DNA from: Candidatus Terraquivivens ruidianensis
Lineage (GTDB): Archaea > Thermoproteota > Nitrososphaeria_A > Caldarchaeales > Wolframiiraptoraceae
Direction of reading: 5' to 3'
Assembly: GCA_023267975.1 (NCBI GenBank)
Contig: JALNLA010000001.1
Coordinates: 186,001 to 250,000 of the forward strand
DNA length: 64,000 bases
The translations under genes were made by a program, and so were the position numbers. The stretch's first letter is position 1, and every line of letters begins with the position of its first letter. Below the pieces are notes generated by a model. It ran no database searches. It saw nothing but the letters and a program-made list of their open reading frames with translations, and had not been told where the DNA came from. Shown one piece after another: positions 1 to 64,000 of the stretch.

Positions 1-1
1 A

Positions 2-79
2 AACATTGATAGAATAAATGAGAACAACATAGACATCACTGAGCTGGCAGCTCCAATAACTGTCAAAAGCTTATTATGA
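2..79 (+). CDS. C-terminal end of a truncated upstream gene
   Basis: An open frame enters from the left window edge and ends at the TGA at 77-79, giving 25 residues that finish ITVKSLL. No start codon lies inside the window and the fragment is too short to place in a family. It runs in the same direction as the hydrolase gene that begins 64 bases later. It could be a chance open frame. Confidence 0.35.
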   Translation, partial: NIDRINENNIDITELAAPITVKSLL

Positions 80-142
80 GCTCGCAGCAAACCATCATAA
101 TACATCAACAGGAAATCTTAAATTCTACAGATAATAGTCTTT

Positions 143-817
143 ATGACAATGATAACGATAAAATGGCTCGGTCATGCAGCATTTGAGATTAAAATGGCTG
201 ATAAAATAATTCTAATCGACCCCTTCTTGAGGGATAACCCTCAGGCAGCGATAAAGCCTGACGAAATCCAGAAGGTTGACGCAATAGTGGTAACGCATAA
301 TCACTTTGACCATTTTGCTGATGCCGTCGAGATAGCCAAGAAGCACGGTGCCAACATTATCGCGGTCTACGAGACTGCTAATGCGGCAGCAGAGCAGGGT
401 GTTGAGAAGACTGTAGGGCTTAACGTCGGCGGTACGGTGAAGTTGGACGGGCTGTCCATTACCTTAACGCCCGCTTTCCACTCGTACACATCAAACCCAT
501 CTGGTGTTGTGTTATCTGACGGTAAGGTATCGGTTTACCATGCTGGTGACACTTCACTCTTTGGCGACATGAGGTTGATTGGTCAACTATACAAACCTCG
601 CGTGGCACTCCTGCCGATCGGAGGCTTTTACACAATGGGCCCGTTAGAAGCAGCTATGGCCGTAGCGCTGATAAAACCTAAGGTCGTAATACCGCATCAC
701 TATGGAGCGTTTGACATAATAAAGCAGGACCCGGAGGAATTCGCAAAACTTGTACGAAGAAAGACAAAAGGTGTAAAGGTTGTGACATTGAAGCCCGGCG
801 AATCTTACGAATTCTAA
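143..817 (+). CDS. Metallo-beta-lactamase-fold hydrolase, UPF0173 type
   Basis: The 224-residue protein has the metallo-beta-lactamase metal motif THNHFDHF near residue 52. Further ligand candidates are the His of AFHSYTS (about 111), the Asp of HAGDTS (about 136) and the His pair of IPHHYGAF (about 187). Length and motif order match the UPF0173 family of soluble metal-dependent hydrolases, whose substrate is not settled. An in-frame ATG two codons downstream is an equally good start. It ends in GESYEF, and about 140 bases separate it from the next gene, so it is probably its own transcription unit. The family call is firm and the substrate is unknown. Confidence 0.85.
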   Translation: MTMITIKWLGHAAFEIKMADKIILIDPFLRDNPQAAIKPDEIQKVDAIVVTHNHFDHFADAVEIAKKHGANIIAVYETANAAAEQGVEKTVGLNVGGTVKLDGLSITLTPAFHSYTSNPSGVVLSDGKVSVYHAGDTSLFGDMRLIGQLYKPRVALLPIGGFYTMGPLEAAMAVALIKPKVVIPHHYGAFDIIKQDPEEFAKLVRRKTKGVKVVTLKPGESYEF

Positions 818-959
818 AAATATGCTATGACGTGGAAGTAAATACCTCATATTTTTTACGTCCTGAAGATTCTTACTACATGAACAGCTCTGTAACGTAT
901 GATTTAGCGTAATCCTTTAATTTTTCTGAAACCCCCTCAATCATGGAAGGTAATGACTC

Positions 960-1970
960 GTGAGCCTCTCTCATGAGATAGACAAAGACGTCTACGACAT
1001 CACTATAGTCGGCGGCGGACCAGCTGGCCTATTTGCTGCCTTCTATTCTGGTATCAGGAACATGAAAACAAAACTAATCGAGGCATCCCCTCACCTTGGC
1101 GGTCAACTTGCAACTCTTTATCCTGACAAGTATATATACGATGTGCCCGGCTACGTAAAGATACCTGCACAGGAGTTAGTTAAGAAGTTAGAAGAACAGG
1201 CTTTGCAATTTAACCCAACTGTAATATTAAACGAGAAGGTTATCGCTTTAAGACGTTTAGAGGAAAAACTCATAGAGCTAGAAACCACGAAAGGGCTTCA
1301 TTACAGCAAAACCGTTTTGCTTGCAACTGGTGCGGGTGCAATATCCATGAAGAAACTCGGAATACCGAGCATCGAGAGGTTTGAGGGAAAGGGCGTTTAC
1401 TACTCGGTCACAAATAAGTGGGCATTTAGGGGCAAAAAGGTTATGATAGTCGGCGGCGGTGATTCCGCCATTGATTGGGCATTAAATCTAAAAGACATAG
1501 CGTCCGAAGTAATGCTCGCTCATCGTAGGGCGGTCTTTAGGGCACAAGAAGCAAAAGTGATGGAAATCTTTCACTCGGATGTCCGTATGCTTATTCCTTA
1601 TATTGTAAAGGATGCGCATGGCACAGAAAAATTAGAGACCGTTACGCTGATTAATACGGAAACAGGCGAAGAAATTACTTTAGAGGTTGATGCCCTCATA
1701 CCGCAAATTGGTTATGAAATGGATAACTCGCTTTATAGGAGTTGGGGACTTGACGTGGATGAGCGTGGTGTAAGGGTGAACGGAAGGATGGAAACTAATA
1801 TACCTGGTGTCTTTGCAGCAGGAGACATAGCAAGCCCAATAGACTCTATCAAATTAAACTTAATAACCATAGGCTTCTCGCAGGCCATAATAGCCGTCAA
1901 TTGCGCTAAGCATTACGTAGACCCAAGCGCCCCCGTATTCCCAGGGCATACTGCCAAGTTGAGGTTGTGA
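960..1970 (+). CDS. Ferredoxin-NADP reductase, thioredoxin reductase-like type
   Basis: This 336-residue flavoprotein has an N-terminal FAD-binding motif (GGGPAGLFAAFYSG, about residues 18-31), a central NAD(P)-binding motif (VGGGDSAIDWA, about 164) and a C-terminal FAD motif (GVFAAGDI, about 281). The redox CxxC that thioredoxin reductases carry just before the NADPH motif is absent. That places it with the ferredoxin/flavodoxin-NADP+ reductases of the YumC class, which exchange electrons between NADPH and ferredoxin in the cytosol. The start is GTG, because no ATG precedes the FAD motif in frame. The exact electron partner is inferred from the family only. Confidence 0.85.
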   Translation: MSLSHEIDKDVYDITIVGGGPAGLFAAFYSGIRNMKTKLIEASPHLGGQLATLYPDKYIYDVPGYVKIPAQELVKKLEEQALQFNPTVILNEKVIALRRLEEKLIELETTKGLHYSKTVLLATGAGAISMKKLGIPSIERFEGKGVYYSVTNKWAFRGKKVMIVGGGDSAIDWALNLKDIASEVMLAHRRAVFRAQEAKVMEIFHSDVRMLIPYIVKDAHGTEKLETVTLINTETGEEITLEVDALIPQIGYEMDNSLYRSWGLDVDERGVRVNGRMETNIPGVFAAGDIASPIDSIKLNLITIGFSQAIIAVNCAKHYVDPSAPVFPGHTAKLRL

Positions 1971-2055
1971 GGTCTAAAACAAATCAACATAATGCGGAAC
2001 ACGTAAAATTTATTTAAAACAAACAAGGCTTTAATCAAACAATTAGGGCTGACAT

Positions 2056-3003
2056 ATGAAGGTATCAGGGTATCTTGTAGGTCCGCAACCACGCTCGGAG
2101 GTGCTCATGAAAGCCTACAGAGACCATAAGAAAGGCAAGCTCACCAAGCAAGCTCTAGAGGGGCTGGTAAGAAAAGAGGCTGAGGAAGTCGTTAAGATTC
2201 AATTGGAAAACGAGCTCACTGTGATTACAGATGGTATGCTAAACTGGCATGACCTTCTAAGACCGTTTGCGGAAAGGCTGAACGGCATAGAAGTTGGTGG
2301 CCTTGCAAGATGGTTCGACAACAACGCATTCTACAAGCAGCCTGTGATTGTTGGAAGAGTTGAGAGGATGAAGCCCATACTTGAACAGATGCTTTTTTAC
2401 GACCTAATACCGCCCAAAAGGCTTAAGGTAATAGTTCCCGACCCATATACGTTTTCAAAACTTTCCGTCAACAAAATTTATAGAAAATTTGAAGACTTGG
2501 TTTACGACGTGGCCGAAGCGATGGCGGAAGAGATTCGCACGTTATCAGCCACACACGTTCAGTTGACAGCGCCTAGCTTAGTTTATGAAAAACTTCCTAA
2601 AAAAGAAATCGAGTTAGCAATGGAAGCCATCGACATAATAAGGAGAAGGTATGACGGTGTACTTTGCATCCATACGTGCTTTGGAAGGATTGGTAATGTT
2701 ATGCCAGAACTTTTAGATTTTCCAGTCGATGTAATCGGTGTAGACATGACGGTTACGCCCTTCAAAGATTTGAAGGAGTATGCCCTCACAAAAATTTTAG
2801 GGATAGGTTGCGTTGACGCTCGAAATACGATAATCGAGACCCCCGATGAAATCGCTTCAGCTGTTATGAAGGTCCTGTCGGAAACTTCGGTCAAACAAAT
2901 ATACATAAGCCCGAGTTCCGGGCTAGAGTTTTTACCCCATAACGTGGCAAACGTAAAAATAAGGAGCATAGGTAACGCCCTCAAACTTCTGAAGGAGGTG
3001 TAG
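2056..3003 (+). CDS. MetE-like methionine synthase family protein (first of pair)
   Basis: The 315-residue protein resembles the catalytic half of cobalamin-independent methionine synthase and is close to the archaeal core-MetE proteins, which lack the N-terminal MetE domain. The zinc-site His and Cys are seen in IHTCFG (about residue 215). The late zinc Cys of MetE is not obvious, since the region reads SPSSGLEF. This copy may therefore have an altered or missing zinc site and could be an accessory or methyl-donor-binding partner. It is followed after 3 bases by a second MetE-like gene, so the two are almost certainly co-transcribed. The methyl donor and the division of labour are unknown. 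Confidence 0.75.
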   Translation: MKVSGYLVGPQPRSEVLMKAYRDHKKGKLTKQALEGLVRKEAEEVVKIQLENELTVITDGMLNWHDLLRPFAERLNGIEVGGLARWFDNNAFYKQPVIVGRVERMKPILEQMLFYDLIPPKRLKVIVPDPYTFSKLSVNKIYRKFEDLVYDVAEAMAEEIRTLSATHVQLTAPSLVYEKLPKKEIELAMEAIDIIRRRYDGVLCIHTCFGRIGNVMPELLDFPVDVIGVDMTVTPFKDLKEYALTKILGIGCVDARNTIIETPDEIASAVMKVLSETSVKQIYISPSSGLEFLPHNVANVKIRSIGNALKLLKEV

Positions 3004-3006
3004 CTT

Positions 3007-4140
3007 ATGACCGAGAGGTTATTTTCAACGCAGGAAGTCGGAAGTCTTTCTAAAGCGCCTTTCCTAAGGAAGAGTCTTTCCGAGGAACACATAAGAACCT
3101 CAAGGGATTGGGCTATCCGCATCGGCGTAGAAGGTTTTGAAGATTTGATATCTCAACTTAAGCCTGGCATACAAAGCGATGAGAAGCTGAAAAGCCTAGA
3201 GGATTGGGCAGCGCTATATGGTATAAGGTTTCATGAATCGGCAGGGCTAGACATCGTTTACGACGGCGAGCAGAGAAGGGTCGAGATGTATGAGTATCCA
3301 TTAATGCACGTGAAGGGCTTCAAATTCGTAGGTTATATTAAAGTTTGGGACTCAGAAATTTTCAAGAAGGCGGCAGTCTTCGATAAACCATCACTAATAA
3401 AACCTTATCACATCGAGGAGTTTGAGTTTGCTAAGAAGAAGGCAAGACGTGCACTCAAGGTTCCAATAACGGGACCCTATACGCTGGCAGATTGGTCTTT
3501 TGATGAGTATTATGCAAAAAGAAAGTTAGACGTTGACGAACCTCTCGAAAGGAGAAGGATTAATAAACGCGACATGGTACTCGACCTTGCGAAAGAAATT
3601 ATAAGGCCAAACTTAGAAGCTCTCATAAGGGCTGGGGCCAAAAGGATTCAAATAGACGAACCTGCTGCTACGACAAAGCCTAATGAGGTTGACATCTTTG
3701 TGGAAGGGTTCAACGAAGCCGTGAAGGGTCTTGATTGTGCTTTCTCCGTTCACATATGTTATAGCGACTATAGACTCCTCTTTCCATACATACTGGACCT
3801 TAAGGCTGAGCATATATCAATCGAGTGTGCAAATAGGGACACGAAGATGTACGGTAGAGATGAGGGCTCTAGACCTGGATACTCTATGCTAAAATTGTTT
3901 AAGGAGTATGGAACGAAGATAAAGGTGGCGCCCGGTGTGATAGATGTGCACACGGACTTTATAGAGTCGCCGGAACTTGTGAGGGATAGGTTGTTGTACG
4001 CGGCCAAGCTACTGGATGACCCAGCCAAGATAATAGCGTCAAACGACTGCGGCTTGAGAACTAGAACGTGGGAAGTCGCCTACGAGAAAGAGAGGGCTCT
4101 AGTAGCAGGCGCGGAACTAGCCAGGAAAGAATTTGAATAA
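3007..4140 (+). CDS. Core MetE-like methionine synthase (second of pair)
   Basis: The 377-residue MetE-family protein keeps a full set of plausible zinc ligands: His and Cys in VHICYSDY (about residue 249), Glu in SIECANRD (about 273) and Cys in NDCGLRTR (about 346). It is expected to transfer a methyl group to homocysteine to form methionine. It lacks the N-terminal half of bacterial MetE, as usual for archaeal core-MetE enzymes, which are thought to use a methyl donor other than 5-methyl-tetrahydrofolate polyglutamate. The ATG lies 3 bases after the upstream paralog's stop. A run of acidic and basic residues near the N-terminus is family-like. The function is likely and the donor unknown. 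Confidence 0.82.
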   Translation: MTERLFSTQEVGSLSKAPFLRKSLSEEHIRTSRDWAIRIGVEGFEDLISQLKPGIQSDEKLKSLEDWAALYGIRFHESAGLDIVYDGEQRRVEMYEYPLMHVKGFKFVGYIKVWDSEIFKKAAVFDKPSLIKPYHIEEFEFAKKKARRALKVPITGPYTLADWSFDEYYAKRKLDVDEPLERRRINKRDMVLDLAKEIIRPNLEALIRAGAKRIQIDEPAATTKPNEVDIFVEGFNEAVKGLDCAFSVHICYSDYRLLFPYILDLKAEHISIECANRDTKMYGRDEGSRPGYSMLKLFKEYGTKIKVAPGVIDVHTDFIESPELVRDRLLYAAKLLDDPAKIIASNDCGLRTRTWEVAYEKERALVAGAELARKEFE

Positions 4141-4187
4141 CAGCATTTACGGCCATTCGCATCGTTTGATAGAATTTAAAGTGGCCT

Positions 4188-4670
4188 CTATTCCTTTTTA
4201 GTAGCAGCTTTGACCTCTTTCTTCGATACTCCGACTGCAGTGCCTGTCCTACCCGTGGTTCTAGTTCTTTGTCCTCTCACCTTGAGACCTAAGGAATGTC
4301 TGACGCCCCTCCAGGATTTTATCGTAATCTCCCTCCTTATGTCCTCCTTAATTGCAAAATCTAAGTCTGCACCCAATAGATGCTTTTTTTCTACTAAAGC
4401 TGGACTGTTCCTGTTTATCATCCAGTCTGGTATGCCGTGCTCTAAGGGGTTCTTCACAACAGCCTCTATGCGCTGAAGTTGCTGCTCCGTTAGATAACCT
4501 ATCCTCGTCTCAGGGTCAAGCCCTAGGACTCTTGCGATGATGTAGCTGAGGTTTGTTCCTATGCCCTTCACTTTGGCGAGAGCATATGGTAGCTTAAGCG
4601 AGCCGTCTATATCCGTGCCCAGTATTCTGACAACGTATCTGAATTCTCCCGACATCTCCCGAGCATCCAA
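4188..4670 (-). CDS. rps13: Small ribosomal subunit protein uS13
   Basis: The 160-residue protein is archaeal uS13 (S13p/S18e), which sits in the head of the 30S subunit and contacts 5S rRNA/uL5 through intersubunit bridges. Family marks include RILGTDIDGSL (about residues 15-25), ALAKVKGIGTNL and the basic C-terminal part SWRGVRHSLGLKVRGQRT, which ends in a lysine-rich tail. An internal ATG five codons in (MSGEF) is an alternative start. In many archaea this gene heads an rps4-rps11-rpoD operon. Here it stands alone and converges with the MetE pair. Confidence 0.95.
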   Translation of the reverse strand: MDAREMSGEFRYVVRILGTDIDGSLKLPYALAKVKGIGTNLSYIIARVLGLDPETRIGYLTEQQLQRIEAVVKNPLEHGIPDWMINRNSPALVEKKHLLGADLDFAIKEDIRREITIKSWRGVRHSLGLKVRGQRTRTTGRTGTAVGVSKKEVKAATKKE

Positions 4671-4780
4671 ATCCTTTGCCCATATAAAAACATATGGAGA
4701 TGCAATAAAGGGATAGCATTAAATTTGATGGGTACGTAACCCTTTTTAACCAGTTTTGGGCATTTAATGACGGAGCATCC

Positions 4781-5086
4781 ATGGCGATAGTTGGCATTGA
4801 GTGGATAATCATCATAATAATCGTGGTGATATTCCTTATATGGGGTCCGAGCAAGATACCCGAGCTGGCGAAGTCGTTGGGTAGGGCCAAGAAAGAGTTT
4901 CAGAAGGCTGTGAAGGAAGCCGAGGAGATTAAGGAGCAGGCAACCTCGACCGTAGACGTTCAAGAGTTGAAGAAAGACATCGACATGCTGATGGACATGG
5001 CTAAAAAGCTAGGCGTACCGACTGAAGGGAGGACAAGGACGGAGATATACAACGACGTGATGGCAAAGCTCGGAAAGAGTGCCTAA
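4781..5086 (+). CDS. tatA: Twin-arginine translocase subunit TatA/TatB-like
   Basis: The 101-residue protein has one N-terminal membrane segment (isoleucine/valine rich, about residues 5-22). The hallmark hinge GPSKIPELAKSLGRAK and a long charged amphipathic helix follow. This is the architecture of TatA/Hcf106, which forms the pore component that exports folded proteins across the cytoplasmic membrane. The C-terminal 50 residues are acidic/basic and probably cytosolic. No tatC lies in the window, so the partner must be elsewhere. The gene is divergent from rps13 and lies about 180 bases upstream of the EF-2 gene. Confidence 0.9.
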   Translation: MAIVGIEWIIIIIIVVIFLIWGPSKIPELAKSLGRAKKEFQKAVKEAEEIKEQATSTVDVQELKKDIDMLMDMAKKLGVPTEGRTRTEIYNDVMAKLGKSA

Positions 5087-5223
5087 CAACGAAGCTTATA
5101 ACCTCCATCAACACCCTCTGGCTAAATCACAAGTAAGCTTTATATCAGAAACTTTGCTTGTACTTAAAAGCTCATGTAAACCTAAATATGGTTTTTGACG
5201 GCAGAAATCCTGCTAATGGCAAC

Positions 5224-5230
5224 TATATAT
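5224..5230 (+). promoter_or_regulatory. TATA box of the EF-2 gene
   Basis: TATATAT lies 39 bases before the EF-2 start codon. Transcription should begin near 5253, which leaves a leader of about 16 bases containing a purine-rich GAAGG just before the ATG. The rest of the 180-base gap after tatA shows no open frame and no clear RNA fold. Confidence 0.55.
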
Positions 5231-5268
5231 GGCAGCATTTTAAATGACCCATCAGGTGTTGAAGGAAA

Positions 5269-7491
5269 ATGCCTAAAGTGAAGAAGATCAGTGAAGTCGT
5301 AGACATCCTCAAACATAAGGATAGTATAAGAAACGTTGGTATCATAGCCCATACCTAAGGAGACGCTACAATCCTTAGGGGGTAAGTAGACCACGGAAAG
5401 ACAACCACGACGGACAGCCTTCTAGCGGCAGCAGGGCTGCTCTCACCATCTTTGGCCGGAAAGGCGTTAGCTTTAGACTATCTCGAAGAAGAGCAGCAAC
5501 GTCAGATGACAATCAAGGCAGCAAACATCAGCCTCTACTATGAGATGGACTCGAAGCCTTACATAATAAATCTCATAGATACCCCTGGACACGTCGACTT
5601 CTCTGGAAGGGTCACAAGGGCTTTGAGAGCAATAGACGGTGCAGTCGTTGTAGTAGACGCCGTCGAGGGCGTCATGACGCAGACGGAGACTGTTATACGT
5701 CAAGCTGTAGGAGAGAGAGTTAAGCCAGTTCTATACATAAACAAAATCGACAGGCTGGTTAAGGAGCTGAAGCTAACTCCTGAAAAGATTCAGGAGACGC
5801 TAGGTAGGATAATCATGGATGTTAACAGATTGATAGAGATGTACGCCGAGCCGGAGTTTAGGGACAAATGGAAGGTTAGCATGGCTGCTGGCAGTGTGGC
5901 GATAGGCAGTGCGAAGGATAGATGGGGATTCACTTTACGACAAGCCCAGAAGAAGGGCATAAAGTTCGTTGACGTAATCAACGCGTTTGCAAGGGATGAC
6001 GTGGAGTGGCTCAGGGAAAATACACCATTACATGAAGCAATTCTTGAGATGATAATAAACCACCATCCGCCTCCACATGTAGCCCAAAAGTATAGAATAC
6101 CAAAGATATGGAAGGGGCCGATAGACAGCGAGGTCGGTAGGGCCATGATGGAGTGCGATGAGAACGGTCCTACGGTGATGGCCGTGACAGACGTGAAGGT
6201 TGACCCACAAGCTGGTGTTGTGGCAACAGGAAGGTTGTTCAGCGGTAATATAAACGAGGGCAACATGCTGTTACTGGTTGGAAGGAACATCACGGAGAGG
6301 GTTCAACAGGTTGCAGTCTATATGGGGCCTTCAAGGGAGATAGTCGGTAGCCTGCCCGCTGGTAATATACCCGCACTCTTAGGTATAGAAAACGCGAGAG
6401 CAGGTGACACTCTTGCAACTGTAGAAACGATTCCATTCGAAACGTTAAAGTATGTGTCGGAACCAGTTGTGACGATATCGATAGAACCGAAACATAGTAA
6501 GGATTTACCGAAGCTTGTCGACTTCTTAAACAAGCTGAGCATAGAAGACCCAACGCTGGTCACGACGGTAAGGCCCGAGACCGGTGAGTATTTGATAAGC
6601 GGCATGGGAACGTTGCATCTTGAGATTGCTCTCACATGGATAGGAAAGGCAGGTCTGGAGGTCGTCCCAAGCAAACCGATAATACTCTACAGGGAAGCGA
6701 TCCAGAAGGTGGGAAGAGTCTTCGAGGGTAAGTCGCCGAATAGACATAACAGGATATACATCAAGGCAGAGCCGCTGGAACCCGAGATAATCGACTTGAT
6801 AAGGTCAGGTGAGCTATACGACGAGATGGACAGGAAGCAGGTGGCGAAGATACTGCGAGACCATGGATGGGATGCCGAGGAGGCTAGGAACGTTTGGTGC
6901 ATCGACCCGAAGGGTAACATACTCGTCGACATGACAAAAGGAGCCCAGTACCTTCACGAATCCAAGATGATGATAATAGGCGGCTTCCAAAGGGTAGTTT
7001 CAGAAGGACCACTCGCTGGTGAGGCCATGAGGGGGGTAAAGGCAGTTCTGGTTAACGTAGAATTACACGAAGACCCCGTGCATAGAGGTTATGCCCAAAT
7101 AGCGCCAGCGACGTGGAGAAGCCTCTACGCTAGCATACTAAGCGCCGACCCAGTACTCCTAGAACCCATCCTGAAGCTGGAGGCAAAAGTATCGCCAGAA
7201 TTCATGGGTGCTGTGACGAGCGTCATGAGTTCAAAGAGAGGAAAGGTTTTAGATGTTAAGCAATCTGAGTACATAACGATAATCCAAGGCGAGATTCCGG
7301 CGGCTGAGACCTTTGACCTGAGTGAGGTTATGAGGAGTGTGACGATGGGTAAGGCCTTCTGGGCGACTGAGTTTTCTTCTTGGAAACCCGTTCCAGCCTC
7401 GATAAGGGACAGAGTTATAGCGGAGATAAGGAAGAGGAAGGGCCTTCCACCAGAGATACCTACAATATCCAGTTTCGTGGAGCAAGAGTAA
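5269..7491 (+). CDS. fusA: Translation elongation factor 2, gene interrupted by a 33-nt intron
   Basis: Joining 5269-5352 and 5386-7491 gives a 729-residue archaeal EF-2, the GTPase that drives ribosomal translocation. Exon 1 encodes 28 residues ending NVGIIAH. Exon 2 starts VDHGKTTTT, so the junction falls inside the P-loop (AHVDHGKT). Further GTPase motifs are DTPGHVDF and NKIDR. The domain IV tip motif is HEDPVHRGYAQ, which includes the His that is converted to diphthamide where that pathway exists. Without splicing, translation stops at the TAA at 5356-5358 after 29 residues. The start is the ATG behind GAAGG, and the N-terminus matches the family. Length is normal for archaeal EF-2 only after intron removal. 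No internal start could replace exon 1 without losing the P-loop. Confidence 0.93.
5353..5385 (+). other. Bulge-helix-bulge mRNA intron in the EF-2 gene (33 nt)
   Basis: The intron contains a perfect 8-bp hairpin, CCTAAGGA (5354-5361) with TCCTTAGG (5372-5379), and a 10-base loop. Exon bases GCCC (5347-5350) pair with intron bases GGGT (5380-5383) to form the 4-bp central helix. The two 3-nt bulges are ATA (5351-5353) and AAG (5384-5386). Cutting after the second base of each bulge, the rule for archaeal splicing endonuclease, gives CAT joined to GTA and restores AHVDHGKT exactly. The outer exon-exon helix is weak. The intron carries the in-frame TAA. This is a sequence-based prediction, but the fold and the frame agree independently. 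Confidence 0.92.
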
Positions 7492-7567
7492 TGCCTGATG
7501 ATTTCCTAGTGTTATTTGTAGGCTTATTAACATTTTATCTAAACTGACAGTGAAACTACGTGGTACA

Positions 7568-8869
7568 TCATATCACCAGTACCTTTCCATAGGCCTCTAG
7601 GTCTAGGAATCCATGACCGCTTATATTCGCCACGATAACTCTTTCATCACCTGTTGCCTTGGCTTTTAAAGCCTCGTCCACCATGGCCCTGATGGCATAA
7701 GAGGACTCGGGCGCTGGGATGAACCCCTCCGCTTGGATGAACATCCTTGCCGCCTCGAAGACTGCTTTTTCATCCTTCGGATAGGCTATCGCTTCAACTA
7801 ACCCCTTATCCCTAAGGTAGCTTATAATGGGTGCGGCCATGTGGTATCTTAGCCCCTCGGCCCATATGCTCGGCATCTTGAACTCATGTGTCAAGCTGTA
7901 TCCTTTAATCCTAGGGAGTATCTGGGCTGCATCTGGAAAATCATACTGATATGTTCCTTTAACTAGGTTTGGAGCCGCCTCTGACTGGGCTGCCAAAAAC
8001 TTTATTTTTTTCTTTACTTCTCCCCTTAGGACTTTTCCGACCATAGGCAATACGAATCCTCCGAAGTTACTTCCTCCTCCAAGGCATCCGATCATCACGT
8101 CAGGCACCACGTCCACAACTTCCAACTGCTTCGTTACCTCAAGTCCTATGATCGTCTGATGGAGTAAGACGTAGTTTAAGACACTTCCGACGACGTACGT
8201 CGTGTCTGGATTTTTAAGAGAATCTTCGGCAGCCTCTGAAATAGCTATCCCCAATGTACCTTTGTTGTCAGGTCCTCCTTTTAGAAGCCTTCTTCCATAC
8301 TCCGTCTTCTCGGACGGGGATGCAAGTACCTCCGCTCCGTACAACCTCATAAGCCGTCTTCTTTCAGGCTTCCACTCATAAGCCTCTCTAACCCAGTACA
8401 CGGTTGACCTAAGATTCATCAGAGATGCGGCATAAGCCACGGCGGTACCCCATTGACCAGCGCCCGTCTCAGTTACAACCCTGCTGTACCCAGCATTGGC
8501 CGCATAATACACTTGGGCGAGGGCGGTATTTACTTTATGGCTACCGGTAGGAGATAAGTCCTCTCTTTTATAGTACAGACGCGCTGGAGTCTTAAGCCTC
8601 TTCTCCAAACCTACTGCCCTGTGGAGAGGCCTGGGTCTCCCTGCTCTCAGATAGAGTTCCCTGACTTCTTCTGGAATCTTAATCAGACGTTCAGCAGAAG
8701 ACTCCTGCTTAATACATTCTTGGAGAATTATATCCCCTAACCTCTCTAGTCTTCCATCTTCGTTCAAGGGCTCGGGAAGTATCTCGGGAAGATCTGCTAA
8801 TACATTATACCAATGCTTTGGAAGGTCATCAACTGAAAGCGTAATCTGAATGCTGTCCCGCATCACCAA
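7568..8869 (-). CDS. trpB2: Tryptophan synthase beta chain, TrpB2 type
   Basis: The 433-residue PLP enzyme condenses indole with serine, or possibly O-phosphoserine, to form tryptophan. The PLP lysine lies in GSHKVNTA (about residue 111) and the phosphate loop is GCLGGGSNFGG (about 259-269). It is longer than TrpB1 and has the extended N-terminal part and RPRPLHRA motif of the TrpB2 group, which often does not pair with TrpA. No trpA or other trp gene is nearby, which fits a stand-alone TrpB2. TTG, GTG and ATG codons occur in a row at the start, and the ATG at 8863 is the simplest choice. Confidence 0.92.
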   Translation of the reverse strand: MVMRDSIQITLSVDDLPKHWYNVLADLPEILPEPLNEDGRLERLGDIILQECIKQESSAERLIKIPEEVRELYLRAGRPRPLHRAVGLEKRLKTPARLYYKREDLSPTGSHKVNTALAQVYYAANAGYSRVVTETGAGQWGTAVAYAASLMNLRSTVYWVREAYEWKPERRRLMRLYGAEVLASPSEKTEYGRRLLKGGPDNKGTLGIAISEAAEDSLKNPDTTYVVGSVLNYVLLHQTIIGLEVTKQLEVVDVVPDVMIGCLGGGSNFGGFVLPMVGKVLRGEVKKKIKFLAAQSEAAPNLVKGTYQYDFPDAAQILPRIKGYSLTHEFKMPSIWAEGLRYHMAAPIISYLRDKGLVEAIAYPKDEKAVFEAARMFIQAEGFIPAPESSYAIRAMVDEALKAKATGDERVIVANISGHGFLDLEAYGKVLVI

Positions 8870-8914
8870 ATCGCTGAATTTGTATAAATGGATATTAATC
8901 TACTTTTAGGGCAT

Positions 8915-9565
8915 TCAAATTCGCACCCCCCGTTTTAATTCTTCAGTCGCCATATTATGAGCGGCAAGAATTGGTGACGGTAACCAGTCATCTGTTAACT
9001 TTTTAACAATTTCTACGGCCATGTTTAGGGATATTTTATGGCCAACGCTGACGTACACGTTCTTGGAGACCACCTCACCAATCACATCATCATCCAACGT
9101 CACGACCCTTCTTCCATGCGCTGTTTTAACTTGGCCGCAAAGGAGCTTCTTCGCCACACCTATCGTTGGTTTATCCAACACAATGCCAACGTAGCATGCA
9201 ATCCCAAACTTTCTAGGGTGAAGCCTTCCATTACCATCGACGAGAAGCACGTCAAAATCGCTCTTTAAACTCTTAACGGCATTGATCATGGGAGGTGCCT
9301 CACGAAGGAATAGAAGACCTGGAATATAGGCGCGCTGAACTATGCATCTGTACTTGCCCACCTCAATTATGTTACCATCTTGGTCCTGCACGACGGCGGC
9401 GGCGACGGCATGTTGGCCAGAGTAAGCGACATCAACTCCGCAGAATAGTTTGTACTCTTTTAAGAAATCAAACTCTGAGACCATGTCTGCCATCTTCAGC
9501 TGAAGCTTAACCGCCGCCTCATACGATAACGACTCAATACTCCAAAGATACGCCGACTCCTCCAT
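8915..9565 (-). CDS. nfi: Endonuclease V (deoxyinosine 3' endonuclease)
   Basis: The 216-residue protein has the endonuclease V active-site pattern: Asp in CGVDVAYSG (about residue 44), YIPGLLFLREAP with the catalytic Glu (about 80-91), Asp in LLVDGNGRLHPRKFG (about 108) and the late GVAKKLLCG. The family cuts the second phosphodiester bond 3' of deoxyinosine in damaged DNA and may also act on inosine in RNA. It follows trpB2 on the same strand with a 45-base gap. A second enzyme for the same lesion, endonuclease Q, is encoded at 34.6 kb. Confidence 0.92.
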   Translation of the reverse strand: MEESAYLWSIESLSYEAAVKLQLKMADMVSEFDFLKEYKLFCGVDVAYSGQHAVAAAVVQDQDGNIIEVGKYRCIVQRAYIPGLLFLREAPPMINAVKSLKSDFDVLLVDGNGRLHPRKFGIACYVGIVLDKPTIGVAKKLLCGQVKTAHGRRVVTLDDDVIGEVVSKNVYVSVGHKISLNMAVEIVKKLTDDWLPSPILAAHNMATEELKRGVRI

Positions 9566-9780
9566 GACCTCCGTTACTATAGCTTATTTAAGCCATCTAT
9601 ATGAATGAGACAGCACCTTCGCCTTTCAAGGACCCTATAGATAGAATACGGAATCGGATACCCGTACTGTTACAGCTTTTAGAATGCATAAGTGGGGCCT
9701 AACCGCACCATTAAACCCCTTAAATATTGCTTAAATTAGGCGTTAAAATTTTTTATTAATGTTCTTAAAGCAGATGTAGA

Positions 9781-9789
9781 TTTATATTA
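9781..9789 (+). promoter_or_regulatory. TATA box upstream of the lysX gene
   Basis: TTTATATTA lies about 50 bases before the TTG start of the lysX-like gene. It is the best promoter candidate in the 272-base gap 9566-9837. The rest of that gap is AT-rich and shows no convincing open frame or RNA structure. A purine-rich GAGGTAGTGG precedes the start codon. Confidence 0.5.
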
Positions 9790-9837
9790 AACATTATAAA
9801 ATCCATCTTAAAGAATTTGAGGTAGTGGAGCTAAAAA

Positions 9838-10698
9838 TTGTCACGTCATAAAGCGTCCAATTCCAATGTAGAGATCCTGTACGACGTTCCAAGGATGGAA
9901 GAAAAGTTGATAGTCAGAGCGCTAACAAACTTGGGAATAAAACCTAAACTAACAACCGTTAAGGAGAAACCTCTCTTTTTCAAAGAGGAGACGCCGAGCG
10001 TATGTTTGGTTAGGCCTATGTCTATGTACAGGGCAGCGTACTCGGCAGCCGTAAGGGAGTCCTCTGGAAGTTTTACAATAAACAGCTCCGAAACCATAAT
10101 CTTTTGCGGCGACAAGGTGCTGACGCTCGCCAAGCTGGCATCGGCTGGGTTAAAGATACCGAAAAGCATAGTAGCGCTGACCATACAATCTGCGGAAGAG
10201 GCATACAAATTGATGGGGTTACCGTTGGTCGATAAGCCTCCAATCGGTGGATGGGGTAGGCTGGTCTCCCTCATATCGGATGAGGCTGCTTACAGGAGTC
10301 TCTTAGAGCACCGCGAGATGATGACGAGTCAGCAACTTAAGACGCACATAATCCAAGAATACATAAAGACGCCTGGAAGGGACGTAAGGATAATAGTTTT
10401 AGACAATGAAGTCTTGGGTGCTATGTACAGGTACAAGCAGGAAAACGAGTGGAGGTCAAACGTCGCACTCGGAGCAAAGGCGGTAGGTTTCAAGCCAGAT
10501 GAAGAGTTGACCGAACTTTGCATAAAAGCTGCAAACGCTGTTAAGGGCGTATTCGTGTCCGTAGATGTACTCGAATCGGATGGGTACTTTTTGAATGAGG
10601 TAAACGGCGTACCAGAGTTTAAAGCTTTCATAGAAGCGACTAAAAGAAACGTAGCAATAGATTTGGCTGAGTATGTGGTCAAGGTGCTCAAGCGATGA
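9838..10698 (+). CDS. lysX: LysW ligase, LysX/ArgX family (first copy)
   Basis: The 286-residue RimK-like ATP-grasp ligase has the LysX core KPPIGGWGRLV, QEYIKTPGRDVR, NVALGAKA and EVNGVPEFK. It joins the alpha-amino group of alpha-aminoadipate (LysX) or glutamate (ArgX) to the C-terminal residue of the carrier LysW, protecting the amino group for lysine or arginine synthesis. A second homologue sits at 14.8 kb, so one copy probably serves each substrate. Which is which cannot be read safely by eye. The start is TTG, supported by the upstream purine-rich site, and the stop overlaps the next gene's ATG. Confidence 0.87.
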   Translation: MSRHKASNSNVEILYDVPRMEEKLIVRALTNLGIKPKLTTVKEKPLFFKEETPSVCLVRPMSMYRAAYSAAVRESSGSFTINSSETIIFCGDKVLTLAKLASAGLKIPKSIVALTIQSAEEAYKLMGLPLVDKPPIGGWGRLVSLISDEAAYRSLLEHREMMTSQQLKTHIIQEYIKTPGRDVRIIVLDNEVLGAMYRYKQENEWRSNVALGAKAVGFKPDEELTELCIKAANAVKGVFVSVDVLESDGYFLNEVNGVPEFKAFIEATKRNVAIDLAEYVVKVLKR

Positions 10699-11753
10699 CG
10701 GTTAAGGTGTCAGTAATAGGTGCCTCGGGTTACACCGGAGGTGAGCTTCTTAGGCTACTGGCAAACCATGAGAAGATAGAGCTGACTTGCGCAACATCGA
10801 GGGAGTATGCAGGAAAGCCCTTAACGACAGTCCATCCAAACTTGAGGGGCTTCTTCTCTGGCATGAAGTTCTCAGATGTGAACTTGGACAAGATTTCTTC
10901 AAACTCTGACCTAGTGTTCGTGAACACGCCCGCTGGTACGTCAGTAAACTATACGCCGAAATTGCTCGAAATAGGCTTAAAGGTCATCGACCTAAGCCCC
11001 GACTTTAGGCTAAAGAAGCTGGAGGACTATGAGCTGTGGTACGAGATGAAGCATCCTAAACCTGAGCTACTCAAAGAGGCGGTATTCGGTCTACCAGAAC
11101 TCCACAGGAAAGAGATAGCCTCCGCAAAGCTCGTAGCCTGCCCTGGTTGCAACTCGACAGCCGCCCTACTTTCCCTCATACCTGCTGTTAAATCTCGCAT
11201 CATAGACCTGGATCATGTAGCCATTGACGTTAAGGTTGGAAGCAGCGAGGCAGGAAGAATACCAACAGCTGGCACGCACCATCCAGAAAGGGCCAACGTG
11301 ATAAGACCATACGAGGCATCGGGTCATAGACATGTAGCCGAGGTAGAACAAGAGCTTTCACAAATAGCTGGTAGGGAATTAAAGATAGCGTTCGTCCCAC
11401 ATGCCGTCGGAAGCGTAAGAGGCGCGCTGGCAACTTCACACGTTTGGCTTGTCGACCCAAACATGGAGGAACAGGATGTATGGAAAGTTTACGCTGCTGA
11501 GTATGGAAAGGAGCCCTTCGTCAGAATCGTTAGGGGTAAGCCATACCAATATCCTGACCCAAAGCACATCATAGGCAGCAACTTTGCGGACGTAGGTTTT
11601 GCTATCGAGAAAAGGGTTGGTAGAGCCGCTTTGATGGCCGCTATCGATAACTTGGTAAAGGGCGCGGCAGGTCAGGCCATACAATGTATGAATATAATGC
11701 TAGGGCTTGACGAGAAAACTGGTCTGAACTTTCCAGCACTTAGACCTGCTTAA
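10695..11753 (+). CDS. lysY: LysW-L-2-aminoadipate/glutamate 6-phosphate reductase
   Basis: The 352-residue protein belongs to the ArgC/LysY reductases. It shows the NADP-binding start GASGYTGGELLRLL, the active-site cysteine in ACPGCNSTAALL (about residue 151) and the C-terminal family block VKGAAGQAIQCMNIMLG. It reduces the LysW-bound acyl phosphate made by LysZ to the semialdehyde. It overlaps the ligase gene by four bases (ATGA), so the two are translationally coupled. A single reductase in the window is expected to serve both lysine and arginine branches, but that is inference from the cluster content. Confidence 0.92.
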   Translation: MTVKVSVIGASGYTGGELLRLLANHEKIELTCATSREYAGKPLTTVHPNLRGFFSGMKFSDVNLDKISSNSDLVFVNTPAGTSVNYTPKLLEIGLKVIDLSPDFRLKKLEDYELWYEMKHPKPELLKEAVFGLPELHRKEIASAKLVACPGCNSTAALLSLIPAVKSRIIDLDHVAIDVKVGSSEAGRIPTAGTHHPERANVIRPYEASGHRHVAEVEQELSQIAGRELKIAFVPHAVGSVRGALATSHVWLVDPNMEEQDVWKVYAAEYGKEPFVRIVRGKPYQYPDPKHIIGSNFADVGFAIEKRVGRAALMAAIDNLVKGAAGQAIQCMNIMLGLDEKTGLNFPALRPA

Positions 11754-11811
11754 CAGAAAAATATATTACTAAAAATTAATAACTACTATGACGTGTATCT
11801 AATGAGGCGTA

Positions 11812-12672
11812 ATGAAAGTATTTCGAACGATAGATGGGAAAGGTAAAATTAGCACGTACGTTCAGAAAGACGATAAAATCTTCAGAGTAGCAGATGAGCC
11901 GTTAAGTGTTCTGATAATCTTCAAAAAAGAAGGTAAGATGAACCTCTACGAGAAAATAGGTCTAAGTATGGAAGAACTACTCAAGAAGGAGAGGTTAATC
12001 ATTCCCTATGAGCCTCCAGAAATATGGGGCGCAGGTATAGTTTACGAAAGGGCTAGGGTTAGATATACCGAAGAGGATGTCGCGATGATTAAAGGTGAGA
12101 GCATTTACGAAATAGCCTACGTATCTGAGAGGCCTGAGCTATTCTTAAAAGATATCGATGGGAGACGCTCTGTTGGACACGAGGACTTCATTAATATCCG
12201 AAGCGACTCTGCCTGGACGCTACCCGAGCCTGAGCTGGGTGTTGTGTTAGATACGGACGGGTCGATTCTTGGTTATACCGTATGTAACGATGTGACAGCA
12301 CGTGACATCGAGGCTCAGAACCCTCTCTACTTGCCACAGGCAAAAATCTATAAAGGTTGCTTTTCCTTCGGTCCGTTTATAACGACCCCTGATGAAGTTG
12401 CAGACCCGCATAATCTCGTTATAAAAATGAGAATTTTCAGGAATGGTAACTTAATATTCGTTGGTGAAACGAGCACCTCAAAAATGAAGAAGAGAATAGA
12501 AACTATAGTCACGTATTTGCTGAGAGATAACGTCGTACCTCCCGGGACGTTGCTATCAACGGGCACTGGTATAATTCCGGGCAAGGATATACAGCTTAAA
12601 GATAACGACAGAGTAGAAATCTACATAGAAAAAATAGGAACTTTGGTGAATTATGTAAGAAAATTTAAATGA
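11812..12672 (+). CDS. Fumarylacetoacetate hydrolase family protein
   Basis: The 286-residue protein shows FAH-fold motifs: WGAGIVYERARVR (about residue 69), PEPELGVVLD with the metal-binding acidic residues (about 140), YTVCNDVTARDIE and LSTGTGIIPGK. The pattern and length resemble the archaeal 2-keto-3-deoxy-D-arabinonate dehydratase of oxidative pentose breakdown, but other keto-acid hydratases and hydrolases share it. It lies between parts of the lysine cluster and converges with an HpcH/HpaI aldolase gene. The two could act on the same 2-keto-3-deoxy acid type of substrate. A dehydratase role is plausible but not proven. Confidence 0.78.
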   Translation: MKVFRTIDGKGKISTYVQKDDKIFRVADEPLSVLIIFKKEGKMNLYEKIGLSMEELLKKERLIIPYEPPEIWGAGIVYERARVRYTEEDVAMIKGESIYEIAYVSERPELFLKDIDGRRSVGHEDFINIRSDSAWTLPEPELGVVLDTDGSILGYTVCNDVTARDIEAQNPLYLPQAKIYKGCFSFGPFITTPDEVADPHNLVIKMRIFRNGNLIFVGETSTSKMKKRIETIVTYLLRDNVVPPGTLLSTGTGIIPGKDIQLKDNDRVEIYIEKIGTLVNYVRKFK

Positions 12673-12688
12673 TGTTTGAAGCAGCCCC

Positions 12689-13519
12689 TTAACCCTTACA
12701 TGAAAGAATGCTGTTTAACGCTTGCCTCACAACCTCAACGTTAGAACGATAAGTCCTTGTCAAATCAAATATATCGTAACCTATTGATACAAACTTAAAG
12801 CCCCTCTTGATGGCCTCTACGGCGTTATTAACGGAAAGAGCAGCCATTCCGGGCGCAACGCCTTTCTTTTCACATGAATCCAAAACTTTCTCGATGGCTG
12901 ATTTAAATTTTGGATGTTCGAAATTTCCGAACGTTCCCAAATTTGCAGATAAATCATATGGTCCTATGAACGCTACGTTGATACCATTGACCGAAAGTAT
13001 TTCATCGATGTTATCAATCGCATCTTCTGTCTCGATTTGTACAATTACCATAACTTCATCCCTAACGCCTTTAAAATATTCATCGTTTGGCTCTAATCCG
13101 TAATATACGGCCCTCCTAGGTCCAAAGCCTCTGATGCCCTGCGGTGGATACGTTACGGCTTTGATAACTGCCTCAGCCTCTTCACGAGTGTTAACCCATG
13201 GAACCATAATACCGTATGCACCCACGTCCAGAACCTTTTTGATGATCACAAAGTCATTCCATGGGACCCTAACGATTGGGACGGTATCGGTGCCGTTAGT
13301 CGCGGGCAAAAGTCTTTGGACATCGTTTATCTCCAAAGAACCGTGCTCCATATCGAATAAAAGCCAATCGAGGCCAACTCTAGATAATGCCTCAATAACG
13401 TCTATGCTATTAATCGTAACCCAAGTACCTATGGTTGGCTTACCCTCACGTAACAATCGCTTAACTTTATTTCTAAACATATCGCACATCACTATTAAAT
13501 TGGATGTCCTAACACGCAT
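12689..13519 (-). CDS. HpcH/HpaI-family 2-keto-3-deoxy acid aldolase
   Basis: The class II aldolase-type TIM barrel has WLLFDMEHGSL (about residue 53), RVPWNDF, PPQGIRGFGPRRA and the metal-binding Glu of VQIETEDAI. Family members cleave 2-keto-3-deoxy acids such as 4-hydroxy-2-ketoheptanedioate to pyruvate and an aldehyde with a divalent metal. The open frame is 276 codons, but the family usually starts near MFRNKVK, so the ATG at 13480 is the likelier start and gives about 263 residues. It converges with the FAH-family gene 16 bases away. The natural substrate is unknown. Confidence 0.82.
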   Translation of the reverse strand: MRVRTSNLIVMCDMFRNKVKRLLREGKPTIGTWVTINSIDVIEALSRVGLDWLLFDMEHGSLEINDVQRLLPATNGTDTVPIVRVPWNDFVIIKKVLDVGAYGIMVPWVNTREEAEAVIKAVTYPPQGIRGFGPRRAVYYGLEPNDEYFKGVRDEVMVIVQIETEDAIDNIDEILSVNGINVAFIGPYDLSANLGTFGNFEHPKFKSAIEKVLDSCEKKGVAPGMAALSVNNAVEAIKRGFKFVSIGYDIFDLTRTYRSNVEVVRQALNSILSCKG

Positions 13520-13652
13520 GTCTATTCGTTAGAAATTTATAAGTTTTTGAGGTAGTGGATGAGAACGTCGTCAACTATCCGTATCTATAGAGGTTGAATC
13601 ATTCTCTTCAAAAAAGGAAATATATGATCATAGATGATGTTTTTACGGGCCT

Positions 13653-14465
13653 GTGAGAGCTATGATAGTAGTCAAAGCTGGCGGAAGAACTCTGACCCAG
13701 AATAGGGATAAGATACTAAACAGCATAGCCTTGAGGGCAAACAGGGGAATAATCTTTGTGCACGGGGGTGGCGACATAGTCTCAGAATATTCTAAGAGGA
13801 TGGGTATAGAGCCTAAATTTGTTACATCACCACAGGGCATAAGGAGTAGGTATACCGACGAGGAGGAGATGGAGGTCTACAACATGGTGATGTCAGGTAA
13901 GCTGAACAAAGAGATAGTTTCGTATCTTGAAAAGCAGGGTGTCAAAGCTGTTGGTATAAGCGGCGTTGATGCTTGTGTACTAAGAGCCGAGAGAAAGAAG
14001 AAAATAGTTGTACTCGATGAACGTGGAAGGAAGAGGATTATAGACGGTGGTTACACTGGAACGATAGTTTCTGTGAACGCTGAATTGCCCCAAACGCTTA
14101 TAGAGCAAGGATACGTCGTGGTACTCTCCCCAGTCGCCATAGGTACCGAGGGCGAACTCCTTAACGTTGATGGTGACCAAGCTGCTGCGGCAGTAGCAAG
14201 GGCCCTAAGGGTCGAAATCCTAGTAATACTGACAGATGTGGACGGTCTGATTTTAGACGGCCAACTCATACGTGAGATAACACCTAGAGAGGCACGGGAA
14301 CTCTTACCCAGAATAGGCTCCGGTATGAACAGGAAGGTTATGCTAGCGGCCGAGACGGTCGAGGCAGGGGTTGAGCGCTGCATCATTTGCTCAGGGCTTA
14401 CTGAGGAACCTCTCTTGGCGGTCGAGCACGAATACGGCACAGTGATAAGGATGCACGGTTTTTAG
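13653..14465 (+). CDS. lysZ: LysW-aminoadipate/glutamate kinase
   Basis: The 270-residue amino-acid kinase has KAGGRTL at the N-terminus, the glycine-rich FVHGGGDIV (about residue 36), LNVDGDQAAAAVARAL and VILTDVDGLI, the signature set of ArgB/LysZ. It phosphorylates the side-chain carboxyl of aminoadipate or glutamate bound to LysW. The start is GTG at 13653 with an ATG three codons later. The longer LysZ-type PQGIRSRYTDEEE region, in place of ArgB's N-acetylglutamate-specific block, supports a LysW-dependent enzyme. A 147-base gap with its own promoter separates it from lysW. Confidence 0.9.
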   Translation: MRAMIVVKAGGRTLTQNRDKILNSIALRANRGIIFVHGGGDIVSEYSKRMGIEPKFVTSPQGIRSRYTDEEEMEVYNMVMSGKLNKEIVSYLEKQGVKAVGISGVDACVLRAERKKKIVVLDERGRKRIIDGGYTGTIVSVNAELPQTLIEQGYVVVLSPVAIGTEGELLNVDGDQAAAAVARALRVEILVILTDVDGLILDGQLIREITPREARELLPRIGSGMNRKVMLAAETVEAGVERCIICSGLTEEPLLAVEHEYGTVIRMHGF

Positions 14466-14560
14466 CAATTGTAGAACTCAGTTACGGCTTATGTCGAAAA
14501 TATGTCCGAACATCGTAGTTTTAATCCGAAATATAGCCCCTTATACGCCAAATTAAAACA

Positions 14561-14569
14561 TTTATATTA
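14561..14569 (+). promoter_or_regulatory. TATA box of the lysW operon
   Basis: TTTATATTA lies about 50 bases before the lysW start codon and would place the RNA start near 14593. The genes lysW, argX, lysJ and lysK follow with gaps of a few bases or overlaps, so one transcript from here likely covers 14.6-17.9 kb. Confidence 0.5.
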
Positions 14570-14612
14570 CATATAACTACGAAAAATGTAGTAGTGATGC
14601 GGTGCTCAAGTC

Positions 14613-14786
14613 ATGGTAAAGCTTACGTGTCCGATATGTGGCGGTAAGCTGGATATACCCGAAGATTCGTTATCGGGAGAGCTATTCGAGCATGAAGAGT
14701 GTGGTGCTCACCTCGAACTTATCATAAGCGAAGGAAAGTTTGAACTAAAACTGGCCGAGGAGATAGCCGAAGACTGGGGACAGTGA
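14613..14786 (+). CDS. lysW: Amino-group carrier protein LysW with C-terminal Gln
   Basis: The 57-residue zinc-binding carrier begins MVKLTCPICGG and has the second metal pair in EHEECGAHLEL (Cys, Cys, His, Cys ligands). It ends EDWGQ. LysW proteins normally end EDWGE, and the side-chain carboxyl of that terminal Glu forms the bond to aminoadipate or glutamate. The last codons here read GAC TGG GGA CAG TGA, so the terminal residue is Gln. Either Gln must be deamidated first or the chemistry differs. The gene sits directly upstream of the second ligase gene. Identity is firm and the terminal residue is the odd point. Confidence 0.93.
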   Translation: MVKLTCPICGGKLDIPEDSLSGELFEHEECGAHLELIISEGKFELKLAEEIAEDWGQ

Positions 14787-14793
14787 AACTCGG

Positions 14794-15639
14794 TTGAGGA
14801 TTGGACTGGCCTATGACCTCTTAAGATGGGAAGAGAAAGCTCTTGCGTATGCCGTCAAGGACCTAGGTTATACACTCGAGCTTATCCATATTCCAGAATC
14901 CATCTTTTGCGTTACGAAACCTGACACCAAGGAGCTTGATATAGTATTTGAAAGATGCGTAAGCTTCTACAAGGCATTAGCCTCCTCGCTTATGTTGCAG
15001 GAGCAAGGGATAACCGTCGTGAACAGCTTTGACGTGATAAGGAACTGCGGCGATAAGATGTTTACGACGGCGATGCTGGCAAAGAAAGGCATACCCGTTC
15101 CAAAGACTATAATAGCATTCGACAAAGAAAGGGCACTCAATGCTGCAAAGAAGATCGGCTACCCTGTCGTGGTAAAGCCTATACACGGAAGCTGGGGTAG
15201 GATGATAGCTAAAGCCGATGACGAATCCTCATTGTTAGATATACTCGATTTTAGGGAGAACATGCCCTCTCCCCACTTCCAGATACACTATATCCAAGAG
15301 TTCGTCAGGAAGCCCGGAAGGGACATAAGGGCATACTACGTGTGGGGAGAAGTCCCTGTTGCCATTTACAGGGTGAGCCAGAATTGGAAGACAAACACCG
15401 CCCTTGGCGCAAGGGCAGAGCCAGCTAACTTGGACGGAAGTGTGAAGGAATTGGTCATAAAGGCAGGTGAAGCGTTAGGCGGCGGTGTTTTGGGTGTGGA
15501 CTTAATGGAGGCCGAAGATGGCAAAATAATGGTGTCTGAAGTGAACGCCGTGGTTGAGTTCAAGAACACCGTTAGGGTTACAGGTTACGACCTACCTCGC
15601 AAGATAATATCTTCAACCGTAGAAGCACTAAAGGCATGA
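14794..15639 (+). CDS. argX: LysW ligase, LysX/ArgX family (second copy)
   Basis: The 281-residue ATP-grasp ligase is paralogous to the gene at 9.8 kb, with VVKPIHGSWGRM, QEFVRKPGRDIR, NTALGARAE and EVNAVVEFK. It attaches glutamate or aminoadipate to LysW. Because it lies next to lysW, and argH closes this half of the cluster, the glutamate-specific role (ArgX) is a reasonable guess, but substrate residues were not resolved by eye. The start is TTG at 14794, 7 bases after the lysW stop. The gene overlaps lysJ by four bases. Confidence 0.85.
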   Translation: MRIGLAYDLLRWEEKALAYAVKDLGYTLELIHIPESIFCVTKPDTKELDIVFERCVSFYKALASSLMLQEQGITVVNSFDVIRNCGDKMFTTAMLAKKGIPVPKTIIAFDKERALNAAKKIGYPVVVKPIHGSWGRMIAKADDESSLLDILDFRENMPSPHFQIHYIQEFVRKPGRDIRAYYVWGEVPVAIYRVSQNWKTNTALGARAEPANLDGSVKELVIKAGEALGGGVLGVDLMEAEDGKIMVSEVNAVVEFKNTVRVTGYDLPRKIISSTVEALKA

Positions 15640-16826
15640 ATACTATAGATAAAAGTTTAAGGATAATACCGTTCGCCAAACCACGACTTCTTAGGTTATC
15701 GAGAGCTTATGGACAGTACGTATGGGATGAAACGGGAAGGAAATATTTAGATTGCCACACAGGACATGGTGTTGCCTTTCTCGGTCATAGGAATCCCAAG
15801 ATAGTAGAAAGCATAAAGCGTCAGATGGAACTCATTATGACGGCTACGCCAGCTTTCCAGACGGACATCGCCGACGAGGTTCTATCGAAGCTTTCGAGGA
15901 TAATCCCAGGTGACATGGATTACGTATTCTTTCTAAACAGCGGGAGCGAGGCCGTTGAGCTGGCGATGAAGATTGCACGTAAGGTAACTGGAAGGAAACG
16001 CTTCATAGCCTTCAGGAATTCCTTTCATGGTAGGACAATGGGCGCTTTATCCGTCACTTGGAATCCAAAGTATAGAGAAGGTTACGACCCGTTCCCATGG
16101 GAGACGAAGTTCATTCCTTACAACGATATTGATGCAGTAACATCGACGGTGGACGAAAGCGTTGCGGCCGTGTTATTCGAACCTGTCCAAGGCGAAGGTG
16201 GATTAACGCATGCTACACAGGAGTTTGCGAGAACTTTAACGGAAGTTTGTGAAAATACTGGTGCGTCTCTTATAGTTGATGAGGTTCAAGCAGGCTTCGG
16301 CAGGACTGGCAAGGTATGGGCACACGAGCACCTGAATATAAGGCCAGACATTCTGGTTGCGGGTAAGTCGATGGGCGGAGGTTTTCCAGTAAGCATGGTA
16401 GTGGTTAAGGCCTCAATAGGTGAGCGGCTACGCGAGGGCGAGCACGGCTCGACACACGGCGGAAATCCGCTGGCCCTAGCGGCCATATCAGGAGGCATAG
16501 ATATTTTAATTAACGACTCCGTCCCATTAAAAAGTTCACTTTCGGGAGAGAAGTTATCAGCAGAACTAAAAAAAATAGTGGAATGCTGCACTCATGTAAC
16601 ACGTGAGGTTAAGGGGAAGGGGCTTATGTTAGGAATAGAGCTAAGATTCAATCCAGACGAGGTCATACGTGAGTTGCAAATGAAAGGGTTGTTGTGCCTT
16701 AAGGCTGGGACCTCAGTCTTAAGACTACTACCATCCTACTTGATAAATGATGATGACATAAAGTTTTGCTCAGAGCTGATCAACGAAGTTTTATCGGCTT
16801 GGAAGCCTGAAAAGGGAGGTTCTTAA
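15636..16826 (+). CDS. lysJ: LysW-aminoadipate semialdehyde/ornithine transaminase
   Basis: The 396-residue class III PLP aminotransferase has the phosphate-binding NSGSEAVELAMK (about residue 106), FRNSFHGRTMGAL, LFEPVQGEGG, VDEVQAGFGRTG and the PLP lysine in VAGKSMGGGFP (about 247). It converts the LysW-bound semialdehyde to the amine, giving LysW-lysine or LysW-ornithine. It overlaps the ligase gene by four bases and is followed after 2 bases by the deacylase gene, so it belongs to the same operon. Confidence 0.92.
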   Translation: MNTIDKSLRIIPFAKPRLLRLSRAYGQYVWDETGRKYLDCHTGHGVAFLGHRNPKIVESIKRQMELIMTATPAFQTDIADEVLSKLSRIIPGDMDYVFFLNSGSEAVELAMKIARKVTGRKRFIAFRNSFHGRTMGALSVTWNPKYREGYDPFPWETKFIPYNDIDAVTSTVDESVAAVLFEPVQGEGGLTHATQEFARTLTEVCENTGASLIVDEVQAGFGRTGKVWAHEHLNIRPDILVAGKSMGGGFPVSMVVVKASIGERLREGEHGSTHGGNPLALAAISGGIDILINDSVPLKSSLSGEKLSAELKKIVECCTHVTREVKGKGLMLGIELRFNPDEVIRELQMKGLLCLKAGTSVLRLLPSYLINDDDIKFCSELINEVLSAWKPEKGGS

Positions 16827-16828
16827 AC

Positions 16829-17893
16829 GTGACCTCTATTAACGAAGCAAGGGACATACTTCTTCGAATTTTAGACGCGTATACTCCCTCTGGTGAAGAG
16901 TGGAGACTCCATGAGCAGCTTTATGAGATATGTTCACGTCTAGGTTACGAGAGTTATGGTGTAGACGATGTAGGCAGCTTTATAGCAGAGTACGGCTCCG
17001 GCAAGACCATTCTGCTTGCTGGTCACATGGATACCGTTCCGGGCAGACTTGAGGTAAAAGCCTCGAACGATGAGGTCTGGGGTAGGGGTGCTGTTGATGC
17101 GAAGGGGGCACTCACGGCCATGCTGATAGGTGCCGCCAAGGCTAAGAGCAGTGTTAAAGGTGTTAGGGTTGTTGTAGCATGCCTTGTTGATGAAGAAAGG
17201 GAGGGCAAGGGCGCAAACCATCTAGTAAATTCTGGCTTTAAGGCTGACCACATAATAATCGGTGAACCTACTGGGACTACTGGTGTTGCAATAGGTTATA
17301 GGGGAAGCGTTACCGTTAGGGTTAGCACATCAGCAAGCGGTGGTCATAGCAGCGCACCTTACATGGGAGAATCGGCACTCGAAAAATTCTTTACTCTATG
17401 GGAAGAGATAAAGCATAACTTCTCAGGCAGGGGTTATGAAGAGACATCTGCATGCATAACTGTTTTAGAAGCTGGAGACTGGCCGACGAAGCTTCCAGAA
17501 TTTGCAAGAGCTGTTATTAACATAAGGATTCCGCATACTATTCTCTCGAAACAAATCTTGAGCAAATTAGAAGAGCTGTGCTGGGAACATGGCTGCGAGC
17601 TTTCGGTGTTGGAAAGGACAGAACCTGTCAAAGTTAGCCTGTCCAGCCCGGTCCCAAGGTCTTTGATTAGGAGCATACTGAAGATGGGTCTGAAACCAAA
17701 GGCCGTAATGAAGACTGGAACGAGTGACATGAACGTAATGTACCGGATATCGTCGGATATAGCCGCTTATGGACCTGGAGATTCTCTTTTGGCGCATACG
17801 ACGCTAGAGAAAATATCCGTAAAAGATGTTTTGACGGCGGTAGAAGTTTACAAGAATTGCATAATCGAGCTTGCATCTACCAGCCAAGCGTAA
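16829..17893 (+). CDS. lysK: LysW-lysine/ornithine hydrolase
   Basis: The 354-residue M20-family metallopeptidase has metal-binding LLAGHMDTVPG (about residue 56), GRGAVDAKGAL (about 89) and the catalytic EE pair in CLVDEEREGKG (about 119). HSSAP lies in the lid region. It releases lysine or ornithine from LysW in the last step of the carrier pathway. The start is GTG, two bases after lysJ. The cluster order lysW-argX-lysJ-lysK is typical of archaeal LysW operons. Confidence 0.92.
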   Translation: MTSINEARDILLRILDAYTPSGEEWRLHEQLYEICSRLGYESYGVDDVGSFIAEYGSGKTILLAGHMDTVPGRLEVKASNDEVWGRGAVDAKGALTAMLIGAAKAKSSVKGVRVVVACLVDEEREGKGANHLVNSGFKADHIIIGEPTGTTGVAIGYRGSVTVRVSTSASGGHSSAPYMGESALEKFFTLWEEIKHNFSGRGYEETSACITVLEAGDWPTKLPEFARAVINIRIPHTILSKQILSKLEELCWEHGCELSVLERTEPVKVSLSSPVPRSLIRSILKMGLKPKAVMKTGTSDMNVMYRISSDIAAYGPGDSLLAHTTLEKISVKDVLTAVEVYKNCIIELASTSQA

Positions 17894-17962
17894 TACTCGA
17901 GCATTTATGCACAAGACTTTTTAGAAGGAGCGCCCCTCCGTTAATGGGTTAGCGGGTTTCTC

Positions 17963-19441
17963 ATGAAGGTGACTCGGATGCATAGAAGAGGCAGAATCGA
18001 ACACGAGTTTGACATAGATGCTGCCAAATACACTTCCTCGCTCCACTTCGATAAGGAGATATTGGAAAGCGTGATTTTGGTAAATATAGCGCACGTAAGG
18101 TTGCTGGAAAAGGCAGGCATCATCCCGTCAGAGCTGGCCGAGAAAGCAGAAAGGTATCTTCAAGAGATGCTAGCGAAGCCACCAAGCCTGGACGACCCAA
18201 GGTACGAGGATGTGCATATGGTGATCGAAGCAGAACTGACGAAATATGTGCCCCAAATAGGCGCATCGCTTGCTCTTGGTAAGAGCAGGAATGATGCGGT
18301 TGTTACGGCCATAAAGCTTAGACTTAAAGAAAGACTTTTGAGCTTTCACAAAAATTGCTTAACGTTTTGCGACGCCGTGTTAAGAAAAGCGCTGGCAGAA
18401 TCTGAGACCATATTTCCTGTTTATACACACTTACAGAGGGCCGCACCAGCAACGTTTGGATTCGTTATGCATTCTTATGCCGTCAGGCTCATCAAGGCGC
18501 TCCAACATTTAAAGGTGGTCTACGAGTTATCTGACGAGTCACCGCTTGGTTCAGCAGCTGTTGCAGGAACTAGCGTACCTCTAGACAGGGAATATTCAGC
18601 CTCGCTCCTGGGTTTCAGCAGAATAAGCCAAAATGCGCTTGAGTCCACAACATCAAGGGACTTTATAATCGCAGCACTCTCATGCTTAACGTTGATTGCC
18701 CTCATACTGTCTTCTCTATCTGAAGAGTTAGTGATTTTTAGCTCAGAAGAGTTTGCCCTCATAGAGTTTCCCGAGGAGTTCTCGGCTACAAGCAGCATCA
18801 TGCCCCAAAAACGTAACCCAGTGGTCGTAGAAATCTCAAGAACGAAGCTTGCAGAGCTATTGGGTCTATTAACATCCACTACTGTGATGGCTGCGAGGCA
18901 GGCCAGTGGTTACAGCCTTGACCTCCAACAGATAACGCCAAAGCTATGGCAGGCACTCGAAATTATGGAAGAAACCTTACATATGATGACAAAACTCATA
19001 CCAAGCTTAAAAATCAATAAAGATAGATGCATGGCAGCATGCAGCCCACCAACTGGTATTGTAGAGGTTGCGAATTACCTTTCCCTAAAGCATAAGATAC
19101 CTTTCCGTGATGCACACGCATTTGCTGGTAGAATTAGTAGGCTTTTATATGAGGGAGGCCTTAATGAAAACTTACTCCAAAAAACTAAAGCAGAATTTAA
19201 CACAAATATCCCCCTCACCCTTGACGAGCTCATGAATTTAATGGAACCAAAGAGAGTCGTTCACTCCTACATGACGGTCGGCTCAGCAAACCCAGAGTTG
19301 GTAAGGCACGCCGTAAAGGATAGCATGATGAACCTCGAAGAGGAAAAAAGATGGGTGCGAAACAAAATGGTAAATCTTGAATATGCCTTGAATAAGCTAA
19401 AAGGGCAAAGTTGTCTGCGAAAAACGAACAATTCGAAATAA
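17963..19441 (+). CDS. argH: Argininosuccinate lyase
   Basis: The 492-residue protein belongs to the fumarase/aspartase superfamily, with the signature SSIMPQKRNPVVVE (about residue 271), the catalytic-region HTHLQRA-like block YTHLQRAAPATFG and LGKSRNDAVVTA. It splits argininosuccinate into arginine and fumarate. Its place right after lysK supports the idea that the LysW machinery also makes ornithine for arginine. The C-terminal 30 residues are very basic and extend beyond the usual family length. No argG or argF is in the window. Confidence 0.93.
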   Translation: MKVTRMHRRGRIEHEFDIDAAKYTSSLHFDKEILESVILVNIAHVRLLEKAGIIPSELAEKAERYLQEMLAKPPSLDDPRYEDVHMVIEAELTKYVPQIGASLALGKSRNDAVVTAIKLRLKERLLSFHKNCLTFCDAVLRKALAESETIFPVYTHLQRAAPATFGFVMHSYAVRLIKALQHLKVVYELSDESPLGSAAVAGTSVPLDREYSASLLGFSRISQNALESTTSRDFIIAALSCLTLIALILSSLSEELVIFSSEEFALIEFPEEFSATSSIMPQKRNPVVVEISRTKLAELLGLLTSTTVMAARQASGYSLDLQQITPKLWQALEIMEETLHMMTKLIPSLKINKDRCMAACSPPTGIVEVANYLSLKHKIPFRDAHAFAGRISRLLYEGGLNENLLQKTKAEFNTNIPLTLDELMNLMEPKRVVHSYMTVGSANPELVRHAVKDSMMNLEEEKRWVRNKMVNLEYALNKLKGQSCLRKTNNSK

Positions 19442-19516
19442 AAACCGTTGAAGATTTATTAATAACCTAATTGGTTCCAGATTTAGATTTGGTATAATGT
19501 CTATATTTTTGGAGGA

Positions 19517-19801
19517 ATGTCAAGGATGACCGATAAAGCTAAACTCTCAGAGCAGGAGAGAGCCCAGGCGTTCTCACCCAGTAAACATGTTTTTGTTCCA
19601 AAACATGAGATAATGACGAAGGAAGAAGTAGAGGAGCTGTTGAAGAAATACCGTATAAAACCGCAACAGCTTCCTTATATTCTGGTTTCGGACCCGGTTG
19701 TCAAGGAAATCGGCGCAAAGCCGGGCGACGTTATAAAGATTATAAGACAGACAGAAATTGCTGGAAGAACTGTTTATTACAGGCTGGTTGTGAGGGAGTA
19801 A
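19517..19801 (+). CDS. rpo5: RNA polymerase subunit Rpo5 (RpoH)
   Basis: The 94-residue protein is archaeal Rpo5, matching the C-terminal domain of eukaryotic Rpb5. Marks are [17 protein letters not shown] and the conserved [19 protein letters not shown], ending YRLVVRE. It forms the jaw-side part of RNA polymerase. It opens the operon rpo5-rpo2-rpo1-rpl30e-nusA and its stop codon directly precedes the rpo2 start. Starts at 19517 or 19526 are both ATG. Confidence 0.96.
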
Positions 19802-22800
19802 GTGATGCAGAAAGATCACAAGCTCACTACGGATGAGCTTTGGTACGTTGCCAAGAGCTTCATAGAAGAGGAGGGGCTCGTTCAGCATCACATCAGGTCA
19901 TATAACTATTTCATCAGAAAGGGTCTACAAGAGCTTGTCAATTCTTTGGATGTGCAAGAGATTAAGACGAAGCATGGGACGCTAACCTTCAAATTTGGAG
20001 CGATAGAAATAGATAAACCACGAATTATTGAGATAGATGGCACAATTAACGAGAACATAACGCCTGCTGAGTGTCGACTCAGGAAGCTCACATACGCTGC
20101 ACCGTTGTATGCCAAGATGAACTTGTACTTGGATGGGAGGCTACTGTCTTCGGAGCGTGTGGAGGTTGGAATAATACCGGTGATGGTGAAGAGCGACATA
20201 TGCCCTCTATCAAAGATGACCCATGACGAGCTATTGGCCATAGGCGAGGACCCCATGGACCCAGGAGGCTATTTCATAATCAACGGCTCAGAGCGTGTAA
20301 TAGTTGCCATAGAGGATTTAGCGCCCAACAAGATACTCGTAACCGAAAAGGACGTCGGCGGTAAGCCACAGTACGCAGCCGTCGTACTCTCTTCAGCATT
20401 CGGTAGACAGGCTAAGGTCGAGGTTACGTACAAGGATGGCGGACCGATAAGGATATTCTTCTCAAGAATTTACAAAGGCATACCGGCTATAATTCTCCTC
20501 AGAGCTTTAGGCATGACAAACGACAGGGAAATCGTGAACTTCATATCGCCAGTGAAGGAGGTTCAGGAACTTCTGGAGCTTCCCTTTAAAGAAGCAGAAG
20601 GGATAGAGACCGTTGACGACGCTCTAAAATACATAGGTAACAAGATAGCGTTTGGGTATGCTGAGGAGTACAGGATACAAAGGGCTGAGCAGCTGATAGA
20701 TAACGTTCTACTGCCGCACATCGGGACGGACAAGGCATCGAGATATCTTAAGGCGATATTCTTATGCGAGATGATAGGCAGGGTATTAGAGACCAGCTTA
20801 GGTCTTAGGAAGCCCAGCGATAAGGACCATTATGCCAACAAACGTGTGAAGCTAGCTACACCTTTACTGATGGAGCTCTACAGAATGGCATTCTTGAAGC
20901 TCATCAGGGATGTAAGATATCAGCTGGAGAGGTTGCTGGCCATAAGGCAGCCGACGTCCATATCGACGTTTGTTAGACCAGGAATAGTTGCGGACTTTGT
21001 TAAGCATGCATTCGCGACTGGAAACTGGCCTGGCGGTAGGGTCGGCGTAACTCAACTGCTGAACAGAACCAACTATCTGGCAACGCTGAGCCACTTAAGG
21101 AGGGTGCAATCGCCCTTAAGCAGGAGCCAGCCACACTTCGAGGCAAGGGACCTTCATGGAACTCACTGGGGCAGGATATGTCCTGCCGAGACGCCCGAAG
21201 GCAGCAACTGTGGCCTGGTTAAGAATTTAGCACTCTCAGCAGAATTTTCATTTCCGATGAATAAACGTGAAGTTCTGGATAAGCTCTACGTACTTGGAGT
21301 TATGCCTTTAAGCGAGGCCATAACTCGAAAAAAATTCCTGTCCGCAAAAGTGTTCGTTGATGGATTGTTGGTAGGTTTCCATCCTAATGGGCAGGAACTC
21401 GTTACGGAACTCAGAAACCTGAGAAGGAATGGCGAGATAAATAACAATATGAATGTTGCGCTGTATAACTACAAACATATGCAAGAGGTCTGGATAAACA
21501 CCGATGAAGGTAGAGTCAGAAGACCCTTAATAATTGTTGAGAAGGAAGTACCAAGATTAAACCGCAACCACATAGAAGCCATAAAGAATAGAATATCCAG
21601 ATTCAGAGACTTTGTTTCCATGGGCATCATCGAATTCTTGGATGCGGAAGAAGAGGAGAATGCGTACGTCGCCTTAACGCCGGATACCATCACACCTGAG
21701 CATACACACTTGGAAATATCTCCCTACATAACGCTCGGAACTGTCACTTCAATAATCCCATATGCTGGACACAACCAATCTCCAAGGAATGTTTACGAGG
21801 GTGCTATGGCCAAACAGGCCTTGGGCTTCTTCGCCTCGAATTACGAGATAAGGACAGACTCTAAGATGCACCTACTGGTCTATCCCCAGAAACCTCTCGT
21901 TACAACCAAATCTATTGAGTTGATAGGTCTTAACAGCAGACCAATAGGCCAGAACATGGTCGTCGCAATATTATCAGCTCAAGGTTATAACATGGAGGAT
22001 GCTGTTGTACTTAACAAGTCATCTGTTGAGAGAGGCCTTGGCCTCTCTCTCAGCTACAGGACGTATGAGGTGGAGTCGAGACAATACCTCGGAGGCCAGA
22101 AAGATAAGTTTGGGATACCCGAACCCAACATAAGAGGTTACAAGGGTGAGCAATACTATAGAGTATTGGATGCGGATGGGTTAGCCCATATAGAATCTGA
22201 CGTGAGCGGAAATATGGTAATAGTCGGTGTCATGAGTCCGCCGAGGTTCATAGAAGAGTACACACGTATGCCAGCAAGGGAAATGGTGTGGAGGGACGCG
22301 TCCGAAGTAGTTAGACAGTCCGAGAGTGGCGTCGTCGACCATATATTCATAACTAGAACGGATGAGGGCAACAAACTCGTAAAGGCAAGGGTAAGGAGTA
22401 CGTGTTTCGTTGAGATAGGCGACAAGTTTTCATCGAGGCATGGGCAGAAGGGGGTCGTAGGTGCGCTCTTCCCGCAAGAGGACATGCCCTACACGGAGGA
22501 CGGCATAGTACCTGACCTTATAATAAACCCACATGCATTCCCGTCAAGAATGACTATCGGTCAACTTATCGAGAGCATAGCAGGAAAGGTCGCGGCTATA
22601 AAGGCTGAGCCAGTTGATGGGACGCCGTTCTTTGGCAAGAAGCTTGAAGAGTTAAAGGCAGAACTTGAAGCATTGGGTTTCAAAAGCTCAGGAACATCAA
22701 TCATGTACGATGGTGTAACTGGTAAGAAATTCGAAGCGGAAATCTTTATCGGTGTAGTTTACTATCAGAGATTACATCACCTCGTCAGGGACAAAATACA

Positions 22801-23155
22801 TGCGAGAGCACGTGGACAGGTACAGATGCTGACTCGGCAGCCGACTGAGGGAAGAGCTAGGGGTGGTGGTCTGAAGTTTGGAGAGATGGAGCGTGACTGC
22901 TTAGTTGCGCATGGAGCTGCTTATCTACTCTTGGATAGGCTACTCGAGCAGTCTGATAAATATACTGCATACTTCTGCGAAAAGTGTGGCTTGCCAGCAT
23001 ACTATGACCTCAAACAGGAGCGTACCGTTTGTAGAGTATGCGGAAAGGAGGCGAGCATAAAGCCCATTGTTATGTCATATGCATTTTACCTTCTATTAAA
23101 CGAGCTGCTAAGCATGAACATCTATCCAAAGGTAAAGTTGGAGGAGTTGGTGTAA
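19802..23155 (+). CDS. rpo2: RNA polymerase subunit Rpo2 (B), unsplit
   Basis: The 1117-residue protein is the second-largest RNA polymerase subunit in one piece, not split into B'' and B' as in methanogens and halophiles. Family blocks include RPGIVADFVKHAFATGNW, CPAETPEGSNCGLVKNL, GYNMEDAVVLNKSS and the switch/active-site stretch DKFSSRHGQKGVVG. The clamp zinc finger CEKCGLPAYYDL with CRVCG lies near the C-terminus. GTG at 19802 and ATG at 19805 are adjacent starts with no gap to rpo5. Rpo1 follows after 1 base. Confidence 0.98.
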   Translation: MMQKDHKLTTDELWYVAKSFIEEEGLVQHHIRSYNYFIRKGLQELVNSLDVQEIKTKHGTLTFKFGAIEIDKPRIIEIDGTINENITPAECRLRKLTYAAPLYAKMNLYLDGRLLSSERVEVGIIPVMVKSDICPLSKMTHDELLAIGEDPMDPGGYFIINGSERVIVAIEDLAPNKILVTEKDVGGKPQYAAVVLSSAFGRQAKVEVTYKDGGPIRIFFSRIYKGIPAIILLRALGMTNDREIVNFISPVKEVQELLELPFKEAEGIETVDDALKYIGNKIAFGYAEEYRIQRAEQLIDNVLLPHIGTDKASRYLKAIFLCEMIGRVLETSLGLRKPSDKDHYANKRVKLATPLLMELYRMAFLKLIRDVRYQLERLLAIRQPTSISTFVRPGIVADFVKHAFATGNWPGGRVGVTQLLNRTNYLATLSHLRRVQSPLSRSQPHFEARDLHGTHWGRICPAETPEGSNCGLVKNLALSAEFSFPMNKREVLDKLYVLGVMPLSEAITRKKFLSAKVFVDGLLVGFHPNGQELVTELRNLRRNGEINNNMNVALYNYKHMQEVWINTDEGRVRRPLIIVEKEVPRLNRNHIEAIKNRISRFRDFVSMGIIEFLDAEEEENAYVALTPDTITPEHTHLEISPYITLGTVTSIIPYAGHNQSPRNVYEGAMAKQALGFFASNYEIRTDSKMHLLVYPQKPLVTTKSIELIGLNSRPIGQNMVVAILSAQGYNMEDAVVLNKSSVERGLGLSLSYRTYEVESRQYLGGQKDKFGIPEPNIRGYKGEQYYRVLDADGLAHIESDVSGNMVIVGVMSPPRFIEEYTRMPAREMVWRDASEVVRQSESGVVDHIFITRTDEGNKLVKARVRSTCFVEIGDKFSSRHGQKGVVGALFPQEDMPYTEDGIVPDLIINPHAFPSRMTIGQLIESIAGKVAAIKAEPVDGTPFFGKKLEELKAELEALGFKSSGTSIMYDGVTGKKFEAEIFIGVVYYQRLHHLVRDKIHARARGQVQMLTRQPTEGRARGGGLKFGEMERDCLVAHGAAYLLLDRLLEQSDKYTAYFCEKCGLPAYYDLKQERTVCRVCGKEASIKPIVMSYAFYLLLNELLSMNIYPKVKLEELV

Positions 23156-23156
23156 C

Positions 23157-26100
23157 ATGTCTTACAGAGGTTCCGTGGCAGCCATAAAATTCGGCATACT
23201 CTCACCGGACCTCATCAGGAAGATGTCCGTGGCCGAGATACAAAACCCCGATACGTACGGTGACGATGGTCTCCCGATACCGACTGGTGTGATGGACCCA
23301 AGGCTGGGAACCTTGGAACCTGGCCAGCGTTGTAAGACATGTGGCAACACTTACCTTGGATGCCCAGGACACTTCGGACATATAGAGTTGCCAGTTCCTG
23401 TTATACATGTTGGGTTTGTTAAAACTATACATACGCTTTTAAAAGCTACCTGTAGGTCGTGTGGTAGGATACTTCTGGATGACGAACAGATAAAGAACTT
23501 CAGAGAAGAGTTGGAAACGGAGAAACAATCCGGAAGACCATACAGGCACATTTACTTTAAAATAATACAAAAGGCTACTTCGGTGCAGACATGTCCGCAT
23601 TGCGGTGAGAAGCAGGTAAGGATTGAGCTAGAGAAGCCAACGACTTTTATAGAGGCGACAGAGTCGGAGCTGGTAAGACTTCCCGCTAGTGTGGTCAGAA
23701 CTAGGCTTGAGAGAATACCTAATGACGACTTAGTGTTGCTGGATATAGACCCCACGAGCGTAAGACCAGAATGGATGGTGCTTACGGTCTTACCCGTGCC
23801 CCCCGTATATGTAAGGCCATCCATTACGCTTGAATCTGGCTTTAGGTCAGAAGACGACCTAACACACAAGCTGGTAGACATACTTAGAGTCGCCCAGAGG
23901 CTTCGAGAAAATATAGCAGCAGGGTCGCCTTCACCAGTCATAATGGAATTATCTGACCTTCTCCAGTACCATGTAACTACCTATATTAATAACGAGGCGG
24001 TCGGGACATCACCATCCGTTCATAGGTCTGGTCGTGTACTAAAGACATTAGCGCAGAGGCTGAAAGGCAAAGAAGGCAGGTTCAGGCTAAACCTTTCCGG
24101 TAAGAGGGTTGACTTCTCGGCTAGGACGGTCATATCCCCAGACCCTAACCTAGGGATAAATGAGGTCGGCGTTCCCTTGGAGGTAGCGATGCAGCTTACC
24201 GTACCGGAAAAGGTTAACGCTTGGAATATCGAAAGGTTAAGAGAATATGTAAGGAATGGCCCGGACAAGTATCCGGGTGCCAAATACATAATCAGACCAG
24301 ATGGTAGGACCATCAGGCTAAAGCTTGCGCATGATTTGAATGAACTAGCAAACGCTCTGGAACCCGGATACGTGGTCGAGCGACACCTCATTGACGGAGA
24401 CATCGTCCTGTTTAATAGGCAACCATCACTTCATAGGATGTCAATAATGGCCCATATAGTAAAGGTCCTTCCCTACAAGACGTTCCGTCTTAACCTTGCA
24501 GTTTGCACACCATACAACGCGGACTTCGACGGTGACGAGATGAACTTACACGTTCCGCAGAGCGAGGAAGCTCAAACTGAGGCTAAGATACTGCTCTTAG
24601 TACAGAACAACATAATATCTCCACGTCACGGTGCTCCCATAATCGGAGCTATCAGGGACTTCCTCACAGCTACATACCTACTAACAAAAGATGACACGTT
24701 GCTCAACTTAAAAGAGGTATCCTATCTACTCTCAGCGATAGGATACGATGGCGAGTTGCCGGAACCCGTAGTAAGTAAGCCGCAACCGCTATGGAACGGC
24801 AAGCAGATATTCAGCCTACTGCTTCCAAAAGACTTCAACCATAAATTCAGATCCAGCCTCGCACCTGAAGAGACCGTCGTGATACAAGACGGCAAGCTTG
24901 TAAAGGGTGTGATAGATAAGAATGGTATAGGTGTAGAAAAAGCAAACAACATAATCCATAGGCTAGTAAGGGATTACGGATATGATGTAGCCAGGAACTT
25001 CCTAGACAGGGTAGTGAAACTTGCTAATACTTACTTACGTATCAGGGGCTTCACGTTCACTATAGATGACTTAATGATAACGCCTGAGGTTTACCGAGAA
25101 ATATCCAAACTTTTTGTAAAGATGGACGAGGAGTTCATTAAACTTAGAACGGATTACGAGAAGGGTAAGTCTCCCGTCTATCCCGGTGAAACTCCTGAGC
25201 AAGCGTTCGAGTCTGCCGTCCTATCCTTACTATCAAAAACTAGGGATATGGCTGGCAAGGTTGTAAGGCAGCATATACCGCCCTCAAACAATGCCGTGAT
25301 TATGATAAAGACTGGAGCAAGGGGTACCTCGCTTAACATTGACCAGATGATAGCGGTCGTCGGTCAGCAGGCCGTCAGAAGGGAAAGGATAAAGAGGGGC
25401 TATACAGATAGAGTTCTGAGCTTCTTCAAGTCAGGGGACTTATCACCCAGAGCTAAAGGTTTCGTTTATAACTCATTCATGAGCGGCCTAGACCCAATAG
25501 AATTCTTCTTCCACATGGTAGGTGGGAGGGATGGGCTAGTTGATACGGCGGTGAGGACTCAGCAGAGCGGTTATATGCAACGCCGACTTATAAATGCTCT
25601 AGAATCGTTATACGTAGAGTATGATGGCACGGTAAGGACAACAGATGAAAAAAGAATAATCCAATTCCAGTATGGTGAAGATGGCGTTGACCCAGCTAAG
25701 AGCGAACATGGACAACCAGTTAACCCAGCAGTAGTCGTGGAGAGGTTGATGAGCTGTTTACCAGCCGATAAACCTGCCTCCCGTGATTATCTAGTATCTA
25801 AGGCTGAATGGTATAAAAAACTTATACCCGAAAAGATTGTTGAGGAGTTAGTAAATGTACTTACAAAGGCAAAGGCCTCAGAGCGCTTAGTTGACAACTC
25901 ATTCGAAGAGGCATACAGGATTTACCTGAGCTCTCGGGTAGAGCCTGGTGACTCTGTGGGTATTGTAACGGCCCAGTCAATAGGAGAGCCGGGAACCCAG
26001 CTTACACTCAGAACGTTTCATTTTGCGGGCGTTAGGGAGCAGAGTATACTGCTTGGTTTGCCAAGGTTAATCGAGATTGTTGATGCCCGTAAGACCCCCT

Positions 26101-26975
26101 CTACACCTATAATGAGGATATACCTTCAGAAGGATTTTGCAAAAGATAGGGCCAAAGCACAAAAGATTGCAAACCAGATACAGCACACGGCTTTCAAAGA
26201 CATAGTTTCTGAAGTCACAATAAACTATAAGCGTGGTGCTTTGACTGTTAAGTTGGATATGGATGCGATGCATGAAAGGGGTGTCACGTTAAATGATGTG
26301 AAGAATGCCCTGAAAGCCTACAAGCCAGAAGTAAAAGATACGGACACGATCATCTTAAAACCATCCGAAGACGCGGTGCAGGCACTTGAAAAGGTTAGGG
26401 ATAAAATTCTACTGGACGATAAAATGACAGTCAAAGGAATCAAAAGAATAACGAAGGCTATAGTCTCACAAGAGGGCGATGAATATATAATCCTCACGGA
26501 GGGCTCAAACTTAAGGGAAGTAATGAAGATGCCCGGTGTTGATGCCACTAGGGTTATCACGAACGACATACACGAAGTTGCAGAAGTCTTAGGGATAGAG
26601 GCTGCGAGGAACGCCATAATAAACGAGGCGAAGAATGTGCTTCGTGAGCAGGGGCTAGACGTTGACGTTAGGCACCTTACACTATTAGCAGATATGATGA
26701 CTGTTAGCGGCAGCGTGAAGCAAGTAGGTAGGCATGGTGTGATTAAGCTGAAGGAGAGCGTGCTGGCCAGAGCTGCCTTTGAGATAAGCGTCCAAGTTCT
26801 GCTTGATGCAGCAACTAGAGGTGAGGTAGATTACTTAAAGGGTAACGTTGAGAGGATACTTATGGGGAAGGAGATACCAATAGGCACAGGAATGGTCTCG
26901 CTCTTGATGCTTCACCAAGCGGGACCATCAAATAACAGATCTGGTGATAGAGATGAACGTAAGGAAGGAGCTTGA
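23157..26975 (+). CDS. rpo1: RNA polymerase largest subunit Rpo1, A' and A'' fused
   Basis: The 1272-residue protein carries both halves of the archaeal largest subunit in one frame. The N-terminal zinc site is CKTCGNTYLGCPGHFGH, and a second zinc cluster has CRSCG and CPHCG. The catalytic NADFDGDEMN near residue 458 binds Mg2+, and the trigger-loop region GEPGTQLTLRTFHFAG lies near 945. Most archaea split this gene into rpoA1 and rpoA2. An intact gene is reported for Thaumarchaeota, Caldiarchaeum-like lineages and a few others. It overlaps rpl30e by 32 bases when that gene is read from its GTG. The unusual fusion is a useful taxonomic sign. Confidence 0.98.
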   Translation: MSYRGSVAAIKFGILSPDLIRKMSVAEIQNPDTYGDDGLPIPTGVMDPRLGTLEPGQRCKTCGNTYLGCPGHFGHIELPVPVIHVGFVKTIHTLLKATCRSCGRILLDDEQIKNFREELETEKQSGRPYRHIYFKIIQKATSVQTCPHCGEKQVRIELEKPTTFIEATESELVRLPASVVRTRLERIPNDDLVLLDIDPTSVRPEWMVLTVLPVPPVYVRPSITLESGFRSEDDLTHKLVDILRVAQRLRENIAAGSPSPVIMELSDLLQYHVTTYINNEAVGTSPSVHRSGRVLKTLAQRLKGKEGRFRLNLSGKRVDFSARTVISPDPNLGINEVGVPLEVAMQLTVPEKVNAWNIERLREYVRNGPDKYPGAKYIIRPDGRTIRLKLAHDLNELANALEPGYVVERHLIDGDIVLFNRQPSLHRMSIMAHIVKVLPYKTFRLNLAVCTPYNADFDGDEMNLHVPQSEEAQTEAKILLLVQNNIISPRHGAPIIGAIRDFLTATYLLTKDDTLLNLKEVSYLLSAIGYDGELPEPVVSKPQPLWNGKQIFSLLLPKDFNHKFRSSLAPEETVVIQDGKLVKGVIDKNGIGVEKANNIIHRLVRDYGYDVARNFLDRVVKLANTYLRIRGFTFTIDDLMITPEVYREISKLFVKMDEEFIKLRTDYEKGKSPVYPGETPEQAFESAVLSLLSKTRDMAGKVVRQHIPPSNNAVIMIKTGARGTSLNIDQMIAVVGQQAVRRERIKRGYTDRVLSFFKSGDLSPRAKGFVYNSFMSGLDPIEFFFHMVGGRDGLVDTAVRTQQSGYMQRRLINALESLYVEYDGTVRTTDEKRIIQFQYGEDGVDPAKSEHGQPVNPAVVVERLMSCLPADKPASRDYLVSKAEWYKKLIPEKIVEELVNVLTKAKASERLVDNSFEEAYRIYLSSRVEPGDSVGIVTAQSIGEPGTQLTLRTFHFAGVREQSILLGLPRLIEIVDARKTPSTPIMRIYLQKDFAKDRAKAQKIANQIQHTAFKDIVSEVTINYKRGALTVKLDMDAMHERGVTLNDVKNALKAYKPEVKDTDTIILKPSEDAVQALEKVRDKILLDDKMTVKGIKRITKAIVSQEGDEYIILTEGSNLREVMKMPGVDATRVITNDIHEVAEVLGIEAARNAIINEAKNVLREQGLDVDVRHLTLLADMMTVSGSVKQVGRHGVIKLKESVLARAAFEISVQVLLDAATRGEVDYLKGNVERILMGKEIPIGTGMVSLLMLHQAGPSNNRSGDRDERKEGA

Positions 26976-27261
26976 GGTAATAAGCAGAACAGGGAAGGTA
27001 ATTATTGGATTTAGACAATCTTATTTATCGCTGTTAAACGGCAAGTCTAAACTCGTGCTGTTGGCAAAGAACTGTCCGCCAGATTTAGAAAAGAGAATCT
27101 ACATGGCTTCTAAGATGGTAGGTGTACCAACGATTAAGACGGAATTGAGCTCAAACGAGATGGGCTACGTCCTTGGAAAACCATTTAGGGTTTCAACGCT
27201 CTCCATATTAGACCCTGGTAGTTCAAACATGCTCGAGGAGGTTGCACCAGAAGTTGAGTGA
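26944..27261 (+). CDS. rpl30e: Large ribosomal subunit protein eL30
   Basis: The protein of about 102-105 residues is archaeal eL30, a member of the L7Ae/L30e RNA-binding fold. It shows GKVIIGFRQSYLSLLNGKSKLVLLA-type strands (core about residues 17-42), NCPPDLEKRI and the C-terminal MGYVLGKPFRVSTLSI. Starts at GTG 26944 and ATG 26953 are possible, and the ATG fits the family better. Both lie inside the end of rpo1, so translation is coupled. The gene order rpo1-rpl30e-nusA is conserved in archaea. Confidence 0.93.
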   Translation: MIEMNVRKELEVISRTGKVIIGFRQSYLSLLNGKSKLVLLAKNCPPDLEKRIYMASKMVGVPTIKTELSSNEMGYVLGKPFRVSTLSILDPGSSNMLEEVAPEVE

Positions 27262-27688
27262 AGGGTTCAAGCTTACAGAAAAAGAGATGAAATACATATC
27301 GTTATTTGAGGCAGCGACTGGTGTAACGGCCATAGACTGTGTTGAGACTGGCGACTTAGTGGTATTCGTTATAAGGGAAGGCGACCTGAAGAAGGTTCTG
27401 AGTAAGGGTGGCAGCAAAATACAGGAATTCTCCAGGATAATCAAGAAACGCGTCAAGGTAATCGAGCTCTCAGAAGATCCTAGTAAATTCGTCAAGAATG
27501 CCTTTATGCCAGCTAAGCTGTCAGGCCCCGTCAGGATAGCCTCAAGACCCGACGGCAAAAAGATAGCTATTGCCTCAGTAGAGCCAAAGGACAAGGGGCT
27601 TGCCATCGGCAAGAATGGCAAGACCATAGAGCTAGTCAGACTTCTAGCCAAAAGGCATTATAGTATAGACCATGTTACCGTCCAGTAA
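27242..27688 (+). CDS. nusA: NusA-like transcription factor with KH domains
   Basis: The protein of up to 148 residues is the archaeal NusA homologue, which has KH RNA-binding domains but lacks the S1 and RNA-polymerase-binding parts of bacterial NusA. Visible marks are SKGGSKIQEFSRIIKKRVKV, DPSKFVKNAFMPAK and the second KH motif GLAIGKNGKTIELV. The first in-frame start is TTG at 27242, overlapping rpl30e. A second TTG at 27254 and the ATG at 27287 are alternatives. It closes the RNA polymerase operon, and in most archaea rps12 would follow directly. Confidence 0.9.
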   Translation: MHQKLSEGFKLTEKEMKYISLFEAATGVTAIDCVETGDLVVFVIREGDLKKVLSKGGSKIQEFSRIIKKRVKVIELSEDPSKFVKNAFMPAKLSGPVRIASRPDGKKIAIASVEPKDKGLAIGKNGKTIELVRLLAKRHYSIDHVTVQ

Positions 27689-27833
27689 AGCGGTTATATT
27701 GCGTCATCACCCCTCATTGGTAGGTTTCTATTTTACAGTCTCGGGGTCGCAACTGAAGCTGGGATGTAAGATAGGTTTAATGAAAGTTATACCTAAAAAG
27801 ACTTTAAAGCTCGCATTAATTTAAGTAAAACGA

Positions 27834-28319
27834 ATGTCAACGTGGTATGCCACCTTCAAGAAACTTACACTTATAAATGTAGTGGTAGCGTGCTTATGGA
27901 CGCTTATTATGGTGCTTCCCATACAACCATTTCCGACGATTCTGAGAATAATCGTTGGTGGTGGTCCAGGGACGTGGCTCATACTAGGCTACATCTTATA
28001 CCTAGTTGTGGGGTTCGCTGGGCATCTTGGATTCTCGTATCTTTACTACCTCATCGAAAAAGTTGAATATAGAAAAGTCAACGGACTGTTAGCGGGTTTA
28101 AATATAATCACGATGTATATTGGGATAACAGGAGCTAGTTTCATGCTAGCTATTGCTGGCATACTAGGTGGATATGCATCAACGATACTCCATTCATCGT
28201 CTGAGGAGGTACGTCTAATCCTAGAACCATTCGTTAACCCTATCCGAATACTATCAATTGTGGCTATTATAGGAGTGCTCCTCGGGATAGCGGCGCTTTA
28301 CCTTTCAAAGAGAACTTAA
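27834..28319 (+). CDS. Four-helix integral membrane protein, unknown function
   Basis: The 161-residue protein has four predicted membrane helices (about residues 10-28, 45-70, 85-112 and 138-157) and almost no soluble part. It is clearly related to the membrane protein at 29.3 kb: both share a GxxGxWxxxGYxxYLxVG segment and a second IxGAxxxLxIxGxLGG segment. The layout recalls small heme-copper oxidase or cytochrome-like helical modules, but no His pair is conserved here, so no function is assigned. It sits between nusA and rps12. Its last 53 bases overlap the end of the next, convergent gene. Confidence 0.7.
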   Translation: MSTWYATFKKLTLINVVVACLWTLIMVLPIQPFPTILRIIVGGGPGTWLILGYILYLVVGFAGHLGFSYLYYLIEKVEYRKVNGLLAGLNIITMYIGITGASFMLAIAGILGGYASTILHSSSEEVRLILEPFVNPIRILSIVAIIGVLLGIAALYLSKRT

Positions 28320-29259
28320 CAACATGAATCTTTATTTTGAATATTTTTAAAATAATCATGGCTAGGCTAATTGATGATACCAATAACGCTACCATGAAAA
28401 CTATGAGCGCGTTTAGGTCACTAAGGGAGTCGCTCCAACGTTCCCAGCTAGGCGAGTAGTACCAAACAGCTTTTCCGTCAGGTGTAAAATACATTGAGAT
28501 ATAAGAAGGCACATGTACAATCCCCCCAACTTGGAACAAAGGGCTCCGATCAAACACCATTCCGTCACCGACGTACCATCTACCAGTAACCTGAACGCCA
28601 TTAAGTAGTATATTATGAAGTGTCATGTTTTCCATATGCTCGAACACGCTCTCAGTCGTTGTGTAAGATTCTAGAGCGATTATTTCCTGCTCGCCCGGCA
28701 TGAAAACAGCGCTACCGTCGTTAAGCATATCAGCTACCCTACAATCTCCCGTGTTAAGGTTACAGACCCTTTCCATCCACACAATACTCGGTCCAATGTT
28801 GTTTGAGTAAATAGACATGGATATAGCATCGCCCGGTTTCATAGTTGGTCCGCTCTTAATAGAAATTGGGACGTAACTTTTTTCTACTGAAACAACTTCC
28901 GCTATGTACATGCTGTAGACAAACCACAGATTCTCTTCGGGATAGAGTCCGGCAGCAACCTGTACGATGTTCCCTGATTTTGTCATGGCGCTCAAGATGA
29001 CGTAAATCGTCCCATCCGTCTGATTTATCTTAGGTAATGTCACGACGACTGTTACGTTGTTAACTTTATCCCAGCGAACCGTTGAACCATTTTCTAGTGA
29101 CCCCCCATCCGGGACTATTAGACCAAGTCCCCAACTATACCCTGTCTCTGGAGCATCCCACGAAGCGGCGGCGGATGAACTTATTGGAACGGTGTTTGTA
29201 AAGATGCTTAAGCTTATCAACGCTAACCATGTAATGAGGGCTAGTGAGCTGGCTTGCAT
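28267..29259 (-). CDS. Secreted membrane-anchored protein, unknown
   Basis: The 330-residue protein starts with a signal-peptide-like hydrophobic segment (about residues 5-24). A long beta-rich extracellular domain with two Cys in VCNLNTGDCRV follows (about 165-175). It ends with a membrane helix (about 283-310) and a basic cytoplasmic tail. No enzymatic motif is seen. It lies between the two related four-helix membrane genes, so the three may form one extracytoplasmic complex. The 3' end overlaps the upstream membrane gene on the other strand by 53 bases, which is unusual but both frames look real. Confidence 0.7.
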   Translation of the reverse strand: MQASSLALITWLALISLSIFTNTVPISSSAAASWDAPETGYSWGLGLIVPDGGSLENGSTVRWDKVNNVTVVVTLPKINQTDGTIYVILSAMTKSGNIVQVAAGLYPEENLWFVYSMYIAEVVSVEKSYVPISIKSGPTMKPGDAISMSIYSNNIGPSIVWMERVCNLNTGDCRVADMLNDGSAVFMPGEQEIIALESYTTTESVFEHMENMTLHNILLNGVQVTGRWYVGDGMVFDRSPLFQVGGIVHVPSYISMYFTPDGKAVWYYSPSWERWSDSLSDLNALIVFMVALLVSSISLAMIILKIFKIKIHVVKFSLKGKAPLSRGALL

Positions 29260-29340
29260 CGATACCTTCAGATTCCATTTAGTTACGGCTTTATACCCTT
29301 TTATCGTTTAATGTGCTCCCTAAAAAATAGGAAAAGAAGG

Positions 29341-29883
29341 TTAAGTCTTCTTGGCCCATGCGATTAGGTATCCCAGACCGCCCAGCAATACACCGACCGC
29401 AAGGATTATTATGAAAATCGAAATCCACGTCGGATAGCCAAGAGGGATTCCGTAAAACACGTTCACGTGTACTTGGCCAGGATTCCATCCTTTGCCGCCT
29501 ACTTCTGGTGGAAGCATCGCAGCTCCTCCCAGATATCCGCCGATCATTAACAACCATGTGGCACCTATGACTCCGACATTCATTAAGACGAGATGTAGCC
29601 ATGCTAGCATGTTTGCCGCACCCGTGTAAGGTTTTCTGAGTGTAGACTCTATATGGTGATAGAATAGTGCCGTTACCGCCACTCCAATCACTCCGACTAT
29701 GAGGTATGTTGTGTAACCCACCGTAAACCAGTTGCCAGCGCTGCCGAAAGCTATGACCCTTGATACCTCAGGCTTCAGCCAGAATATTTGACCTAAGACG
29801 AAATATGCGGTTAATGCTGTTGCTAAAGCGCCTTGGAATATCGCCGCGACAACGAATCTAGAGGCCCATTTACTCTCGCTCAT
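29341..29883 (-). CDS. Four-helix integral membrane protein, paralog of the 27.8 kb gene
   Basis: The 180-residue protein begins at ATG 29883 (MSESKWASR), preceded by a GGGG-containing ribosome site. An upstream extension to 29967 is open but reads as a basic, non-family stretch. It has four helices and shares the GxxGxWxxxGY and GATxxLMIGGYLGG blocks with its paralog. In addition it carries HH in FYHHIEST and a His in WLHLVLMN at helix edges, which could bind heme or metal. The loop between helices 3 and 4 is longer (PPEVGGKGWNPGQVHVN). The function is not recognised. It may pair with the adjacent secreted protein. Confidence 0.72.
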   Translation of the reverse strand: MSESKWASRFVVAAIFQGALATALTAYFVLGQIFWLKPEVSRVIAFGSAGNWFTVGYTTYLIVGVIGVAVTALFYHHIESTLRKPYTGAANMLAWLHLVLMNVGVIGATWLLMIGGYLGGAAMLPPEVGGKGWNPGQVHVNVFYGIPLGYPTWISIFIIILAVGVLLGGLGYLIAWAKKT

Positions 29884-30093
29884 ACTTTTCCCCTTCTTTC
29901 TTAACAGTGTTATATAAAACCTTTTAATAAATATTTTTAATGATGTATTCATAGCTCTTTCCATCATTTATAATAAGCCGCTCCATGTCCGTGATGGGAA
30001 TGGCCACAATTAATTTAACATTCAGCAGGCCCGAGAAAAGAGAAGAGTTTTTAAGTTGCTTACCGGACATCCATTTTCAGTCGAGGATGGGTC

Positions 30094-30522
30094 ATGGGTA
30101 ATGGGCTGTTTGCAGCGAGGAAGCTTGTCCAAAATAGGAAGAAGTTTAAGTGGAGTCAGCGAGAATACCGCATTAGGATGCTCCAGCTTAAGCTAAAGAC
30201 CGACCCGCTCGAAGGTGCACCCATGGCCCGTGGCATAGTCCTACAAAAGATTGGGATAGAATCCAGGCAACCGAACTCAGCCGTTAGGAAGGCCGTCAGA
30301 GTTCAGTTGATTAAGAACGGCAAGGTCGTCTCGGCATTTCTGCCAGGAGATGGTGCGCTAAACGTTGTTGATGAACACGATGAAGTGATAATCAGCGGCA
30401 TAGGCGGCTCGATGGGCAAAAGCTACGGCGACCTTCCAGGTGTTAGATACAAAGTAGAGTTGGTGAACGGAGTTCCGCTTAACCTGTTAATTACTGGTGA
30501 GGCTAAAAAGCCGAAGAGGTGA
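30094..30522 (+). CDS. rps12: Small ribosomal subunit protein uS12
   Basis: The 142-residue protein is archaeal uS12 at the decoding centre. It shows [23 protein letters not shown] (Pro-Asn-Ser block about residues 60-70), [14 protein letters not shown] and [14 protein letters not shown]. It restarts the ribosomal operon after the inserted membrane genes and is followed by rps7 with overlapping stop and start codons. Confidence 0.97.
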
Positions 30523-31088
30523 CTATCTTGATAGGCTTTAAAGTATTCGGTAAATGGGATACGGATGGTATTGAGATAAAAGACCCAGGCCTACAGCGAT
30601 ACATTTGCCTTAAACCAACGTTGCACTCCGGCGGAAGACACGAGCACAGGAGGTTCGGGAAAGCTCAGGTTAGCATAGTTGAACGTCTTGCAAACATGTT
30701 CATGAGACCCGGGAGGAATGGTGGAAAGAAGTCCAAAGCTCTTAAAATAGTTCGTAACGCTCTAGAGATAATTTACCTGAGAACTGGTACGAATCCCGTG
30801 GAGGTCTTGGTGAGGGCGCTCGAAAATGCCGCACCAAGAGAGGACGTAACAAGGCTCAGCTACGGAGGTATCGTATACTTTAAAGCCGTTGATATATCGC
30901 CCCAGAGGAGGTTAGACTTGGCACTCAGATATATAACCACGGCGGCCCGCGATGCTAGCTTCAAGAGCAGGAAAACGGTGGATGAGTGTTTAGCCGACGA
31001 AATAATATTGGCATCACAAAATGACAGCAAAAGTTATGCCATTAAGAAGAAGTTCGAACTGGAGAGGGTTGCTTTATCGTCAAGATAA
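30519..31088 (+). CDS. rps7: Small ribosomal subunit protein uS7
   Basis: The 189-residue protein is archaeal uS7, which nucleates 30S head assembly. Marks are [26 protein letters not shown] and [26 protein letters not shown] (core motifs about residues 48-70 and 94-118). The GTG at 30519 overlaps the rps12 stop, and a TTG at 30528 is the alternative. The C-terminus ends VALSSR. In many archaea EF-2 lies in this operon, but here the EF-2 gene is 25 kb away. Confidence 0.97.
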
Positions 31089-31137
31089 GACATACCTCCA
31101 CATCATGCATAAAAGTTTTAAAAACAAGCCCCTACAA

Positions 31138-31149
31138 GCTTATATATAC
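31138..31149 (+). promoter_or_regulatory. TATA box of the EF-1A gene
   Basis: GCTTATATATAC sits about 50 bases before the EF-1A start in the 106-base gap after rps7. A GGTGG ribosome site lies just upstream of the ATG. EF-1A and rps10 can therefore be made independently of the rps12-rps7 transcript. Confidence 0.6.
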
Positions 31150-31194
31150 CCAATCCAGAAACGATGAACGTAAGTAGTAAGCGGTGGAAGTAGA

Positions 31195-32490
31195 ATGTCT
31201 ACCAAACCACACCTAAACTTGGTAGTCATCGGGCATGTGGACCATGGGAAGTCAACAACGATGGGCCATCTACTGTATAAATTGGGCGCCATCGACGAAA
31301 GGACTATTCAGACATATGAGGAAGAGGCGAAAAAGCTCGGAAAGGAGACGTTTAAGTATGCATGGGTGCTTGACAGGATTAAGGAGGAGCGAGAAAGAGG
31401 GCTGACGATAGACCTTGCGTTCCAAAGATTCGAGACTAAGAAATATTACTATACGTTAATTGACGCTCCTGGTCACAGGGACTTCGTGAAGAACATGATA
31501 ACTGGAGCAAGTCAGGCTGACGTCGCCGTCTTAGTCGTTTCTGCAAAGAAAGGTGAGTATGAGGTAGGGATAGCACACGGCGGACAGACGAGGGAACATG
31601 CTTTCTTAGCGTTTATGCTGGGCATAAAACAACTGGTTGTTGCAATTAACAAGATGGATGATAGCACGGTCAATTGGTCCCAGGCCAGGTACAATGAGGT
31701 AAAGCAAGGTGTACAGGACTTGCTAAAGCTAATCGGTTACGACCCCTCAAAGATAAACTTCATACCGATATCTGGATGGTTAGGTGACAACCTAGTAGAA
31801 CGGAGTAAAAACCTTCCATGGTACAATGGACCGACTTTACTAGAGGCTTTAGACGCGTTCCAAGAGCCGCCGAAGCCTATTGACAAGCCTTTGAGAATCC
31901 CGTTACAGGCGGTTTACTCTATTAAGGGTATAGGAACGGTACCCGTCGGGAGAGTCGAGACGGGCGTCCTGAAGCCTGGTGATACAGTTGTTATCATGCC
32001 ACCTAACGTAAAGGCTGAGGTCAAGAGTATAGAGATGCACCACCAACCTTTACAGCAGGCAGTACCTGGCGACAACATAGGCTTTAACCTAAAGGGTGTA
32101 GAGAGAACCCAGCTTGCGAGGGGCATGGTTGCCAGCCATCCAGATAGTCCATGTAGTGTAGCGAAAGAGTTTCTTGGTCAGATAGTAGTGATATACCATC
32201 CGACAGCTATAGCTGCCGGTTATACGCCGGTCATGCACGTACACACGGCACAGGTGGCCGTAAAGTTTGTTGAACTTGTATCAAAAATCGACCCAAGGAC
32301 TGGACAAGTTGTGGAGAAGAACCCCCAATTCCTGAAGACGGGAGACATAGCGCTCGTGAAGCTTATGCCGTTACAGCCGACAGCACTCGAACCTTACTCT
32401 CAATTCCCTGAGCTGGGTAGGTTCGCCATCAGAGACAGCGGTATGACTATAGCTGCTGGTATCGTTAAGGAGATAACCCAGAAGGCTTAA
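31195..32490 (+). CDS. tuf: Translation elongation factor 1A
   Basis: The 431-residue GTPase delivers aminoacyl-tRNA to the ribosome. It shows the P-loop GHVDHGKSTT (about residues 13-22), the switch II DAPGHRDFVK (about 90), the guanine specificity motif NKMDD (about 151) and the domain III end IAAGIVKEI. Length and motifs are those of archaeal EF-1A. It has its own TATA box and is followed by rps10 after 28 bases. There is no interruption of the P-loop codons, unlike EF-2. Confidence 0.98.
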   Translation: MSTKPHLNLVVIGHVDHGKSTTMGHLLYKLGAIDERTIQTYEEEAKKLGKETFKYAWVLDRIKEERERGLTIDLAFQRFETKKYYYTLIDAPGHRDFVKNMITGASQADVAVLVVSAKKGEYEVGIAHGGQTREHAFLAFMLGIKQLVVAINKMDDSTVNWSQARYNEVKQGVQDLLKLIGYDPSKINFIPISGWLGDNLVERSKNLPWYNGPTLLEALDAFQEPPKPIDKPLRIPLQAVYSIKGIGTVPVGRVETGVLKPGDTVVIMPPNVKAEVKSIEMHHQPLQQAVPGDNIGFNLKGVERTQLARGMVASHPDSPCSVAKEFLGQIVVIYHPTAIAAGYTPVMHVHTAQVAVKFVELVSKIDPRTGQVVEKNPQFLKTGDIALVKLMPLQPTALEPYSQFPELGRFAIRDSGMTIAAGIVKEITQKA

Positions 32491-32518
32491 CCACCGATAA
32501 AGTAGGGGCAGCATCCTG

Positions 32519-32830
32519 ATGCCTCAGATGATACGTGTTAAGCTTACGAGTACCGACTTGGAGAAGTTGGATAAGGTCTGCGAAGAGATAAAAGATATAG
32601 CGGATAAGACGGGCACGAAGATCTCCGGCCCCATACCCCTACCTAAAAAAAGGCTGACTCTTCCAGTCAGGAAATCTCCATGTGGCGAAGGAACGAAGAC
32701 TTGGCGTAAGCATGAGTTGAGGATTCATAGAAGATTAATAGATATGAGTATAAGCGACCAAAGAGTTCTTCGACAAATAATGAGGATTCAGATACCAGAT
32801 GAAGTAAGTGTTGAAATGACCGTCAAGTAA
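32519..32830 (+). CDS. rps10: Small ribosomal subunit protein uS10
   Basis: The 103-residue protein is uS10, with RVKLTSTDLEKLD at the start, GPIPLPKKRLTLPVRKSPCGEG in the loop (about residues 38-59) and HELRIHRRLIDM. It is part of the 30S head. It is the last gene of the EF-1A unit and converges at 4 bases with the regulator gene on the opposite strand. Confidence 0.97.
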   Translation: MPQMIRVKLTSTDLEKLDKVCEEIKDIADKTGTKISGPIPLPKKRLTLPVRKSPCGEGTKTWRKHELRIHRRLIDMSISDQRVLRQIMRIQIPDEVSVEMTVK

Positions 32831-32833
32831 AAA

Positions 32834-33742
32834 CTATACAAATCCCATAACCTTATTTACGAAGAACGAAAAGTAAAGCAGCGAAAAGCTAACCATTGCA
32901 GCGCTCTGCCATTTGACGTTTTTAGCGTAAGATATGCCAGCGATCATTAAAATGGTAGTTATGCCTTGCGATATTAATAAGAGCACGTCCCTAACTATGA
33001 AGTAGTTGCCGGTACCTGGAGATGGTATCGCGTTAAGTTTAAAGAGCCTATCTATCGTTACGACCCCAGGCAGTATCGAAAGAGGTAAAAGTGAAAGTAG
33101 CAAACACAACAGGAACTTGACGTGTTCTGCGTAGTTGTTCTTTAACCAACTCTTTATGGAAGGCAGAAACTCTCTTCCGCTAGGGACCCTAAAAGTTTTC
33201 ACCCTACCTGCGGCGACCCAACTCATGATCGAAGTGTAAACGTATATGATAAGGATGCTGATAAGAAAATTTGCTCCAAATTCCAGAATGGTAAAGCGAG
33301 GCTTGTCCAGCACATGGAGTATAAAAGGAATAAACTTTGCATAGATCATTAAGGCACTAATAACCGATATCGAGAGTAATGGAAGGAAGACTCTCATGGC
33401 CATACTCTCATAAATCGGGGTAAAAAGATTGAGTGGAAAGAATATGCTTGAGAGTATAGTGAATAGTTTTCCGGGTGGCTCCTTACTAAGTAACCCCTCG
33501 GGCCCCGCCTGCTCCGTTAAAGCCTTGTAAACTTTCTGCCCCTCCGGAGTCAGCGTATAGTTCCTCTTCTGGTCCTGTTGAACTAGCCCCCCAAGCTGGC
33601 GCAAGTTGTAGTAGAGTGAGCCCGTGCTTATTCCCAGCTTATCGCGGAGGGCTGTGGCGCTTATCTTGCCCGCCTCACCTATGGCCAAGATTATCTTACG
33701 TCTACTCTTGTGCCTGAGGAGCCACATTAGGTCTTCTTCCAA
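32834..33742 (-). CDS. Membrane-tethered winged-helix regulator
   Basis: The 302-residue protein joins an N-terminal winged helix-turn-helix domain (about residues 1-85: RKIILAIGEAGKISATALRD, GISTGSLYYNLRQL, YTLTPEGQKVYKAL) to a C-terminal part with about five or six membrane helices. This is the layout of one-component archaeal regulators anchored in the membrane. The ligand and target genes are unknown. It stands alone, divergent from the AbrB-like gene by 195 bases, which hold an AT-rich promoter region. The C-terminal SFLLYFSFF segment suggests a last helix near the end. Confidence 0.78.
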   Translation of the reverse strand: MEEDLMWLLRHKSRRKIILAIGEAGKISATALRDKLGISTGSLYYNLRQLGGLVQQDQKRNYTLTPEGQKVYKALTEQAGPEGLLSKEPPGKLFTILSSIFFPLNLFTPIYESMAMRVFLPLLSISVISALMIYAKFIPFILHVLDKPRFTILEFGANFLISILIIYVYTSIMSWVAAGRVKTFRVPSGREFLPSIKSWLKNNYAEHVKFLLCLLLSLLPLSILPGVVTIDRLFKLNAIPSPGTGNYFIVRDVLLLISQGITTILMIAGISYAKNVKWQSAAMVSFSLLYFSFFVNKVMGFV

Positions 33743-33937
33743 CTTTTAATACCCTCCGCGCATTTAGGTTAAGGTCGTTATAATAATATAAATATTAATG
33801 GGTAGATTGACCTTTAGTACATAAACAGTTTAAACGTGCTTTTAAGGTACATCGTTCACTAAAAACAGCAGGACATGAACCAGAATACTACATAGATATG
33901 CTTAAAGCGTTACGCGTGTACTAAATGCTGGAAAGAA

Positions 33938-34537
33938 ATGCCGCAAACTCAAAAGAAGGAAGCACTCGAATGGGTAGAGGATAGTGTGGTTTTTAGGGGT
34001 ATAATAAGGCGAAGCGGAAACAGTTTGGCCATAACGATTCCCGCCGAACTCCTTCAACGATTTCTTTTGAAAGAGGGCCAAGAGTTCGTTATGCTGGGAA
34101 TGAGTCGGCTCAAGCCTGAGTTTGAGGGTGCCCTCCAGATTTACTTGGGTTATTTTATCATTTACGAGAAAGCATTCGGGATTGCTCTAACGCTCTCAGT
34201 TGATGAGAGGCTCGGCGAGATTTTAAAAACTCTTGAACAAATTAGCGCAAAGCACGGTGCGACCAAGTGTACGAAACGCATGCTTGAAGACGGTAAGTTG
34301 GGGTTCAGGGCGGTATTCGGTATGATAACTGATGAAGGCTTTAAAAGGTTAAGGACGAAGGAGGACGTGGAATCTATAATGACGGAGATGTTAGCCGAGC
34401 TACTCAGCGTAGGCGTAAAAGTCGAATCGTCTAGCATCTTTGAGGAGATAATCGAGTGGAGGAACTTAGACCCATCCTTGATATCTAAGCTTCCGCATAA
34501 GGCAGTAGAAATGGTAAGATGGAAGTGGGAGATATAG
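33938..34537 (+). CDS. SpoVT/AbrB-domain regulator
   Basis: The 199-residue protein has an N-terminal swapped-hairpin AbrB-like DNA-binding domain (FRGIIRRSGNSLAITIPAEL, about residues 19-38, then LLKEGQEFVML). A helical C-terminal half of unknown fold follows. Proteins of this size with an AbrB domain are common archaeal regulators or PhoU-like partners. It is followed by the EndoQ gene after 34 bases on the same strand. No target operator was identified. Confidence 0.72.
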   Translation: MPQTQKKEALEWVEDSVVFRGIIRRSGNSLAITIPAELLQRFLLKEGQEFVMLGMSRLKPEFEGALQIYLGYFIIYEKAFGIALTLSVDERLGEILKTLEQISAKHGATKCTKRMLEDGKLGFRAVFGMITDEGFKRLRTKEDVESIMTEMLAELLSVGVKVESSSIFEEIIEWRNLDPSLISKLPHKAVEMVRWKWEI

Positions 34538-34571
34538 CGAACGAAATTCATAGGTTGGAGAAGGGTAAACC

Positions 34572-35864
34572 TTGAGGATTTATGCAGACCTACATATCCA
34601 CAGTTATTATTCTGGCGCAACCTCAAGGAACATGAACTTGGAAGAAATTGCTCGGTATGCTACGATAAAGGGTTTAGGGTTGCTGGGAACAGGTGATGCC
34701 TTCCATCCGGGATGGTTTAATGAACTAAGCGAGCGCTTAGAAGAGTTGGACGGTACAGGAATCTATAGACTGAAGTTTTCCGAAAACTCAGTTTACTTCA
34801 TCTTCCAAACCGAGGTGGCCACTGTGCATCGTTACAAAGAAAAGGTCAGAAAGATACATCATGTAATCCTCATACCCTCGAAGGAAGTGTCTGCGCAGCT
34901 TGCGGATAGGCTCTCGACATGCGGTGACTTAGCATCTGACGGCAGACCAGTCCTTACGATAACGCCTGCGGAACTTTTCGACATAATTTTAGAAACCGAA
35001 AGGAGAAGCTTGATGTTTCCAGCTCATGCTTGGACACCATGGTGGTCCGTTTTCGGAAGTTTCAGCGGTGTGGATTCTTTAGAGGAAGCTTACGAGGACA
35101 GAGCTAAGAATGTTTGTGCTTTGGAGACTGGGCTGAGTAGTGACCCTCCCATGAACTGGAGAGTTAGCAGCTTAGACAGACTAACGTTGATAAGCGCTAG
35201 CGACGCGCATAGCCCCTATCCTTTTAGGCTTGGAAGGGAGGCCGTAGTGTTCGAGCTGGGCAGACTAACCTACGATGAGATTGCGGATGCTATTAGAAAG
35301 AAGGACAGAAATAGGATAACTATGACGATAGAGGTTCCACCAGCTTACGGCAAGTACCACTGGTCAGGGCACAGGAACTGTAATGTTGGTCCCATATCAC
35401 CAGAAAATGCAAAGAGCATTGGCTATAAGTGTGCGGTTTGTGGTAGAAAATTAACGAAAGGCGTTGACGATAGGGTTAACGAACTTGCAGATAGGCCTCC
35501 GGGTTATATTCCAGAAGACTCGATAGGTTTCAAGTATGCACTACCTCTTCAGGAGCTCATAGCGGTCTCAGAAGGTATAAGTCCGGAATCTGAACAGAGG
35601 TTATTGTCCAGCAAGGTTTGGAAGGAGTACAGTAGACTAATATCGCTCTTAGGCAACGAGTTCAAGATAATGTTTGAGACGTCAGAGGAGGAGCTAAAGG
35701 GCGCGATGGGGCCCCAGCTGACAAACCTCATTATGGCGGTGAGGCGGAACGAGATCAGGATAATTCCAGGGTTTGACGGTGTGTACGGTCGAATAATCTT
35801 TGGTGTAGAAGGAAATGTGGGTGAGCGAAAGCACACCAGCAAGAGGCTGGAAGAGTTTTTCTGA
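34572..35864 (+). CDS. Endonuclease Q (PHP-domain DNA repair nuclease)
   Basis: The 430-residue protein matches archaeal EndoQ. It starts with the PHP metal site LHIHSYYSGATS (about residue 8) and has GTGDAFHPGW, PAHAWTPWWSVFGS (about 151) and SASDAHSP (about 213). A zinc module with CAVCG and an earlier HRNC follows, then the family block DRVNELADRPPGY. EndoQ nicks DNA on the 5' side of hypoxanthine, uracil or abasic sites. The start is TTG at 34572, needed to include the first metal-binding motif. With endonuclease V at 8.9 kb the organism holds two incision routes for deaminated adenine, as expected for a thermophile. Confidence 0.9.
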   Translation: MRIYADLHIHSYYSGATSRNMNLEEIARYATIKGLGLLGTGDAFHPGWFNELSERLEELDGTGIYRLKFSENSVYFIFQTEVATVHRYKEKVRKIHHVILIPSKEVSAQLADRLSTCGDLASDGRPVLTITPAELFDIILETERRSLMFPAHAWTPWWSVFGSFSGVDSLEEAYEDRAKNVCALETGLSSDPPMNWRVSSLDRLTLISASDAHSPYPFRLGREAVVFELGRLTYDEIADAIRKKDRNRITMTIEVPPAYGKYHWSGHRNCNVGPISPENAKSIGYKCAVCGRKLTKGVDDRVNELADRPPGYIPEDSIGFKYALPLQELIAVSEGISPESEQRLLSSKVWKEYSRLISLLGNEFKIMFETSEEELKGAMGPQLTNLIMAVRRNEIRIIPGFDGVYGRIIFGVEGNVGERKHTSKRLEEFF

Positions 35865-35914
35865 GACCGAAATAGGTCATAAGAATATCTGACGAAGTAG
35901 AAAATGTTTTGTTA

Positions 35915-36802
35915 TTATTTCAACTCTAAGAACTTTAACGCGTTTTTCCACAATATTCCTTCAATTTCCTCATCGGTTAGGGTCGGCCATCCTGTCCTCT
36001 CCGCAATCTGATTGACTTTGTCTCTGATAATTTCTACCAAGTTCTTCCGAGGGCCAAAAAGAGGATAATCACTGCCGAACATCAACTTGTGTATCACACC
36101 GTACTCCTTTGCTTTAACAAGATTCCATGTAAGAATAGTTGGTCTGACCATGGCACTCACATCCATGTACATATTCGGTGCCTTCCGCACTAACAAAAGC
36201 GCCTCTTCTGTCCACGGGAATGCCATATGGGATACGCACATCTTCAGCTTAGGAAAATCCATCACAACGTCTTCTAAATACATAGGATGACCGTACTTCA
36301 TACATGCGGCGGTGCTTCCGACTGCAGCCGAGTGAAACATCACAGGAACATTCAGTTCTAAGGCTTTTTCGTAGAATGGATATGCCCTTCTGTCGTTGGG
36401 AAAGAAGAAGTTGTAAACCGGTAGGAACTTCAGACCCCTGAACCCATATTTAGTAACTGCCGTCTCAAATTCTAAGAGACCCCTCGCGTTGAACTCATTT
36501 CTACTGTCTATGGGTTGCACGCATGAAAAGCCTATGAGTCTATCTGGATTGCTCTTAACAAAATTGTAAACATGTTCATCGGGTACAAGGGTTGATGTTG
36601 AATAGTGAACAAACCCCATAACTACTGATACATTAACACCCGCCTCATCCATGTCTGCCAAAAATTTATCCTCGATAGGGAAATATCGTAAAACCGATCT
36701 CAGGGGATCTCCTACAAGATGTGCATATGAATCAAACCACTCCTGACTCCACTGCTTAGGAAACTCTCCTATATGAGCATGTACATCTATTATCATATCC
36801 AT
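35915..36802 (-). CDS. Amidohydrolase-2 family metal-dependent hydrolase
   Basis: The 295-residue TIM-barrel protein begins with the metal motif DVHAHIGEF (about residue 6). It continues with LKFLPVYNFF, MFHSAAV (about 151), CVSHMAFPW (about 188) and the late FGSDYPLFGPRKN with the catalytic Asp (about 244). This is the layout of the amidohydrolase-2 group, which includes decarboxylases and lactonases of aromatic or keto acids. The substrate cannot be told from the sequence. It is a single gene with its promoter in the gap next to tRNA-Arg. Confidence 0.83.
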   Translation of the reverse strand: MDMIIDVHAHIGEFPKQWSQEWFDSYAHLVGDPLRSVLRYFPIEDKFLADMDEAGVNVSVVMGFVHYSTSTLVPDEHVYNFVKSNPDRLIGFSCVQPIDSRNEFNARGLLEFETAVTKYGFRGLKFLPVYNFFFPNDRRAYPFYEKALELNVPVMFHSAAVGSTAACMKYGHPMYLEDVVMDFPKLKMCVSHMAFPWTEEALLLVRKAPNMYMDVSAMVRPTILTWNLVKAKEYGVIHKLMFGSDYPLFGPRKNLVEIIRDKVNQIAERTGWPTLTDEEIEGILWKNALKFLELK

Positions 36803-36868
36803 ACCTAAGAATTCAATATATCATTTAGTTAAATTTTAAGCTTTAAAACCAGGGTGGCTAACTACCAT

Positions 36869-36877
36869 AAAATATAC
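36869..36877 (+). promoter_or_regulatory. TATA box of tRNA-Arg
   Basis: AAAATATAC is centred about 30 bases before the first base of the mature tRNA, a normal archaeal distance for a stable RNA promoter. Confidence 0.55.
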
Positions 36878-36903
36878 ATGCACGGCCTGATGGGTTAGTC
36901 AGT

Positions 36904-36979
36904 GGGCCCGTAGCCTAGCAAGGATAGGGCGCTGGCCTCCGGAGCCAGTATTGCCTGGGTTCGAATCCCAGCGGGCCCG
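36904..36979 (+). tRNA. tRNA-Arg(CCG)
   Basis: The 76-nt gene folds into a full cloverleaf: acceptor GGGCCCG with CGGGCCC, D stem GCCT with GGGC, anticodon stem CTGGC with GCCAG, and T stem CTGGG with CCCAG around TTCGAAT. The anticodon loop CTCCGGA gives anticodon CCG. No intron is present and CCA is not encoded. Confidence 0.95.
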
Positions 36980-37034
36980 TAGCTGTTAACATAAGGAAAC
37001 AGATGACATACTGCCTTAACGATGCTAACGCATC

Positions 37035-37814
37035 TTATCTATAAAGCACGACGACTGCGTACTGCTCGACGTAAATTCTGCCGAAGCCCGGAAACTCATA
37101 CCAGCGACCTGGGACAATCTCCTCATAGTTCTCGTTCCACCAAACGGCATCCGTCTGGGCCTCGACATAAACGACCCCTTCAGCGCAGGCTATGGCGTTA
37201 AACGCATGGTTGAATTTCTTTCCCCCCGCGTCATGTCCGAAGACGGCAACGACCCCCATATCCCAGCCCCTCAGCTTGGCGTGAAACGATAGCATTGTGG
37301 CGAAATCTCCACAAACGAAATCAGGATCTCTGTATTGTATGATGTTGGTCGGGTCTTCCTTCAACCATGCCTTAAGCTCGTCTATCGTGGGCACGTTTTC
37401 GTTTTCAAGCGGTTTGTAAAGTATGTCGTAAAGTGTATCGTACTCACGCTCCATCTGCCTGTATTTACGCACAAGTTCAACGTAAGAAGCGTTAAGGACC
37501 TTAAACTCTGTCAAAATTGATGTGTAATTTGCGTTTAAAGATGCGTAGTCCATCATAAGCCTCACATACGTTGATTGGAGTTCGTTGTAGTGTTTCATGA
37601 GTGACTGATAAGATACGTTAAGTTCATCGTAGCTAGTGAGGAGCGAAGAGTAATCCATTGAAAGCTTCTCATACTGCAGAAGTAGTTTTGAAAGAAACTC
37701 CTCGAGCTGTTTATTCGTAGACAGAACGTCGGCTAGAGATACATAAAGGAACGCTACTGAAAGTACGGAAACGACGCAGAGAATGGAAAGGACGATTAAC
37801 GCCTTCTTCAACAA
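37035..37814 (-). CDS. Membrane-anchored coiled-coil protein with transglutaminase-like domain
   Basis: The 259-residue protein has an N-terminal membrane anchor (about residues 4-28). A long outside coiled coil of heptad-like units (repeated YxSLxxxYxxLxxxY patterns, about 30-135) follows, then a globular C-terminal domain. The globular domain shows a plausible catalytic triad of the transglutaminase-like type: Cys in DFVCGDFATML (about 168), His in FNHAFNAI (about 202) and the acidic residue in YVEAQTD (about 217). It may cleave or modify surface polypeptides at the end of a stalk. No partner gene is adjacent. The domain call rests on motif spacing only. Confidence 0.7.
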   Translation of the reverse strand: MLKKALIVLSILCVVSVLSVAFLYVSLADVLSTNKQLEEFLSKLLLQYEKLSMDYSSLLTSYDELNVSYQSLMKHYNELQSTYVRLMMDYASLNANYTSILTEFKVLNASYVELVRKYRQMEREYDTLYDILYKPLENENVPTIDELKAWLKEDPTNIIQYRDPDFVCGDFATMLSFHAKLRGWDMGVVAVFGHDAGGKKFNHAFNAIACAEGVVYVEAQTDAVWWNENYEEIVPGRWYEFPGFGRIYVEQYAVVVLYR

Positions 37815-37939
37815 GCACGACCCCCTTTACTTCCCACTCAGGCCTTTAATAAGCCCGTCTCTATTAGTAAGTTCAATCCTTTTTTGGTTATGCGTTATTA
37901 ATAAGGCGCTTATGTATATAAGTTGGATATAGGATAAGG

Positions 37940-39247
37940 GTGATAGAGCAATTGCGTATAGCTATATTTGAGGACGAGGTCTATCAGAACTTCTTTCCTT
38001 TAACGTTAACAAGGCCTGCATACGAGCTGGTGGTTGGCACGTCAACGATTAGAGAAAAGATAGTTAAGAGCGTTGCGAATTCAGGAAAAGCAATGTTTTT
38101 TTGTAGAAAGTATCTTGAAAATGTTCTAAGGGAGAGATTGCCGAATAATTATGTAAACGATTTCTCAACGATAGACGAGGACGTTCTTCTAATTAACGGC
38201 CTGGCCATTGCGGACGAAAGTCTGAATGATGTGTTACGAAAGCTTTCGAGACCCGGCATGGTTGCTATGCAAAAAGGGAGGATTGTGGCAGCCTATGTTA
38301 AGTGCAAATCCTTGGAGCACTCAGAAATCCAAGCGGCGATAACTTCAGCCGACAACATAACGGAGTCCATTTTAAAAATCGCATCTGAAAAATTAAATGC
38401 TGACGAAGTCTGTCTGTTAAAATATCCGTGGGAACTAATAGAACTCAACCCTAAGCTAATCGCGGCAGAGCTTAAAGGAATTGGGAAGAAAAAGTGGAAA
38501 GATGAAACGGTCTCTTCTGTAACGATATACGGAAGTAAAAAGGACGTATTCATAGCCAAGGGCGCTTTCCTCGAGAATGGCACGGTTCTTGACGTAAGGG
38601 ATGGGCCCATATACATCGGCGAGAATACCTACGTTCAGTCCCAGACGCGAATATCTGGTCCGGCTTACATAGGCAAAGATTGCATAATATTCGGGGGACA
38701 GATCAGAGAGGGTTGTAGCATAGGCGATGTTTGTAGGATAGGCGGTGAGGTCGAGAAATCAATTTTCCATGGATATTCTAACAAGAGGCATTACGGCTTC
38801 ATCGGCCACTCTTACGTAGGCGAGTGGGTAAATCTTGGTGCTGGGACGACCAACTCAAACCTAAAGAATACTTACGGAATGATAAGAATGGACGTTGGAG
38901 GACAGGTGCGCGACACTGGTAGCATATTCGTTGGCATATTCGTCGGCGACCACGTGAAAACTGCCGTCGGTACGTATGTATTCAGCGGAAAGAAGATCGG
39001 TATCTCCAGCCATCTATACGGCATGGTACCAGAGGACGTCCCGTCTTTTACAGTTTATGCGAGGACACTCGGTGCTAAGCCAACCGAAATTTACCTCGAA
39101 TCAGCTATAGAGACTGCTCGGAGATTAATGCGTCGCAGAAATGTTCAACTCTCTGAGGCATACGAGGATATGCTCAAAAGATTGTTCGAACTCACTGAGC
39201 AAGAACGGAGCAAGGCCAGCGTCGTAAAAGGTAAATTTTCGATTTAG
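37940..39247 (+). CDS. GlmU-like sugar-1-phosphate nucleotidyltransferase/acyltransferase
   Basis: The 435-residue protein resembles the GlmU-like family found in Bacteroidetes and archaea. It has an N-terminal nucleotidyltransferase-related domain beginning IAIFEDEVYQNFFPLTLTRP and a C-terminal left-handed beta helix with hexapeptide repeats (DGPIYIGENTYV through VGTYVFSGKKIG, about residues 215-370). It probably makes an activated amino sugar for cell-surface glycans. The start is GTG at 37940. Its N-terminal domain lacks the standard LAAGxGTRM loop of ordinary GlmU, as in this subfamily. A single gene with about 125 bases of upstream non-coding DNA. Confidence 0.8.
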   Translation: MIEQLRIAIFEDEVYQNFFPLTLTRPAYELVVGTSTIREKIVKSVANSGKAMFFCRKYLENVLRERLPNNYVNDFSTIDEDVLLINGLAIADESLNDVLRKLSRPGMVAMQKGRIVAAYVKCKSLEHSEIQAAITSADNITESILKIASEKLNADEVCLLKYPWELIELNPKLIAAELKGIGKKKWKDETVSSVTIYGSKKDVFIAKGAFLENGTVLDVRDGPIYIGENTYVQSQTRISGPAYIGKDCIIFGGQIREGCSIGDVCRIGGEVEKSIFHGYSNKRHYGFIGHSYVGEWVNLGAGTTNSNLKNTYGMIRMDVGGQVRDTGSIFVGIFVGDHVKTAVGTYVFSGKKIGISSHLYGMVPEDVPSFTVYARTLGAKPTEIYLESAIETARRLMRRRNVQLSEAYEDMLKRLFELTEQERSKASVVKGKFSI

Positions 39248-39272
39248 TTGCTTACCGTTTTACAGTATCAAT

Positions 39273-39878
39273 CTAGCTCTGGAGCAGTCCATCCCAGAAA
39301 TCTAATTCGTACTGTTGGATAGCCCTAGCCACGAACTTATACCTTTCCAAATTCTTATATCTATCTGCTATGATTTCTGCACTTCTCTCTAGCATGTCGA
39401 ACGGACCTGCGAATAATTCGAACAACCTAATGGACTTTAGACCTAAGGATTTGGCGAACGCACTCAGCCTCTTCACGTTCTCACCCCATACCGGCAGATT
39501 AACGACCATGGCTACCGCTGCATCGCCAGGCGTACCGTACAGGGCCAGCCATGAAAGGAAATGAGTGTAGCCTACGACCCTTGGAGATACCTTGGCATAG
39601 TCAAACTTTATGCTCAGCTCGTTGGCAAGCTCTTCGAGGGCTTTAAACGCTTCGTAATCACCGTCCACAAGAATCTTAAAGAAGCTGCACTCGTCCTTCT
39701 CCCTAGACCTTGACAGTATGAACGAGAGAGCTCTCATGTCATGCGGTATTATGTAAAGCTGGTTCTCCACGAACCCCCTCAGCACTTTCTCCGTCGGCTG
39801 TAGCACAGCAGGATGATTGAGTATCCTCTCGTTCAACTCCCTTAGCTCTTTTCTGAGAGTCTTTACTATATCGGCCAT
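39273..39878 (-). CDS. TenA/PqqC-family helical protein, divergent copy
   Basis: The 201-residue all-helical protein belongs to the TenA/heme-oxygenase-like fold (EKVLRGFVENQLYIIPHDM near residues 28-46, ELFAGPFDMLERSAEII and the C-terminal YELDFWDGL). The active-site Cys of thiaminase II is not present, since the aligned region reads MVVNLPVW. It follows the true TenA copy with a 13-base overlap, so both are made together. It may form a heterocomplex with TenA or act on another heterocycle or cofactor. The function is not established. Confidence 0.75.
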   Translation of the reverse strand: MADIVKTLRKELRELNERILNHPAVLQPTEKVLRGFVENQLYIIPHDMRALSFILSRSREKDECSFFKILVDGDYEAFKALEELANELSIKFDYAKVSPRVVGYTHFLSWLALYGTPGDAAVAMVVNLPVWGENVKRLSAFAKSLGLKSIRLFELFAGPFDMLERSAEIIADRYKNLERYKFVARAIQQYELDFWDGLLQS

Positions 39879-40540
39879 ACTTCTTCACTGTATGCTGCTG
39901 TCCAGAACATGTATTCATACTTTGTTGCAAGTTCAAAGCCAGGCCATAAGCACTCGGAATCGATGCTCAAGGAGTCCACGGCGTCCCTTAGGTCTTTAAC
40001 TATCTTCTTGTAGGGCTCGCTGAGGTATACCGATGCCCACTTCCTATATACCCCGACAGGGTTCTGGTCTAACTTTTCCTTATGTCTTTCGGCTATCTCC
40101 TCGTAACTCCAAAAGCATGGAAGTAGCGTCGCCATCAGTGTCCAATAGTCGGACGAGTAGGCCGTCGCGATTAGAAAGTTCATGTAGGCCACGTTCGTTG
40201 GGTTCGGTTGAACTCTTAACACGTCCTCAACCGTAAGACCTAACTCTGAGAGTAGCCTTACATAATTCGCCATCTCTTCAGTCACGGTTCCGTAGGCTAG
40301 CTCCAAGGCAATTTTGGCATGGTTAATGTCTGGTGCCTTAGCTGCAACTATGCTGAAAACTTTAACCATCGTGACCAAGTAGTTAAAGTCTTGGATGACA
40401 TAGTACCTGAACTTTGACAGTGGAAGTCTACCCGAATATAGCTCCAATACAAATGGATGGTCAAGGACCTTACTCCAGATTGGCTCAGCCCTACGCCTTA
40501 AAATTTCCGAGCACCTCATATACATCCCGTAGCCTGTCAC
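39866..40540 (-). CDS. tenA: TenA aminopyrimidine aminohydrolase/thiaminase II
   Basis: The 224-residue TenA protein has the key residues of the salvage enzyme: Asp in YYVIQDFNYL (about residue 50), Cys in TLLPCFWSYEEI (about 141) and Glu in KYEYMFW (about 213). It hydrolyses aminopyrimidine from degraded thiamine back to HMP. GTG at 40540 and ATG codons at 40525 and 40519 are possible starts. It is translationally coupled to the divergent TenA-like gene downstream. ThiL, needed later in the same pathway, is at 51 kb. Confidence 0.87.
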   Translation of the reverse strand: MTGYGMYMRCSEILRRRAEPIWSKVLDHPFVLELYSGRLPLSKFRYYVIQDFNYLVTMVKVFSIVAAKAPDINHAKIALELAYGTVTEEMANYVRLLSELGLTVEDVLRVQPNPTNVAYMNFLIATAYSSDYWTLMATLLPCFWSYEEIAERHKEKLDQNPVGVYRKWASVYLSEPYKKIVKDLRDAVDSLSIDSECLWPGFELATKYEYMFWTAAYSEEVWPI

Positions 40541-40607
40541 TACGTAATCTTAAGTTCAAACCCATAAATACGGATTATCCATCTATTATTTTACACGTCA
40601 TGCAAAG

Positions 40608-40616
40608 TTTATATTA
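40608..40616 (+). promoter_or_regulatory. TATA box of the proline/threonine-linker protein gene
   Basis: TTTATATTA lies about 40 bases before the TTG at 40654 and a GGAG ribosome site is at 40642-40645. The promoter sits inside the 114-base gap next to the tenA start. Confidence 0.5.
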
Positions 40617-40653
40617 TAGTATAGAGTTACAATTTGGACAAGGAGATAAATTT

Positions 40654-41349
40654 TTGGTAAGCAAGAAAGCTTTTTCTAAAACCGTAGCTGTAATTGCTAT
40701 AGTTGTGATAATTATAGCAGTTGCGGCGGCCGCCTATTTCCTTATACCAAAAACTATTCCTCCAACGCAACCTCCTACCCCAACACCAACGCCCACGCCC
40801 TCTCCAACCCCTACACCCACGCCTACCCCTACAAAACCTGTGCTTAACTTCCGAGTTGGAGCATACAGCGAGTATCTTGTAAAAACTCTTACAGATGAAG
40901 GAATGGTGGAGCTGACGTATAAAATGAGCGTTGATGGAGAAGAATCATACGGTGGCAAAAACTGCTGGATATTAACCTTAACCTACGTTCAGGAAGAGAC
41001 TAAGATGATAATATATGTATGGATTAACAAAATCGAGTACGAAGTCGTTCACATACTCATGCGGATGTATGAGAATGATAAATTGATTATGGAGCAAGAG
41101 CTCGACCCCGAGGAAGCCGCTCAGAATTTGCCCCACCCTGTCGATTTACAATATATTACGAGCTATGAAACCTTAACAGTTAGGGCAGGCACTTTCGTGA
41201 ATTGTCTTAGGGTTGAGACAGAGAAAGAAGGTGTTCTTTCGAAAGTGTGGGTGCATGAGAGGGTGCCGATATTCGGGGTTGTTAAAGCAGAGATATTCGA
41301 GGACGGCAAGCTGATGTCGTCGATGGAGCTAATATCCTACGGCGGCTAA
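40654..41349 (+). CDS. Membrane-anchored protein with Pro-Thr linker, unknown
   Basis: The protein of about 231 residues has a short basic N-terminus, one membrane helix (about residues 10-30), a proline/threonine repeat linker (about 35-60) and an outside beta-rich domain of about 165 residues. TTG at 40654 is chosen because it has a GGAG site 8 bases upstream and starts just before the membrane segment. The frame is open further upstream but would run into tenA on the other strand. The Pro-Thr linker is likely O-glycosylated. The outer domain is not recognised, and AGTFVNCLRVETE resembles lipoprotein-like carrier domains. It is followed by a T-rich terminator. Confidence 0.72.
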   Translation: MVSKKAFSKTVAVIAIVVIIIAVAAAAYFLIPKTIPPTQPPTPTPTPTPSPTPTPTPTPTKPVLNFRVGAYSEYLVKTLTDEGMVELTYKMSVDGEESYGGKNCWILTLTYVQEETKMIIYVWINKIEYEVVHILMRMYENDKLIMEQELDPEEAAQNLPHPVDLQYITSYETLTVRAGTFVNCLRVETEKEGVLSKVWVHERVPIFGVVKAEIFEDGKLMSSMELISYGG

Positions 41350-41350
41350 A

Positions 41351-41368
41351 ACATTTTTTATTTTTTGT
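41351..41368 (+). terminator. T-rich transcription terminator
   Basis: Two T runs (six Ts each, separated by A) follow the stop codon of the linker-protein gene within about 5 bases. Archaeal RNA polymerase terminates at such coding-strand T tracts without needing a hairpin. Confidence 0.5.
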
Positions 41369-41510
41369 GTAGTTTTCGAGAGCTATCTAAAATTCTACCG
41401 CATCCCGAATCAGTTCAAGTTATAAAAATGAAATGGATAGTCTTAGTGATGATAAAGGGGAATAGCCGTCTCTTAAAAGGCTAAAGGCTAAGAAGATTAC
41501 GTATATTTTG

Positions 41511-42575
41511 ATGGACGAAGCTTCGTTGGCGGTGGTTGCTAAGAAGCGTATGGCTGATACAGTCAAGCGTAGGCTTGCATCTCTCGGAATTTTAAGAACG
41601 TCCATGAAAGTGTTTTCGGACGATAAGTACGTTTACTTTCCAGTCAAGCGAGTACCAAATCCCGATGAATTACCGGAGCTGATAACGGGCGATGCACTCA
41701 TTCAAGAAGCTAATTTCGATAAACTTGTACCTAAGCCAAAGACCCTGAAAGAAGCCATGATGGGTGTTTTAGATGAGAAACTCATGGAGCTTGTTCCAAG
41801 GTCTTTCGACATTATAGGCAACGTAGCAATCCTCGAGCTGAATGAGGGGCTAAGACCGTTCGCTAAGGATATCGCATCCGCACTGAAACTCGTCCATAAG
41901 CACGTCGACACGGTACTCCTCAAAACAGGTCCTTCAACCGGAGAATACAGGATTAGGCCGTATGATGTCATAGCTGGCTCCGGAAACACGTTGACAGAGC
42001 ATAGAGAGCATGGATGCAAATACAGACTTGACGTAAGGGAGGTCTTCTTCACGCCGAGGCTTTCTGGCGAAAGGTTGAGGGTCGCATCTCAAGTTAGACC
42101 TAACGAATGCGTGGCAGACATGTTCGCAGGCGTAGGTCCTTTCTCGATAACGATTGCGAGAATGCAGCCCAGTTGCAAGATATATGCATTTGAGATAAAC
42201 CCTACGGCCTACAAGTTCCTTGAAGAGAACATCAAGCTGAATAAGGTTGAGGATAGGGTTACGGCAATATTCGGAGACGTTAGACATAATTATAGGATTT
42301 TAGAAAAAAAGGCCAACAGGTTGGTGATGAATCTTCCATTCTCTGCGGATAAGTATCTCGATGTGGCGATAAGGCTGGCTGCGCCATCGGGCGCCATCGT
42401 ACATTTTTATGGCGCTGCACAAGATGAGAATGCAGTAGAGACTGTCAAGGTTAACGTCAGTTCGATCATAAACTCACTAGGCTTCAATGCTAAATTCCTC
42501 TGGGCTAAAGAACTAAAGGAAGTAGCTCCGAGGAAAGTTGTGGTCGCTTTGGATATTGCCATATCTATGCGTTAA
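41511..42575 (+). CDS. trm5: tRNA (guanine-37 N1) methyltransferase Trm5
   Basis: The 354-residue SAM-dependent methyltransferase has the Trm5 pattern. An N-terminal domain with [16 protein letters not shown] and [11 protein letters not shown] is followed by [14 protein letters not shown], the SAM site [11 protein letters not shown] (about residue 203) and the catalytic [12 protein letters not shown] (about 273). It methylates G37 of tRNAs to prevent frameshifts. The ATG at 41511 follows a TTG and is the likely start. The 3' end lies 37 bases before the start of the ATPase gene. Confidence 0.92.
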
Positions 42576-42612
42576 AGCTAATATTTATGAAAAAATCGTA
42601 AATTACTCAGCG

Positions 42613-44670
42613 ATGGGTCTGGCAAAACTGGCTAAGGTCTCCATAATCGCACCGAAGGCAGATATCGAAGACGTCGTTAAGGAGCTTTTCAAGTTTGGAG
42701 ATTTCCATCCAATAGAGCAGGAGCACGAATCTATTGACAAAAACTTGGAAGAGATGTTAGACAGAGTTAAGAGAATTGAGTTGGCACTTGACACGATAGT
42801 TAACGATTTCGGTATAAAGTCGGAGATTGGCGTCATTGATTCCATAATAAAGGGCATCAAGATTGAGCGGCATAGAATCGAGGCCGAGGACGTGAAGGGA
42901 CTTGTGGACGCGTTAGAGTTCGAGGCAAGACCGATTGTATCGGAGCTAAAGGAGCTATCCTCAAAAATTGATACGATAACAAAAGAGGTGCAAAAAGATG
43001 AAGCGCTCCTCGCGGCGCTACAGCTCCTAAAAGACTTGCGTATAGCACCATCATCCCTCTCAGCTTTGAAGAGGGTGTATGCAGTCTTTGCCGTTGTGTC
43101 GATTAGGGACCTTCAGGAGATAAAGAGAAGCCTCCCGGAGGTCGCGACACTTCATATTGCCCTAACCAAGACCTTAAGCGCCGCCCTCTTCGTGGCATCA
43201 TCTAAGGATGTGGAGAGGGTCGAAAGGGTTCTTAAGGGCTTCGGTGTAAAGCCGTTCGCCATTCCAGAGTGGCTGCCCGGAACAATCCCTGAGGCATACG
43301 CAGCCGTCGAATCTAAGTTGGCTGAGCTTAACGCAGAGCTGTCTGATGCTAAACAAAAGCTGAATTTTGCGTTGGAAACGTCAAAGGAAAAGATTCTATC
43401 GCTGAGGGAGGGCGCGAGCATACTTAAAGATTCGTTAGAAAGGTTAAAGACTACGAGTAGGCTAAAGAGGTTTGCCTCAATCGAGGGTTATGTGCCCTAC
43501 GAAAAAAGTGAGGAGCTGGTCAAAAGGTTTGATGGAAAATATCCTGTTTATGTTTCTGAAGTGGAGGCGATACACATGGATGAGCACGGTACAACCTATA
43601 ACGAAAACCCGCCCACGCTGCTACAAAACAAGGGCCTCATGAAGGCCTTCGAGAACGTTACGAATATACAGGGGTTGCCCGGCCACGGCGAAATAGATCC
43701 GACGCCCTTCGTTGCACTCTTTTTCTCTATCTTCTATGGTATAATGTTCGCTGACCTCGGTCAGGGACTCGTACTCATGCTTTTCGGACTTTTCATGAGG
43801 ATGAGGACCAAAGGTAGGCTGAGGGATTGGGGTATGCTTTTGGCCATGCTTGGTTTGTCGTCTAGCGTTGCCGGCTTCCTGCTGGGTGAGTGCTTCGGCT
43901 TCAAACTATCCGGCTGGGGCATAGCCTCACCAGAACTCGTACATTTGGTAGAGGAGCATGCCGGTGTCAAGGAGCTTAATCTGGCAGCAGTCCAGAAGCT
44001 CCTACAGTTCACGATAATGCTCGGAATCGTGCACCTTACTCTTGGTTACTCCCTCAGCGCCTACAGACTCATCAAGAACCGAGAATACTTGGAGGCGTTT
44101 GCCTCCAAAATTCCGACGATAGCTATGTATGTCTTCGGCGTGTTCTTTGCCCTCGCATTCTTCGGCGCCGGAGGTGTTACGCAGATGTTAACGTCCCAAA
44201 ACCCAGCACCCTTCATAGGCCTTCCATCTTCACTCGTTGGAACGATTGGTATGGCAGGCGGTATCGCGAGCATTTTTGTCCTAATCTTAGGAAGACCCGT
44301 TGCAAACTTGTTAACCCGAAAGTGTGGTGGCTTCGTGGGTGCCGCCGGTATGGGTCTGCTCGAGGTCTTGGAGAACATAATACACTTCCTATCAAACACG
44401 ATATCTTACGCTAGGCTCACGATACTCCTGCTTGTCCATATCGCTCTCTTAATGCTCTTGAATAACGTTTGGCATGCGCTTGGGCTGATGTCCCTGCCGA
44501 TACTTGTGATAGGAAACTTGGGCATAATGGCCTTAGAGGGTCTAATAGTCTTCATACAATCCTTAAGGCTCCACCTATACGAGTTCTTCACAAAATTCTT
44601 CGAGGGTGGTGGCAAGCCCTTTAAGGGTTTAAGGCCTGAGACGACCTACGTTGACATAAGAATAAAGTGA
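42613..44670 (+). CDS. atpI: A-type ATP synthase subunit I (a subunit)
   Basis: The 685-residue protein has a soluble N-terminal half with long coiled coils (about residues 1-330) and a C-terminal half with about eight membrane helices, which is the subunit I/a layout of A/V-type ATPases. The key Arg region is in FLSNTISYARLTILLLVH (about 595-612), and the first membrane part has GIMFADLGQGLVL. It forms the proton or sodium half-channel. The start ATG at 42613 (MGLAKLAK) fits the family, and the frame is open upstream into trm5. No other ATPase subunits lie in the window. Confidence 0.93.
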   Translation: MGLAKLAKVSIIAPKADIEDVVKELFKFGDFHPIEQEHESIDKNLEEMLDRVKRIELALDTIVNDFGIKSEIGVIDSIIKGIKIERHRIEAEDVKGLVDALEFEARPIVSELKELSSKIDTITKEVQKDEALLAALQLLKDLRIAPSSLSALKRVYAVFAVVSIRDLQEIKRSLPEVATLHIALTKTLSAALFVASSKDVERVERVLKGFGVKPFAIPEWLPGTIPEAYAAVESKLAELNAELSDAKQKLNFALETSKEKILSLREGASILKDSLERLKTTSRLKRFASIEGYVPYEKSEELVKRFDGKYPVYVSEVEAIHMDEHGTTYNENPPTLLQNKGLMKAFENVTNIQGLPGHGEIDPTPFVALFFSIFYGIMFADLGQGLVLMLFGLFMRMRTKGRLRDWGMLLAMLGLSSSVAGFLLGECFGFKLSGWGIASPELVHLVEEHAGVKELNLAAVQKLLQFTIMLGIVHLTLGYSLSAYRLIKNREYLEAFASKIPTIAMYVFGVFFALAFFGAGGVTQMLTSQNPAPFIGLPSSLVGTIGMAGGIASIFVLILGRPVANLLTRKCGGFVGAAGMGLLEVLENIIHFLSNTISYARLTILLLVHIALLMLLNNVWHALGLMSLPILVIGNLGIMALEGLIVFIQSLRLHLYEFFTKFFEGGGKPFKGLRPETTYVDIRIK

Positions 44671-44673
44671 GCT

Positions 44674-45795
44674 TTATGTCGAATGTATTTCTTTTAAGGC
44701 AGCAATGAATTTCTTCGTCAACTTTTCCCAATTAAATGTCACTTCAGCCAGCCTAATTGCATTTTGCTCCAGTTTTGACCTAAGTTGCTCGTCTTTCAGT
44801 AGTTGAATGATTGCCTCTGCCAGCTGCACATGGTCTCTTGGTTTAACGATTATTGCAGCATCACTAAAAGCCCGCTTGATTCCACCAACGTTTGTCGCGA
44901 CAACAGGCTTACCAGCAGCTATATAATCAAAAATCTTCGTCGTAAGGACAGTCACGTAAGGCGAGTTCGGTGCTGGTGGTGCTACGGCAACCTCCGCAGC
45001 TGCAAAGTAGTCAGGCAATTCTTCGTATGGAACAGTACCGAGGAAAATCCCAGCATCGCCAACCTCTTTTTCCATGAGATTCCTTAACGGGCCGTTTCCG
45101 AGAAATAGCACAATGGCGTCGGGAATTTTCCGCTTTATAATCGGTGCAGCTTTCGCGAGATACTGCGCCCCGTGATAAGGTTCCATGCCTCCGGCATATA
45201 CTACAATCCTTTTCCCGTCCAAGCCTAGCTTCTTTAAGACTTTCATCGGGTCGCCTCTCTTGAAGACTTCACGGTTTGCTCCGTAAGGCACTACAACGAT
45301 GCGTCTTGCACCCATGGCCCTGAGGTAAGGCATCAGAGAGTAGTCTAAGGCGATTATAAGATCGCTAGTGGATATCGCCAGCTTCTCGAGCAGTCTTCCA
45401 AACTTCACGAGCCAGCGGCTCCCCCATGTCCCCCGCTCTACCTTAAGCTCAGTCGAGGAATCTACAACATATATGACAGATTTTCTACCTGTAAGAAGCT
45501 TAACCGCTACCCCAATCAGCCCCGTGAACGGCTCTCTGCAGACCGCTATAGCGCCCCTGATGAACAGGGCGATGAGGAGCGCGCTAAGAAAGTACGAGAG
45601 AAACATTAACCTTCTTATTGGTATTACGGGCGCTATGTGTCTCTTAACACCGTCTTTTTTAGCGAACTCCCTTACCTGAAGAGGATGCGACTTGATTATC
45701 GCATCAACCTCGATACCCTGTTTGACCATATGTCTAGCGAACTGAATCATCTGGGGCCCAAGTTCTCCCTCATGGGAAATTATGCAGACGCGCAT
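44674..45795 (-). CDS. GT4-type glycosyltransferase
   Basis: The 373-residue GT-B fold glycosyltransferase shows the nucleotide-sugar block YAGGMEPYHGAQYLAKA (about residue 205), FLGNGPLRNLMEKE, GTVPYEELPDYFAAAEVAVAPP and KIFDYIAAGKPVVATNVGG (about 295). A hydrophobic stretch near residues 55-80 may bind the membrane. It probably adds a sugar to a lipid-linked or surface glycan. Its start codon lies only a few bases from the right end of the TnpB element, so its native upstream region may have been replaced by element DNA. It converges at 4 bases with atpI. Confidence 0.85.
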   Translation of the reverse strand: MRVCIISHEGELGPQMIQFARHMVKQGIEVDAIIKSHPLQVREFAKKDGVKRHIAPVIPIRRLMFLSYFLSALLIALFIRGAIAVCREPFTGLIGVAVKLLTGRKSVIYVVDSSTELKVERGTWGSRWLVKFGRLLEKLAISTSDLIIALDYSLMPYLRAMGARRIVVVPYGANREVFKRGDPMKVLKKLGLDGKRIVVYAGGMEPYHGAQYLAKAAPIIKRKIPDAIVLFLGNGPLRNLMEKEVGDAGIFLGTVPYEELPDYFAAAEVAVAPPAPNSPYVTVLTTKIFDYIAAGKPVVATNVGGIKRAFSDAAIIVKPRDHVQLAEAIIQLLKDEQLRSKLEQNAIRLAEVTFNWEKLTKKFIAALKEIHST

Positions 45796-45806
45796 CCGTT
45801 GACACT

Positions 45807-45827
45807 CTCCACGACTAAAGCCGGGAG
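45807..45827 (-). repeat. Right-end hairpin of the TnpB element
   Basis: Read on the minus strand, CTCC-CGGC-TTTA-GTCG-T-GGAG folds into a hairpin with two 4-bp stems and one bulged T. The G-U pair makes the fold better on this strand, as expected for single-stranded transposition ends or guide RNA. The tnpB stop codon lies inside it. Confidence 0.65.
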
Positions 45828-47047
45828 ATTCTTGCTTCTAAGGTTCTCATCGGTCTGTTGTTCATTACCCTTTTAGGCTCCCACATCATCCCATTCCACC
45901 TTAGAAGCAAAGGGTGTGCCACCACCCTGTTAACCTCGCCTCCGTAGAGGCGAGCTATATTTAATACGCCCACAGCGTCTCTATGGGCTTCCAGTCCGCA
46001 CTTATAACATTTGAACAACCTTCCTTTATTGGTCACGTTTTTTGAACGACATCTTAGGCATGTACTCGATGTTTCATATTCGCTTTCTTCGATAACTTCT
46101 ATTCCATATTCCTCTGCCTTCTCTTTGATCCTTCTGATTATGTAGTTGAAGCTCCAAAAGTTGTTTATTATTGCGTTTATCTTTGTACTACTATGATTAT
46201 TATTCCTTATGTCCTTGATTTTCCCAATGACTATCTTCGATATACCCAATACGTATACATTTTCGACTATGGTTTTTATTATAGCATTTACAGCATGTCT
46301 GAACTTTCGCAGTCTAATCCTATATAGCTTTCTAAGTCCTCTAGATGTTTTACGCTTATTCACCTTAGCTAACCTACTTTGTTCTTTCGCTATCTTCCTC
46401 GTCCAGTACCACCAATCTGCCAATAACGTCCTTCCAGAGTATGCTATTGGTTGTCTTAAACCTTCAAACCATACTGTCGCTAGGTTTATTACACCTAAAT
46501 CTATGTAGAGGGGCTTATTGCCTCCTCTAATGGGAGGCTTCTCAATTTTAACCGTCATAAAGCCCCTCCATACTTTATCCGTATCGTCGTAGATTATTTC
46601 AAGCCTTCCTTTTCTCCCATGCCACTTTAGTTCACCCTTATACTTTAATTTAAGTCCTTTTGGAAGGTAGATGTATTCCTCATCGAACTTGTAGCAATCG
46701 TTTCTTATGATGATTCTAAGCTTTCTTCTGCCGCTCCTCTTCCAATATCTTGGCATTGAAATCTTAGCGATGTACGGTGGAAGCCTTCCTTTCATCTCTA
46801 ACTTCTTTAAGGCTAGGAAGCTTCTCCAAGCCTCGTTATTCTTGTTTATGATTTGCTGTGCCGTTGCTGAACCTATGATTGGAGCGTATTTCTCGTATAA
46901 ATGCTTAGGATGCCAAGAGAACTTCTTATAGCGTATGTAGGCTTGCCTGCGCTCGAAGTTCAGTTCATTCCATAATCTGGCGCAGTTGTCCGCCAGCTTC
47001 CTAAGGCTTGGATGGTCGTTTACTGTGAACGTGTTCGTCCTTTCCAC
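45815..47047 (-). CDS. tnpB: TnpB RNA-guided nuclease homologue
   Basis: The 410-residue OrfB/TnpB protein has the first RuvC Asp in PLYIDLGVIN (about residue 180), the zinc ribbon CLRCRSKN with CYKCG (about 333-354) and the last RuvC Asp in AHRDAVGVLNI (about 359). The middle acidic residue, usually Glu in a VxIEDL-like strand, is not seen: the aligned strand reads IVIGKIKDI. It may use another acidic residue nearby or be nuclease-deficient. TnpB proteins are omega-RNA-guided DNA nucleases that help retain the element. The start is GTG and overlaps the upstream small gene by 28 bases. Confidence 0.9.
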   Translation of the reverse strand: MERTNTFTVNDHPSLRKLADNCARLWNELNFERRQAYIRYKKFSWHPKHLYEKYAPIIGSATAQQIINKNNEAWRSFLALKKLEMKGRLPPYIAKISMPRYWKRSGRRKLRIIIRNDCYKFDEEYIYLPKGLKLKYKGELKWHGRKGRLEIIYDDTDKVWRGFMTVKIEKPPIRGGNKPLYIDLGVINLATVWFEGLRQPIAYSGRTLLADWWYWTRKIAKEQSRLAKVNKRKTSRGLRKLYRIRLRKFRHAVNAIIKTIVENVYVLGISKIVIGKIKDIRNNNHSSTKINAIINNFWSFNYIIRRIKEKAEEYGIEVIEESEYETSSTCLRCRSKNVTNKGRLFKCYKCGLEAHRDAVGVLNIARLYGGEVNRVVAHPLLLRWNGMMWEPKRVMNNRPMRTLEARISRL

Positions 47048-47157
47048 GCTTCAATCAGCCTCTTAATCACGTCGTCATATGTTTCTCTATAATGCACCTT
47101 CAACCGCTTAAGCTCCTCTATGGTGTCCTTTTTAATCCTCACGGACATGGACTCCAT
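47020..47157 (-). CDS. Small ribbon-helix-helix-like protein upstream of TnpB
   Basis: The 45-residue protein begins MESMSVRIKKDTIEELKRL and ends GRTRSQ. It has the beta strand plus two helices typical of ribbon-helix-helix/VapB-type antitoxin or repressor subunits, with a Glu/Lys-rich turn and YDDVIKRLIEAWK as second helix. The ATG at 47157 is chosen because it lies about 10 bases after the predicted RNA start. The frame is open upstream but hydrophobic and overlaps the TATA box. It overlaps tnpB by 28 bases, so it is co-translated and may regulate the element. Confidence 0.72.
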   Translation of the reverse strand: MESMSVRIKKDTIEELKRLKVHYRETYDDVIKRLIEAWKGRTRSQ

Positions 47158-47190
47158 ATCTACCACAATAAACCACAATAGTGGTATCAA

Positions 47191-47199
47191 GTATATAAA
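47191..47199 (-). promoter_or_regulatory. TATA box of the element operon
   Basis: On the minus strand TTTATATAC lies about 35 bases upstream of the ATG at 47157 and just inside the left-end hairpin, so the promoter is carried by the element. Confidence 0.55.
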
Positions 47200-47204
47200 C
47201 CTTA

Positions 47205-47248
47205 TCGACAACTCATCCCACGGTTAAAACCGTAGGCTTTCTTGTCGA
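47205..47248. repeat. Left-end hairpin of the TnpB element
   Basis: The inner stem is CCCACGGTT with AACCGTAGG (one mismatch, AA loop). The outer stem is a perfect 7-bp pair TCGACAA (47205-47211) with TTGTCGA (47242-47248), separated from the inner stem by two 5-nt strands. This is an unusually long and stable palindrome and marks the left end. Confidence 0.68.
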
Positions 47249-47307
47249 ATTAAGTATGGTAAGAAATAACGTAAAAGGTACCTTATAGCCTAAACTCGAT
47301 AAGGACA

Positions 47308-48078
47308 TCATAAGAAGATTGTATCGAGTATCATCATCACGACGAAGCCTATGAGAAAGCCAAACGTGGCCTCTAACTCATGGCCCCGCCTGTGACTCTC
47401 TGGAATCATTTCATCACTCACCACATAAACCATAGCGCCCGCTGCGAAGGCTAAAGCCAGCGGAAGGGCCTGGCTCATGAAGGTGATAGTTAAAACACCT
47501 ATGATGCCTCCAACAGGCTCAGCTAGACCAGTAAGTAGCGCATAGAAGGATGCCCTTGCTTTCCTTAAACCTACGCCCATTAACGGAAAGGCTATCGCCA
47601 TACCCTCAGGGATGTTCTGCAGGGCTATAGCCACGGCGATTGTCGTGGCCAACGTTAAGTCTCCTGAACCAAAGCCAACGCCGACCGCAAGCCCCTCTGG
47701 AAAATTATGTATAGTTACCGCAAGTATCATGAGGCTCACCGTAGATAGTGTACTCCTCGGACCTTCTATGCCCTTTAGGATATGGGTATGAGGTACATAT
47801 TTGTCTAAGATATAAACAAATACGCTTCCAAATACAAAACCTATTACGGCGACGAATGCGCCTCCCGCATCTATCGCAGGGATAAGTAGGCTGAACACCG
47901 AAGCTGCTATCATAACGCCGCCAGCGAAACCTAACGCTGAATCGGTTACCTTATGCGATACCTGCTTGAAGAACAACACGGGCACGGCACCTATTCCAGT
48001 CGCCAAGCCAACGATGAGGCTTGCCAAAATTCCCAGTTGTATTAGCTCAACTTGTAACACCATGCAACAATCACTCAT
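47308..48078 (-). CDS. ZIP-family divalent metal transporter
   Basis: The 256-residue protein has about eight membrane helices and the ZIP metal motifs HNFPEGLAVGVGFG (about residue 123) and QNIPEGMAIAFPLM (about 153), like ZupT. It imports zinc or related divalent ions. DEMIPESHRRGHE follows in a later helix/loop. It is upstream of the TnpB element on the same strand and follows the PEP carboxylase gene by 13 bases, so the two may be co-transcribed. Confidence 0.92.
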   Translation of the reverse strand: MSDCCMVLQVELIQLGILASLIVGLATGIGAVPVLFFKQVSHKVTDSALGFAGGVMIAASVFSLLIPAIDAGGAFVAVIGFVFGSVFVYILDKYVPHTHILKGIEGPRSTLSTVSLMILAVTIHNFPEGLAVGVGFGSGDLTLATTIAVAIALQNIPEGMAIAFPLMGVGLRKARASFYALLTGLAEPVGGIIGVLTITFMSQALPLALAFAAGAMVYVVSDEMIPESHRRGHELEATFGFLIGFVVMMILDTIFL

Positions 48079-48091
48079 ATATTATTATACT

Positions 48092-49666
48092 TTACCCAAG
48101 GCTTCGCCTAAGCTTGGCGGCCATAACCAACGCTCGCTTAGCTTCATCCACTTTACCTTCGGAGAACAGAATTATGAAGTCGTTCGTGCTATTTTCATGC
48201 CTCTTTGTAACAGAGTTATTGGCCCCTACCCTTAAACCTATTACCTCTTCTGCTACTTTAACATCCTTGACTAATAATGGAAGTGCAAGCTCTACGAATT
48301 CTTTATCAAACGCTCTACTCTCATGGATGGTATCTATATTCCTCCACGAAAAAAATTCTGCAGCAACTTTCAGGTCTTCCTTTATGTTCTTATATGCATC
48401 CAGCAGCGCACGCTGCTCCCCCTCTCTTAGGGTTCCAAAGACTCTCAGTCCTATAAATTCAGGCGGCAAGCCCAAAGAATAGAGAGAAGCTGTGAATGGT
48501 ATGGCCCTCGGCATAGGTACATCACCTATCATCCTACTATAACCGAATAGACCTACATGCAGTCTTCTGGCCCTCCTTGCCGGCACAAGCCTTGATATTC
48601 TCTCGATAGTTTTAGCAGCATGTGCCAAAAACTCATAGTACGCGTCCTTAAACTTGGACGCAACAGATAAAAGCGTCTGCTCCAATTGCGAGAAGTCATC
48701 AATCTCGCCATTTGGTAAGTTTCTGTTTAGATACTCGACAACCATCTTCACGTCGTTCTCAGGGTAGTCGTACTTGAGCCCACACTGTATGGTAACGGTA
48801 TTCACGCCTTTATACTCTTCAACAAAGTTTGCTAGATTGCTTGGTGAAAGATGGCCTCTGAAGGGTAAGCTGCCAACACCGATTATAGGATAGATATCTA
48901 CGCGCTCCTTTTCGATAAGCTCCCTGATTTTGGAGAGCGCGACCTTTACCAGAATTACGGATGACACGAGCCCGTAATGAAGGGCCGGGTCGGACCTGGC
49001 GAGGAAGACGCGTAGATATTTCGGAGAAGTCGCCTCTAAAAGCTTAAAAAGCAAACTGTCTAAACTTACTAAGCTTGACCACTCCTCGAATAGAGGTATT
49101 ACGTTTATGGATCTTGGTCGAATCTCGCCTACCAGTTCTGCTAGCGTAACATCTGGAAAGTCAACCCTTACATTCTCTATGCCGACCACAGCCTCGGAAT
49201 ACGTCCTTAACACCCTTACTACATCCTTATGACTACTAGCGAAAGGTAGTATGACTTCAAAGACCGGTGCATGTTCCCCGTCCCCATAAAACTGTCTGGC
49301 CACGTCAAAATGTTTAGGTATGGCCTGAAGTGTTTCGAGGAATACTTTCTTCTCTACCTTTTCCAGCATCGGGTTTGGAATCCTATATGTGAGGAATATG
49401 TCCCTACCGAGAACCTTTTCTTTAAAGAAGCTAGGATAACTCGTCAGAAGCTTCCTGACGACATGCGGGTCTATGTCCTTTCCCTCAGAGTCCCACATAA
49501 CCTCTTGGCAACCTAGGGTGCTATAGGCATAGTATGCCTCGTAGACCTCCTTCTCACCCTCTATTACATCCGAGTCGCACCAAGGAGGAATAGAAGCGTT
49601 ATCAGGATGTTGCGTTGACATTGTTTTTGGTATCAGTCTTTGCTCACTCAAGTCGTCCAACCCCAT
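48092..49666 (-). CDS. ppcA: Phosphoenolpyruvate carboxylase, archaeal type
   Basis: The 524-residue protein is the short archaeal PEP carboxylase, marked by PKTMSTQHPDNASIPPW (about residues 13-29), GSLPFRGHLSP (about 269) and HVGLFGYSR. It adds bicarbonate to PEP to make oxaloacetate. It is about 400 residues shorter than the bacterial/plant enzyme, which is normal for this class. A first-position alternative start near MSTQHPDN would lose conserved residues, so the upstream ATG is kept. It fits an autotrophic or anaplerotic role. Confidence 0.95.
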   Translation of the reverse strand: MGLDDLSEQRLIPKTMSTQHPDNASIPPWCDSDVIEGEKEVYEAYYAYSTLGCQEVMWDSEGKDIDPHVVRKLLTSYPSFFKEKVLGRDIFLTYRIPNPMLEKVEKKVFLETLQAIPKHFDVARQFYGDGEHAPVFEVILPFASSHKDVVRVLRTYSEAVVGIENVRVDFPDVTLAELVGEIRPRSINVIPLFEEWSSLVSLDSLLFKLLEATSPKYLRVFLARSDPALHYGLVSSVILVKVALSKIRELIEKERVDIYPIIGVGSLPFRGHLSPSNLANFVEEYKGVNTVTIQCGLKYDYPENDVKMVVEYLNRNLPNGEIDDFSQLEQTLLSVASKFKDAYYEFLAHAAKTIERISRLVPARRARRLHVGLFGYSRMIGDVPMPRAIPFTASLYSLGLPPEFIGLRVFGTLREGEQRALLDAYKNIKEDLKVAAEFFSWRNIDTIHESRAFDKEFVELALPLLVKDVKVAEEVIGLRVGANNSVTKRHENSTNDFIILFSEGKVDEAKRALVMAAKLRRSLG

Positions 49667-49748
49667 TCCTTATCCCTTTTAACGTTATCTCAACCTTGGA
49701 AAGATTAGTTGGCGGGCCCGGTGGGATTCGGACCCACGACCTATGGGT

Positions 49749-49767
49749 TACTCCGTTTAATCATACT
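49749..49767 (-). other. tRNA-Lys intron 2, canonical position 37/38 (19 nt)
   Basis: Anticodon-loop bases CTCT (tRNA positions 32-35) pair with intron bases GGAG to form the 4-bp central helix. The 5' bulge is TAA and the 3' bulge is TAA. Cutting after the second base of each gives a normal seven-base anticodon loop. Confidence 0.88.
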
Positions 49768-49782
49768 TAAGAGCCCACCGCT

Positions 49783-49795
49783 TTAGGCGAAACCC
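49783..49795 (-). other. tRNA-Lys intron 1, D-arm position 22/23 (13 nt)
   Basis: D-loop bases AGGT pair with intron bases GCCT (one G-U) to form the 4-bp central helix, with bulges AGG and AAA. Cutting after the second base of each bulge rejoins G22 to A23 and completes the D stem GCTC/GAGC. At 13 nt this is a very short intron at a non-canonical place. Confidence 0.85.
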
Positions 49796-49843
49796 CTACC
49801 TGGCTGAGCTACGGGCCCCGATTCTGATGCTCTAAATACCTCA

Positions 49844-49851
49844 ATTATAAA
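49844..49851 (-). promoter_or_regulatory. TATA box of tRNA-Lys
   Basis: On the minus strand TTTATAAT is centred about 30 bases before the first mature base. It lies back to back with the promoter of the cyclophilin-like gene. Confidence 0.5.
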
Positions 49852-49907
49852 CTTATCCGAAATATGTGAATACGGATTATCCGAGATTAGCCTTTGGGTC
49901 CAAGATG

Positions 49908-49914
49908 TATATAT
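49908..49914 (+). promoter_or_regulatory. TATA box of the cyclophilin-like gene
   Basis: TATATAT lies 37 bases before the ATG at 49945. This supports that ATG as the start and implies a leader of only about 10 bases. Confidence 0.5.
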
Positions 49915-49944
49915 CGCCCCCTCTTGATTTTGCAATGGGCACGT

Positions 49945-50337
49945 ATGGTTCTAGTCTTGCTTGAGTTTAAGGGACTCGGTAGTGTTAAGGCTGAGTTTGT
50001 TGGGTCGCTAAATCCCAAAACGGTTACCGCTATCTTGAAAAGGCTGCCCATAGAATCTAAGGCGATGAGGTGGGGAGACGAGGTGTACTTTGAGACACCC
50101 GTGTCAGTCGGCGAAGAAAATACAAAAACCATCATGGAAGTCGGTGAGCTAGCTTACTGGCCACCAGGAAGGGCCATAGCGATATTCTTTGGCCCTACGC
50201 CCGTCAGCCGGTCGGGTGAGCCACGTGCATATAGTCCCTGCAACCCTATAGGTAAAGTCGTTGAAGGGTTTGATGTTCTTAAGAAGGTGAAGAGTGGAAT
50301 GCCCGTGAAGGTCATGATGTTGCGTGAGGGCACATGA
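49945..50337 (+). CDS. Cyclophilin-like fold protein
   Basis: The protein of about 130 residues begins MVLVLLEFKGLGSVKAEF and contains MRWGDEVYFETPVSV, YWPPGRAIAIFFGPTP and a Ser/Pro-rich loop, as in the archaeal/bacterial cyclophilin-like family (PF04126 type). Members have the cyclophilin barrel but no proven isomerase activity. The ATG at 49945 is chosen over an upstream in-frame TTG because the TATA box overlaps the upstream part. It overlaps the Nudix gene by four bases, so the two form an operon. Confidence 0.78.
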   Translation: MVLVLLEFKGLGSVKAEFVGSLNPKTVTAILKRLPIESKAMRWGDEVYFETPVSVGEENTKTIMEVGELAYWPPGRAIAIFFGPTPVSRSGEPRAYSPCNPIGKVVEGFDVLKKVKSGMPVKVMMLREGT

Positions 50338-50873
50338 GCGACGAAGCTTACGAGAAGGCCGTAGAGAGCAAACTCATCTACAAGGGCAGGTTATTTAATG
50401 TAAGGGTTGACAAGGTATCAACATCGTGGGGCAAATCGACCATCAGGGAGATAGTTGAGCATCCAGGCGCAGTCGTCATAATCCCGTTGCTCGATAGGGG
50501 GTCGGTCGTTTTGGTTAGGCAATATAGACACGCAGTTGGAAAGACTCTTTTGGAATTACCTGCCGGAACGATAGAGGCTGGAGAGGACCCTGAAAAATGC
50601 GCATACAGAGAGCTTGAGGAGGAGACGGGTTTTGTCGCGGGCAGGATGGAGAAATTGATGACGCTCTATCTAGCGCCTGGTTACAGTACGGAGAAGGTCC
50701 ATCTTTACATGGCCTCCGACCTAAAAAGGGTAGGCCAGAAGCTAGAGCCTGATGAAAAAATAAAGGTTGCAATTCTAAAGATGGACGACGTCATAGATAT
50801 GATTGTGGATGGTGAAATAGAGGATGCCAAGACCGTTGCGGGTATACTGCTACTGACGAGACTTATCTCTTAA
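50334..50873 (+). CDS. Nudix hydrolase, ADP-ribose pyrophosphatase-like
   Basis: The 179-residue protein has a complete Nudix box, G-x5-E-x7-REUxEExGU, in GTIEAGEDPEKC followed by AYRELEEETGF (about residues 79-101), plus VRQYRHAVGKTLLELPAG upstream. The layout matches ADP-ribose pyrophosphatases, which hydrolyse ADP-ribose to AMP and ribose 5-phosphate. It is coupled to the cyclophilin-like gene by overlap and converges with thiL, overlapping its end by 11 bases. Confidence 0.9.
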   Translation: MSDEAYEKAVESKLIYKGRLFNVRVDKVSTSWGKSTIREIVEHPGAVVIIPLLDRGSVVLVRQYRHAVGKTLLELPAGTIEAGEDPEKCAYRELEEETGFVAGRMEKLMTLYLAPGYSTEKVHLYMASDLKRVGQKLEPDEKIKVAILKMDDVIDMIVDGEIEDAKTVAGILLLTRLIS

Positions 50874-51831
50874 AATGGTCCCATCCTTTATACTCAATCG
50901 GTATGCGTTTTCCTTCCCAGATGGCAGTTATGCCCTCTGACTCATGAACCACCCTGCCAATCTTTATCAACCTTCCATTGACAGAGGTCAGCGCTTTCTT
51001 GACTACTTCAAGGTCATCACGGCTGACAGTAAACACCAGCTCATACTCTTCGCCGCCATAAAATACTAACTCGAAGGTATCCAACCCATGCCTCTCAGCA
51101 AACTTTCTGGCCGCTTCATCGACTGGAGGTGCGGTCACTTCAAAGCCCACACGGCTTTGCTTGGCCAATTCGTAAAGAGATATGGCTAATCCGTCACTGG
51201 AATCTATGCATGATGTTGCATATTTTGCTAAAACCACGCCCTCTCTAATTCTAGCCATCGGTCTCAGAGTTGCGCGTTTCAACGATTCATCTACATCTTC
51301 AACACCTTTCAGTAGAGCATAAAGGCCAGCTGCGGAGCGGCCAAAGAGCCCAGTCGTCACCAAGATATCTCCGACACATGCGTCGCTTCTCGACACGACC
51401 CTTTCTGCCGAACCTATGCCGGTGCAGGATACGATTATCTCCTGAGCTTCGTTGGTATCGCCACCAGTTATTGCGCCACCGTAATAATGTGCAGCGTTCT
51501 CTAAACCACTCCACAATGCCTCAAAATCCTCGAGACGCATGTCTCTAGGAAGGCCAAGCGAAATTAGGTACATCACGGGTGTCGCACCCTTAGCTGCAAG
51601 GTCGCTCACCACCATCGTCAGGGCCTTCCAGCCAACACTCTCCATATCCATACCGGGCGGAACATCCGTTGATTCTACCAGCATATCAGTGGATACGACA
51701 AGCTTTCCCGTAAACCCAATCGCTACAGCATCATCACCTTTTGGAAGCATGTGCTGTGGACCCAAGGTTATCCTCGAGAGTATCCGTTCAACAAGACCTT
51801 TCTCACCAATATCCTGAAGCTTCCTGAACAA
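50863..51831 (-). CDS. thiL: Thiamine-monophosphate kinase
   Basis: The 322-residue protein has the ThiL/PurM-like ATP-binding motifs GDDAVAIGF (about residue 37), VVSTDMLVESTD (about 48), VSDLAAKGATPVMYL (about 75) and GGDTNEAQEI (about 123), plus CIDSSDGLAISL. It phosphorylates thiamine monophosphate to the active diphosphate. It works downstream of TenA, encoded at 40 kb. It is followed by a non-coding gap and the GT2 gene on the same strand. Confidence 0.93.
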   Translation of the reverse strand: MFRKLQDIGEKGLVERILSRITLGPQHMLPKGDDAVAIGFTGKLVVSTDMLVESTDVPPGMDMESVGWKALTMVVSDLAAKGATPVMYLISLGLPRDMRLEDFEALWSGLENAAHYYGGAITGGDTNEAQEIIVSCTGIGSAERVVSRSDACVGDILVTTGLFGRSAAGLYALLKGVEDVDESLKRATLRPMARIREGVVLAKYATSCIDSSDGLAISLYELAKQSRVGFEVTAPPVDEAARKFAERHGLDTFELVFYGGEEYELVFTVSRDDLEVVKKALTSVNGRLIKIGRVVHESEGITAIWEGKRIPIEYKGWDHFKR

Positions 51832-51895
51832 GTCAGGTCAACCATCAAGAATCTTATTTACCGAGTTATAACGTTGATTTCCATTAAAAACCAAT

Positions 51896-52645
51896 TCACC
51901 TAGTCTTAAACAATCTGGCCAGCATGGTTTTAATGCACCACTTAAAGAATCTCCAGAACTCGGTCTTGCCAAGCTTAGACTTTCCTCCAAGCCTTGGCAT
52001 GAAGACAAACGGATACTCTACAACCCTGAACCCGTTCTTTGCCAACTCGTAAATTATCTGGACTTGAAAAACATAGCCAGAGTCTAGACCATCAAGTTTA
52101 AGATGCCTTAGTGCCTCAGCTTTGTACAGCCTATAACCAGACGTCATATCCTTCAGCTTAATACCCGTCGCCAACCTCGCCAGCAAGTTAGCGCCCTTGC
52201 TTACCAAAGTTCTGCTGGAAGACCCCCGCCCCCAACTTCCGCCTTCCACGTACCTCGATGCCACGACACAATCAGCACCGCTTTTCATTAGAAAGTCGAG
52301 CATGAGGGGAATCTTTTCAGGTGGATGCGAACCATCTGCATCCATCTCCGCCAAATATTCAACGTCCAGCTTTTCCAGCGCTAAGGCAAAACCGTCCTTG
52401 TAAGCGGAGCCAAGCCCTAACTTTCGTGGTCTCCTTATAACTACGATTTTGCCGTACTTATCTTTAATAGATTCAACCACATCTGCCGTACCGTCTGGAC
52501 TGTTATCGTCAACTACGATAACCCAGCCGTTTATGTTACCGCTTGAGAAAGTTGTGAAAGTTAATTCTAAGACGGTGCCTATGTTCCCCGCCTCGTTATA
52601 TGTTGGTATGACCACCGCGACATTTCGTTCTGTCAACCCCATCAC
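51896..52645 (-). CDS. Dolichyl-phosphate sugar synthase, DPM1-like GT2
   Basis: The 249-residue GT-A enzyme has VVIPTYNEAGNIG (about residue 11), VVDDNSPDGTAD (about 44), AEMDADGSHPPEKIP (about 93) and VASRYVEGGSWGRG (about 121), the pattern of dolichol-phosphate mannose synthase Dpm1. It makes a polyprenyl-phosphate sugar used for surface glycans or protein glycosylation. There is no C-terminal membrane domain, as in Dpm1 of the soluble type. It lies upstream of thiL on the same strand, about 65 bases apart. Confidence 0.88.
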   Translation of the reverse strand: MMGLTERNVAVVIPTYNEAGNIGTVLELTFTTFSSGNINGWVIVVDDNSPDGTADVVESIKDKYGKIVVIRRPRKLGLGSAYKDGFALALEKLDVEYLAEMDADGSHPPEKIPLMLDFLMKSGADCVVASRYVEGGSWGRGSSSRTLVSKGANLLARLATGIKLKDMTSGYRLYKAEALRHLKLDGLDSGYVFQVQIIYELAKNGFRVVEYPFVFMPRLGGKSKLGKTEFWRFFKWCIKTMLARLFKTR

Positions 52646-52743
52646 GACCGCTCAGGCTTAAGTTTAAGAATATCCGCCCATTCGAACAATATAGTGAGAA
52701 TACTGCTAAATTAATAAATTTCCATATTAAGTGCGTTAAACGG

Positions 52744-52818
52744 GCCCCGGTAGCTCAGCCCGGTCGGAGCGGCCGCCTCGTAAGCGGCATGTCGCGGGTT
52801 CGAATCCCGCCCGGGGCT
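52744..52818 (+). tRNA. tRNA-Thr(CGT)
   Basis: The 75-nt gene folds with acceptor GCCCCGG with CCGGGGC, D stem GCTC with GAGC, anticodon stem GCCGC with GCGGC and T stem GCGGG with CCCGC around TTCGAAT. The anticodon loop CTCGTAA gives CGT. No intron is present. An AT-rich TATA-like stretch TAATAAATT lies about 30 bases upstream. The 164 bases after the gene hold nothing clear. Confidence 0.95.
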
Positions 52819-52982
52819 TTATCCAAAAACCTCAAAATCCCTAATTCGGGTCGTATGTCTCATAATATACTTAGAATTCTTGTTTTTGTTATCATAAATT
52901 GGCTCAATCCGACCTCACCCAAACATGGTAAGAGTTTTCAAGCATGTTTAATCGTCACTAAGATACAGGTCCAACCCATCTT

Positions 52983-54650
52983 CTAGGAGCTTAGAAGCTT
53001 CTTCACTTTGTTCTTCGGAATGCCCGTGGCCTCCGAGATCTTCTCTAAGTCTTTCAATTCCATTTCCTTGGCAGCATACTCTACTACCTGTTTCTCCGCT
53101 AGTGCCCTGAACTTCTTCACTACGTTACGCGGAATGAATATCCCCTTGACCTCGATTAGGTCTCGTATTCCATCGAAAAAGGTTATTCCAATATAGGATC
53201 GCATGATTCCATATTGCTCGATTATTTCCTCCACTATCCTGTCCCAGTTGAGCGGCCTCCCCCTTCCACGTATTATAAGTTCCGCATCCATCAGATCTCG
53301 GAGTCTTCCGGTTAACAGCTTCAATAATACGGAGTCCTCGTCTGAGGCTACTACGAGAATGAGATTCCCGTATTCCCTCATCTCTCCAACCCTTAGCATA
53401 GACTCTGTAACCGTGACCTTGCCGAATATCTTATCGAGAAACACCTCGACTCTGGGATACTCTCCGTCCGAGTAAACCCTTGGAACACCCCCTTCCAAGG
53501 AACCTTCATTCGGGTCTCCCACCAGCTTATAGCCCATCAACCTCAATGCTTTATCCAAGTAGGCCAGATCTCCGCGACTCCTCACAGCTAGATCTATGTC
53601 CACCGTCGCAGCCTTGTAGCCTCGAAGCATCATGGCGGCTCCTCCAAACAGGTATGCCTTGACCCGATTATCCAACGCTCTTCCAAGTCTCGTGAAGAAA
53701 TCCTCTGAAATGGGTGCAGGCTCAAGCTGCCTAATATTAATACCGTAAGTTTCAGCATATCCAAGCAGCTCTCTCCTTGGCATGAAGAGTTCGGGCTTAT
53801 CCAAAGACAGTCCCCTGACATATCGATCCATATCGTAGACTGTTTTCCTCAGCTCACTGGATGGGTCAAGCTTGTTTGCGAGAGCTATCAGCTTACCTTC
53901 ATCTATACTGCCTTCGAGCAGAAGCTTAGCGTATAGTAGCACGGCTTTAGTCCTATCGTCCGCGTTCTTGGAAACCTTCAGGGCATGCAACAAAACCTCC
54001 TCCGGTGAGAGCTTCCGCGGAGGAACCACATAGTAGTATTCTTTTCCACCAGATAGTCCTATGCCGTATACCCCAAACGCCGTGAAGGCCGTCGGCTCTC
54101 CCTCTTCCGCACTAAGCGGCTTAACTGTCCTGACCAGCGAGTGTGTGTTCAGCCGCACGACCTCCTCGAATTTCAAGCTGGCCTTCCTCACGATCTTCGC
54201 AAACTGGATTATAACGTATCTTAAAACTGGGTCGCCTATGAGCTGGTATCCGCGCTCGCTTCTCCGGATTACTTGGGGAAATCTCCTGATGACCCTGTAG
54301 ACCGTTTCCCTCTCAACCCCAAGCCTTTTCGCGATATCCGCTACTGTCGCAGGTTCTATCATGGCATCCAGTACCACCGGGCTTATCCCGGAGAGGATTT
54401 TTCCAAGCGGGTATTTTTCTGCCAAGGTCGCGATCGCGGAAGAGGTGATCGCGTCCATGCGATGTCTCCCATGTTCATCAAGATGGGCTAGGCCGAGCCC
54501 CCTAACCTCCTCCAAGAGCATCTTCGCCTCTGTTACTGGCACCCCGAGCTCCTTCGAGACCTCAAGCGGAGAGCTCATGCCCCTAGATACCAGAATCAGC
54601 GTGTCGACGACCTTCCCCCTGAGCCCAATTTTAGTAGACATCAACGTCAT
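52983..54650 (-). CDS. HTH-nucleotidyltransferase fusion protein
   Basis: The 555-residue protein starts with two predicted winged helix-turn-helix units (RGMSSPLEVSKELGVPVTEA and EPATVADIAKRLGVERETVYR, about residues 23-42 and 98-118). A C-terminal MNT/AbiEii-like nucleotidyltransferase fold follows, with YLFGGAAMMLRGYKAATVD then IDL (about 340-361). It ends with a short helical HTH-like segment. Such enzymes can be toxins that modify tRNA or proteins, but no antitoxin gene is visible, so a regulator or defence role is only a guess. It has few neighbours and lies next to a repeat-rich non-coding region, suggesting an acquired gene. Confidence 0.75.
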   Translation of the reverse strand: MTLMSTKIGLRGKVVDTLILVSRGMSSPLEVSKELGVPVTEAKMLLEEVRGLGLAHLDEHGRHRMDAITSSAIATLAEKYPLGKILSGISPVVLDAMIEPATVADIAKRLGVERETVYRVIRRFPQVIRRSERGYQLIGDPVLRYVIIQFAKIVRKASLKFEEVVRLNTHSLVRTVKPLSAEEGEPTAFTAFGVYGIGLSGGKEYYYVVPPRKLSPEEVLLHALKVSKNADDRTKAVLLYAKLLLEGSIDEGKLIALANKLDPSSELRKTVYDMDRYVRGLSLDKPELFMPRRELLGYAETYGINIRQLEPAPISEDFFTRLGRALDNRVKAYLFGGAAMMLRGYKAATVDIDLAVRSRGDLAYLDKALRLMGYKLVGDPNEGSLEGGVPRVYSDGEYPRVEVFLDKIFGKVTVTESMLRVGEMREYGNLILVVASDEDSVLLKLLTGRLRDLMDAELIIRGRGRPLNWDRIVEEIIEQYGIMRSYIGITFFDGIRDLIEVKGIFIPRNVVKKFRALAEKQVVEYAAKEMELKDLEKISEATGIPKNKVKKLLSS

Positions 54651-54848
54651 TTATGATCAAATATTATTTAAATATTTTACAAAATATTTAAATAGTGTTG
54701 GAAAAATGTGGACTTTGAGTCTACGAAAATTCAGCTTAGCGACACATGGTACAGTCTCAAGAACCGCCGGCTCCGTTCCTAAAGACATATCCTCAGAAAT
54801 TCACGCCTTTAATATAGTAGGCGAGAGCGTGTTCAAGGGGTCGAGGGG

Positions 54849-54908
54849 CCCATCTACCCATGGGTGACCTGCAAGCTTAACTAATCGGCTTAGTCATCGG
54901 TAGATGGG
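54849..54908. repeat. 10-bp inverted repeat with nested stems, possible structured RNA
   Basis: CCCATCTACC (54849-54858) is the exact reverse complement of GGTAGATGGG (54899-54908). Inside lie shorter stems TGAC with GTCA and AAGC with GCTT. The left arm can instead pair locally, since it is followed by the palindrome ACCCATGGGT, so two mutually exclusive folds exist. Confidence 0.55.
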
Positions 54909-54920
54909 GTGCGGCCATCG

Positions 54921-54970
54921 AATTCTGTCAGCAAATAAAAGAAAAATTTTTCCTGCATGCTGACAGAATT
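54921..54970. repeat. Perfect 13-bp inverted repeat around an A/T palindrome
   Basis: AATTCTGTCAGCA (54921-54933) and TGCTGACAGAATT (54958-54970) are perfect reverse complements. The 24-base interior contains the palindrome GAAAAATTTTTC. It could be an operator, a terminator or an element end. The next base on each side does not extend the pairing. Confidence 0.65.
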
Positions 54971-54995
54971 GTAAGCCTTAAATAAGAATCATTAT

Positions 54996-55018
54996 GGGTG
55001 CGAATTCCGCCCATGGCT
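54996..55018 (+). repeat. Degenerate copy of a tRNA-Thr 3' end, possible attR
   Basis: This 23-base stretch matches the 3' end of the tRNA-Thr gene at 52796-52818 in 19 positions, in the same orientation. It covers the T arm (GGGT, CGAAT, CCGCCC) and the end of the acceptor (GGCT). Integrases of archaeal elements often leave such a partial tRNA copy at the far border. The 2.2 kb between the two copies holds only the HTH-nucleotidyltransferase gene and repeats. Confidence 0.45.
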
Positions 55019-55054
55019 CATATCTTTCATCCAACGCTTAGAGCCCATCGGTTA

Positions 55055-55516
55055 TTATACGTTTGATGCTATGGCCCTCTTAGGTATGATTTTTATTATG
55101 ATAGATTCGCCCTCCTCTATAGGGGCCATCCTTTCGTACTGTTTGTACTTTCTATAAAGCAGACGCCTTGCGTATGCAAACTCTTCACCGCCCTCACAAA
55201 GTTCGGCGGTACCTTGAATCATGAGGCTTTTTAATCGGTTCCAATTTTCATAGTATACATCGATGAGTAACGTAGCTGATGGGTTCTTCTTCAGATTCTT
55301 AACCTTTTTAGAGTTAGCCTCCGTTCCTATGTATATTGCCCTACCATCAAAGGCATAGCATATCGGAACTAAGTGAACTGTACCATCTTCGGATACCGTC
55401 CCGAGCCTTCCAACTCTCTGCCTTTTAAGAAAATTCACGCGCTTGCGCTTTAATTCTAACAAAGTTGGTTTTACACCTAACATATGTTCATGCAAACAAA
55501 ATATATTTAAAACCAT
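55055..55516 (-). CDS. PPOX-class F420/flavin-dependent protein, Rv0121-like
   Basis: The protein of 142-153 residues belongs to the pyridoxamine-phosphate-oxidase-like split barrel. Marks are FLKRQRVGRLGTVSEDG, VHLVPICYAFDG, KKVKNLKKNPSATLLIDVYYENW and WNRLKSLMIQGTAEL. The pattern fits the F420-dependent reductase-like subgroup (Rv0121 type), which binds F420 or flavin. The ATG at 55483 (MLGVKPTLLE) fits the family better than the longer frame to 55516. It is divergent from the E1-like gene. Confidence 0.83.
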   Translation of the reverse strand: MVLNIFCLHEHMLGVKPTLLELKRKRVNFLKRQRVGRLGTVSEDGTVHLVPICYAFDGRAIYIGTEANSKKVKNLKKNPSATLLIDVYYENWNRLKSLMIQGTAELCEGGEEFAYARRLLYRKYKQYERMAPIEEGESIIIKIIPKRAIASNV

Positions 55517-55530
55517 CGTAAGGGCTTGAC

Positions 55531-56268
55531 ATGATGCTTAGTGAAAGAGAGCTGGAAAGATACGACAGGCAGATTAAGCTGCCAAACTTCGGCATAGAAG
55601 GTCAAAGGAAGCTGAAGGCTGCAAAGGTACTTGTTGCAGGAGTAGGAGGTCTTGGTACGTCATCGGCTCTCTACCTTGCAGCAGCGGGTGTGGGCAGGCT
55701 TATGTTGGTTGATAAAGAAACGATCGAACTCAGCAACTTGAATCGTCAAATTCTTTACACCACATATGACCTAGGAAAGCCAAAGGCAAAGGTTGCGGCC
55801 GAGAAGTTAAGCTCCCTAAATCCCGAGATATCGGTAGAGGCTTTGACGGTTGAGATAAACGAAGAGAATGCGCCCGATATAGTAAAGGGATGCGACGTCG
55901 TGGTAGACGGTCAGGATAACTACAGGACCAGATATGCACTAAATGACGCATGCATTATGCATAGGATACCCTTCGTTCATGCCTCCGTGTATGCATACGA
56001 GGGCAGACTAATAACGATTCTACCAGGCAAAGGGCCCTGTTACAGATGCATCGTGCCTGCACCGCCGCCGGAAGAGGAAAGGTTACCAATTCTTGGCACG
56101 ATTCCAGGAACTATCTCAACGTTACAAGCCACAGAGGTAATTAAAATCGTACTTGGCATAGGAGAACTTTGCGTGGAAAGAATGATTGTATACGATGCCC
56201 TTAAGATGGTATTCTATGAGATAAAAATTGAAAGAAATCCTGAATGTTCTTCATGCGGCTCTCTTTGA
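55531..56268 (+). CDS. moeB: E1-like adenylyltransferase, MoeB/ThiF/HesA family
   Basis: The 245-residue protein has the E1 adenylation fold: GVGGLGTSSALYLAAAGVG (ATP loop, about residues 36-54), LSNLNRQILY (about 68), DGQDNYRTRY (about 126) and two zinc CxxC pairs, CYRC (about 170) and CSSC (near the C-terminus). It activates the C-terminal glycine of a ubiquitin-like protein such as MoaD, ThiS or a SAMP for sulfur transfer or conjugation. GTIPGTISTLQATEVIK is the usual C-terminal helix block. No ubiquitin-like gene is next to it. A JAMM protease that could remove such tags is at 63.6 kb. Confidence 0.9.
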   Translation: MMLSERELERYDRQIKLPNFGIEGQRKLKAAKVLVAGVGGLGTSSALYLAAAGVGRLMLVDKETIELSNLNRQILYTTYDLGKPKAKVAAEKLSSLNPEISVEALTVEINEENAPDIVKGCDVVVDGQDNYRTRYALNDACIMHRIPFVHASVYAYEGRLITILPGKGPCYRCIVPAPPPEEERLPILGTIPGTISTLQATEVIKIVLGIGELCVERMIVYDALKMVFYEIKIERNPECSSCGSL

Positions 56269-56313
56269 AAATGTTTATAAACGTCAACGTTAAAAATCAT
56301 GCTGTGAATCAAT

Positions 56314-56574
56314 ATGCCAAAGGCATTTGTCTTAGTGAACACCGAGATACCCCTTGCACAATAAAGGGGCTCGAGAGGTTCTGAGGAAGAGGTAGTTAAC
56401 GAGCTAAGAAAGATAGACGCCGTTAAGGAAGCATTCATCGTCTACGGTGTTTATGACGTGATAGTAAAGGTCGAGGCAGATAGCATGGACAAGCTTAAGG
56501 AGATAGTTTCATGGAAGATAAGAAGACTGGATAAAGTTAGGAGCACGCTCACGATGCTCGTGATCAGTGAGTGA
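56314..56574 (+). CDS. Stand-alone RAM (Lrp/AsnC effector) domain protein, intron-containing
   Basis: Joining 56314-56348 and 56376-56574 gives a 77-residue protein that starts MPKAFVLVNTEIGSEEE and continues VVNELRKI, VKEAFIVYGVYDVIVKVEA and KIRRLDKVRSTLTMLVIS. This is the amino-acid-binding RAM domain of Lrp/AsnC regulators without a DNA-binding part, a common archaeal small protein. Without splicing, translation would stop at the TAA at 56362-56364 after 16 residues. The junction falls in the codon for Ile 12 of the conserved NTEIG segment. The first ATG is the only plausible start. Confidence 0.9.
56349..56375 (+). other. Bulge-helix-bulge mRNA intron in the RAM-domain gene (27 nt)
   Basis: The intron hairpin pairs CCCCTT (56350-56355) with AAGGGG (56364-56369) around an 8-base loop. 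Exon bases CGAG (56343-56346) pair perfectly with intron bases CTCG (56370-56373) as the 4-bp central helix. The bulges are ATA (56347-56349) and AGA (56374-56376). Cutting after the second base of each bulge joins AT to A and gives codon ATA (Ile), restoring NTEIGSEEE. The outer exon helix includes GAAC with GTTC and one C-G pair, interrupted by an unpaired A. Confidence 0.92.
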
Positions 56575-56627
56575 TTCGCATCGCTTAAAAATGAGAAATC
56601 CATTAAAGTCTGCTTACGTCGTTTTAA

Positions 56628-58076
56628 ATGGGCTTGGTTAGCGTAAGGGTTTATGGTGGAGCTGGCGAGATAGGTGGTAACAAGATACTCATAAACACGA
56701 AAGAGACAAAAATTTTCTTGGACTTCGGCACGAGCTTTACGAGAAAGAGAAGGTTTTACGGCGGTTTCATAAAGGTAAAGAGGTTTAGGATACTTGAGGA
56801 GTACGCTCTGACAGGAATACTCCCAGAGCTACCTGGCATATACCGAGAGGATTTACTCGGAAATCTAACCCACATGAATACTAACGAACCACTCGTCGAC
56901 GCATGCATAATCACGCATGCCCACTTAGACCACTGTGGGCATGCATCATTCCTTAGGTCAGACATCAAGCTCTATGTCGGAGCTACGGCAGCTATCTTGC
57001 TGGAAGCAAGAGAAGATACCAAGATGGGTAAAGAGCCAGAAGACCAGATAGTCCAAATGAAGGATTACAGGGACGGAAGGGTATTCAAGAGACAAATGGA
57101 TACCTTCTCGACAGGTAAGCAACTCAAGATAGGAGACGTAAATGCGGTTCCGATACATGTGGATCATTCGACACCATCATCTTACGGTCTCGTACTGGAA
57201 ATGGACGAAGCCCGCATTGCATATACAGGCGACTTTCGGTTGCATGGTCCTATGCGCAAGATGACTGAGGACTTCATAGAGCGTACGTCGAGAGAAGACG
57301 TGGACTCGCTGATAATAGAGGGGACGAGAATAAACGACCCCCTAATCCATTCTGAAGAAAGCGTGATGCTTAGTATGATAAGCTCTTTGAGAGATGCTCA
57401 AGGAAAGGCTGCCGTTGCGCTAATAGGTCCTCTTGACTTTGACAGGCTAAGAAGCTTAATGTCTGCTGCCGAGCATATGGGCAGAGAATTGGTGCTATCG
57501 CCAAAATTGGCCTACGTTGTCGACCGCCTTGCAAAAAGGGCAACAAACATCCAAGTACCAGAGCTTAGGAGTAAGGTGCTATCGGTTTACTTGGAGCCAA
57601 GCGGTTCTGGTGGATACAAGCCTAAAAAAGATTATCGTGGTTGGTTAAGGAAGTTCTTATGCGAGTGTCAGGATATCGGCGTACGACTTATAACGCCAGA
57701 AAGCTTGGCTAAGCAAATGGGCAAGTACATCTTCACATTATGTCAGACTGAGGACTTGCCAGAACTTATCTCCATCAAACCGGAGCCAGGTTCGATATTC
57801 TTATTCTCATCTAGCGAGCCTCATAACGAGGAGCAGGAGATAGAGAGGGAGAGGGTAATCAACTGGTTGGAGCTTTTTAACATGCGGCCCGTATATGCTC
57901 ATGCTTCGGGTCATGCGTCGCAGGGAGAGGTAATCAGCACGATTGAGAAGATTTCGCCGAGGACAATAATCCCCGTGCACACAGAATACCCTGAAATGTT
58001 TCGAAAGTTACTTGAGAGGCATGGTATAAAATCTAAAGTTATAGAGCCAGCAACATCTCAAGAAATCGTCATTTAA
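56628..58076 (+). CDS. RNase J-like beta-CASP metallo-ribonuclease
   Basis: The 482-residue metallo-beta-lactamase/beta-CASP protein starts VYGGAGEIGGNKILI and carries the metal motif THAHLDHCGH (about residue 95). IAYTGDFRLHG provides the next ligand, and a C-terminal beta-CASP motif is AHASGHASQGEV with PVHTEYPEMF (about 440-470). It is related to archaeal RNase J and KH-less CPSF homologues that degrade or trim RNA 5'-3'. About 53 bases separate it from the RAM-domain gene. The start ATG agrees with the family N-terminus. Confidence 0.85.
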   Translation: MGLVSVRVYGGAGEIGGNKILINTKETKIFLDFGTSFTRKRRFYGGFIKVKRFRILEEYALTGILPELPGIYREDLLGNLTHMNTNEPLVDACIITHAHLDHCGHASFLRSDIKLYVGATAAILLEAREDTKMGKEPEDQIVQMKDYRDGRVFKRQMDTFSTGKQLKIGDVNAVPIHVDHSTPSSYGLVLEMDEARIAYTGDFRLHGPMRKMTEDFIERTSREDVDSLIIEGTRINDPLIHSEESVMLSMISSLRDAQGKAAVALIGPLDFDRLRSLMSAAEHMGRELVLSPKLAYVVDRLAKRATNIQVPELRSKVLSVYLEPSGSGGYKPKKDYRGWLRKFLCECQDIGVRLITPESLAKQMGKYIFTLCQTEDLPELISIKPEPGSIFLFSSSEPHNEEQEIERERVINWLELFNMRPVYAHASGHASQGEVISTIEKISPRTIIPVHTEYPEMFRKLLERHGIKSKVIEPATSQEIVI

Positions 58077-58099
58077 CAAAACGTAATACCTATAGCCTG

Positions 58100-58110
58100 T
58101 TATATATATT
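58100..58110 (+). promoter_or_regulatory. TATA box of the mini histone-fold gene
   Basis: TTATATATATT in the gap after the RNase J-like gene would start RNA near 58132, leaving a leader of about 50 bases before the ATG at 58185. Confidence 0.5.
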
Positions 58111-58184
58111 ACCGAACGTACTACATGGCCGTTGGGCTGAGAAACGCTCTTTTACTGCCTCTGAACCAGCATTAGCGAGCGAAA

Positions 58185-58361
58185 ATGGCTAGGGAACTCA
58201 TAATAGTTGAGTCGAAGGTAAGGCAGTTGCTGCCGGAGGGCATAAGGCTCGCATCGGACGCTCTAGAAGGACTCGATCAAGTGGTCAGAGAAGCCATCAA
58301 AAAAGCAGTCGAAAGGTGTCAGGCCAACGGTCGCAAGACGTTGATAAAAGAGGACTTCTGA
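58185..58361 (+). CDS. Small histone-fold protein
   Basis: The 58-residue protein (MARELIIVESKVRQLLPEG at the start, KAVERCQANGRKTLIKEDF at the end) has the short helix, long helix and L2-loop pattern of histone-fold proteins. The RKT-x-x-x-EDF ending matches the conserved end of single-domain archaeal histones and DUF1931-like proteins. It likely binds DNA as a dimer. It is smaller than standard archaeal histones by about ten residues. The 143 bases downstream (58362-58504) hold no recognised gene. Confidence 0.72.
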   Translation: MARELIIVESKVRQLLPEGIRLASDALEGLDQVVREAIKKAVERCQANGRKTLIKEDF

Positions 58362-58504
58362 GCGACGAAACCGACGGGTTGGCAAAGCCGCCATAAGGCC
58401 CGAAAGCATAGTTTGTTACATCCTCAGCATTTTTTTCAGCTAATTGTTTGTGGTGGATTGTATACACGGAGCTACGCTGCTGTCACATGGCCCGTTTTCT
58501 GAAC

Positions 58505-59629
58505 TTACTCTACTGGCCTAAACCTCGGCTTTAATTTCTCCAGAATTGAAGGTAGGGTTGTGTACTCCATCTCGGATTCCTGAAGCCTCGCTGGCTGAAA
58601 CTCGCCCATCGTCCTAAGATAGACGGCCATCTCGGATGCAAACCTTCGTGAGTAATCGAAGAACGGGTCTTCGAACATATCTGCGGGCTCCTTTCCATCA
58701 ACACCAACGAGCTTTCCGTTGGAAATTTGCCAACCCATGGCTATCACTCTGGGCGGCCCGTCAAAGTACGAGACTACATTTTGACCCTTTTTGAAAGATA
58801 CGGGCATAAGTGGTCCTATATGTGAACCACGCATCCAGCCGCTTACAAGTGTCGGAACTGCAAAGGCGCTGAGTACCTCGCCGACGGCAGGCATGCCTGC
58901 CTGACACCTTACTATCATGACAGGGTCATCCTTACCCACGTACCTTCCAGCGATAAGGCTCAACCTCGTCGTGCTGGTCGCTGCCACCTGCTCTCTATCA
59001 GTAGCTCTCAAGACCCTTGCGATAACGTACCGATTCGTTGTTCCGATCAGACCAATCAAGTCGTACAACTCTTCGGGCATTTTCAGCTCAACGGATTTTG
59101 ACTCGATAAGGTCCAGCACCTCGAAGATGAACCCCCCATGCATACTCGGGTCGATCACTAGACCTGCCGTATTGTCCGGCGATGCGAATATCCTATACAG
59201 CGGTATGTTCCAAGCACCGGGCTCCGTCTTGTCCGCGGCGAAGACTATTATAGGCTCTGACTTTCTCTCCTCGAATTCCATCTCCGCAACCCCTGGGCCC
59301 AAGCCTTTGATGTTTCCGCTGAAGGCATCGCTCAGTAAGTCTTGTCCTGCGGCATATAGCTTCATGGGCCTCGATATCTTCTCAGTTATCTCGCGAAACG
59401 TATCCCACGCAAGACCATGTATCTTGGGATTATTCGGACCCTTGTTGTGCGTCATGACGAGTATTATATCATCGCCGCAGTGGGTTACGTAGCCGCTGTT
59501 TATCAGCCCCTCTTCCTCAGCATCGAGAAGCTTCCGTTTTGCATACTCTACCATAGCGGTGTGGGGTTTGTAGTGGCCCACAACACTCCCGATGTCTGCC
59601 TTTATAACTGATACAGTTATCTTTGGCAG
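58505..59629 (-). CDS. fbp: Archaeal fructose-1,6-bisphosphate aldolase/phosphatase
   Basis: The enzyme of about 374 residues both condenses triose phosphates and dephosphorylates FBP for gluconeogenesis. Marks are YAAGQDLLSDAFSGN (about residue 91), ADKTEPGAWNIPLYRIF, DPSMHGGFIFEVLD, PVMIVRCQAG and PLMPVSFKKGQ. The usual first ATG/GTG (59581) would remove the conserved N-terminal KITVSVIKADIG, whose Asp binds Mg2+ in this family. The frame continues upstream to a stop at 59648-59650 without any ATG, GTG or TTG. The CTG at 59629, preceded by GGTGGTG, is the best start. The N-terminus is therefore inferred. Confidence 0.9.
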   Translation of the reverse strand: MPKITVSVIKADIGSVVGHYKPHTAMVEYAKRKLLDAEEEGLINSGYVTHCGDDIILVMTHNKGPNNPKIHGLAWDTFREITEKISRPMKLYAAGQDLLSDAFSGNIKGLGPGVAEMEFEERKSEPIIVFAADKTEPGAWNIPLYRIFASPDNTAGLVIDPSMHGGFIFEVLDLIESKSVELKMPEELYDLIGLIGTTNRYVIARVLRATDREQVAATSTTRLSLIAGRYVGKDDPVMIVRCQAGMPAVGEVLSAFAVPTLVSGWMRGSHIGPLMPVSFKKGQNVVSYFDGPPRVIAMGWQISNGKLVGVDGKEPADMFEDPFFDYSRRFASEMAVYLRTMGEFQPARLQESEMEYTTLPSILEKLKPRFRPVE

Positions 59630-59686
59630 ATTACACCACCACGCCCTCTAAACTATTCTTTCGTTGGAAGTATTTATTGTCTTCTG

Positions 59687-61132
59687 TCAAATGTTAGAAA
59701 ATCTTTGATGAATCCCGTCGTCGTACTCTCGATATTTTAGGATAATAGGACACCAGTCTCTCTCGGGACAGTATCCTAGGAGCTTACATTTTTCGCCCAT
59801 CATCGAACCTATGAGTTCGTTAACTTTAGACACAGCAGTCCAAAGTCTGTATGCTATACCCCTCTCCTCATGCTGGGCGTAGCTACATGTCCTCGTAGCA
59901 ACGAATCCAATAGGGTAGAGCAGATTAAAACCATCGTACAGCCTGACCGCATAAACCTTCACAGCTTGGGGGATTATGTATACGGCTGATGCAGGCGAAG
60001 CACCGGAAGCGACAAGCTCCTCGTAAGTCCTTAAGGCCATGCTGGCAGCATTCAAGAACTGCTCCCGCATGCTAGCATTCCTGTTAATCGTCGGCGGAAC
60101 TACAACCCACTTCTCAACATCCTTTAAAGCTCTGCGCACGGCCGTGTATATGGATTCGACGGCTGTCGGCACGGTTCTATGTCTGATGGCTTGATGGTAT
60201 GCTGCGAGCGACATGGGCTCCAGCATGGTGGCATGTATCAGGTGGCTAAGCGGTCCTAAGTTTTCCATCTTTGCATACTCGCTTATACACGATAGAACGC
60301 TCTCACCGCCTATTGTCCTGAAGTCGAGCAGTTTAGGCTCGGAAGGCAAGCCGCTTTCCGTTGCAATCTTAGTAACAACATCTTCATTCTTGAATGGATT
60401 TGAGAGAGGATATGTAGTAAGCTCACCATTAAACTTCATCCTTGCTCTAAAGAGGACAGGAGATACTTGAGAAAGTATGCTACTTATTTTGTTTGCCAGA
60501 ACTTTGACCTCATCCGGAATGAGTTCGGGTGATTTAGCCTCAAGGCCGAGCTTGATTAACGGAATCATGGCTTCAAGGGTTGTGCTAACAAAGACCGAGG
60601 TTTTAACACCGAGCGGTAGGATGTAACGTGCATCTTCCATTGGTATGCCTTCCTTGCAGAATCGCGAGTAGACATCGAAGCACGCTTTAATAGAATCCTG
60701 ATACGCGCTCCCTAAACCTTTCACATTTATCTCCTTGGGACATAGAAGGTAACTCGCCTCAACCTTTTTCCTTCTTTGCGACTCCTGAAGGTAAGAGCCG
60801 AAGCGTGCCGCCACAAGAAGCATGGAGCCTATCCTACTGCAGCTCCTGACCTCAAGCTGGACAAAGACGCTGGTTGATAGCGACGCGTGACCCCTTTTCG
60901 TGGATTCACCGTGCAGCTTTGAAGCGAACTTTTCTAAATCCTTCCCTCCCTCGAGAAGACTCTGCAATCTTTCCTCAAGCGATATGCCCCCAAAGGTTCC
61001 AGCACCTTCCAACGCAATAAATAGATCCGGCTCCAGGACTACGGTCTTCTGACCTATCGATACTTTGCCTCTAGGTCCGTACGAATAGAGGTAAACCTCC
61101 AAATCCTCGGGTCTCTGCAACCTTCTTCCCAC
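59687..61132 (-). CDS. Tandem ThyX-like flavin-dependent thymidylate synthase
   Basis: The 481-residue protein consists of two ThyX-like halves. The first (about residues 30-240) has ARFGSYLQESQRR and MEDARYILPLGVKTSVFVST, which align with the ThyX RHRxxSxxExSxR and ARxxLPxxxxT blocks. The second (about 300-460) has IRHRTVPTAVESIYTA, ASAVYIIPQAVKVYAV and TRTCSYAQHEERG, the last matching the dUMP-site RxxxxAQxE motif. Each half keeps different catalytic pieces, so an active site is probably formed between them. It should make dTMP with FAD and a folate donor. Length is about twice that of single-domain ThyX. Confidence 0.78.
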   Translation of the reverse strand: MGRRLQRPEDLEVYLYSYGPRGKVSIGQKTVVLEPDLFIALEGAGTFGGISLEERLQSLLEGGKDLEKFASKLHGESTKRGHASLSTSVFVQLEVRSCSRIGSMLLVAARFGSYLQESQRRKKVEASYLLCPKEINVKGLGSAYQDSIKACFDVYSRFCKEGIPMEDARYILPLGVKTSVFVSTTLEAMIPLIKLGLEAKSPELIPDEVKVLANKISSILSQVSPVLFRARMKFNGELTTYPLSNPFKNEDVVTKIATESGLPSEPKLLDFRTIGGESVLSCISEYAKMENLGPLSHLIHATMLEPMSLAAYHQAIRHRTVPTAVESIYTAVRRALKDVEKWVVVPPTINRNASMREQFLNAASMALRTYEELVASGASPASAVYIIPQAVKVYAVRLYDGFNLLYPIGFVATRTCSYAQHEERGIAYRLWTAVSKVNELIGSMMGEKCKLLGYCPERDWCPIILKYREYDDGIHQRFSNI

Positions 61133-61255
61133 CTTTTTATGCTCGAAGTTAATAAAAAGCTTACCAAAGCCTGCTAAACTTATTTTGAAATTACGACGTG
61201 CTTATCTATTTAGAACGAAGGACATATAACTATCTGTCAAAGAGTATTACATGAT

Positions 61256-61447
61256 ATGAGCGGAATAAGAAAACCTGAAGACATACTGCGTGAAAGGTTT
61301 GGGGACGTGCCGACACTCGGACAAATTCAGCCAAGACCGTTGTTACCGTCTGACATAGAGCTACTCGTAAGGGAGGTTCAGACACTTAAGGCCGAGGTCG
61401 TGAAGATAAAAGCTGCCCTAAAGAAGCATGGCATTGATGTGGACTAA
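61256..61447 (+). CDS. Small coiled-coil-like hypothetical protein
   Basis: The 63-residue protein starts MSGIRKPEDILRERFGDVP. It has a helical C-terminal half with a heptad-like pattern (DIELLVREVQTLKAEVVK), suggesting a short dimeric coiled coil. No family is recognised. It is divergent from the ThyX-like gene and nearly touches the convergent exonuclease gene (gap of 4 bases). The good start context and dense packing argue that it is real. Confidence 0.62.
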   Translation: MSGIRKPEDILRERFGDVPTLGQIQPRPLLPSDIELLVREVQTLKAEVVKIKAALKKHGIDVD

Positions 61448-61451
61448 GGAG

Positions 61452-62015
61452 TCATGTCGGTAGCTCTGGCTTAAGTATCCTAACTAGAGGTCTAAGCCTC
61501 AAGAAGATTAAACGGAGAACGTTCAGGTCATCCTTACAGTGCATCTCTATCCGTTTAACTGCAACCCTATCGCCCTTCATCGCCTTAACGTAAAGTCCGG
61601 GGACGTCCTGACCTAGCGTTGTGACGTCCTTTCTTATCCCAAGAAACTTTGATACATGAAAGAGGTCCGTCCTGCTGAGCTTGAGGTTGTTTCTGACGAG
61701 CTCAGCCATATCGAGATGGTAGGCAGAAAGCAAAGACTCTACCTTCAGACCATGCTTTATTATTCTTGAAACTAAGAATGGTATGTCGAAACTCTTTCCA
61801 TTCCATGTGACTATTATGTGATACTGCTCAAGCCTTCCAAGTAGTTCTTTGAGCTTATCTTTCTCCAGCTCCGGCCTATTCACGGATATATAGCTAAACC
61901 TTCCGTTGTCCTCCATGAGGCCAGCCCCGACAATTATTCCTACGTCTGCCTCCAATGACGTAGCCTCAACGTCAAGGAAGCAAATCTTTGGTCCGGCCTT
62001 CTCACGTTTTTGCAA
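61452..62015 (-). CDS. DEDD-type 3'-5' exonuclease, RNase H-like
   Basis: The 187-residue protein has the exonuclease motifs ICFLDVEATSL (Asp and Glu, about residue 11), VTWNGKSFDIPFLVSR (Asp, about 69) and the C-terminal HCKDDLNVLRL (Asp, about 160). The pattern resembles the YprB-like group of the RNase H superfamily. It may trim DNA or RNA 3' ends. It converges with the small hypothetical gene and lies 65 bases before the DUF5131 gene on the same strand. Confidence 0.82.
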   Translation of the reverse strand: MQKREKAGPKICFLDVEATSLEADVGIIVGAGLMEDNGRFSYISVNRPELEKDKLKELLGRLEQYHIIVTWNGKSFDIPFLVSRIIKHGLKVESLLSAYHLDMAELVRNNLKLSRTDLFHVSKFLGIRKDVTTLGQDVPGLYVKAMKGDRVAVKRIEMHCKDDLNVLRLIFLRLRPLVRILKPELPT

Positions 62016-62080
62016 AATGCTGCACCAGTCATAAATTCTATGTCATAGATTAAAAAGGTTATCTAAGTAAGACCAAGGTC

Positions 62081-62791
62081 CTAGGAACCATGTCTTTGCT
62101 CGTACCATGCCACCCTTAACGTACCTATCTTAACATCGGTAAACTCACGTAACGTCTTCATAAGAATCATGGTCTTGCTAAGTGGAGGCTCCGGAAGTCT
62201 GTGTCCGTAATTGTCGTACCCTACATATACAAAAGCAGGCCCTATGTCCCTTAACGCTCGGATAAAACGGTCGTCGAAGTCAATAATAGGTTCCACGACT
62301 ACTCCTTTATAGGGATGCTTCAGCAACCTCATCGCCTCAAGCCTTTCGTAAGGCTTTGGGGCTCGTGACAATCCATAATCACGGTTGGACTCTATGGTCG
62401 CGGCCAGCACGACATTCCCTGGAAACTCATTCTCAAGTCGCAAATATCGACTAGGGTTCTTCGTAAGGAACATGAAGTATGCTTGCGACTGTCGTCTAAC
62501 TATGTCGAGTACACTCCGTATCCATTCTTCTGGAACCCACTCGCCGAAAAGGTCGCCCATATTGCACACGAATATCATAGCGTTTCTCTTGAAACGCTGG
62601 TTAAGCCTCTGAGGAAGGAACGTCGGTTTGAATGCGTTGCTGGCGTAAGGTTCTACACCCATCGCCTCAAGCCTTCTAGCCAATCTTCTAGCCCAGCAAT
62701 AAATACACTGATGATTACACCCTGTAATAGGATTCCAAGTACCCGTTATCTCACCAAACGTCCTCTGATGATATGTGTCTACCCCAGTCAC
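62081..62791 (-). CDS. DUF5131 (phage Gp37/Gp68-like) radical SAM protein
   Basis: The 236-residue protein carries TGTWNPITGCNHQCIYCWARR with a CxxxCxxC cluster (Cys about residues 25, 29, 32) that binds a 4Fe-4S centre and SAM. FKPTFLPQRL, VCNMGDLFGEWVP and MFLTKNPSR follow, the signature of the DUF5131/Gp37Gp68 family. The chemistry is not known, and members occur in phages and many archaea. It is near the exonuclease gene but no operon is certain. Confidence 0.88.
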   Translation of the reverse strand: MTGVDTYHQRTFGEITGTWNPITGCNHQCIYCWARRLARRLEAMGVEPYASNAFKPTFLPQRLNQRFKRNAMIFVCNMGDLFGEWVPEEWIRSVLDIVRRQSQAYFMFLTKNPSRYLRLENEFPGNVVLAATIESNRDYGLSRAPKPYERLEAMRLLKHPYKGVVVEPIIDFDDRFIRALRDIGPAFVYVGYDNYGHRLPEPPLSKTMILMKTLREFTDVKIGTLRVAWYEQRHGS

Positions 62792-62902
62792 TATACGTCC
62801 TCAGCTCTTATAAAGATTGACGTGTTTTTATTGTTTGCGAATTCAACATGAGAGGGTACTGTAAAAGTATAAGTAGCGATAGCATTTGCATGCTCAAGGT
62901 GA

Positions 62903-63977
<1,075 letters not shown>

Positions 63978-64000
63978 AAACTGCTAGACCTTAAACGTAG

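What the first reader, a model, noticed from the sequence alone, without database searches (positions are those of the whole stretch)
49713..49818. tRNA-Lys gene with two introns, one of only 13 nt in the D arm
Besides the usual 37/38 intron, a second intron interrupts the D stem between positions 22 and 23. Both have a clean 4-bp central helix and 3-nt bulges. Non-canonical and multiple tRNA introns occur in Thermoproteales and some thaumarchaeal relatives, but a 13-nt D-arm intron is very short, close to the lower limit for forming the fold. Standard tRNA finders may miss this gene.
Basis: partly seen in the sequence, partly recalled or inferred. Interest (0 to 1): 0.6.

Follow-up and report, generated by a model that had tools for sequence, protein, structure and literature searches.

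The report
Archaeal tRNA-Lys gene with two introns

Summary
Window 49818-49713 (minus strand) is a tRNA-Lys(CUU) gene: three exons totalling 74 nt, CCA encoded at 49712-49710, a 13-nt intron between positions 22 and 23, and a 19-nt intron at 37/38. The genome belongs to Candidatus Terraquivivens (Wolframiiraptoraceae, Caldarchaeales). The best evidence is comparative. All six Terraquivivens genomes carry both introns; the D-arm intron drifts from 13 to 15 nt while the 74 exon positions vary at only two. Four of five genomes of a second genus (g5) have a 17-22-nt insert at the same site. The fifth, three other genera of the family and other families have uninterrupted 74-nt genes whose D arm matches the predicted spliced product. 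The genome has a two-subunit splicing endonuclease with the loop lysine linked to relaxed substrates, and an RtcB ligase. No second tRNA-Lys(CUU) gene was found. Splicing itself was not tested. Verdict: real and correctly read, new member of a known kind, low to moderate interest.

The parts
49796..49818 (-). 5' exon: tRNA-Lys positions 1-22 (GGGCCCGTAGCTCAGCCAGGTAG)
   Evidence: Identical in all six Terraquivivens genomes; first 28 nt of the spliced product identical to the uninterrupted gene in L107
49783..49795 (-). 13-nt D-arm intron at 22/23, GGGTTTCGCCTAA; layout 1 + 6-nt loop + 4-nt helix strand GCCU + 2
   Evidence: BHB solution; 13-15 nt in six congeners, 17-22 nt in four genomes of genus g5, absent in uninterrupted orthologues
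49768..49782 (-). middle exon: positions 23-37 including anticodon CUU (AGCGGTGGGCTCTTA)
   Evidence: Invariant in six genomes; ARAGORN on the spliced sequence gives Lys(ctt)
49749..49767 (-). 19-nt canonical intron at 37/38, AGTATGATTAAACGGAGTA; central helix CUCU:GGAG, outer helix = anticodon stem
   Evidence: BHB solution; 18-20 nt in congeners
49713..49748 (-). 3' exon: positions 38-73, with C55 instead of U55
   Evidence: Alignment A1; variable columns 48 and 56 of 74
49710..49712 (-). genomically encoded CCA end
   Evidence: Sequence
49838..49859 (-). conserved promoter block CGGATAAGTTTATAATTGAGGT, TATA-like TTTATAA at -33 to -27 from G1
   Evidence: Nearly invariant in five Terraquivivens loci while sequence further upstream is not conserved
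48092..49666 (-). archaeal-type phosphoenolpyruvate carboxylase gene directly downstream, same strand; conserved neighbour, not part of the tRNA
   Evidence: TIGR02751 563.8 bits; same order in L001, L002, L003, L044

Best explanation
This is the functional, and apparently only, tRNA-Lys(CUU) gene of a Terraquivivens species. Its transcript carries two protein-spliced archaeal introns. The two-subunit (alpha-beta)2 splicing endonuclease cuts the canonical BHB motif at 37/38 and a relaxed BHB motif at 22/23, where D-loop nucleotides 17a-20 (AGGU) pair with GCCU in the intron and each cut falls after the second base of a 3-nt bulge. RtcB then joins the exons, restoring D stem GCUC:GAGC and the CUU anticodon loop. 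Shown: gene structure, conservation, uninterrupted orthologues, presence of both enzymes. Inferred: transcription, cleavage, ligation and their order.
For: Perfect cloverleaf only after removal of both inserts. Six congeneric loci with both introns, exons invariant at 72 of 74 columns while both introns vary in sequence and length. The last intron base varies G/A without any change at C13, as expected if G22 comes from the 5' exon. Uninterrupted 74-nt Lys(CUU) genes in genera g2, g3, g4, in one g5 genome and in other families of the order, 64-68 of 74 identical to the predicted mature tRNA and 26-28 of the first 28. Same-site inserts of 17-22 nt in four g5 genomes. Conserved TATA-like block. 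EndA alpha L074 (PF01974 and PF02778; closest solved relative A. pernix 3P1Z, E=3.6e-50, catalytic Tyr/His/Lys kept, loop motif K41-P-K aligned to A. pernix K44-P-R) and beta L075, which lacks the catalytic His and Tyr. RtcB at G000:C2:96872-98185. AAG outnumbers AAA 138 to 81 in nine window genes, so the tRNA is needed.
Against: No RNA data. Predicted folding of the precursor does not favour the D-arm BHB. In two g5 genomes the central helix has an A-G mismatch (L152, L159; read). C55 instead of U55 is unusual for a working tRNA, but Lys(UUU) of the same genome and of two congeners has it too.
Confidence: 0.95

Rival explanations
1. The 13 nt are not spliced out; mature tRNA-Lys(CUU) keeps an enlarged D loop.
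For: In congeners with G as last intron base (L001, L002, L044, L137) GCUC:GAGC could pair around a long D loop. Folding energy does not favour the BHB.
Against: In the window and L003 that base is A, giving a C13-A mismatch with no compensation. Uninterrupted orthologues have a 9-nt D loop and G22-A23-G24-C25. The insert varies in length (13-15 nt, 17-22 nt in g5) beside invariant exons.
Confidence: 0.02
2. Splicing occurs in another register, for example an 11-nt intron TTTCGCCTAAA using helix UAGG:CCUA, giving D stem GCUC:GGGC and an 11-nt D loop.
For: Second-best solution of the search (21.1 against 21.46).
Against: The product would differ from every uninterrupted orthologue (GGUAGAGC or GGUUGAGC), contain a U12-G23 wobble, and the register is not available in the g5 genomes, where the sequence reads GGTAGAG.
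Confidence: 0.02
3. The gene is a decayed pseudogene and another gene supplies tRNA-Lys(CUU).
For: C55 in place of the near-universal U55.
Against: No other CUU gene found; exons and promoter block under strong constraint in the genus; C55 also in Lys(UUU) of three species.
Confidence: 0.02

Closest known systems
Archaeal BHB tRNA introns at non-canonical positions (22/23 listed in PMC4090602; many in Thermoproteales)
   Same: Position, BHB central helix and 3-nt bulges, coexistence with a 37/38 intron, (alpha-beta)2 endonuclease
   Different: Host is a Caldarchaeales archaeon; outer and inner helices unusually weak; 13 nt is under the reported median of 15 but inside the reported range 11-129 (PMC3218864)
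Caldiarchaeum subterraneum tRNA-Thr(GGU) with introns at 24/25 and 45/46 (PMC3293823)
   Same: Caldarchaeales (Aigarchaeota); a D-arm intron as one of two introns in a tRNA
   Different: Other tRNA, other positions; linked there to a mobile element and population heterogeneity, no sign of which was looked for or seen here
Split tRNA-Lys(CUU) of Nanoarchaeum equitans and Staphylothermus (PMC3218864)
   Same: Same isoacceptor disrupted and restored at a BHB junction
   Different: There trans-spliced from two genes at 30/31; here one contiguous gene with cis introns
13-nt introns of tRNA-Met 30/31 (L059), Val(CAC) 25/26 (L064) and Gly(CCC) 37/38 (L061) in the same genome
   Same: Same 13-nt layout 1 + 6 + 4 + 2
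   Different: Different sequences and positions. The Val and Gly placements were assigned by hand: the automatic search gave other solutions for them

Membership tests
Functional elongator tRNA-Lys(CUU) | Complete cloverleaf with CUU anticodon after splicing | tested here: met
   Lys(ctt), all four stems fully paired
Functional elongator tRNA-Lys(CUU) | Conserved T-loop U54-U55-C56 | tested here: not met
   C55 in the window gene, U55 in five congeners; C55 also in Lys(UUU) of this genome
Functional elongator tRNA-Lys(CUU) | Expressed and aminoacylated with lysine | not testable with these tools
   No RNA or protein data
Archaeal BHB tRNA intron (canonical 37/38) | 4-bp central helix, two 3-nt bulges, flanking helices | tested here: met
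   CUCU:GGAG, UA^A and UA^A, outer helix = anticodon stem
Archaeal BHB tRNA intron (non-canonical 22/23) | 4-bp central helix and two 3-nt bulges at the splice sites | tested here: met
   AGGU:GCCU, AG^G and AA^A; kept in all six congeners
Archaeal BHB tRNA intron (non-canonical 22/23) | Flanking helices h and h' of the strict hBHBh' motif | tested here: not met
   Only 2 outer bp (G15-C25, C16-G24) beside bulged C17, and at most 1-2 inner bp: a relaxed form
Archaeal BHB tRNA intron (non-canonical 22/23) | Orthologous gene without the intron has the predicted exon junction | tested here: met
   L107, L108, L109, L111, L112, L114, L121-L124, L127, L131
Archaeal BHB tRNA intron (non-canonical 22/23) | Broad-specificity endonuclease and RtcB ligase in the genome | tested here: met
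   L074 alpha with KPK loop motif, L075 beta, RtcB
Archaeal BHB tRNA intron (non-canonical 22/23) | Excision in vivo | not testable with these tools
   Needs tRNA sequencing

The most novel reading that the evidence does not exclude
The 22/23 intron of tRNA-Lys(CUU) is one homologous intron shared by two genera of Wolframiiraptoraceae that has shrunk from about 17-22 nt to 13-15 nt, losing almost all flanking helix, so that this family gives a natural series of how small and structureless a spliced tRNA intron can become.
Probability: 0.35. Interest if true: 0.35.

Novelty: new member of a known kind. Interest (0 to 1): 0.22.

Why it matters
It documents tRNA gene structure in a largely uncultured archaeal family (Wolframiiraptoraceae) whose tRNA genes carry many short, non-canonically placed introns, and adds species-level comparisons showing how such introns persist, change length and are absent in close relatives. 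It shows that automatic annotation can miss or mislabel these genes (ARAGORN called some congeneric copies Stop, Asn or Leu). It does not change the understanding of tRNA splicing.

Tried and rejected
Thermodynamic folding as proof of the D-arm motif: inconclusive, the MFE prefers other folds. Pair-covariation test of the central helix: not pursued, because the exon strand is invariant and the intron strand barely varies inside the genus. A third PF01974 match (L076, 18.1 bits, under the cut-off) was dismissed; the small ORF there matches no Pfam family and lies antisense to a synthetase-like gene. An aminoacyl-tRNA synthetase tree to decide between one shared 22/23 intron and two gains was too poorly resolved between genera, with g2 divergent. 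The g2 genomes G006, G010 and G021 were searched, but the four loci fetched were not Lys(CUU), so these three were not scored. The automatic solver fails on several other tRNAs of this genome (long variable arms, acceptor-stem and some two-intron genes), so no full intron census is claimed.

Full report
What is there. The finding lies on the minus strand, in the intergenic stretch upstream of an archaeal-type phosphoenolpyruvate carboxylase gene. Rfam's tRNA model matches exactly 49713-49818 at 43.6 bits, gathering score 29; ARAGORN in its default bacterial setting misses it. The precursor is 106 nt. Removing 13 nt (49783-49795) and 19 nt (49749-49767) leaves 74 nt that ARAGORN calls tRNA-Lys(ctt); with only one removed it fails or gives an undefined tRNA. 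CCA is encoded at 49712-49710. A script that enumerates BHB motifs and scores the spliced product, told nothing about the finding, returned these two introns as its best solution.

Whose genome. The PEP carboxylase is 83-90% identical to proteins of Candidatus Terraquivivens tikiterensis, T. tengchongensis, T. yellowstonensis and an unnamed relative, L044. NCBI places the genus in Wolframiiraptoraceae, Nitrososphaerota; PMC9246946 treats the family as Caldarchaeales (syn. Aigarchaeota). The window is part of a 1.30 Mb, 97%-complete genome.

Is the D-arm insert an intron? The four loci just named have the tRNA in the same place, with both inserts; L137 from genome G003 makes six genomes with the window, and L157 from G002 reads the same as L003 in the tRNA. 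Across the six the D-arm insert is 13, 14, 14, 14, 14 and 15 nt, the 37/38 insert 18-20 nt, while the 74 exon columns vary at only two, 48 and 56. The last base of the D-arm insert is A in the window and L003 and G elsewhere, with no change at C13: expected if that base is intronic and G22 belongs to the 5' exon. Outside the genus, uninterrupted 74-nt Lys(CUU) genes occur in genera g2 (L111), g3 (L108), g4 (L109, L114), in G009 of g5 (L112) and in other families (L107, L121-L124, L127, L131); all read through the junction at the predicted place, 64-68 of 74 positions equal the predicted mature tRNA in the seven compared, and L107 equals it over the first 28 nt. Other g2 genomes have only a 37/38 intron (L142, L143, L145, L146). 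Four g5 genomes (G012, G014, G016, G018) have 17-22-nt inserts at 22/23 and none at 37/38 (L158, L152, L159, L141). So the insert is optional between species, sits at one site and varies beside constant exons: an intron.

Structure. Both introns have a 4-bp central helix between exon and the 3' end of the intron and 3-nt bulges cut after the second base: AGGU:GCCU with AG^G and AA^A for the D arm, CUCU:GGAG with UA^A and UA^A for 37/38. The 37/38 motif is extended by the anticodon stem. The D-arm motif is relaxed: two outer pairs (G15-C25, C16-G24) beside a bulged C17, and next to no inner helix around a 6-nt loop. Minimum-energy folding does not prefer it (-40.0 free, -36.9 with cloverleaf arms forced, -35.2 with the D-intron helix added), and 1.8% of shuffled inserts pair as well in that register, so the motif by itself would not prove the intron. 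Relaxed motifs are known substrates of (alpha-beta)2 endonucleases (PMC6379350).

Machinery. The genome encodes a catalytic EndA subunit (L074: PF01974 102.5 bits, PF02778 72.5 bits) closest among solved structures to the Aeropyrum pernix subunit 3P1Z, with the catalytic Tyr, His and Lys in place and K41-P-K aligned to A. pernix K44-P-R in the Crenarchaea-specific loop, and a second subunit (L075) lacking the His and Tyr (alignments read by eye; that 3P1Z is the A. pernix enzyme is my own knowledge, the table gives only the molecule name). PMC12397907 describes the loop lysine as typically followed by Pro or Val and then a basic residue, as here. RtcB ligase is present. A conserved block CGGATAAGTTTATAATTGAGGT ends about 20 nt before G1 in five congeneric loci while sequence further upstream is not conserved, as expected for a tRNA promoter. 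AAG is used 138 times and AAA 81 times in nine window genes. No other Lys(CUU) gene appears among 37 tRNA-model hits and a genome-wide T-loop pattern search.

How unusual is it? Position 22/23 is listed among known non-canonical sites (PMC4090602). Published archaeal tRNA introns span 11-129 nt with a median of 15 (PMC3218864). The same genome has 13-nt introns of the same layout in tRNA-Met, Val(CAC) and Gly(CCC) (the Val and Gly assignments were made by hand, and for Gly they imply an unusual C33), a 14-nt one in Arg(UCG), and further introns in Ile, Asn, Tyr, Lys(UUU), Leu(CAG), Gly(UCC), Ser(CGA) and others. The Gly(CCC) gene of T. tikiterensis is one base shorter in the insert, 12 nt. Intron-rich tRNA sets with relaxed motifs are a known trait of archaea with this endonuclease type (PMC4090602, PMC6379350). 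The finding is therefore a correct reading of an ordinary kind of gene.

What remains open. Splicing is inferred, not observed. Whether the g1 and g5 22/23 introns are one inherited intron or two gains is undecided: the synthetase tree did not resolve the genera. The C55 in both lysine tRNAs of this genome, also in Lys(UUU) of G003 and G005 and in no other of the 41 genomes scanned with the exact pattern GGGTCCRAATCCC, is unexplained.

Noticed in passing
window 49713-49748 (position 55); L063/L203 (Lys UUU, G000:C2:158564-158659); L201 (G003), L202 (G005): T-loop reads UCCGAAU, C55 instead of the near-universal U55, in both lysine tRNAs of this genome and in Lys(UUU) of two congeners, but in none of the other 38 genomes scanned with the exact pattern. 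Lys(CUU) of five congeners has U55, so the change in Lys(CUU) may come from exchange with Lys(UUU).
   Followed up: partly
L059, L061, L064 (G000) and L001:11743-11828: Other 13-nt tRNA introns with the layout 1+6+4+2 (Met 30/31, Gly(CCC) 37/38, Val(CAC) 25/26), and a 12-nt insert in T. tikiterensis Gly(CCC); the Gly genes seem to have C33 instead of U33 if the intron is at 37/38.
   Followed up: partly
L103 (G000:C2:162090-162320), L104 (G000:C3:140560-140780), L069 (G000:C2:143322-143454): tRNA-Asp(GUC), His(GUG) and Glu(UUC) appear to have introns near the acceptor stem (about 3/4 and 8/9) and in the D loop.
   Followed up: partly
L095, L097, L100, L102 (G000): T-loop matches without an Rfam call at those places that look like further tRNA genes with non-canonical introns; Gln, Trp, Cys, Ser(GCU) and Arg(GCG) were not among the Rfam hits.
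   Followed up: partly
L136/L156 (G002) and L063 (G000): tRNA-Lys(UUU) has a 15-nt insert near 37/38 in one Terraquivivens genome but a 21-nt intron at 30/31 in three others: intron position differs within the genus.
   Followed up: no
window 45815-47047 (-): TnpB-like IS605 OrfB protein (PF07282, PF01385) of 410 aa; no other part of an element was looked for.
   Followed up: no
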